Of a DNA stretch of 33,818 nt, positions 1 to 33,818 are shown one piece after another. The notes below the pieces were generated by a model. That model ran no database searches. It was given only the letters and a program-made list of their open reading frames with translations, and was not told the origin of the DNA. Origin of the DNA: Microcella sp. (lineage in GTDB: Bacteria; Actinomycetota; Actinomycetes; Actinomycetales; Microbacteriaceae); assembly GCA_030158585.1 (NCBI GenBank), contig JAOASR010000068.1, positions 1-33,818 of the forward strand, read 5' to 3'. Both the position numbers and the translations under genes were made by a program. Position 1 is the stretch's first letter. Each line of letters opens with the position of its first letter.

Positions 1-76
1 GGAGGGTTTCCGATGTCGTGGGACAGGGGTTTCCTATGTCCTGAAACCAGACACCTCCGTCTCCGCTCTGCCAGAA

Positions 77-100
77 GAACCCCCGATCCGTCGGGGGTTC
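77..100. terminator. Rho-independent-like hairpin, GAACCCCCGA-TCCG-TCGGGGGTTC
   Basis: Perfect 10-bp stem with a 4-nt loop read directly; no strong T-tract follows. Confidence 0.6.
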
Positions 101-238
101 TCGCGTTGTGGGGGCACGACCGCCGCGGGATTGTCGTTCAGCGTGAATGACATTCACCTCGTGCTGTCGTGCGCTCGCGCCTGCCGCTAGCCTCAGGCCA
201 GGCCTGTACCCGAAGACGGGTCTCTGGAGGTGGCAGCG

Positions 239-1504
239 ATGCCCATCGAGCCGTCGAGCTGGGTCGCCGGCGGCACGGCGCTGACCTTCGTCGTCGCCTT
301 CGGGGCGGCTCTCATCGCCGACCACGTGCGGGCCGTGCGATCGCGTCGGCGCCTCCGCACGCGCATCCTGGTCACGGGCTCGCGCGGCAAGTCGGGCACG
401 GTGCGTCTCATTCATGCCGCGCTCTCCGGGGGCGACGCCCTCGTCTACGCCAAGATGACCGGCACGCTCGCCGCCGAGATCGACGTCCACGGCATCGAGA
501 CGCCCACGGTTCGCCTCGGCGCCGCGGGCGTGAGCGAGATGCCGCTCGCGATCCGTCGCGCCGCGGCGCAGGGCGCGACCAGTGAAGTGTTCGAGTGCAT
601 GGCCGTCACACCCGCCCTCATCGCGCTCGTGCAGCAGAAGATGGTGCGGGCGCACATCGTCGTCATCCCCACCATCCGCCTCGACCACCTGGAGGAGGGC
701 CTCTCCGAGCTCGACATCGGCATGAGCATCCTGCGCGCTCTCGACCGGCCCTCGATCGTGGTGACCGGCGTCACCCAGCCCCGTATCGCCGAGGCGTACC
801 GAGCGCACGCCGCCGAGCGCGGCATCGACCTCCGCTTCGCCGTGCCGACCGCCAACACTCCGACAGCGCCCGGTCATCACCCGGTGAACGTCGAGCTCGC
901 CCTCGCCGTCGCCGAGCTCGAGGGGGTGCCGCGCGCCGTCGCGATCGAGCGGCTCCTCGCCGTCTCGACCGAGCCCCGAGCCCTCACAGTGCAGGAGCTG
1001 CAGCCCGAGGGCGCCGGGCTTCTGCGCCTCGTCGATCTCGGCGGGGCCAACGACCCCCAGTCGGCGCGCGAGGCCTTCGACGCGACGGGGCTCGACCGCG
1101 ACACCGTCATCCCCGTGCTCGTCAACAGATGGGAGCGGCCGCTCCGCGCTCTGAGCTTCATCGGCGCCGCCGTGCATCGCTTCCCCGTGGTCGCGATCGC
1201 CGGCACGCTGCACGCGCACGCCGTCGGGCTCGATCACTCCCTCATCACGAAGGTCGAGCGCCTCTACGACGAGACGTGCTTCGTGCCCCTGCGTCGACGC
1301 GACTGCGGTTCGGTGCTGCGGCTCTCGGCGTGGGTCGAGCGCTTCATCGCCTCGAGCCCCGAGGGCATCCCGATCCCACGTCCGGCGCGCACGATCGTGC
1401 TCCTCGAGAACACGCACGATCCGACGGCGGATGCTCTGCGCCGGCTCTTCGATGAGCACGGCGTCACCCGCGCCTTCGTGCCGGAGGGTCGCGCCCATGC
1501 CTGA
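239..1504 (+). CDS. pgsB: Poly-gamma-glutamate synthase PgsB/CapB-like (Mur-ligase-type ATPase)
   Basis: Translation with ILVTGSRGKSGTVRLIHAAL P-loop and EVFECMAVTP, typical of the CapB/PgsB family. GGAGG lies 5' of ATG 239 (ORF track uses GTG 230). Followed by a pgsC-like gene. Confidence 0.8.
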   Translation: MPIEPSSWVAGGTALTFVVAFGAALIADHVRAVRSRRRLRTRILVTGSRGKSGTVRLIHAALSGGDALVYAKMTGTLAAEIDVHGIETPTVRLGAAGVSEMPLAIRRAAAQGATSEVFECMAVTPALIALVQQKMVRAHIVVIPTIRLDHLEEGLSELDIGMSILRALDRPSIVVTGVTQPRIAEAYRAHAAERGIDLRFAVPTANTPTAPGHHPVNVELALAVAELEGVPRAVAIERLLAVSTEPRALTVQELQPEGAGLLRLVDLGGANDPQSAREAFDATGLDRDTVIPVLVNRWERPLRALSFIGAAVHRFPVVAIAGTLHAHAVGLDHSLITKVERLYDETCFVPLRRRDCGSVLRLSAWVERFIASSPEGIPIPRPARTIVLLENTHDPTADALRRLFDEHGVTRAFVPEGRAHA

Positions 1505-2627
1505 GGTCGGGGTCGACGCCGCTCGAGCCTGCCTCGTCATCGGGCTCGTCATCACGGCCCTCGCGTATAGGCGCACACGCGTCGCGAGCGGCGGCGCCGT
1601 GACGGGCAGCTACCTCTCGTTCCTGGTGCTGACGGGCAATTGGGAGGACATCGTCGGCTGGCTCCTGCTCGCGCTCGTCGGTCTCGCCGCCATGCGCGTG
1701 GTCTGCACCCGCTTCCCGATGTCGCGGGCCTGGGCCTACTACGTCGGCATCCTGGTGCCGGCGGCGCTGCACGTGGCCCTCGTCTCGCTCGCGCAGCTGC
1801 CGGCGCTGAGCGGCCTCTCGGCGATGCTCGTGGCGGGGCTCTACGTGACCAACGGACTCACCGCCTACGACATGCACCGGCAGGGAGTCGGGCGCACGCT
1901 GCTCGCGGTCGCCGGGGTCACGGCGCTCACCCTCGCCGTGGTCGTGCCGCTGAACGCCGTGATGCTCGCGATCTCGCTCACGCCCGAGACCCTGCCCTAC
2001 TTCACCGCGCACGAGCCTCTGCTGATCCTGCTCTGCATCGCCGTGAGCGCAGGAGTGCACCTGGGCCTCGGGCTCGGCACGGCGGGCATCATCGGCTCGC
2101 TGTTCGTGATCGAGATCCTCACTTGGCAGTCGATCCTCATGCTCGTCATCGTGAGCTGGGTCGGCGCCGTCATCGCGCGGCGCGCGACGCGGGTGCTCGC
2201 GCTGTCTCCGCGGCAGCGCCTCTACGCCATCCTCGTGGTCGGGTCGATCGCGAGCTGGTTCGGGCTCTACTGGCTCGATCGGCTGGGCATCCCGGGAGCC
2301 CAGTTCCACTCGGTCTTCGGTGTCGAGACCCTCCTCGTGGTCGGGCTGCTCATCAGCGAGAACGTGCGGCTGGGCGCCGCGCGAGCCTACGGCGGCGCCG
2401 CGATCGTCACAGCGGTCACCGCCGCGGTCGACTGGTCGAGCGGGCAGGAGCTCCCGCTCAGGGGCGCCGTCGTCGCGGCGGCCATCCTGCTCGTGGCGGC
2501 GCTCTTCTGGCTGGGCGCGCGATCGCAGCAGGATCTGTGGAGGCGCGCGATCGTCGCGGGCGACCGCTGGGCCGTGCTCGGCGACACCGACCAGCGGCGC
2601 TTCCTTCGCGGCGGAGACCTGCCCTAG
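1497..2627 (+). CDS. pgsC: PgsC/CapC-like poly-gamma-glutamate biosynthesis membrane protein with two PgsC-like halves
   Basis: 376-aa polytopic membrane protein, ATG 1497 overlapping the pgsB stop by 8 nt. Contains two related blocks, GAVTGSYLSFLVLTGNWEDIVGW and GTAGIIGSLFVIEILTWQSILML. Confidence 0.7.
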   Translation: MPEVGVDAARACLVIGLVITALAYRRTRVASGGAVTGSYLSFLVLTGNWEDIVGWLLLALVGLAAMRVVCTRFPMSRAWAYYVGILVPAALHVALVSLAQLPALSGLSAMLVAGLYVTNGLTAYDMHRQGVGRTLLAVAGVTALTLAVVVPLNAVMLAISLTPETLPYFTAHEPLLILLCIAVSAGVHLGLGLGTAGIIGSLFVIEILTWQSILMLVIVSWVGAVIARRATRVLALSPRQRLYAILVVGSIASWFGLYWLDRLGIPGAQFHSVFGVETLLVVGLLISENVRLGAARAYGGAAIVTAVTAAVDWSSGQELPLRGAVVAAAILLVAALFWLGARSQQDLWRRAIVAGDRWAVLGDTDQRRFLRGGDLP

Positions 2628-4306
2628 CTGCCCCGCGGAATCCGGACCCGAACGGTCGTGCCGCGCCCGATCTCGCTGTCGAGGGCTACGGTCCCTCCGT
2701 GCGCGGTGACGATCGTGCTCACGACCGCGAGGCCGAGTCCGACCCCTCTGATCGCGGATGCTCGGGCAGTGCTCCCGCGGAAGAACTCCTCGAACAGCAG
2801 AGCCCGGTCGGCCTCGTCGATGCCGATGCCGGTGTCGCGCACGACGAGTTCGAGCGCGTCGCCGTCGTCGCGCGTCGTGATCGAGACGGAACCGCCCTCG
2901 GGGGTGTACCGCACCGCGTTGCTGAGGAGGTTCTCGGCGACCTGCGCCATGCGGAGGGGGTCGAAGCGGCCCGGTGTAGGCGGTGCCTGCACCGTGATCA
3001 CGATGTTCTTCTGGTCGGCCTCCGGGCCGATCGCGATCGCCGCCTCCGCCGCGACGAGCCCGAGATCCGACTGCTGCGGCGCGAGGGCGAGGGGCGTCGA
3101 TCGGGTGCTCGCGGCCGTGAGCAGGTCACGCACGACGAGCTGCTGTCGTTCGACGTTCCGGCGGATGACCGTGAGCCAGCCGATGATCGCGGGATCGAGC
3201 TTGTCGTGCTGCTCCTGGATCAGCTCGAGAAAGCCCGAGATGGTCGTGAGCGGTGTACGGAGCTCGTGCGAGACGGTCGCGATGAAGACGTCTTTCGCCT
3301 CGAGGGCGCGCACGAACTCGGTGACGTCCTGCACGACGATCACCGTGACGACGCCGGTGTCGTCTTCAGTCGCCACGCGGATCGCGCTCACCGACAAGGC
3401 GCGCTGCGACCCGCCGGGCGGTCCGACCCAGACCAGTCGGTCGGTGACGCTCTCTCCGGCCGCGATCAGCACGAGCGACGACTGCTCGTGGGGGATCGGG
3501 GTCACGCGGTCGAGCTCGAACGCCTGCACGCTCAGCAGCGCCGCCCAGGGGTCGCCGCCGTTCGGAGACAGCTCGGGGCTCTCTCGGAGCGCTCGGTTGA
3601 TGAGAATGGGCTCTCCGTCGGTGCCGAGCACGATCACACCCACGTCGACGGCGTCGACGACCGCGTCGAGCAATCGGCGAGACCTCTCGCTCTCCTCCGC
3701 CGCCCGCATGCGCTCGTCGTGTTCGCGGTCGATGATCTCCTGGCGGGTCGCGAGTGCGGTGGCCATGATGCGAGAGAGGATCGCGGCGATGACCATGACG
3801 AGCGGGAAGATCGCGATGAGCGTGACGGCTCTCGCGGCGTCATCGGGCGAGAGCACTCCGGCGGAGAGCCGCCAGACGTCGGGAGCGATGACGCCGATCG
3901 GCAGGGGGAGGAACGCCAGCAGCGCTGCGCGCGACCGCAGGAGGCCCACCCAGATGGCGGGCAGCCACAGCGCCATCACGAGCGGGTTCGTCGCGCCGCC
4001 GAGGCCCTCCGTCCGAAGGAGGATGAAGGCGCCGAAGTCGAGCGCCGGCATGAGCATCATCCACGGCCTGAGCCCGATGCGGTCGAACGCCGGGAGGAAC
4101 GGCAGCGCGGTCGCCACGAGCACGAGTGCGCTGGCCAGCAGGTAGCGGGACGACACCTGGTCGGGCCGCGTCACCGTGATGACGACCGTGCCGAAAAGGA
4201 ACACGGCGAGGAAGACCGGCTGCAGCAGACGGGCGGTGTATCGCGGGCTGAGGAGCGGACGACCCCCGTGGGCGGCCCGGCGTGCTGCGGTGTCGAGCGA
4301 CGTCAT
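2624..4306 (-). CDS. Membrane-bound PAS-like sensor histidine kinase
   Basis: N-terminal TM segments; H-box VSHELRTPLTTISGFLELI; N-box NLLSNAVRYTPEGG; G-boxes VVRDTGIGI and GVGLGLAVVSTIVTAHGG. Confidence 0.92.
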   Translation of the reverse strand: MTSLDTAARRAAHGGRPLLSPRYTARLLQPVFLAVFLFGTVVITVTRPDQVSSRYLLASALVLVATALPFLPAFDRIGLRPWMMLMPALDFGAFILLRTEGLGGATNPLVMALWLPAIWVGLLRSRAALLAFLPLPIGVIAPDVWRLSAGVLSPDDAARAVTLIAIFPLVMVIAAILSRIMATALATRQEIIDREHDERMRAAEESERSRRLLDAVVDAVDVGVIVLGTDGEPILINRALRESPELSPNGGDPWAALLSVQAFELDRVTPIPHEQSSLVLIAAGESVTDRLVWVGPPGGSQRALSVSAIRVATEDDTGVVTVIVVQDVTEFVRALEAKDVFIATVSHELRTPLTTISGFLELIQEQHDKLDPAIIGWLTVIRRNVERQQLVVRDLLTAASTRSTPLALAPQQSDLGLVAAEAAIAIGPEADQKNIVITVQAPPTPGRFDPLRMAQVAENLLSNAVRYTPEGGSVSITTRDDGDALELVVRDTGIGIDEADRALLFEEFFRGSTARASAIRGVGLGLAVVSTIVTAHGGTVALDSEIGRGTTVRVRIPRGS

Positions 4307-4419
4307 CGCCTTCCCTTCGCTGGGCCTCTGCGCTCAGCCTAGGGGGCACGGAGGGCGCGCACTCGATTCGCGACCCTCTCGTGACGCTGATATGCTCGCT
4401 CAGTCGCTCCGGTGACAGT

Positions 4420-4492
4420 GCGCCCGTAGCTCAATGGATAGAGCATCTGACTACGGATCAGAAGGTTAGGGGTTCGAGTCCCTTCGGGCGCG
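4420..4492 (+). tRNA. tRNA-Arg (anticodon ACG)
   Basis: Cloverleaf GCGCCCG...CGGGCGC acceptor, anticodon arm TCTGA-CTACGGA-TCAGA, T-arm GGTTCGAGTCC. No encoded CCA. Confidence 0.95.
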
Positions 4493-4500
4493 CAGATCGT

Positions 4501-4528
4501 GAAGGCCCTCGCTTCGGCGGGGGCCTTC
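4501..4528. terminator. Stem-loop terminator with TTCG tetraloop downstream of tRNA-Arg
   Basis: GAAGGCCCTCGC-TTCG-GCGGGGGCCTTC, 12-bp stem with one G:T wobble. Confidence 0.7.
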
Positions 4529-4536
4529 GTCGTTGG

Positions 4537-5481
4537 TCAGGCGCGGTCGGGATGGCTCGCGCGCTGCAGCCGGTCGCGGATGGCGACCGCGATGCCAGGG
4601 CCCTCGGGCGTTAGCGCCACGACTCGGTGAAGACCTGCCTCATCGGCCGCTCGGAGGGCGGCGTAGAGCTGCTGGGCGTACTGCTCGTGGGTCTCGGGCG
4701 CCGCGAGCCGAGTGACTCCGGACGGCGTCTCGTGAAGAGCAAGCGCGATGAGCCCGTCACCGGGCTCCGCCGGCCGATCGAGCACGACCGCGGCGGTCGG
4801 CGCGTAGTGCGACTCGAGCGAGCCGCTCACCCTGATGGTGGCATCCGCCCGCCCCATGCTCAGACCGGTGACCGACTCGACCATGTCGGCCGTGATCGCG
4901 CCGGGGCGCAGGATCACCGGTGCCTGACCGGTGCAGTCGATGATGGTCGACTCGATCCCCACGTCTGACCTCTCGCCTTCGAGGATCACGTCGTTCGGCC
5001 CGAGCGCGTCGCCGAGCTCCTCGCGCACGGCGGTGGCTGTCGTCGGCGACACCCGACCGAAGCGGTTCGCACTGGGGGCGGCGACGCCGCGGCCGCCGAG
5101 CCGCTCGAACTCGCGGAGGAGGTCGAGGGCGACGGGGTGGCTCGGCACCCTCACGCCCACGGTCGACTGCCCGCCGGTCACCGCGTCGAGCACGTCGTCG
5201 GATCGGCGCAGGATGAGCGTCATCGGCCCGGGCCAGAACGCGCGAGCCAGTTCGCCGGCGTAAGCGGGCACGGCTACGGCGAGCTCGCCCAGCCGCTCGC
5301 CCGTGCTGATATGCACGATGAGCGGGTGATCGTTCGGCCGCCCCTTCGCCCGGAAGATGCCGGCCACGGCCTCGGGGTTGAAGGCGTCGGCTCCGAGCCC
5401 GAAGACCGTCTCGGTCGGAAACGAGACCAGATGCCCGTCGATCAGGGCTCGGGCCGCGTGGCGGACGGGTGCAGTGCTCAT
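4537..5481 (-). CDS. L-threonylcarbamoyladenylate synthase, Sua5/YwlC/TsaC family
   Basis: SFPTETVFGLGADAFN, IFRAKGRPNDHPLIVHIS, APSANRFGRVSPTTA, and a C-terminal Sua5 domain. Confidence 0.92.
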   Translation of the reverse strand: MSTAPVRHAARALIDGHLVSFPTETVFGLGADAFNPEAVAGIFRAKGRPNDHPLIVHISTGERLGELAVAVPAYAGELARAFWPGPMTLILRRSDDVLDAVTGGQSTVGVRVPSHPVALDLLREFERLGGRGVAAPSANRFGRVSPTTATAVREELGDALGPNDVILEGERSDVGIESTIIDCTGQAPVILRPGAITADMVESVTGLSMGRADATIRVSGSLESHYAPTAAVVLDRPAEPGDGLIALALHETPSGVTRLAAPETHEQYAQQLYAALRAADEAGLHRVVALTPEGPGIAVAIRDRLQRASHPDRA

Positions 5482-5570
5482 CGCGTCGATTATCCCCGCG
5501 CTGTGGGTGACGCGCTCACAGCATCTCTCTCAGGCCGCGACCGCAGCGTCGAAGCCCGACAGAGACCGAG

Positions 5571-6050
5571 GTGACCCCCATGATCGCTGCCCTGACCGAG
5601 CGCTTCGACCGGCTCGTCGTCTGGGTCATGGATGCGGTCGGCCTGCGCTTCGCTCGCCTCGCCCTCGGCGTCGTCTTCATCTGGTTCGGCGCGCTCAAGA
5701 TGATCGGCGAGCTGAGCCCCGCGTACGACCTCGTCGCGGCGACGATCTACTGGTTGACGCCCGAGATCGTCGTGCCGCTGCTCGGGCTCTGGGAGGTCGC
5801 GATCGGCGTGGCCTTCCTCTTTCCGCCGCTGACCCGCGTCGCCCTTCTGCTGCTCGTGCCGCAGATGCCGGGCACCTTCCTCCCGCTCGTGCTGCTGCCC
5901 GAGGTCTGCTTCACGGTGTTTCCGTTCGGCCTCACCATCGAGGGTGAGTACATCGTCAAGAACCTCGTGATCATCGCCTGCGCGTTGTTCATCGGCGGCA
6001 TCACCCTTCGCGGTGACCGGCCGGTCGTGCGTGACGACCGCCTCAAGTAG
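5571..6050 (+). CDS. DoxX-like/DUF417-like small integral membrane protein
   Basis: 159 aa, about four TM segments; LALGVVFIWFGALKMIG and WEVAIGVAFLFPPLTRVALLLL. Confidence 0.6.
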   Translation: MTPMIAALTERFDRLVVWVMDAVGLRFARLALGVVFIWFGALKMIGELSPAYDLVAATIYWLTPEIVVPLLGLWEVAIGVAFLFPPLTRVALLLLVPQMPGTFLPLVLLPEVCFTVFPFGLTIEGEYIVKNLVIIACALFIGGITLRGDRPVVRDDRLK

Positions 6051-6144
6051 CAGGATCCCCTAGTAATTCCTCGGCCGCCCGAGTATCGTGGCGGCAGCCC
6101 ACAAGGCGCCGCGCTCCTCGAGAGCGCAGAACGAGGGAGTTCCC

Positions 6145-6924
6145 ATGAGGATCATCGTCCTGATCAAGCACGTGCCCGACACCTGGGAGGAGCGCGTGCT
6201 CGACCCCACGACGGGGCGGCTCGACCGCTCCGCGAGCGAACGGGTCGTGGACGAGATCACCGAGCGGGCCCTCGAGGCCGCCCTCGCGCTCAAAGACCGC
6301 GACAAGAGCATCGAGGTCGTCGCGCTCACGATGGGCCCCGGCGAATCGTCGGGCGCGATCAAGAAGGCGCTGTCGATGGGCGCTGATGCGGGCATCCACC
6401 TCGTCGATGACGCGCTCGCCGGCGCCGACGCGATGACGACCTCAGCGACCCTGGCGGCTGCCCTGCGCGACGCCGGCGCCGACCTCATCATCGCCGGCAA
6501 CGAGTCGACCGATGGCCGCGGCGGCGTGATCCCCGCGATGATCGCGGAACACCTGGGCCTGCCCGCCCTGACCTTCGTGAGCGAGCTCGCGATCGACGGC
6601 GACCGCGTGCGCGGCGAGCGCGCGACCGAGACCGCGACGAGCATCGTGAGCGCGCCGCTGCCGGCCATCGTCTCGATCACCGAGGGGATGCCCGAGCCGC
6701 GATTCCCGTCGTTCAAGGGCATCATGGGCGCCAAGAAGAAGCCCGTCGCCTCGCACTCGCTCGCCGACCTCGAGCCCGCGCTCGCCGGGTCGCGCCAGGG
6801 CGCCTCCTCGATCGTGCTGACCTGCGAACAGCGCCCGGGTCGCACCGGAGCCGAGCCCATCGTCGACGAGGGTGACGCGGGCACGCAGCTCGCAGCCTTC
6901 CTGGCCCAGCAGCGACTCGTCTAG
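6145..6924 (+). CDS. etfB: Electron transfer flavoprotein subunit beta
   Basis: MRIIVLIKHVPDTWEERVLDP..., IIAGNESTDGRGG, MPEPRFPSFKGIMGAKKKP; ATG 6145 preceded by an SD-like GAGGGAG. Confidence 0.9.
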   Translation: MRIIVLIKHVPDTWEERVLDPTTGRLDRSASERVVDEITERALEAALALKDRDKSIEVVALTMGPGESSGAIKKALSMGADAGIHLVDDALAGADAMTTSATLAAALRDAGADLIIAGNESTDGRGGVIPAMIAEHLGLPALTFVSELAIDGDRVRGERATETATSIVSAPLPAIVSITEGMPEPRFPSFKGIMGAKKKPVASHSLADLEPALAGSRQGASSIVLTCEQRPGRTGAEPIVDEGDAGTQLAAFLAQQRLV

Positions 6925-6933
6925 GAGGCCGTC

Positions 6934-7902
6934 ATGACCACCGCACTCGTCCACATCGATCTCACCGCCGACGGCGCACCCGCCGACTCGACCGCGGCCC
7001 TGCTCGGTGCCGCCGCCGCTCTCGGCGAGCCCGTCGCCGTCGTCGCGGTCGCACCCGGCACCGACACCTCGACCCTCGCCTCGGCACTCGGGCGGCTCGG
7101 CGCCGCGCGCGTGGTCGTCGCCGAGGCCACCGAGGTCGGCTCGGTCATCGCGACCCCGCAGGTCTCCGCGCTCGCCGCGGCCATCGACCGCGAGCAGCCC
7201 AGCGTCGTGCTGCTCGCTCACTCGATCGAGAGCCGCGACGTCGCCGGCCGCCTCGCCGTGCGCGTCGGCGGTGCGCTTGCCTGGGACGCGGTCGACGTCG
7301 CGGCCGACGGCGACCGGGTCGTCGCGACGCACTCGCTCTTCGGCGGCGCCTACGCCACGACCTCGATGGTCGAGGGCGGGCTGCCGATCATCACGGTGCG
7401 GCAGGGCTCGATCGACGCGCGCGCTGCGGCGGTCGCCAGCCCCGCTGTCGAGATGCTGAGCGTCGAGGTGACCGGTGCGGTCGCGACCGTCGAGTCGTCG
7501 ACCCCCGTGCGACCCTCCGGCCGCCCCGAGCTGCGCACCGCCAAGGTCGTCGTCGCGGGCGGCCGCGGCCTCGGGTCGCCCGAGAGGTTCGCGCTCGTCG
7601 AGCAGCTCGCCGACGCGCTCGGGGGAGCGGTCGGCGCCTCGCGCGCCGCCGTCGACGCGGGCTACATCGCCCCCGCCGCGCAGGTCGGCCAGACCGGCAC
7701 GACCGTCGCGCCCGACCTTTACATCGCCCTCGGCATCTCGGGCGCCATTCAGCACAAGGCCGGCATGCAGACCGCCAAGACGATCGTCGCGATCAATACG
7801 GATGCCTCGGCGCCGATCTTCGAGGTCGCCGACTTCGGCATCGTCGGCGACGTCTTCCAGGTCGTGCCGCAGCTACTGTCGGCCCTCGAGTCGCGGAGGT
7901 AG
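6934..7902 (+). CDS. etfA: Electron transfer flavoprotein subunit alpha
   Basis: C-terminal FAD-binding VVAGGRGLGSPERFALVEQLADALGGAVGASRAAVDAGY...GISGAIQHKAGMQTAKTIVAINTDASAPIFEVADFGIVGD. Confidence 0.95.
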   Translation: MTTALVHIDLTADGAPADSTAALLGAAAALGEPVAVVAVAPGTDTSTLASALGRLGAARVVVAEATEVGSVIATPQVSALAAAIDREQPSVVLLAHSIESRDVAGRLAVRVGGALAWDAVDVAADGDRVVATHSLFGGAYATTSMVEGGLPIITVRQGSIDARAAAVASPAVEMLSVEVTGAVATVESSTPVRPSGRPELRTAKVVVAGGRGLGSPERFALVEQLADALGGAVGASRAAVDAGYIAPAAQVGQTGTTVAPDLYIALGISGAIQHKAGMQTAKTIVAINTDASAPIFEVADFGIVGDVFQVVPQLLSALESRR

Positions 7903-7907
7903 CGGCC

Positions 7908-8876
7908 ATGAGCACCACGCCGAGCCGCACGACGCCGAGCCGGTCAGCTGCGGCGCGCGGCGCGCAGGGCCGCGGGCCGCGCCTTCCGAAGAAGCTCGTG
8001 GTGAGCATCCTCATCGCGATCGTCGGCCTCGCCCTGCTCGTGCTCGCCGCCCGCGCGCTGCGCGAGCTGCCCGCCGTGCAGGAGTTCATCGTCCGCTACC
8101 CGGGCGAGACCGAGCTGCCCGAGGGCGCCCCGGTCGGGCTGCCCGTGTGGCTCAACGCGACGCACTTCCTGTCGAGCCTGTTCCTGCTGCTGATCATCCG
8201 CACCGGGTGGCAGGTGCGCACGGCGAAGCGTCCCGCTGGGCACTGGACGCGGAACAACTCCGGCCCCCTGCGCACCAAGAACCCGCCGAAGAAGATCACG
8301 CTCGAGCTCTGGCTGCACCTCACCCTCGACGCGCTGCTCGTGCTCAACGGCATCGTCTTCCTCGTGCTCGCGTTCGCGACCGGGCACTGGGTGCGCATCG
8401 TGCCGACGTCGTGGGAGGTCGTGCCGAACGCCGCCTCCGCGCTGCTGCAGTACCTGTCGCTGAACTGGCCCGTCGAGAACGGCTGGGTCAACTACAACAG
8501 CCTCCAGCAGCTGAGCTACTTCGCGATCGTCTTCGTCGTCACGCCGCTCGCCATCATCACCGGGCTCCGGATGTCCGGGGCGTGGCCCGCGAACGCGCCT
8601 CGCCTCAACCGCGCCTTCCCCATCGAGTGGGCGCGCGCGGTGCACTTCCCGGTCATGCTCGTCTTCCTGGCGTTCATCGTCGTCCACGTCGCCCTCGTCC
8701 TCTCGACGGGCGCCCTCCGCAACCTCAACCACATGTACGCCGCGCGCGACGACGAGTCGTGGATCGGGTTCGGCGTGTTCGCCGGCTCGATCGTCGTCAT
8801 GGTCGCCGCGTGGCTCCTCGCCCGGCCCGTCCTCCTGCGACCCGTGGCCAGCCTCACCGGAAAGGTCACCCGATGA
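7908..8876 (+). CDS. Cytochrome b/b6 (b561-like) domain membrane protein
   Basis: Several TM helices with candidate heme-ligand His in NATHFLSSLF, ELWLHLTLD, RAVHFPVML and FIVVHVALVL. Confidence 0.75.
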   Translation: MSTTPSRTTPSRSAAARGAQGRGPRLPKKLVVSILIAIVGLALLVLAARALRELPAVQEFIVRYPGETELPEGAPVGLPVWLNATHFLSSLFLLLIIRTGWQVRTAKRPAGHWTRNNSGPLRTKNPPKKITLELWLHLTLDALLVLNGIVFLVLAFATGHWVRIVPTSWEVVPNAASALLQYLSLNWPVENGWVNYNSLQQLSYFAIVFVVTPLAIITGLRMSGAWPANAPRLNRAFPIEWARAVHFPVMLVFLAFIVVHVALVLSTGALRNLNHMYAARDDESWIGFGVFAGSIVVMVAAWLLARPVLLRPVASLTGKVTR

Positions 8877-10051
8877 CCCTGCTCAACGACGCCCCAATGG
8901 CGGCGCCCGCCCACGGCCTCAGCGACGAGCAGCAGGCGCTCGTCGAGATGGTGCGCGACTTCGCCCAGCAGGAGCTCGAGCCGCACGCGATCGAGTGGGA
9001 TCGCGAGAAGCACTTCCCGCTCGACGTGCTGCACGCCGCGGGCGAGCTCGGCTTCGGCGGCATCTACGTCCGCGAGGACGTCGGCGGCACCGAGCTCACG
9101 CGCGCCGACGCCGCCCTCATCTTCGAGGAGCTCGCGAAGGGCGACGTCACCATCGCGGCCTACATCTCCATCCACAACATGGTCGCCTGGATGATCGACA
9201 CCTTCGGCGACGACGACCAGCGCGAGCGCTGGGTGCCGAGGCTCGCGAGCATGGAGCACCTCGGCAGCTACTGCCTCACCGAGCCGGATGCCGGCTCCGA
9301 CGCGGGCGCGCTCGCGACCCGTGCGGTGCGCGACGGCGACGACTACGTCCTGACGGGCGTGAAGCAGTTCATCTCCGGCGCCGGCAGCACCGACGTCTAC
9401 ATCGTCATGGCCCGCACGGGCGCGGCGGGCCCGGCCGGCATCACGGCGTTCATCGTCCCCGCCGACGCCCCCGGGCTGTCGTTCGGGCCGAACGAGATGA
9501 AGATGGGCTGGAACGCCCAGCCGACCCGCCCCGTGATCCTCGACGGCGTGCGCATTCCCGCCGCCGACCGGCTCGGCGCCGAGGGCGAGGGCTTCTCGAT
9601 GGCGATGAAGGCGCTCAACGGTGGCCGCCTCAACATCGCCGCGTGCTCGCTCGGCGGCGCGCAGTGGGCGCTCGACCGAGCGGTGCGGCACATCCAGACC
9701 CGGCGCGCGTTCGGCAAGCCACTGTCGACGCAGCAGTCACTCGTCTTCACGATCGCCGACATGGAGACGGAATTGCAGGCCGCCCGCCTGCTTCTCCGCA
9801 GCGCCGCGCAGTCGATCGACACCGGGCATCCCGACGTCGCCGCGCACTGCGCGATGGCGAAGCGCTTCGCGACCGACGTCGCCTTCACCGCCGCCAACGC
9901 GGCCCTCCAGCTGCACGGCGGCTACGGCTACCTCGCCGAGTACGGTATCGAGAAGGTCGTGCGCGACCTGCGGGTGCACCAGATCCTGGAGGGCACGAAC
10001 GAGATCATGAAGCTCATCATTGGCCGCAGCGTGCTCGAGAAGGCGTCGTGA
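8873..10051 (+). CDS. Acyl-CoA dehydrogenase (isobutyryl-CoA dehydrogenase-like)
   Basis: YCLTEPDAGSDAGAL, KQFISGAG, LNGGRLNIAACSLGGAQWALD, LHGGYGYLAEYGIEKVVRDLRVHQILEGTNEIM; ATG overlaps the preceding TGA. Confidence 0.93.
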   Translation: MTLLNDAPMAAPAHGLSDEQQALVEMVRDFAQQELEPHAIEWDREKHFPLDVLHAAGELGFGGIYVREDVGGTELTRADAALIFEELAKGDVTIAAYISIHNMVAWMIDTFGDDDQRERWVPRLASMEHLGSYCLTEPDAGSDAGALATRAVRDGDDYVLTGVKQFISGAGSTDVYIVMARTGAAGPAGITAFIVPADAPGLSFGPNEMKMGWNAQPTRPVILDGVRIPAADRLGAEGEGFSMAMKALNGGRLNIAACSLGGAQWALDRAVRHIQTRRAFGKPLSTQQSLVFTIADMETELQAARLLLRSAAQSIDTGHPDVAAHCAMAKRFATDVAFTAANAALQLHGGYGYLAEYGIEKVVRDLRVHQILEGTNEIMKLIIGRSVLEKAS

Positions 10052-11151
10052 GCGAGGCAGGCGAGCCCGAGCTGCTCGTCGAGGTGCGCGGGTCGCTCGG
10101 CCTGCTCACCCTCAACCGGCCCCGCGCCCTCAACGCGCTCACGCACGGCATGGTCGTCATGATGCGCGCCGCTCTCGACGAGTGGGCGCTGCGCGACGAC
10201 GTGCTCGCCGTCGCCGTCGTCGGCGCGGGCGAGCGGGGCCTGTGCGCGGGCGGCGACATCGTCTCGCTCTACGACGAGGCCGTGTCGGGCGGCGGGGCGG
10301 CGGCCGCCGCGTTCTGGACGGACGAGTACCGCCTCAACTCGCTCATCGCCCGCTACCCCAAGCCCTACGTCGCCCTCATGGACGGGATCGTGCTCGGCGG
10401 CGGCGTCGGCATCTCGGCCCACGGCTCGCACCGCGTCGTCACCGAGCGCTCGCGCATCGGCATGCCCGAGACCGGCATCGGCTTCGTGCCCGACGTCGGC
10501 GGCACGTGGCTGCTGTCGCACGCGCCGGGCCAGCTCGGCACGCACCTCGCCCTCACGGGCGCCATGATCGGCGCGGCCGACGCGATCGCCGTCGGGCTCG
10601 CCGACGCCCTCGTGCCGAGTCGGCTGCTGCGCGAGCTCATCGCCGCGCTCGAGCTGCTCGACCCCGCCGTCGAGCACGACCCGATGGCCGCCGTCGACGC
10701 GACGATCGATGAGTTCGCGCAGCCGGCAGGCAGGGCCGCGCTGCTCGCCGAGCGCGCGTGGATCGATGCGGCCTACGCCGGCGACGACGCCAGCAGCATG
10801 ATCGAGCGGATGCGCGCATCCGGCCACGAGGCGGCGCTCGCCGCCGCCGATGCCCTCGTCACCCGCTCGCCCACCGCTCTGACCGTGACGCTGTCGCTGC
10901 TGCGGCGCTCCGCGCGCGCGGGCTCGCTCGACGAGGCGCTCGCGCTCGAGTTCCGCGCCGCGCTGCGCGCGCTCGCGGCGACCGACTTCGCCGAGGGCGT
11001 GCGCGCTCAGGTCATCGACAAGGATCGCTCGCCGCGGTGGAGCCCGCCGACGTTCGCGGGGGTCGATCCGGCCGTGGCCAAGGCGGCCCTCGCGCCCCTC
11101 GACGAGCGCGAGCGGCAGAGATTCGGCACGGACGAGTGGGAGGCAGCATGA
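10048..11151 (+). CDS. 3-hydroxyisobutyryl-CoA hydrolase-like enoyl-CoA hydratase/isomerase family protein
   Basis: GTG start at 10048 overlapping the ACAD stop. LTLNRPRALNAL, GLCAGGDIVSLYD, MDGIVLGGGVGISAHGSHRVVTE, MPETGIGFVPDVGGTWLLS are HIBCH-like. Confidence 0.88.
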   Translation: MSEAGEPELLVEVRGSLGLLTLNRPRALNALTHGMVVMMRAALDEWALRDDVLAVAVVGAGERGLCAGGDIVSLYDEAVSGGGAAAAAFWTDEYRLNSLIARYPKPYVALMDGIVLGGGVGISAHGSHRVVTERSRIGMPETGIGFVPDVGGTWLLSHAPGQLGTHLALTGAMIGAADAIAVGLADALVPSRLLRELIAALELLDPAVEHDPMAAVDATIDEFAQPAGRAALLAERAWIDAAYAGDDASSMIERMRASGHEAALAAADALVTRSPTALTVTLSLLRRSARAGSLDEALALEFRAALRALAATDFAEGVRAQVIDKDRSPRWSPPTFAGVDPAVAKAALAPLDERERQRFGTDEWEAA

Positions 11152-12170
11152 CGAGCGAGCGAGCATCCGACACCAGCGACGACGGCAGCGACGCGCCACG
11201 CGCCTTGATCGCGGGGCGCGGCGTCGCGTTCATCGGCCTCGGGCACATGGGCGCCCCGATGGCCGCGAACCTCGCGCGCGCGGGCGTCGACGTGCGCGGC
11301 TTCGACCTCTCGGAGGAGGCCGTCGCGCACGCGCGCGAGGCGGGCGTGCCGATCGCCGACTCGGCGGCGGCGGCCGTCGCCGGGGCGAGCGTCGTGATCA
11401 CGATGCTGCCCGTCGGTCGTCACGTCATCAGCGCGTACGCGGGGGTCGGCTCAGGCGACGGCAGCGGCGACGGCGGCCTGCTCGCGGCCGCCGCCCCCGG
11501 CACGCTCTTCGTCGACTGCTCGACGATCGCGGTCGACGACGCGCGCCGCGCGCACGAGCTCGCGCTTGCCGCGGGGCACCGCAGCATCGACGCTCCGGTG
11601 TCGGGCGGCGTCGTGGGCGCCGAGGCAGCGACGCTCGCGTTCATGGTCGGCGGCGACGACGCCGATGTGGCCGAGGCAAGGCCGCTGCTCGAGGCGATGG
11701 GGCGCCGCGTCGTGCACTGCGGCGGGCCGGGCCTCGGGCAGGCCGCGAAGGTGTGCAACAACATGATCCTCGGCGTCTCGATGATCGCCGTGAGCGAGGC
11801 GTTCGTGCTCGGCGAGCAGCTCGGGCTCTCGAATGACGCGCTGTTCGAGGTCGCCGCGAACGCGAGCGGGCAGTGCTGGGCGCTCACCACGAACTGTCCG
11901 GTTCCCGGCCCCGTGCCGGCGAGCCCCGCGAACCGCGACTACGCGCCCGGGTTCGCGAGCGCCCTCATGGCGAAAGACCTCGGCCTCGCCGCGCAGGCGA
12001 TCGCGTCGACCGGTGTGCACGCCGAGGCGGGGTCGCTCGCCGCCGAGATCTACGCGCGCTTCGCCGAGGGCGACGGCGCGATGCGAGACTTCTCGGCGAT
12101 CATCACCGACATCCGCGAGCGCAGCGCGAGGGCTGGCGGCAGCCACGCCACCGACGGGGGAGCAGCATGA
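11148..12170 (+). CDS. mmsB: 3-hydroxyisobutyrate dehydrogenase
   Basis: [22 protein letters not shown] Rossmann motif, [35 protein letters not shown]. Confidence 0.92.
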
Positions 12171-12943
12171 CCGAGACCAGCACGATCCTCACCGAGCAGC
12201 GCGGCCGCGTCGGCATCATCACGCTCAACCGGCCCGAGGCGCTCAACGCGCTCAACTCGCAGCTCATGCGCGAGGTCGTGGCGCAGGCCCAGGCGTGGGA
12301 TGCGGACGCCGGCATCGGCGCGATCGTCATCACGGGCGCGGGGCGGGCCTTCGCCGCCGGCGCCGACATCAAGGAGATGGCGAGCGCCACCTACGACCAG
12401 GTCTCGCGCGAGCAGCTCTTCGCGGGGTGGGATTCTCTCGCCGCCGTGCGAACTCCCGTCATCGCCGCCGTCAACGGCTTCGCGCTCGGTGGCGGATGCG
12501 AGCTCGCGATGCTGTGCGACCTCATCATCGCTTCCGAGTCGGCGAAGTTCGGGCAGCCCGAGGTCAACCTCGGTGTCATCCCGGGCATCGGCGGCACGCA
12601 GCGTCTCACGCGCGCGATCGGCAAGGCGAAGGCGATGGAGCTCGTGCTCACCGGTCGCATGATGGATGCCCACGAGGCAGAGCGCGCCGGTCTCGTCGCG
12701 CGCGTCGTCGCCCCCGACTCCCTGCTCGACGAGGCCATGGCCCTCGCCGACACGATCGCGTCGAAGTCGAAGCCCGTCGCGCAGGCGGCGAAGGAGGCCG
12801 TCAACGCCGCCTTCGAGTCGTCGCTCGCCGAGGGTGTGCGCTTCGAGCGCCGGCTGTTCTACGCGGGCTTCGCCCTCGCCGATCAGAAGGAGGGCATGGC
12901 CGCGTTCGTCGAGAAGCGCGAGCCGCGCTTCGAGCACCGGTAG
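12167..12943 (+). CDS. Enoyl-CoA hydratase
   Basis: [65 protein letters not shown]. Confidence 0.93.
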
Positions 12944-12967
12944 GCCCGCTCGCCCCAGGGCGCGCCG

Positions 12968-13498
12968 CTACAGCGGGTCGGGCGCCGGCGGCGGCGTCAC
13001 GAAGTCGCCCGCACCCTCGCGGAACCGAGCGAGCGCGCGCACGATCGACGCGATGTCGTCGCGCGGCATGCCGGGCTCGGTGAAGACCTCGGCGTTGAGC
13101 TCCGCCGTCGCCTGCGCCGCCAGCTCTCGGCCCGCATCCGTCAGCAGCAGCAGCGAGGCGCGGCCATCGCGCGGGTGAGGCTCGCGCACGATGAGGCCGT
13201 CGCGCTCGAGCCGCTGCACCGTGTTGGTGATGCTCGTCGGGTGCACCTGAAGGCGCGCCGTCGCGCTCGCCATCGGGATGACCCCGTCCTTGGTGAAGCT
13301 CAGCAGCTGCAGCAGCTCGTAGCGCGCGAACGACAGGTCGAAGCGCTTGAGCGCACCCTCGACGCGGGCGAGCAGCAGCTGCTGCGCGCGCATGATCGAG
13401 GTCACGAGCGTCATGCCGTCGGCGGCGTCGTTCCAGCCGTGGGCGATCCACTGTCGACGCGCCTCGGCGAGGGGGTCGATCGGCAGGGGCTCGGGCAC
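12968..13498 (-). CDS. MarR-family transcriptional regulator
   Basis: Likely GTG start at 13498 (VPEPLPIDPLAEAR). wHTH FARYELLQLLSFTKDGVIPMASATARLQVHPTSITNTVQRLERDGLIVREPHPRDGRASLLLLTDAG. Confidence 0.85.
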   Translation of the reverse strand: MPEPLPIDPLAEARRQWIAHGWNDAADGMTLVTSIMRAQQLLLARVEGALKRFDLSFARYELLQLLSFTKDGVIPMASATARLQVHPTSITNTVQRLERDGLIVREPHPRDGRASLLLLTDAGRELAAQATAELNAEVFTEPGMPRDDIASIVRALARFREGAGDFVTPPPAPDPL

Positions 13499-13616
13499 GC
13501 TCCGAGCGTAGCCCGGGGTGCGCTCGATGCCGCGGCGCTGCGGTCTGTGGATGTCGGATGCGCCTGACGCCCGACCTCCGGCACCGTGAAAGGAGTTCGC
13601 ATCGAAGGGCGGGGTC

Positions 13617-14144
13617 ATGGACGGACCGGTCATGCGCGTCATCACCACGCTCGCTGTTGCACTTCTCGGGCTCGCGCTCTCGATCGTCGTCGTCGGGGTG
13701 CTGCTGGCGAGCGCCGATCCGTCGCGCGCCGCGCAGATTCTCGTCGAGTGGCCGATCGAGCGCGTGGCGACGCTCGCCGCGGCCCCGCTCGCCGCCCTCG
13801 GCATGGGGCTCTACCCGGTGCTCGCGGTGATCGCGGTCGTCGCGCTGCGCCGGGTGCCGTGGTCGATCACGGCGCACGTTCTCGGGGCAGGTTTCGCCGC
13901 CCTTCTCGCGACGGGGGCGTGGATGCTCGGGGGCGAGGCCGGCGCCGCCGCCCTCGAGATCAACGGAGGGCTGACCTCCACGGCCCTTCGCCTGCTCGCG
14001 GGCGCCGTGCTCGCAGCGGCGATCACGCGCGCCCTCGCCCGCAGCGTGGACGCGCGGCCGGTGAGTGGCAGATCTAGGCGGTCGGCCGACTCGCGATCGG
14101 AAGGCCGAGATCACGGCGAGTCCGTGCCGAGACAGCGACCGTAA
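13617..14144 (+). CDS. Small hypothetical membrane protein
   Basis: Multiple hydrophobic segments; SD-like AAAGGAG upstream. Its C-terminus overlaps the convergent 14074-16041 gene. Confidence 0.45.
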   Translation: MDGPVMRVITTLAVALLGLALSIVVVGVLLASADPSRAAQILVEWPIERVATLAAAPLAALGMGLYPVLAVIAVVALRRVPWSITAHVLGAGFAALLATGAWMLGGEAGAAALEINGGLTSTALRLLAGAVLAAAITRALARSVDARPVSGRSRRSADSRSEGRDHGESVPRQRP

Positions 14145-16041
14145 CGAGGCCGACGAGCAGGAGCATGACGCCGATCGGCGCGAGCTCGCCCGCGAGGTCG
14201 CCGCCGGTGGCTGCGAGTGCGGCCGGGCGCTCGACCGTCGGGGCCGGCGTTGGTGTCGGAGTGGGAGTCGGAGCGGCGGCGTCGAGGCTGGCGGTGGTCA
14301 GCACCTCGCTCCACGGGCCCTGACCCTCACTGTTGACGGCGGCGACGCGCACGAGCACCGTCTGGCCCGCCTCAAGCCCGGTGATGATCACGGTTGTGAT
14401 CGCGGGGTCGGTACCCGGTGCGGCGACCCAGGTTGCTCCATCGTCGAGGGAGTGCTCAACGGCGTAGGAGGTGATCGACGTGCCGCCATCATCGCTCGGC
14501 ACGAGCCACGAGATCGTGACCTCACCGTCACCGCGCACCGACGTGGGCGCGGCGGGAGCGGCGGGGGTGGTGACGTAGGTGAACGCCGAGGTGAGCGTGA
14601 GGGGGGTCTGGGCGATGCCGCCGAGGGTCCACTCGATGACGACGTCGACGCGTCCTGACTCGCCAGCGGGGGTGGTCACGGTCCAAGCGCCGGTGGTCGA
14701 GTCGAGCAGCAGGTCGGTGCCGGCGACGCCGTCGAAGAGAACTGCGGTCACTGCCGATGCGGGCAGGAAGATCTCGACCGGCTCTGACGTCGTGGTCGTG
14801 GTGCCGTCGCCGACCACTCCCTGGGCGTTGAATCCCCACGCGTACGTGGCCCCACCGGTGGTGATCGCCGTCGCGTGGTTGGGGCTTGCGGCGACGCTGA
14901 CCACGACCCCGTCGGGCAGGGTTGCGACCTTCGTTGGGGTCGATGTGCTGACGTACGTTCCATCGCCCAGCTGGTTGCCGCCGTTGTAGCCCCAGACGTA
15001 GACGTTGCCGTCGTCGCCGACGGCAAGCGAGGTGTACGTGTCGACGGTGATGAGGGTGAAGCTCACGCCTGTCGGTGCGAGCGCTTCTGTCGGGATCAGA
15101 CGGTCGATGCCGCTGGTGCCATCACCGACCGCGCCGTCATCGTTGAACCCCCAGCCATAGGGAGTGCCGTCGAGGCTGATCGCGAGGGAGTGGTACGCCC
15201 CCGCGGCGATGCTGCCGAAGGAGACTCCGTCGGGCGCCTTGACCGGTGTCGGGGTCAATCGCTGAACCTTCGACTCGTCGCCGAGCTGGCCGTTGGCGTT
15301 GTTGCCCCACGCGTACGTCGTGCCGTCGTCGCCTGTCGCGAGGGAGTGGTAGCCGCCCGCCGCGATGCTGGTGACGTCGACGTCGGTCGGGGTCGGCACC
15401 TTCGTCGGGATCGAGCCATTCGTGGTGGTGCCGTCACCGAGCTGGCCAAACAGGTTCCAGCCCCAGGCGTAGACGCTTCCGTCGTCGCCGATCGCCAGGG
15501 TGTGCCCTTCGCCGGCGGCGACGCTCGTGAACGTGACCCCGGTCGGCGCCTGCACCTTCGTGGGCGTCGACCGGCTGGTGGTCGTGCCGTCGCCGAGCTG
15601 GCCGTACGTGTTCAGACCCCATGCATAGGTGTGCCCGTCATCGCCGATCGCGACCGAGTGGTCGTCGCCGGCGTCGATGGCGATGAACGTGACTCCCGCG
15701 GGCGTCGCGATCGTCGTGGGCGCCGACGTGCTGCCCACGGTCTCGCCGTTGCCCAGCTGGCCGTAGACGTCCTGTCCCCAGCTGTAGGTGCCTCCATCGT
15801 CGCCGAGAGCGACGGTATGACGTGCGCCCGATGCCACGAACGTGAAGGCCGTGTCGCCGGGAGATGCCACGGTCACGGCCGTGCCGCCCCCGACCGGCCC
15901 ACTCGTCGCGCTCAGCGTGACGGCAGCCTGGGCAGAGCCGGCGGACACCGCCGCGGCGGCCATCGCGACGCCGACGATCAGGACGATGCCTGCTCCGTGA
16001 TGACTCCGTGCGCGTGGCATCGTCGGGAAGCTCATGAGCAT
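14074..16041 (-). CDS. Secreted RCC1-repeat plus fibronectin type III surface protein with C-terminal LAATG sorting-like signal
   Basis: Signal peptide; repeated YAWGxNxxGQLGDGTTTxxxxPTKV units; FN3 (PAAPTSVRGDGEVTISWLVPSDDGGTSITSYAVEHSLDDG); C-terminus LAATGGDLAGELAPIGVMLLLVGLVTVAVSARTRR. Confidence 0.88.
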   Translation of the reverse strand: MLMSFPTMPRARSHHGAGIVLIVGVAMAAAAVSAGSAQAAVTLSATSGPVGGGTAVTVASPGDTAFTFVASGARHTVALGDDGGTYSWGQDVYGQLGNGETVGSTSAPTTIATPAGVTFIAIDAGDDHSVAIGDDGHTYAWGLNTYGQLGDGTTTSRSTPTKVQAPTGVTFTSVAAGEGHTLAIGDDGSVYAWGWNLFGQLGDGTTTNGSIPTKVPTPTDVDVTSIAAGGYHSLATGDDGTTYAWGNNANGQLGDESKVQRLTPTPVKAPDGVSFGSIAAGAYHSLAISLDGTPYGWGFNDDGAVGDGTSGIDRLIPTEALAPTGVSFTLITVDTYTSLAVGDDGNVYVWGYNGGNQLGDGTYVSTSTPTKVATLPDGVVVSVAASPNHATAITTGGATYAWGFNAQGVVGDGTTTTTSEPVEIFLPASAVTAVLFDGVAGTDLLLDSTTGAWTVTTPAGESGRVDVVIEWTLGGIAQTPLTLTSAFTYVTTPAAPAAPTSVRGDGEVTISWLVPSDDGGTSITSYAVEHSLDDGATWVAAPGTDPAITTVIITGLEAGQTVLVRVAAVNSEGQGPWSEVLTTASLDAAAPTPTPTPTPAPTVERPAALAATGGDLAGELAPIGVMLLLVGLVTVAVSARTRRDLGLPIASRPTA

Positions 16042-16202
16042 TGCACCAATCTTGTGAAGAATCTTCTGAAATCACGCGACCCTAACAGGGTGGGCGGCGC
16101 CCCAGCATTCGGGGCATGCGCTGAACGAACGGGGTCCGCACGACATGCGCGACCTTCGTGAGCCTCGGCGGAGAGCGCCTCTTCGCGTGACCTGAGTGTG
16201 CG

Positions 16203-18266
16203 CTACCCGCGCGCGATCGCCTGAATCGCCGGCACGACCGTCTCATCCTGCAGCGACGTCGTGTCGCCGAGCGGCCGACCGTCGAGCACGTCGCCGAGCA
16301 GGCGGCGCATGATCTTGCCCGAGCGGGTCTTCGGCAGGTCGGGCACGAGCAGCACGTGCTTCGGCTTCGCCACGGGGCCGATGACGCGGGCGATGTGGGC
16401 GGCGAGCTCGGATCGAGCATCCGCCGCCGCCGCGCGCCACGCAGCGACGTCGAGACCGTCGCCCTGCGCAGAGCCGCCAGCGCCGCCCGGCTGCGTGACC
16501 GGCACGACGAACGCCGCCACGGCCTGGCCGGTGACGGCATCGCTCACGCCGACGACGCCAGCCTCGGCGATTAGTGGGTGCGCGACGAGCGCCGACTCGA
16601 TCTCGATCGTCGACAGGCGGTGGCCTGAGACGTTGATGACGTCGTCGACGCGGCCCTGCAGACGCACGTAGCCGCGCTCGTCGACCGTCGCGCCGTCGCC
16701 CGCGAAGAACAGGCCCTCGGCGGCGAAGCGGCTCCAGTACGCGGCGCGGTACCGGTCGTGGTCGCCCCACACGGTGCGCGCCATCGCAGGCCAGCGGCCC
16801 TCGATCGTGATGAATCCGCTCTCGCCGGGCCGAGCATCCGCCCCCTGCTCGTCGACCACGCGCACCGTGAGCCCCGGCAGCGCGACGCCGGCGGCTCCCG
16901 GCACGCCCTCGTGCACGCCGGGCAGTGTCGAGACGATCGCGGCGCCCGATTCCGACTGCCACCACGTGTCGACGATGGGCGCGCGCCCGCCGCCCACGTG
17001 CGCGTGGAACCACACCCACGCCTCGGGGTTGATCGCCTCGCCGACCGTGCCGAGCAGGCGCAGCGAAGACAGGTCGAACGACGCCGGGAACCCGGACGGG
17101 AACCGCGCCATGAACGTGCGGATGAGCGTCGGCGCCGTGTAGTACACGGTCACCCCGAGGCGCTCGATGATCTCGGCGTGCCGCGTCGGCGCGGGGTGGT
17201 CGGGCGAGCCCTCGGCGATGACGATCGAGGCGCCGTTCGACAGCGGACCGTAGAGCACGTAGGTGTGCGCCGTCACCCACGCGAGGTCGGCCGTGCACCA
17301 GTACACGTCGTCGGGTTTCGCGTCGAAGGCCGCCCAGTGCGACCAGCTCGCCTGCACGAGGTAGCCGCCGGTCGTGTGCACGACGCCCTTCGGCTTGCCG
17401 GTCGTGCCGCTCGTGTAGGTGATGAAGAGGGGATGCTCGGCGTCGAGCTCGCGGGCCACGTGCTGCTCGGGCTGAGCATCCACCGCGTCGTGCCACCAGA
17501 CGTCGCGACCGGGCGCCCAGGGCACGTGGGGCGAGCCGGTGCGCCGCACGACGAGCACGTGCTCGACGTGGTCGAGCCCCGCGACCGCTTCGTCGACGAT
17601 GCCCTTGACGCCCACGGCGGCCCCTCGCCGGTACTGCCCGTCGCTCGCGATGACGACCTTCGCGCCCGTGTCGGCGACGCGGAAGCGCAGCGCCTCGGCC
17701 GAGAAGCCTCCGAAGACGAGGGAGTGCACGGCGCCGATGCGCGCGACCGCGAGCGCCGCGACGACCGTCTCGACGAGCACGGGGAGGTAGATGACCACGC
17801 GGTCGCCGGCCTCGACGCCGAGGGCTTCGAGCGCGTGGGCGGCCTGCGCGACGCGGCGCTGCAGCTCGGCGTAGGTGACGGTCTCGCGGTCGCCGCGCTC
17901 GCCCTCGAAGTGCAGGGCCACGCGGTCGCCGCGGCCGGCATCGACGTGGCTGTCGACGCACACGACGCTCGCGTTGAGGCGGCCGCCGGCGAACCAGGTC
18001 GCGCGGGGGCTCAGCGGGTCGGCGTCGTCGGGGGCGACCCACGAGTGCACCTCGTGCCACGGCGCCGACCAGGGCAGGCGGTGCGCCTGCTGCTCCCAGA
18101 AGGCGAGCGGGTCGGTCGGCAGCGCGGCGAGGTCGTCGGCCGTGACGTTCGCCTGAGCGGCGAACGCGGGGGAGGGGGCGAAGCGCCGGGCGTCGTGCAC
18201 CGTGGTGGAGGGCACGTCGTCGGCGGTCGGGCGGGCGCCGGGGGCGGATGCTGCGCTCGAGCTCAT
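16203..18266 (-). CDS. acs: Acetyl-CoA synthetase (acetate-CoA ligase)
   Basis: FITYTSGTTGKPKGVVHTTGGYLV, DTWWQSESGA, RLQGRVDDVINVSGHRLSTIEIE, LPKTRSGKIMRRLL. Confidence 0.93.
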   Translation of the reverse strand: MSSSAASAPGARPTADDVPSTTVHDARRFAPSPAFAAQANVTADDLAALPTDPLAFWEQQAHRLPWSAPWHEVHSWVAPDDADPLSPRATWFAGGRLNASVVCVDSHVDAGRGDRVALHFEGERGDRETVTYAELQRRVAQAAHALEALGVEAGDRVVIYLPVLVETVVAALAVARIGAVHSLVFGGFSAEALRFRVADTGAKVVIASDGQYRRGAAVGVKGIVDEAVAGLDHVEHVLVVRRTGSPHVPWAPGRDVWWHDAVDAQPEQHVARELDAEHPLFITYTSGTTGKPKGVVHTTGGYLVQASWSHWAAFDAKPDDVYWCTADLAWVTAHTYVLYGPLSNGASIVIAEGSPDHPAPTRHAEIIERLGVTVYYTAPTLIRTFMARFPSGFPASFDLSSLRLLGTVGEAINPEAWVWFHAHVGGGRAPIVDTWWQSESGAAIVSTLPGVHEGVPGAAGVALPGLTVRVVDEQGADARPGESGFITIEGRWPAMARTVWGDHDRYRAAYWSRFAAEGLFFAGDGATVDERGYVRLQGRVDDVINVSGHRLSTIEIESALVAHPLIAEAGVVGVSDAVTGQAVAAFVVPVTQPGGAGGSAQGDGLDVAAWRAAAADARSELAAHIARVIGPVAKPKHVLLVPDLPKTRSGKIMRRLLGDVLDGRPLGDTTSLQDETVVPAIQAIARG

Positions 18267-18384
18267 CGTGATCTCAACGCTAGGCGGCTCGCGCGACCCG
18301 CGCAGGTCGGGGCGTCATACGGAGTCACGGTCGCGGGGCCAGCACCCGACGCACTGGCCCCGCGACCGAGTCGGCGCAGGGGGA

Positions 18385-18996
18385 CTAGTCGAGCAGCCCG
18401 CCCAGGTCGAGGTCGCCCGTGATGTCGCCGACGAGGCCGTCGACGTCGATCTCGGCGAGCGTGGAGTCGACGAGGTCGTTCACGTCGACGACGTCGCTCA
18501 CGTCACCCACGTCGATGCTCGTGTCGTTGCCCGATGCGATGGGCGCCTGCACGTCATTGCCCGAGCCGATCGCGTTGCCCGAGGCGATGTCGCCGACCTC
18601 GGGGGCCACAACGACGGGGCTCTCGTTGCTGATGTCGCCCGTGCTGACGTCGCCGTTGCCGATCGCGGTGTCGCCGCCGGTGATGTCGCCGCCGGTCACG
18701 TCACCGAGCAGGCCGTCGATACCGATGCCGCCGAAGCCGCCGGTCGAGACGTCGTCGAGCAGCCCGTCGATCGAGCCGTCGAGAAGGTCGGCGAACGTGG
18801 TCTCGCCCGTGATGTCGCCGAGCAGGTCGCTCGTGAGCTGGCCCTCGGTGACGGTGGAGCTCGACTCAGTGCTCGAGCCCGTCGTCGAGCCCTCGTGGTC
18901 GGCGAACGCGGGGGCCGCGAAGCCCGCCGTGACGAGCCCAGCCGCGGCGAGAGCCGACGCGCCGATGATGGTCTTCCTGGAGGTGAATGCGTTCAT
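18385..18996 (-). CDS. Secreted low-complexity Gly/Asp-rich protein
   Basis: ATG 18996 with an upstream SD-like AGAAAGG and signal peptide MNAFTSRKTIIGASALAAAGLVTAGFAAPAFA. Recurrent GDITG/GDIS/GDIASG and ASGN motifs. Confidence 0.75.
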   Translation of the reverse strand: MNAFTSRKTIIGASALAAAGLVTAGFAAPAFADHEGSTTGSSTESSSTVTEGQLTSDLLGDITGETTFADLLDGSIDGLLDDVSTGGFGGIGIDGLLGDVTGGDITGGDTAIGNGDVSTGDISNESPVVVAPEVGDIASGNAIGSGNDVQAPIASGNDTSIDVGDVSDVVDVNDLVDSTLAEIDVDGLVGDITGDLDLGGLLD

Positions 18997-19345
18997 GGAT
19001 CGAACCTTTCTGTTCCGGTGCGTGCCGGCGCCGCTTCCGATCGGAGGCGATCCGCTCGGCACATGGGGGTCTCCGGAGCGATCGGGGCGCCGGTTTGGCG
19101 CGGGGATGCTCTGACCCCCGTTCGGGGGAGGTGCGACGCGATTCGCTGTGACTTCCTGGGAGCCCGCTCGCCCGACATCTCGGGGATCGGGGCCGCGGCC
19201 GGCGTCCTTTCTGTGAGGGTGCTTCATGCAGACGTTCAGCAGATCTGATATCCCCCCCCGTTTACGGGATAAGAAACGGCTTCACATTCGGATACCGAAT
19301 GGGGCCGAATTACGACCACTCCGGGCACTCCTCGGAGGTGGTTGC

Positions 19346-20809
19346 ATGTCGACGCCGCTCGACCCACGAGCCGATCGACCCGGAGTCCCGATGCCCGCAT
19401 TCGCACGCCCCACCCGTACCTCGCTGACGGCCCGCTCGACTCGCCGTGGGCTCGCCCCACTCGCCCTCGGGCTGCTCGTCGCGATCGGCGCGACCGTCGC
19501 CGGCGCGCTGCCGGCAGCACTTGCGGCACCGGGCAGCAACAAGGTGACCATCTGCCACCGCACCCACTCGGTCACCAACCCGTACCGGATGATCACGGTC
19601 AGCGCGAGCGCGGCCGATGGCGCCGGCAAGAGCGACCACACGAATCATGACGAGGTGTACTCGGTCGACGGCACCTCCTACCCCGTCTTCTCGCGTGCCG
19701 TCGACTACCCGGCGAACCAGAAGTGGTGGGGCGACATCATCCCGCCGGTGCGCAACAGCCCCGGCCTCAACTGGGCCGCCGCCGGTGCGCAGGAGATCTA
19801 CACGGGCGTCGGCACGAGCTTCGGACTCTGCGGACGCATGTCGGCCAAGACGTTCTACGACCTCGAGGTCGCCGCAGGCATCCCCGCCGCCGATGTGCTC
19901 GCCGACCTCGACGAGCAGGCTTCGCGCGAAGACGCCGAGCTGCTGCAGAAGCTCGGTGTGACGAAGTTCTCTGACCTCGACCCCGCAGCGCTCCCGACGA
20001 GCTTCACGTCCCTGCCCGAGGCGCCGAAGGGTGCCCCCGCTCCCGCCTCCGTCACGCCCGAGAAGGGCAAGCAGAAGATCGCGGTCTTCGTCTGGTACGA
20101 CACCGATCGGGATGGCGCCTTCGACGCCGACGAGCAGCCTGCGTCGGGCATCCCCGTCTCGCTCGGCGCGGTCGTCGATGTCGCACCCGCGGGCTTCGGG
20201 CCCGCCACGAGCTTCGTCATGGGGGCCGGTCAGCTGATGACCGACGCGAATGGTCTCATCGTCGATGAGAGCATCACGGCCGGACAGTGGGAAGCCGCGG
20301 CGGTCACGCCCGAGGCCGACGAGGTGACGTACGACTCCGAGGGCACCGTCGACGATGGCGCGGCCGTCGTCGACGTTCCCGCCGACTCCACCGGCTTCGC
20401 GTGGATCGGCCTCGTCACGCTCGCGGTCGACGGCCCCACTGACGGCGGCGCGGGTGGCGGGACTGGCGGCGGCGCGGGTGGCGGCACCGACGGCGGCACT
20501 GACGGCGGTGCGGGCGGCGGCGCTGAGGGCGGCACCGATCCCGGCACTGACGGCGGCGCCGATTCCGGTGCGGGCGACGGCGGCCCCGGAGCGAACGACG
20601 AGGGCGCGGGAGACGGCGACGCTGAGGCCGGTTCGTTCGACTTCGCCGACGGCGCTCCGGTCACCGGCGACCTCGCCGCCACGGGCGGTCCTCTCGACGC
20701 CGCGAGCCTCGCGGTCGGCGCCGGCGCGCTCATCGTGCTCGGCGTCGCCCTCGCCCGACGTGCGTGGAACGCACGTCGCCGCTCTCTCGAGCTGGTCGAG
20801 GCCGACTAG
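19346..20809 (+). CDS. Secreted cell-surface protein with CHRT-type N-terminal domain, SdrD-B-like domain, Gly/Thr/Asp-rich spacer and LAATG anchor
   Basis: ATG 19346 after GGAGGTGG; NKVTICHRTHSVTNPYRMITVSASA; FVWYDTDRDGAFDADEQPASGIPVSL; DGGAGGGTGGG spacer; DLAATGGPLDAASLAVGAGALIVLGVALARRAWNARRR. Confidence 0.85.
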   Translation: MSTPLDPRADRPGVPMPAFARPTRTSLTARSTRRGLAPLALGLLVAIGATVAGALPAALAAPGSNKVTICHRTHSVTNPYRMITVSASAADGAGKSDHTNHDEVYSVDGTSYPVFSRAVDYPANQKWWGDIIPPVRNSPGLNWAAAGAQEIYTGVGTSFGLCGRMSAKTFYDLEVAAGIPAADVLADLDEQASREDAELLQKLGVTKFSDLDPAALPTSFTSLPEAPKGAPAPASVTPEKGKQKIAVFVWYDTDRDGAFDADEQPASGIPVSLGAVVDVAPAGFGPATSFVMGAGQLMTDANGLIVDESITAGQWEAAAVTPEADEVTYDSEGTVDDGAAVVDVPADSTGFAWIGLVTLAVDGPTDGGAGGGTGGGAGGGTDGGTDGGAGGGAEGGTDPGTDGGADSGAGDGGPGANDEGAGDGDAEAGSFDFADGAPVTGDLAATGGPLDAASLAVGAGALIVLGVALARRAWNARRRSLELVEAD

Positions 20810-20818
20810 CCTGGGCCG

Positions 20819-21736
20819 GTGACCTCACCCTTCCAGCTCTCTGACGAGGTGGCGGCGGCGCTCGCCGCCGGCCGCCCCGTCGTCGCCCTCGAGTCGACGA
20901 TCATCAGCCACGGCCTGCCGCGCCCCCGCAACCACGAGGCCGCGCTCGAGTTCGAGGCGATCCTCCGCGACCAGGGCGTGACGCCCGCGACCATCGCGGT
21001 GCTCGACGGCGTCGCGCAGATCGGCCTCGACGCCGAGGGGGTGCGCCGCATCTCCGACGACGAGATGGCGAAGGCCAGCGTGCGCGACCTGCCGATCCTC
21101 GCGGCTCGTGGTGCGAGTGGAGCGACCACGGTCGCGGCGACCGCCCACCTCGCCGCGATGGCGGGCATCCGCGTCTTCGCGACCGGTGGTCTCGGCGGCG
21201 TGCACCGCGGCGCGAGCGAGACCTTCGACGAGTCGGCCGACATCTCGACGCTTGCCGTCACGCCCATCACGGTCGTCTCGGCGGGCGTGAAGAGCGTGCT
21301 CGACATCGCTGCGACGCTCGAGCGCCTCGAGTCGTACTCGGTGCCCGTCATCGGGCTCGGCACCACGGTCTTCCCGAGCTTCTGGCTGCGCGAGAGCGCC
21401 TTCACGCTCGACTGGGCGGTCGAGGACGAGACCCAGGTCGCCGCTGTCATGGCCGCGCACGACGCGCTCGGCCACCGCCAGGGCATCGTCGTCGCGAACC
21501 CGGTGCCCGCCGACCAGGCGTGGGAGCCCGCCGAGCACGACCGCGTGCTCGCCGAGGCCTTCGCGCTCGCCGACGCCGCGGGTGTGACCGGCAAGGCCGT
21601 GACGCCGTTCCTGCTCGGCACGATCGTCGAGCTCTCGGGCGGGCGCAGTCTCGAGGTCAACCTCGACCTCGCCCGCAACAACGTGCGCGTCGCCGGGCGC
21701 ATCGCGACGGCCTGGGCCGCGCGCTCGTCGGCCTGA
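20819..21736 (+). CDS. psuG: Pseudouridine-5'-phosphate glycosidase
   Basis: VVALESTIISHGLPRPRN, ARGASGATTVAATAHLAAMAGIRVFATGGLGGVHRGASETFDESADISTLA; GTG start. Confidence 0.93.
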   Translation: MTSPFQLSDEVAAALAAGRPVVALESTIISHGLPRPRNHEAALEFEAILRDQGVTPATIAVLDGVAQIGLDAEGVRRISDDEMAKASVRDLPILAARGASGATTVAATAHLAAMAGIRVFATGGLGGVHRGASETFDESADISTLAVTPITVVSAGVKSVLDIAATLERLESYSVPVIGLGTTVFPSFWLRESAFTLDWAVEDETQVAAVMAAHDALGHRQGIVVANPVPADQAWEPAEHDRVLAEAFALADAAGVTGKAVTPFLLGTIVELSGGRSLEVNLDLARNNVRVAGRIATAWAARSSA

Positions 21737-21750
21737 GCGGCGACCCGCTC

Positions 21751-22668
21751 GTGGCCGGCTCGCGCGCCCTGCTCGTGGGCGACGTCATCGACGACATCAT
21801 CGTCGTGCCGACCGGGCCGATCAGGCCCGACACCGATACGACGTCGCACATCTCGCGCAACGCGGGCGGCAGCGCCGCCAACACGGCGGCGTGGCTCGGC
21901 TGGCTGGGTGCGGGCGTCGACTTCGTCGGCCGCGTCGGGGCCGGCGACGCCGAGCGCCACGCGCGCGAGCTCAGCGAGGCCGGAGCGACCCCGCACCTGA
22001 CCGAAGACCCCGACCGCGTCACGGGCACGATCGTCATCCTCGTCGAGGGGCAGCAGCGCACGATGCTGACCGATCGGGGCGCGAATGCGACGCTCGACCC
22101 GACCCAGGTGACGGATGCCCTGCTCGCGACCTCGGGCATCCTGCACCTGACCGGCTACTCCCTCGTCGACGCCCTCTCGCCCTGCGCGCTGCACGAGCTC
22201 ATCGAGCGCGCTCACGCGCACGGAGCGACCGTCACGCTCGACCCGAGCTCGACGGGCTTCATCGCCGACTACGGAGTCGAGGCGTTTCGCACGGCGATCG
22301 CCGGGGTCGATCTGCTGCGGCCGAACCTCGACGAGGGGCGCCTGCTCGCCGGCCTCGGGGCCGACGCGCCGTCTGCCGCCGTGGCCGAGGCGCTGCTCGA
22401 CCTCGCGCCGGCGGTGCTGCTGACGTGCGGGCCCGCGGGCGTGACGATCGCCGAGTGGCGGGCGGATGCGCCCGCACACATTGTCGAGCTGCCGGCTGAG
22501 CGCGTCGAGACGGTCGACCCCACCGGCGCCGGCGACTCGTTCACGGCCGGCTTCCTCGCCGCCCGCCTCGCCGGGGCAGACCTCGCCCACGCCGCGCGAG
22601 AGGGCCAGCGCGTCGCCGCGATCGCGGTGAGCCGCGTCGGCGGCCGCCCGCCCGCGGGCCAGCGCTGA
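21751..22668 (+). CDS. PfkB-family carbohydrate kinase, probable pseudouridine kinase
   Basis: GGSAANTAAWLGWLGAGVDFVGRVGAGD and DPTGAGDSFTAGFLAARLAG. Immediately downstream of psuG. Start uncertain (GTG 21751 assumed). Confidence 0.82.
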   Translation: MAGSRALLVGDVIDDIIVVPTGPIRPDTDTTSHISRNAGGSAANTAAWLGWLGAGVDFVGRVGAGDAERHARELSEAGATPHLTEDPDRVTGTIVILVEGQQRTMLTDRGANATLDPTQVTDALLATSGILHLTGYSLVDALSPCALHELIERAHAHGATVTLDPSSTGFIADYGVEAFRTAIAGVDLLRPNLDEGRLLAGLGADAPSAAVAEALLDLAPAVLLTCGPAGVTIAEWRADAPAHIVELPAERVETVDPTGAGDSFTAGFLAARLAGADLAHAAREGQRVAAIAVSRVGGRPPAGQR

Positions 22669-22684
22669 CCGGCGCCGCCCTGCG

Positions 22685-23923
22685 CTACCGGGCGCTCGCC
22701 GTCAGCTCGCGCTGAGCACTCGGGTCGGCGGGGAAGAGCGGCGCCTCGAGGGGGTCGCTCAGCAGCGGAGCGAACGCGAGCTCGCCCGCGCCGACCAGCA
22801 GCACGTCTGAACCGAGCGTGCCCAGCAGGATGGGGCAGCTGCGCGAGTGCGACTCGAGCGCATAGCGCTGCACCGCCTGGTCGACCTCCGAGCGGCGGCA
22901 CTCGAAGATCACGCGGAGGAAGCCGGTGAGCACGACGGCCTCGGGATTGAACATGTTCATGAGCATGCCGATGGCGCGGCCGAGACCGTCGGCCTGCTTG
23001 TCGAGCAGGGCATCGGCGGGCCCTGGAGGGTGCTCGCGGATGGCGCGCGCGAGGGTCTCGTCGTCGGCGCGGTCGAGCCTGAGCGCGGTGAGCAGATCGA
23101 GGCGATTGACGACCGAGTCGAGGCTGCCGGGGATGCCGCCGTAGTTCGGCCGCACCTCGTCCGAGATCGCGATGTGTCCGAGCTCGCCGGCGAATCCATC
23201 GCGACCGCGCAGCAGTTGGCCGTCGACCACGAGCCCGCCGCCGACGCCGCCGACGGCGCCGAAGAGCAGCACCATGTTGCGCAGGTTGCGGGCGATGCCG
23301 AAGCGCTGCTCGGCGAGGCTCGCGAGTGACGCGTCGTTGTCGATCCACACCGGAAGGCCCGTGCGCGCGGCGATCATGTCGGCGAGGGGCACGGTGCCCC
23401 ACCCGAGCGAGTACGCGGAGTCGACCACGCCGTCGGCGACGCGCACCTGCCCCGGGCTCGCCACGCCGATGCCGGCGATGACGGCGTCGTCGTCGAGCCG
23501 CTCGCGATGCTCGGCGACGAGCTCAGCGATCGCGTCCGAGGCGATCTCGGGCGAGGGGAGTGTGGCCAGCACGCGGCTGGACCGGTGCAGGATGCGCCCG
23601 CTCAGCCCGACGGTGGCGACAACGATCGAGTCGTACAGGGGCACGACCGTGAACGCGACGACATGGTGGGCCGCGCGCACGACGGTGCTCGGTCGACCGA
23701 CGCCCCCGCTGGCGGCACCGGTGCCCTGCTCGACGAGACCGCGCGCCTCGAGGTCACCGAGCAGCGCGAGCACCGACGATCGGGTGATGCCGGCCTGCTC
23801 CGCGAGCTGGCTGCGCGAGACCTCGCGGCCGTAGTGGACGAGGCGCAGCAGCGCCCCGAGGTTGGCGCGCTTCAGGCGGGTCAGCCCGCGCGTGCTGCCG
23901 CCCTGAGCCGGATTCTTATTCAC
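22685..23923 (-). CDS. ROK-family transcriptional regulator
   Basis: N-terminal wHTH (SRSQLAEQAGITRSSVLALLGDLEARGLVEQG) and ROK fold (GIGVASPGQVRVADGVV, WIDNDASLASLAEQRFG, FGAVGGVGGGLVVDGQLLRGRDGFAGELGHI); GTG start. Confidence 0.88.
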   Translation of the reverse strand: MNKNPAQGGSTRGLTRLKRANLGALLRLVHYGREVSRSQLAEQAGITRSSVLALLGDLEARGLVEQGTGAASGGVGRPSTVVRAAHHVVAFTVVPLYDSIVVATVGLSGRILHRSSRVLATLPSPEIASDAIAELVAEHRERLDDDAVIAGIGVASPGQVRVADGVVDSAYSLGWGTVPLADMIAARTGLPVWIDNDASLASLAEQRFGIARNLRNMVLLFGAVGGVGGGLVVDGQLLRGRDGFAGELGHIAISDEVRPNYGGIPGSLDSVVNRLDLLTALRLDRADDETLARAIREHPPGPADALLDKQADGLGRAIGMLMNMFNPEAVVLTGFLRVIFECRRSEVDQAVQRYALESHSRSCPILLGTLGSDVLLVGAGELAFAPLLSDPLEAPLFPADPSAQRELTASAR

Positions 23924-23975
23924 GGCTGAACCTCCAACTTCAACGGCGAAACTTCATCTTAGTGACCTCGAAAAC

Positions 23976-24000
23976 AATTAGTTCATTTTTTTGACAAACT
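23976..24000. promoter_or_regulatory. Candidate operator/promoter region between the ROK gene and the ABC operon
   Basis: AATTAGTTCATTTTTTTGACAAACT in an AT-rich island; contains TTGACA (23991-23996) and GTTCATTTT shared with the 28603-28625 site. Confidence 0.45.
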
Positions 24001-24069
24001 GGGTTACGATCATCCCGCGGCAGCTCGAGCGACGACGCTCCGCCTCAGAGTGACAGATCCAAGGAGACA

Positions 24070-25308
24070 ATGGTGTTCTCATCGACACGACGCGGCGCCC
24101 TCATCGTGGCCGCCGGAATGGCGCTGACCCTGGCCGGATGCACGGCCGGCGGTGCTGGCGGAGCGGCGCAGTCCGACTCGCTCGAGTTCTGGGCCTACGA
24201 GCCCAACTCGCTCAGCCAGAAGGAGGCTCTCGACGCCCTCGTGGCCGAGTTCGAGGCCGAGAACGAGATCGACGTGCGCGTCACCTACGTGCCGAAGGAC
24301 GCCTTCAACACCAAGCTGAACTCGTCGATCGCCGTGGGGCGCAATCCCGACGTGTCGTACCTCGACCAGCCGCTCACCCCTCGCTTCGCGGGCGACGGCA
24401 TCCTGCTCGACATCACCGATCAGCTCGAGACCGGCCTCGGCGCCGACGCCTTCGCGCCGGCCGCGATGGACACGAACGTCGTCGACGGCCGTGTCTACGG
24501 CGTCCCGCTCTCGATGACGACCGTCGCGCTGTACTACAACACGGCGCTCGTGCAGACGCCTCCCACCACGTGGGACGAGTGGCTGGAGTCGGCCGAAGAC
24601 GTGTACGTGCCGAACACGACCGCGGCCTTCGAGGGCATCGGCGGCGGCGGATGGGGCGCCTGGCTCTTCCCCGCCTTCGTGCACAGCGGCGGCGGCACCA
24701 TGATCTCTCCCGCCGACAGCTCGGCGACCTTCGGCGACGAGGCGGGCGTCGAGGCGGCGAACTTCCTGCTCGACCTGCAGCGCTACTCCGATCAGGCGGT
24801 GCGTCAGAGCGAGAACGCGTTCGGCAACGGGCTCGTCGCGTACAAGGTCTCAGGACCGTGGGAGATCGAGGCGCTCTCCAAGAGCTTCCCGAACCTCGAG
24901 TTCGCGGTGGCGCCCCTGCCCTCGCGCGACGGCGGGACCTCGGTCTCGAACATCGGCGGCGAGAACCTCGTCATCTTCGAGAACTCCACCAAGCAGGACC
25001 TCGCCTACGCCCTCATCGAGCACCTCACGGATGCCGAGGGAATGCAGGTCATGGCCGGCGTCACGGGCAACTTCGCCACCAACCTCGAGGCTGCGGCCGC
25101 GCTCAACTTCTCGGCCGACCCGAACCTGGCGGTGTTCGAGGCGCAGCTGCAGACCGCTATTCCGCGACCCACGCTGACGGAGTGGCTGAAGGTCAACGAT
25201 GAGGTCATCGGCTCGGCGCTCGACGCGATCTTCGTCTCGGGCGAAGACCCGACGACCGTGCTGACCGAGGCCAACGAGCGCGCCAACGTCATCCTGCTCG
25301 GCGAGTAG
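24070..25308 (+). CDS. ABC transporter substrate-binding lipoprotein (sugar family)
   Basis: Lipobox MALTLAGCTAGG; SBP_bac_1-like body (LEFWAYEPNSLSQKEALDALVAEFEAENEIDVRVTYVPKDAFNTKLNSSIAVGRNPDV). Confidence 0.92.
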   Translation: MVFSSTRRGALIVAAGMALTLAGCTAGGAGGAAQSDSLEFWAYEPNSLSQKEALDALVAEFEAENEIDVRVTYVPKDAFNTKLNSSIAVGRNPDVSYLDQPLTPRFAGDGILLDITDQLETGLGADAFAPAAMDTNVVDGRVYGVPLSMTTVALYYNTALVQTPPTTWDEWLESAEDVYVPNTTAAFEGIGGGGWGAWLFPAFVHSGGGTMISPADSSATFGDEAGVEAANFLLDLQRYSDQAVRQSENAFGNGLVAYKVSGPWEIEALSKSFPNLEFAVAPLPSRDGGTSVSNIGGENLVIFENSTKQDLAYALIEHLTDAEGMQVMAGVTGNFATNLEAAAALNFSADPNLAVFEAQLQTAIPRPTLTEWLKVNDEVIGSALDAIFVSGEDPTTVLTEANERANVILLGE

Positions 25309-25310
25309 CG

Positions 25311-26279
25311 ATGACGCAGCTCATCGACCCGGCGGTCGTCGCGGGGCAGCCCGCGACGCCGCCGCGACGCCCGCGGCCCGCGCCGCGCCGCGGGGCGTCC
25401 CCCCGCCGCACGTCGTACCGCGCCCGGCAGAACCGCACCGGCTACCTCTTCATCCTGCCGTTCCTGCTGTACTTCGCGATGTTCCTGCTGCTGCCGATGC
25501 TCATGTCGTTCGTGCTGAGCTTCATGGAGTGGGATCTGCGGTCGGCGCCGACTTTCGTCGGCCTCGACAACTACGCCAATCTGCTGTTCGACCCCATCCG
25601 ATACCCGGAGTTCTGGCCGTCGCTCGGCGTGACGCTGCAGTACATCCTGATGAGCGTTCCGCTCGGCATCGCGTTCGCGCTCGGCATCTCGGCGATGCTG
25701 AACGCGAACGTCAAGGGCGAGGGGTTCTTCAAGACCGCCTACTTCATCCCGAACGTCACGGCGGTGGTGGCCGTGGCCGCCATGTGGATCTTCATGCTCG
25801 ACCCGCAGTTCGGGCTGATCAACGACGTGCTCGGCACGAACATCAGCTTCCTCGGGATGCCCGAGACGGCGCTCGCGTCACTGGCGGCGATGGCCATCTG
25901 GGGGGCGCTGGGGTACAACATCCTCATCCTGCTCTCGGCGATGAAGTCGATCGATGAGTCTCTCTACGAGGCGGCGAAGATCGACGGCGCCAACGCCGTG
26001 CAGCGCTTCTTCGCGATCACGCTGCCGTCGATCCAGCCGATCATCTTCTTCATCATCATCACCGCCACGATCGGGGCGTTCCAGGCCTTCGACCAGATGT
26101 ACCTCATGACCGGCGGAGGGCCCGACGGCTCGACGTTGACCTACCTGCTGAGCCTGTACAACCACGCCTTCCGGTACTTCGAGATGGGAACGGCGTCGGC
26201 GATGTCGTACCTGCTGCTCCTCATCATTCTGTTCGTGACCTGGGTGGGCTTCCGGTTCATCCCGCAGAAGCTCGACTAA
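25311..26279 (+). CDS. ABC sugar transporter permease (MalF/UgpA-type)
   Basis: TM helices and EAA loop YEAAKIDGANAVQRFFAITLPSIQPII. Confidence 0.93.
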   Translation: MTQLIDPAVVAGQPATPPRRPRPAPRRGASPRRTSYRARQNRTGYLFILPFLLYFAMFLLLPMLMSFVLSFMEWDLRSAPTFVGLDNYANLLFDPIRYPEFWPSLGVTLQYILMSVPLGIAFALGISAMLNANVKGEGFFKTAYFIPNVTAVVAVAAMWIFMLDPQFGLINDVLGTNISFLGMPETALASLAAMAIWGALGYNILILLSAMKSIDESLYEAAKIDGANAVQRFFAITLPSIQPIIFFIIITATIGAFQAFDQMYLMTGGGPDGSTLTYLLSLYNHAFRYFEMGTASAMSYLLLLIILFVTWVGFRFIPQKLD

Positions 26280-26288
26280 GGGATCGCC

Positions 26289-27140
26289 ATGATTGCTCGC
26301 AGAATCTCGCGGGTCGCGCTGTACGCGTTCCTGTTCTTCCTCGTCGCGCTGCTCGTCGGGCCCTTCCTCTGGCTCACGCTCGCGTCGTTCAAGGACGGCA
26401 GCCAGATCCTCTCCGCCGACTCGCCCATCCTCCCGGTGGATGAGAACGGCGATTTCCAGATCAAGCTCGACAACTACGTCGTGGCGTTCGACTACCTGCA
26501 GCTCAACACGCTGTTCCTGAACACCTTCATCGTCGCGACCGTGGCGACCGCGTTCAATCTGTTCTTCAACAGCCTTGCGGGCTACGCCTTCGCGCGCATC
26601 GCCTTCCGCGGGCGCGAGACGATCTTCCGGCTCGTGCTCGCCTCGCTCATGGTGCCCGGCACGGTGATGCTCGTGCCGAACATGATCATCATCAATCAGC
26701 TGGGGCTCTTCGACAGCCTCGGTGCGCTGATCGTGCCGTTCGTGATGAGCGTCTACAACATCTTCCTCATGCGCCAGACCTTCCTGGGGTTCCCGCGCGA
26801 GCTGGAGGAGGCGGCGATCATCGACGGCGCGAGCGCGTTCCGCGTGTTCTGGACGATCGCGATGCCGCTCGCTCGGCCGATGCTCGTGGTGCTCGGCATC
26901 ACGACCTTCATGTGGAACTACAACAACTTCCTCTGGCCTCTGGTGGTCATCCAGTCGCCGGAGAACGGCACGCTCTCGCTCGGTCTGGGCTCGCTCGTCT
27001 CCGCGAGCGCCACCAACGCCGAGCTGTACCCCGTGATGCTCGCCGCATCCGTGGTCATCTCGGTGCCGCTCATCATCATCTTCCTCGTCTTCCAGAAGCA
27101 CATCGTCAAGGGCATCGCTGCCGGAGCACTGAAGGGCTGA
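26289..27140 (+). CDS. ABC sugar transporter permease (MalG/UgpE-type)
   Basis: TM helices and EAA loop ELEEAAIIDGASAFRVFWTIAMPLARPML. Confidence 0.93.
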   Translation: MIARRISRVALYAFLFFLVALLVGPFLWLTLASFKDGSQILSADSPILPVDENGDFQIKLDNYVVAFDYLQLNTLFLNTFIVATVATAFNLFFNSLAGYAFARIAFRGRETIFRLVLASLMVPGTVMLVPNMIIINQLGLFDSLGALIVPFVMSVYNIFLMRQTFLGFPRELEEAAIIDGASAFRVFWTIAMPLARPMLVVLGITTFMWNYNNFLWPLVVIQSPENGTLSLGLGSLVSASATNAELYPVMLAASVVISVPLIIIFLVFQKHIVKGIAAGALKG

Positions 27141-27147
27141 CACGACC

Positions 27148-28563
27148 ATGACCCACGCCATCACCACCCCCACCCTCTCGACGCACCCCCAGCGCGCTGC
27201 CACCGGCGTCGGCACGATCGCCGAGGTGACGACGATCCGCTTCGAGCAGTCCGGATCGACCGTGACGCGTCTCTCTGCGCCCCTGGTCGACCGCAACGAC
27301 CAGGAGTTCAACGTCGTCAACGTCTATCCCGACGTGCACTACCAGACCATCGACGGCTTCGGCGGTGCGATCACCGAGGCGGCCGCCTACACGTTCTCTC
27401 TGCTGTCGCCGGCCGAGCAGCAGCGAGTGCTCGAGTACTACTTCGGCCAGGACCACGCCCGTTACTCGGTGGTGCGCACGCACCTCGACAGCTGCGACTT
27501 CTCGCTCGACCAGTACCAGGCGCTCGGCGTCGACGACGACGAGTCGTTCGCGAGCTTCTCGCTCGCGCGCGACGAGCAGTACATCCTGCCGATGCTGCGC
27601 AGGGCGCAGGAGGTCGCCGGGCGAGCCCTCGAGATCATGCTCTCGCCGTGGTCGCCCCCCGCCTTCATGAAGAGCAACCTGTCGCGCACGCACGGCGGCT
27701 CGCTGCTGCCGCAGTATCGCCGGTTCTGGGCCCGCTACATCGTCCGCTACGTGCAGGCGTACCGCGATCTCGGGTTCCGCGTCACGCGCATCACCATCCA
27801 GAACGAGCCCAACGCGACGCAGACGTGGGACAGCTGCCGGTTCACCGCGGCGGAGGAGAAGGAGTTCCTGCGCGACTTCCTCCACCCCGAGCTGCAGCGT
27901 GCAGGACTCGACGACGTCGGCGTGCACATCTGGGATCACAACAAGGAGCGCGTCTACGAGCGCACGCGCGACATCATCGACGACGACACTCGGCACATGA
28001 TCGCCGGCGTCGCCTTCCACTGGTACACCGGCGAGCACTTCGACGCGCTCGCGCTCGTCCGAGAGCAGTACCCCGAGCTCAAGCTCGTCTTCTCGGAGGG
28101 CTGCGTCGAGTACAGCCGGTTCGAGCCCGCCGACTCGCGCGGCAACGCGGCGATGTACGCGCACGACATCATCGGCAACCTCAACGCGGGCATGAACATG
28201 TTCATCGACTGGAACGTGCTGCTCGACGCCGAGGGCGGGCCCAATCACGTGCGCAACTTCTGCGCCGCGGCCATCATGGCCGACCCGGTCACCGGCGACG
28301 CCCGTCTCACCGGCATCTACTGGGTCATGGCCGAGTTCAGCCGCAGCATCCAGCCCGGTGCCCTGCGCGTGGCGACGACGAAGTACACCGCCGACCTCGA
28401 CGTGGTCGCCGCGCAGAACCCCGACGGTTCGCTCGCGCTTCTCGTGCACAACACCGTCGACAGCGAGCGCGAGGTGGTCGTCCGGGTGAACGGCGCCTCC
28501 GTCACCGTGCTCGCGCCGGCCCACTCGCTCGTCAGCCTTCGCACGCCCGCCACGGCCGGCTGA
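27148..28563 (+). CDS. Glycoside hydrolase family 30, no evident signal peptide
   Basis: TIDGFGGAITEAAAYTF, IMLSPWSPPAFMKSN, ITIQNEPNATQTWDSC (acid/base E), LVFSEGCVEY (candidate nucleophile). Confidence 0.9.
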   Translation: MTHAITTPTLSTHPQRAATGVGTIAEVTTIRFEQSGSTVTRLSAPLVDRNDQEFNVVNVYPDVHYQTIDGFGGAITEAAAYTFSLLSPAEQQRVLEYYFGQDHARYSVVRTHLDSCDFSLDQYQALGVDDDESFASFSLARDEQYILPMLRRAQEVAGRALEIMLSPWSPPAFMKSNLSRTHGGSLLPQYRRFWARYIVRYVQAYRDLGFRVTRITIQNEPNATQTWDSCRFTAAEEKEFLRDFLHPELQRAGLDDVGVHIWDHNKERVYERTRDIIDDDTRHMIAGVAFHWYTGEHFDALALVREQYPELKLVFSEGCVEYSRFEPADSRGNAAMYAHDIIGNLNAGMNMFIDWNVLLDAEGGPNHVRNFCAAAIMADPVTGDARLTGIYWVMAEFSRSIQPGALRVATTKYTADLDVVAAQNPDGSLALLVHNTVDSEREVVVRVNGASVTVLAPAHSLVSLRTPATAG

Positions 28564-28602
28564 CTCTTGACGAAAGCCCCTCACGTGTCGCAGAATCGTC
28601 CT

Positions 28603-28625
28603 AATAGTTCAGAAAATGAACAATT
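28603..28625. promoter_or_regulatory. Candidate operator palindrome
   Basis: AATAGTTCAGAAAATGAACAATT: 8 of 9 arm positions pair around a 5-nt centre; perfect GTTCA/TGAAC core. Confidence 0.5.
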
Positions 28626-28653
28626 GATCAACGGTGATCGGAAGACCAGCCCT

Positions 28654-30123
28654 ATGCGTCGACTCGCCCCCCTCGCTGCAGCCTCACTCGCGGCCGTGCT
28701 GCTCGCCGGCTGCACGTCCAGCCCGGCCTTCGTCGAGGTCTACTCCACAACCGGCACCAAGGCCGACCTGCTCGAGCGGAAGTCCGACCTTCCCGTCGAT
28801 GCCGCGCCGGCCACCGGCAACGTCGACGTCGTCGTCGACGCGGGAGCCGAGCTGCAGGAGGTCGACGGCTTCGGTGTCGCCATCACCCACTCGGCGGCAT
28901 TCGTGCTCATGGAGCAGGAGCAGGAGACCCGGACGGAGATCCTCACCGAGCTCTTCTCGGTCGACGAGGGTGCCGGGTTCTCGATGGTCCGACTGCCCAT
29001 CGGCACCTCCGACTACGCGGGCGTGACCGAGGGCGAGGAGCGGCACTACACCTACAACGACGTCGAGCCGGGCGAGACCGACCCGGAGCTCTCGGGCTTC
29101 TCGATCGACGCCGACCGCGCCACGATCATTCCCGTCATGCAGGAGATCCTCGAGATCAACCCCGAGGTTCGCGTCATCGCCTCGCCGTGGTCGGCTCCCG
29201 CCTGGATGAAGACGAGCGACAGCTTCTACTCGGGCAGCCTGCGTCCGGAGTTCGAGGAGGCCTTCGCCGACTACCTCGTCAAGTACGTCGAGGCCTACGA
29301 CGCGGAGGGCATCCCCGTCGACTACCTGACCATCCAGAACGAGCCCGCCGTCACCAACACCAATTACCCGGTCATGGAGATGGGCGAGTTCCAGCAGCTG
29401 AGCCTTATCCGGCTCGTCGGGCCCCGCCTCGAGGAGGCCGGCTTCGAGAGCACGCGCGTGCTCGCCTACGACTTCAACTACAGCGCCGAGTGGGAGTCGT
29501 ACGCGAAGGGCTTCATCGACACGATCCTCAGCGACCCCGAGGCCGAGCAGTACACCGCCGGCATCGCCTGGCACGGCTACGACGGCGACGGGCTCGAGAA
29601 GTTCTCCGAGGGGCTCAACTACGTCGAGGAGAACTACCCAGACAAGAAGTCGCTCGTGACCGAGATCACCGAGGGCCTGTGGAACATGGACTTCGCGAGC
29701 AACCTCAGCTACTCGCTCGAGAACGTCACCCTCGGCCCACTCAACGCCCACTCGACCGGCGCGCTGTACTGGAACGCTGCCCTCTACGAGGACGGGTCGC
29801 CCGTGCTCGGCGGCGGCGAGACCAGCCTCGGCGTCATCTCCGTCGACGAGGGCGGCGACTTCGCCAAGAGCTCGGCCTACTACTCGATGGCCCATTTCTC
29901 GAGCTTCATCCCGCCCCGGTCGGAGGGTGTCAGCCGCGTCCTCGCGACCGAGACCACCTCGCCCACCGTCTTCGCCGCCTCGGTGAAGCGCCCCGACGGC
30001 CGCGTCATCGTGGTCGTCACCAACACCAGCACGGCCTTCCCCGAGACCGTGAACGTCATCGTCGACGGAGCGGTCGTGACCGCCGAGATCGATGCCCAGA
30101 GCGTCATCACCTTCCTCTACTAG
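28654..30123 (+). CDS. Secreted GH30 lipoprotein
   Basis: ATG 28654, lipobox AAVLLAGCTSS; EVDGFGVAITHSAAFVL, VIASPWSAPAWMKTSDSF, LTIQNEPAVTNTNYPVME, LVTEITEGLW. Confidence 0.9.
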   Translation: MRRLAPLAAASLAAVLLAGCTSSPAFVEVYSTTGTKADLLERKSDLPVDAAPATGNVDVVVDAGAELQEVDGFGVAITHSAAFVLMEQEQETRTEILTELFSVDEGAGFSMVRLPIGTSDYAGVTEGEERHYTYNDVEPGETDPELSGFSIDADRATIIPVMQEILEINPEVRVIASPWSAPAWMKTSDSFYSGSLRPEFEEAFADYLVKYVEAYDAEGIPVDYLTIQNEPAVTNTNYPVMEMGEFQQLSLIRLVGPRLEEAGFESTRVLAYDFNYSAEWESYAKGFIDTILSDPEAEQYTAGIAWHGYDGDGLEKFSEGLNYVEENYPDKKSLVTEITEGLWNMDFASNLSYSLENVTLGPLNAHSTGALYWNAALYEDGSPVLGGGETSLGVISVDEGGDFAKSSAYYSMAHFSSFIPPRSEGVSRVLATETTSPTVFAASVKRPDGRVIVVVTNTSTAFPETVNVIVDGAVVTAEIDAQSVITFLY

Positions 30124-30133
30124 GAGACCCACC

Positions 30134-33100
30134 ATGCCTATCCGACCCGTGGCCATCGCCGGCTCCGTCGTGGGCGCCGTCGCCCTCGGCACCGCCGGGG
30201 TCCTCCTCGCGACGATGCTCACTCCCGGCGCGCCGGTGCAGCCCTTCGTCGCGACCGAGCTCGGTGACGTCCGCATCACCCAGCAGTCGTCGACCGCCTA
30301 CGACATCGACGTCGTCCTCCCGGATGGGATGGACGGCACCGAGGACATGACCGTGGCGCTGACGTCGAACGACGAGGGTGACGACGCTGTCGCCCTGAAC
30401 GCGACCGTCAACGCCGGACGTGTGCTCATCGATGATGTCGAGCTCGAACCCGGTGACCACTTCCTCTGGGTAGAAACCGCTGAGACGACCGTCTCGACGC
30501 CGATCACCATCCCCGACATGAAGCCCTTCATCTGGCTCGACGGCGAGGTGCCGAACATCCAGTTCAACCAGGAGGGCCAGTCGTCGTGGAGCTCGTACGT
30601 CGACCCGGAGGGGAAGAACGTCTTCCGCAGCGCAGCGCGCACCTTCGATGAGTCGGCGACCCCGATCGCCGAGAGTCTCCCGATCACCGAGACCGACTTC
30701 CGTGATGAGAACCACAGCGCCGCTGAGCCGTACTACTACCTGGTGTTCACGGGCAAGTCCGGTGCATCGACCTTCGTGACGGCGCCGCTGTTCACCTCGG
30801 CCACGCAGGGTGACGTCGATGTGACGTTCGCCCTGGAGGACGACGAGCCGGTCGCCCTCATCACCGGATCCGTCTTCGCCAAGGAGGAGGCGGTCGACCG
30901 CACCCTCTCGCTCCGCGTGGGCAACTTCGATCCCGCCGACGCCTCCGCCACCTTCGTGGTCGAGAACAGCGCCGACCCGGTCGACCCGACGGCGTTCGCG
31001 TTCCGGGTGCCGCTCAGCGGCCTGGAGCCCGGATCGAACAACCTGGTGCTCTTCCTCGAGGAGGACGGCACCATGCTCGAGTGGTCCATTCGGGCGCCCG
31101 AGCTCGACATGTCGCGGTCGCTGGAGGTCGGCGACACGGTCTACGGCGTCGCGAGCCCGGATGCCCTGCAGCTGACGCGCGTCGACCTCGCCTATCGCGA
31201 CCTCGCCTTCTCGCTCGGCACGTCGGGTGACGCGGCGTTCCTCTCGGTGAGCGGCCGCTTCACCGACGCCTTCGCCGACGCGGGCACCGCCCTCATCATC
31301 AAGGAGGTCGACGGCGAGTCGTACACGGTCGTCGACCGCAACGCCGCGGCCGATCGCTTCTCGTACTCGTTCCCGCTCGCGCAGCTCTCGAAGCCGACCG
31401 TCTGGTACGACATCGAGTTCTTCAACCCGCAGACCGAGGTGATGAGCCCGATCCTGGCCTCATCGGTCGCCGACTTCCGCCAGTGGGTGCAGGCGGAGAA
31501 CCGCACGTACGCGCTCGCCGACTTCCAGGGCATGACGAAGGTGTTCTTCGAGCGGTTCCCGTACCGCGACGCCTCGATCGACCTGCAGGTGATCGGCGGC
31601 GAGGCCATGCTGGTCGCGACGGGAACTCTGGTCGACGTGGCCAGCAGCGACGCGTTCCTGCGACTGCGAACCGGTGACGACGTCGCGGCCGACGTGCGCA
31701 ATCTCAGCACGGTGCCCGGCCAGTTCCTCTTCCGGTTCCCGCTGCGCGAGCTGTCGGAGCCCCGCACCTGGTACGACGCGGTGCTCGGCCTGCGCACGAA
31801 CGACTCGTTCCACGACTTCCTCACCACGTCGGTCGCCGACATGGGGAAGACGATCACGGTCGGGGAGCGCACCTACGGCTTCCGCGAGTGGAACGGCCAG
31901 CTCAAGGTCGCGTTCGACCTCACCATCGGTGACATCGACCTGACCTCGGCCGAGCTCGTCGAGGTTGACGGCAAGCCCGTCCTCCGCGTCGCCGGATCGA
32001 TGCAGGGCCTCGCCCAGAACGACGTCTTCCTCCGCGTGCGCACCGAGGGCCAGTCCTTCGACGCTCCGAACCGCGCCTCCTCGGCCGGGGAGATCCGGTT
32101 CGACCTCGATCTGTCATCGATGAGCAAGGCCGACACCTGGTACGACGTCGTCATCGGCAACGTGCCCGAGGGCTCGCTGACCGACCTCGTGCCGGCTATC
32201 ACCGATCTGTCGCAGACGATCCGCGTCGACGGTCGCGAATACGGATTCCGCGTCTTCAACGACCAGCTCAAGGTGGTGTTCGCGCCGCGCACCGGTGAGA
32301 TCACGATGACCTCCGGCGAGCTGCTCGACGTCGACGGAGTGCCGACCCTGCGGGTCATCGGCACCCTCGCTGGCCTGGCCAAGGGCGACGTCTTCCTCCG
32401 CGTGCGCACTGAGGGCTTCTCGTACGACACTCCGAACACCGCGACCGCGGCGGGCGCCGTGCAGTTCGACGTCGATGTCTCCGGGCTGCAGAGAGCCGGC
32501 GTGTGGCACGACCTCGTGATCGGCAACGAGCGCGACGGCTCGCTCACCGACCTCTCCCCGGCGATCGTCGACATGGGCGAGACCCTGAACCTCGGCGGTC
32601 GTGAGTACGGCTTCCGCGAGTTCAACGGGCAGCTGAAGGTGGTCTTCGACCCCAGGGTCGGATCGGTGACGGTCGCCAGTGGTGAGCTCCTCGATCTCGG
32701 CGGCGTACCCACGCTGCGTGTCGCGGGGCAGATCGCCGGCGTCGCCTCGTCGGAGGTGTTCCTGCGGGTGCGCACCGACGGTCAGTCGTTCGACGTGCCC
32801 AACACGGCCGCTGTCGCAGGAGAGATGCGGTTCGACGCCGATCTGTCGGCGCTGACGAAGTCGGGCACCTGGTACGACCTGCTTGTCGGCAACGCTTCTG
32901 ACGGCTCGCTCGTCGACCTGACCACGTCCGTGGTCGACATGAACTCGACCCTCACTCTCGGGGGGCGCACCTATGGCTTCCGTGAGTTCAATGGCGACCT
33001 GAAGGTGGTCTTCGACCCGGCGGCGGAGGGTTCGGTGTCGGTGTCGCAGGCGTCGTTCGTCGACCTCGCCGGGGTGCCGACGCTGCGGGTCGAGGGGTCG

Positions 33101-33818
33101 GTGACGGGTCTGTCGCAGGGTGATGTGTTCCTGCGGGTCCGCACCGGTGCTCAGACGTTCGACGTGCCGAATTCGGGTGCTGCGGGTGGGGCGCTGTTCG
33201 AGGTCGATCTGACGCAGCTCACCCAGCAGGGCACCTGGTACGACCTCGTGGTCGGGGTGACCTCGACGGGGGTGCTGACGGATCTGAAGACCTCGATGGC
33301 CGACATGAACTCGACGCTGACGCTGGGTGCGCGCACCTATGGCTTCCGTGAGTTCAATGGCGACCTGAAGGTGGTCTTCGAACCGGCGGCAGAGGGTTCG
33401 GTGTCGATCGCCTCGGCCGAGATCGTCGACGTCGAGGGCGTGCCGACGCTGCGGGTCGAGGGCACGACGACCGGCCTCTCGAGCGGCGACGTGTTCCTGC
33501 GGGTGCGCACCGGCAGCCAGACGATCGACGTGCCGAACGCGGGTGCTGCGGGTGCGGCGCTGTTCGAGCTCGACCTGTCGCAGCTCACGCAGCAGGACAC
33601 CTGGTACGACCTCGTGGTCGGCATCACCTCGACCGGTGTGCTGACGGATCTGAAGGACACGATGGCCGACATGTCGACGTCGCTGACGCTGGGCGGTCGC
33701 ACCTACGAGTTCCGCGAGTTCTGGGGCGACCTGAAGGTGAACTTCGCGGCGGCGGCGCCCGGGTCGGTGTCGATCGCCTCGGCCGAGATCGTCGACGTCG
33801 AGGGCGTGCCGACGCTGC
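30134..33818 (+). CDS. Partial exported giant tandem-repeat protein (right end outside window)
   Basis: ATG 30134, 11 nt after the GH30 stop; open to the window edge (1228 complete codons). N-terminal hydrophobic export segment MPIRPVAIAGSVVGAVALGTAGVLLATML. Not in the supplied ORF track, apparently because no stop is present. Confidence 0.88.
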   Translation, partial: MPIRPVAIAGSVVGAVALGTAGVLLATMLTPGAPVQPFVATELGDVRITQQSSTAYDIDVVLPDGMDGTEDMTVALTSNDEGDDAVALNATVNAGRVLIDDVELEPGDHFLWVETAETTVSTPITIPDMKPFIWLDGEVPNIQFNQEGQSSWSSYVDPEGKNVFRSAARTFDESATPIAESLPITETDFRDENHSAAEPYYYLVFTGKSGASTFVTAPLFTSATQGDVDVTFALEDDEPVALITGSVFAKEEAVDRTLSLRVGNFDPADASATFVVENSADPVDPTAFAFRVPLSGLEPGSNNLVLFLEEDGTMLEWSIRAPELDMSRSLEVGDTVYGVASPDALQLTRVDLAYRDLAFSLGTSGDAAFLSVSGRFTDAFADAGTALIIKEVDGESYTVVDRNAAADRFSYSFPLAQLSKPTVWYDIEFFNPQTEVMSPILASSVADFRQWVQAENRTYALADFQGMTKVFFERFPYRDASIDLQVIGGEAMLVATGTLVDVASSDAFLRLRTGDDVAADVRNLSTVPGQFLFRFPLRELSEPRTWYDAVLGLRTNDSFHDFLTTSVADMGKTITVGERTYGFREWNGQLKVAFDLTIGDIDLTSAELVEVDGKPVLRVAGSMQGLAQNDVFLRVRTEGQSFDAPNRASSAGEIRFDLDLSSMSKADTWYDVVIGNVPEGSLTDLVPAITDLSQTIRVDGREYGFRVFNDQLKVVFAPRTGEITMTSGELLDVDGVPTLRVIGTLAGLAKGDVFLRVRTEGFSYDTPNTATAAGAVQFDVDVSGLQRAGVWHDLVIGNERDGSLTDLSPAIVDMGETLNLGGREYGFREFNGQLKVVFDPRVGSVTVASGELLDLGGVPTLRVAGQIAGVASSEVFLRVRTDGQSFDVPNTAAVAGEMRFDADLSALTKSGTWYDLLVGNASDGSLVDLTTSVVDMNSTLTLGGRTYGFREFNGDLKVVFDPAAEGSVSVSQASFVDLAGVPTLRVEGSVTGLSQGDVFLRVRTGAQTFDVPNSGAAGGALFEVDLTQLTQQGTWYDLVVGVTSTGVLTDLKTSMADMNSTLTLGARTYGFREFNGDLKVVFEPAAEGSVSIASAEIVDVEGVPTLRVEGTTTGLSSGDVFLRVRTGSQTIDVPNAGAAGAALFELDLSQLTQQDTWYDLVVGITSTGVLTDLKDTMADMSTSLTLGGRTYEFREFWGDLKVNFAAAAPGSVSIASAEIVDVEGVPTL
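30845..33818 (+). repeat. Tandem protein-coding repeats of about 122-128 aa, at least nine unit anchors
   Basis: Equivalent codons of the EGVPTLRVEG-like motif at 30845, 31229, 31601, 31973, 32339, 32705, 33074, 33440, 33806; spacings 384, 372, 372, 366, 366, 369, 366, 366 nt, all in frame. Confidence 0.9.

Follow-up and report, generated by a model that had tools for sequence, protein, structure and literature searches.

BT3312 of Bacteroides thetaiotaomicron is an endo-beta-1,6-glucanase of the cell surface, encoded in a locus for fungal glucan, and a CxxC motif lines its -2 subsite (PMC5481569). Sas20 of Ruminococcus bromii is a stand-alone glycan-binding surface protein that has no catalytic domain and holds polysaccharide (PMC9112005), and the C-terminal tandem domains of TarS were described as carbohydrate-binding-module-like, resembling the N-terminal domains of a pullulanase (PMC5156392). 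No literature on the protein considered here, or on such cassettes in actinobacteria, was found with the terms tried. The protein closes a GH30/ABC transporter cassette in Microcella sp., in a window of 33,818 nucleotides (the whole stretch of DNA analysed) that forms part of a 56.7-kb contig (C68) of a draft genome 82.6% complete.

The cassette began with a divergent gene for a ROK-family regulator (22685–23923, minus strand; PF00480), which was also the first gene in both relatives. On the plus strand followed a sugar ABC transporter binding lipoprotein (24070–25308; PF13416/PF01547), two sugar ABC transporter permeases (25311–26279 and 26289–27140; both PF00528), a GH30 enzyme without export signal (27148–28563; PF02055, 1e-50; nearest solved structure 2wnw), a secreted GH30 lipoprotein with a MRRLAPLAAASLAAVLLAGC lipobox and no accessory module (28654–30123; PF02055, 3e-38), and the tandem-unit exported protein (30134–33818). 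A scan of 85,462 species genomes recovered two relatives of the latter, both from metagenome assemblies, in a Microbacterium sp. (L022:5841–8384; 847 residues, five units) and a Leifsonia sp. (L023:5820–13298; 2492 residues, 12 units followed by an SGNH/GDSL hydrolase); the scan was seeded with patterns and needs near-exact short peptides, so that the family may be larger. The seven-gene order of ROK regulator, sugar-binding protein, two permeases, two GH30 enzymes and repeat protein was the same in all three genomes. The start at 30134 is backed by both relatives, whose starts lie at the homologous position, and by a Shine-Dalgarno-like AGGAG (30122–30126) that overlaps the GH30 stop codon; TAGGAG followed by the start codon occurs in three of three genomes. 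A spacing of 11 nt behind the GH30 lipoprotein stop had been given by an earlier, sequence-only reading, which took it as a sign of co-expression; the intergenic distance is 10 nt, and co-expression is likely.

The cassette was found at two different chromosomal settings, the Microbacterium one lying at the same site as that of the window genome and the Leifsonia one having different upstream neighbours. Three examined genomes of the same genus are without the whole segment of ~11.6 kb at that site. In one of them (G074), the left flank is homologous as far as the end of pfkB (window position 22653) and the right flank from the end of EamA (C68:34313) onward, and 185 bp separate the two; in the other two (G138 and G237), psuG-pfkB directly adjoin EamA. 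Because the flanking genes are adjacent in these three genomes, the repeat gene accompanies the cassette in both presence and absence, a pattern compatible with gain or loss. The segment from the ROK gene to the repeat gene (window position 22669 through 33818 and on to C68:34293) forms a clean presence/absence unit between the convergent pfkB and EamA genes.

The closest solved structure to the GH30 lipoprotein was 5ngk, that of BT3312 (E = 1.5e-59). Against the NCBIfam BT3312 model (NF053856) the lipoprotein scored 287.7 bits, the cut-off being 700. It retains the catalytic glutamates and is without the CxxC found in the BT3312 substrate loop; a CxxC does occur at the aligned position in other GH30 enzymes of the bacterial family. 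Direct transfer of substrate from BT3312 is weakened by the score of 288 bits against 700 and by the missing CxxC. From these sequence comparisons, beta-glucan is a reasonable guess for the cassette substrate, and beta-1,6-glucan, possibly fungal, is only a possibility. F5/8 type C modules are present in cis on further GH30 enzymes of the family, five in one genome (G126) and one each in three more (G079, G143, and G163). One GH30 protein of the family combines five F5/8 type C domains and an IPT domain in one chain (L034:5657–10021, minus strand), and at another candidate beta-glucan locus a GH3-like secreted enzyme, assigned by eye, adjoins a GH30 lipoprotein (L030:10138–13518, minus strand).

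Direct translation of the repeat gene gave an uninterrupted frame of 1228 residues (30134–33817), as the sequence-only reading had reported, with one further base in the window. The export segment that it had proposed was also recovered: residues 1–34 (30134–30235) hold a hydrophobic stretch of ~24 residues, with a best 19-residue Kyte-Doolittle mean of 2.03, consistent with a signal anchor or signal peptide and of a similar kind in both relatives. No clear signal-peptidase site was seen by eye within these 34 residues. Two non-repeat regions follow, N1 (residues 35–129; 30236–30520) and N2 (residues 130–221; 30521–30796); their assignment as degenerate units was rejected, the unit profile giving no significant match to either. 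From residue 222 onward, units abut at a period of 122 residues without linkers. The window holds eight complete units (residues 222–1204), comprising the divergent U1 (30797–31183) and U2 (31184–31549), then U3 (31550–31915), U4 (31916–32281), U5 (32282–32647), U6 (32648–33013), U7 (33014–33379) and U8 (33380–33745), together with the 24 residues that open a ninth (33746–33818), all on the plus strand. In a whole-genome search, E-values of single units against the unit profile ranged from 1e-26 to 1e-50, and so chance is excluded; the profile was built partly from these units, and independent genomes yielded each of them by position as well. With the terminal unit described below, the protein has at least nine units, in agreement with the earlier count.

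The frame stays open to the end of the window, which is the edge of an assembly gap of 100 Ns (C68:33819–33918). Extension of the contig beyond this gap reached the stop codon: the protein resumes in another phase (SGDVFLRVRTGSQTIDVPNTGAAGVALFEFDLSTLAEQGTWYDLLIG...YGFREWESDLKVVRFPV; SGDVFLRVRTG...LKVVRFPV) and ends within one terminal unit, with no catalytic domain, and the next gene, on the opposite strand, encodes an EamA transporter. The 73 nt that lead up to the gap match the start of U8 with 89% identity, and the 60 nt directly past it match the corresponding part of U8 with 97%. Because of this identity, the gap likely arose where the assembly broke between near-identical repeats, and whole extra units may lie inside it; were a single unit to bridge the gap, it would stand for 27 nt and the protein would have ~1331 residues and nine units, with the phase read by hand. 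The scaffold join can be trusted, since the independent Microbacterium genome has an unbroken orthologue of 847 residues with the same, distinctive terminal unit (GGTLPGDVQIGGNNYGFREWASNLKVNRSPV), followed by EamA and photolyase genes as in Microcella. In the unit tree, these two terminal units also pair (win_tail with mic_U5).

The sequence-only reading had advised looking for a C-terminal anchor or catalytic domain. Neither was found: the last part of the chain is a repeat unit (...DLKVVRFPV), with no sortase signal (LPXTG/LAXTG, hydrophobic stretch, basic tail) at its C-terminus, and the Microbacterium relative is likewise without a sortase-type end (...NLKVNRSPV). Pfam recognised no dockerin in the window protein. 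A catalytic domain was seen on the chain of the Leifsonia orthologue, and on neither the window protein nor the Microbacterium one, so that the suggestion of a stalk of a larger enzyme fails for Microcella and fits Leifsonia.

The beta-sandwich that the sequence-only reading had suspected was returned by structure prediction. A joint model of U6 and U7 had a mean pLDDT of 94.8 and was an all-beta sandwich with ~10 strands per unit; the input was 22 aligned unit pairs, and with a pTM of 0.64 the angle between units is uncertain. At the fold level, the units are thus predicted to be immunoglobulin/fibronectin-like beta-sandwiches of a generic type. Foldseek searches of the PDB with the two-unit model gave as top matches generic FN3/Ig/CBM-like sandwiches, with E-values of ~2e-4 to 1e-3 and TM-scores <0.4. 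TarS (residues 217–571) ranked fourth, with the highest query TM-score in the list (0.36), and a pullulanase other than the one mentioned above ranked fifth. This predicted resemblance is a lead towards glycan binding without being evidence for it. Membership of TarS_C1 (PF18674) was rejected, since the window's genome had no match to this family and the alignment of a TarS_C1-bearing protein with the unit profile covered 41 columns only, with an E-value of 0.08. Searches of Pfam-A, NCBIfam and PDB sequences placed neither the units nor the N-terminal regions in a family, as the sequence-only reading had found for the unit, and gave only sub-threshold or chance matches, among them CelD_N at 23.4 bits (cut-off 24.6) over 34 residues. 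The units had no match to a Pfam carbohydrate-binding module, their likeness to the TarS and pullulanase modules being one of fold, and no ligand-binding site was identified. A viral fold library returned generic sandwiches only, and a model of residues 1–350, built from three sequences, was too poor for use (pLDDT 48). The tandem-unit family is therefore absent from the searched catalogues; the module is new there, and the kind of system is known.

We propose, with a probability of roughly one half, that the repeat protein is a membrane-tethered, non-catalytic, tandem-module surface scaffold or glycan binder of a beta-glucan-type GH30 cassette. After export, the N-terminal hydrophobic segment would hold the chain at the membrane, and the rest of it (N1, then the conserved N2, then nine or more immunoglobulin-like units) would project outward through the wall. 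The protein may concentrate the target polysaccharide, or a hydrolase acting on it, beside the GH30 lipoprotein, which would cut the polymer; the ABC transporter would import the oligosaccharides and the GH30 enzyme without export signal would finish them. A scaffold or binder acting in trans is favoured because the GH30 lipoprotein has no modules of its own, a separate tandem-sandwich protein lies directly behind it, and the two are inherited together. A more specific version is tentative, and we would put it well below the general proposal: the 122-residue unit, or N2, may be a new family of carbohydrate-binding module, arrayed five to 12 times on a membrane-tethered chain, with the number of units tuning avidity and reach toward fungal beta-glucan beside the GH30 lipoprotein.

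Two other surface proteins in the window (14074–16041, minus strand, with RCC1 repeats and a fibronectin III domain; 19226–20809, plus strand) each close with a LAATGG motif, then a hydrophobic stretch and basic residues, and the organism therefore appears to use sortase-type anchoring. As the repeat protein is without such a LAATG-type signal, its N-terminal signal anchor is the likelier means of attachment. The N-terminus could instead be a cleaved signal peptide, which would leave a soluble protein and counts against tethering. At window positions 230–2627, neighbouring PgsB/CapB-like (Mur ligase middle domain) and CapC (PF14102) genes may be a poly-gamma-glutamate capsule pair.

The conservation of the protein bears on whether the units or another part of the chain bind. 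Among the three orthologues, identity was 33–51% in N1, 60–67% in N2, the most conserved part, and 39–63% in U1–U3. In a single unit tree with some weak nodes, U1, U2 and U3 each grouped by position across the three species, while middle units tended to group within species; unit number was five, at least nine and 12. By these comparisons, the N-terminal part appears old and fixed and the array behind it appears to expand. All this would also suit units that are an inert stalk or wall-spanning spacer, with unit number setting reach only and binding or enzyme docking residing in N2 or at the tip: N2 is better conserved than U1–U3, unit number varies while U1–U3 keep their positional identity, units adjoin without linkers, and the far end of the Leifsonia protein bears a hydrolase. 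An inert spacer would explain why N2 is conserved and why the Leifsonia protein bears a hydrolase nearly as well as the scaffold or binder does; on the other side, binding by the units is compatible with the data, and the two-unit model predicts no more than a generic sandwich. We regard the inert stalk as possible, though less probable than a scaffold or binder.

The Leifsonia hydrolase behind the 12 units (PF13472, E = 2e-14) has bacterial SGNH esterases and PAF acetylhydrolases as its nearest solved relatives. In the same region (L023:10917–13298), two similar modules of ~200 residues (VRIDFGPNDTTNG... and LLFDFGPSNSLDG...), unnamed by Pfam, lie on either side of it, and the protein ends in a low-complexity Pro/Glu-rich tail. 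The presence of this domain allows that an ancestral SGNH hydrolase was lost in the Microcella lineage, so that the protein there is the remnant of a truncated enzyme. We consider this improbable: the shorter form is intact in Microbacterium and also in the window genome when read across the gap, the distinctive terminal unit is common to both, and gain of the hydrolase in Leifsonia is at least as simple. Moreover, between the window and Microbacterium proteins, dN was 0.32 and dS 1.20 over N1–U3 (residues 1–594), with third codon positions changing most; this part is under purifying selection.

Searches with the unit profile in 250 family genomes and in 396 and 297 class genomes, and with an N-terminus profile in 376 class genomes, gave no further member; these draws have genomes in common. 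There was no paralogue in the three carrier genomes, no match in five genomes of the same genus, and no relative in the viral contigs and plasmids searched. Weak profile matches in eight class genomes (L014–L021, E = 0.005–0.09) were rejected as chance, in unrelated or implausible frames, as was a match in G236 (E = 1.6e-4, residues 15–99) that falls in an unrelated frame. A surface adhesin had been offered earlier beside a polysaccharide-binding scaffold; the setting in the cassette speaks for the scaffold. A cell-to-surface or cell-to-fungus adhesin merely co-regulated with the glycan cassette would suit a long, exported protein made of tandem sandwiches whose middle units expand within lineages, but it is very unlikely given that the gene is confined to the GH30/ABC cassette, is present or absent with it, and had no relative outside it in the genome and class searches.

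An unlisted tandem-domain family thereby gains a genomic setting, a natural C-terminus, a series of unit numbers (five, at least nine and 12) and an empty-site comparison, and the question of what a Gram-positive GH30 cassette uses instead of on-enzyme modules becomes testable. If the units bind glycan, they would form a new family of binding modules, and repeat number would act as a dial for capture at the surface.

Compared with known systems, the cassette resembles the B. thetaiotaomicron 1,6-beta-glucan locus, in which a surface GH30 enzyme, oligosaccharide import, a partner enzyme and surface glycan-handling proteins are likewise combined (PMC5481569). Transport there is SusC/D-like, whereas the Microcella cassette has an ABC transporter; its surface protein is a chain of tandem units, unlike those of the Bacteroides locus, and the CxxC of BT3312 is missing from the cassette GH30 lipoproteins. 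Sas20 is alike in proposed role, by which, and not by sequence, the two were compared; for the repeat protein, in which Pfam recognised no dockerin, binding is a prediction (PMC9112005). The C-terminal domains of TarS (PF18674; 5u02/5tz8) are similarly tandem immunoglobulin-like sandwiches, but the link has no sequence support and the repeat protein has no glycosyltransferase domain (PMC5156392). Finally, GH30 enzymes of the same family with F5/8 type C modules also pair GH30 with beta-sandwich modules, up to five of them; those modules sit on the enzyme chain (PF00754), while the Microcella units form a separate protein of an unlisted family.
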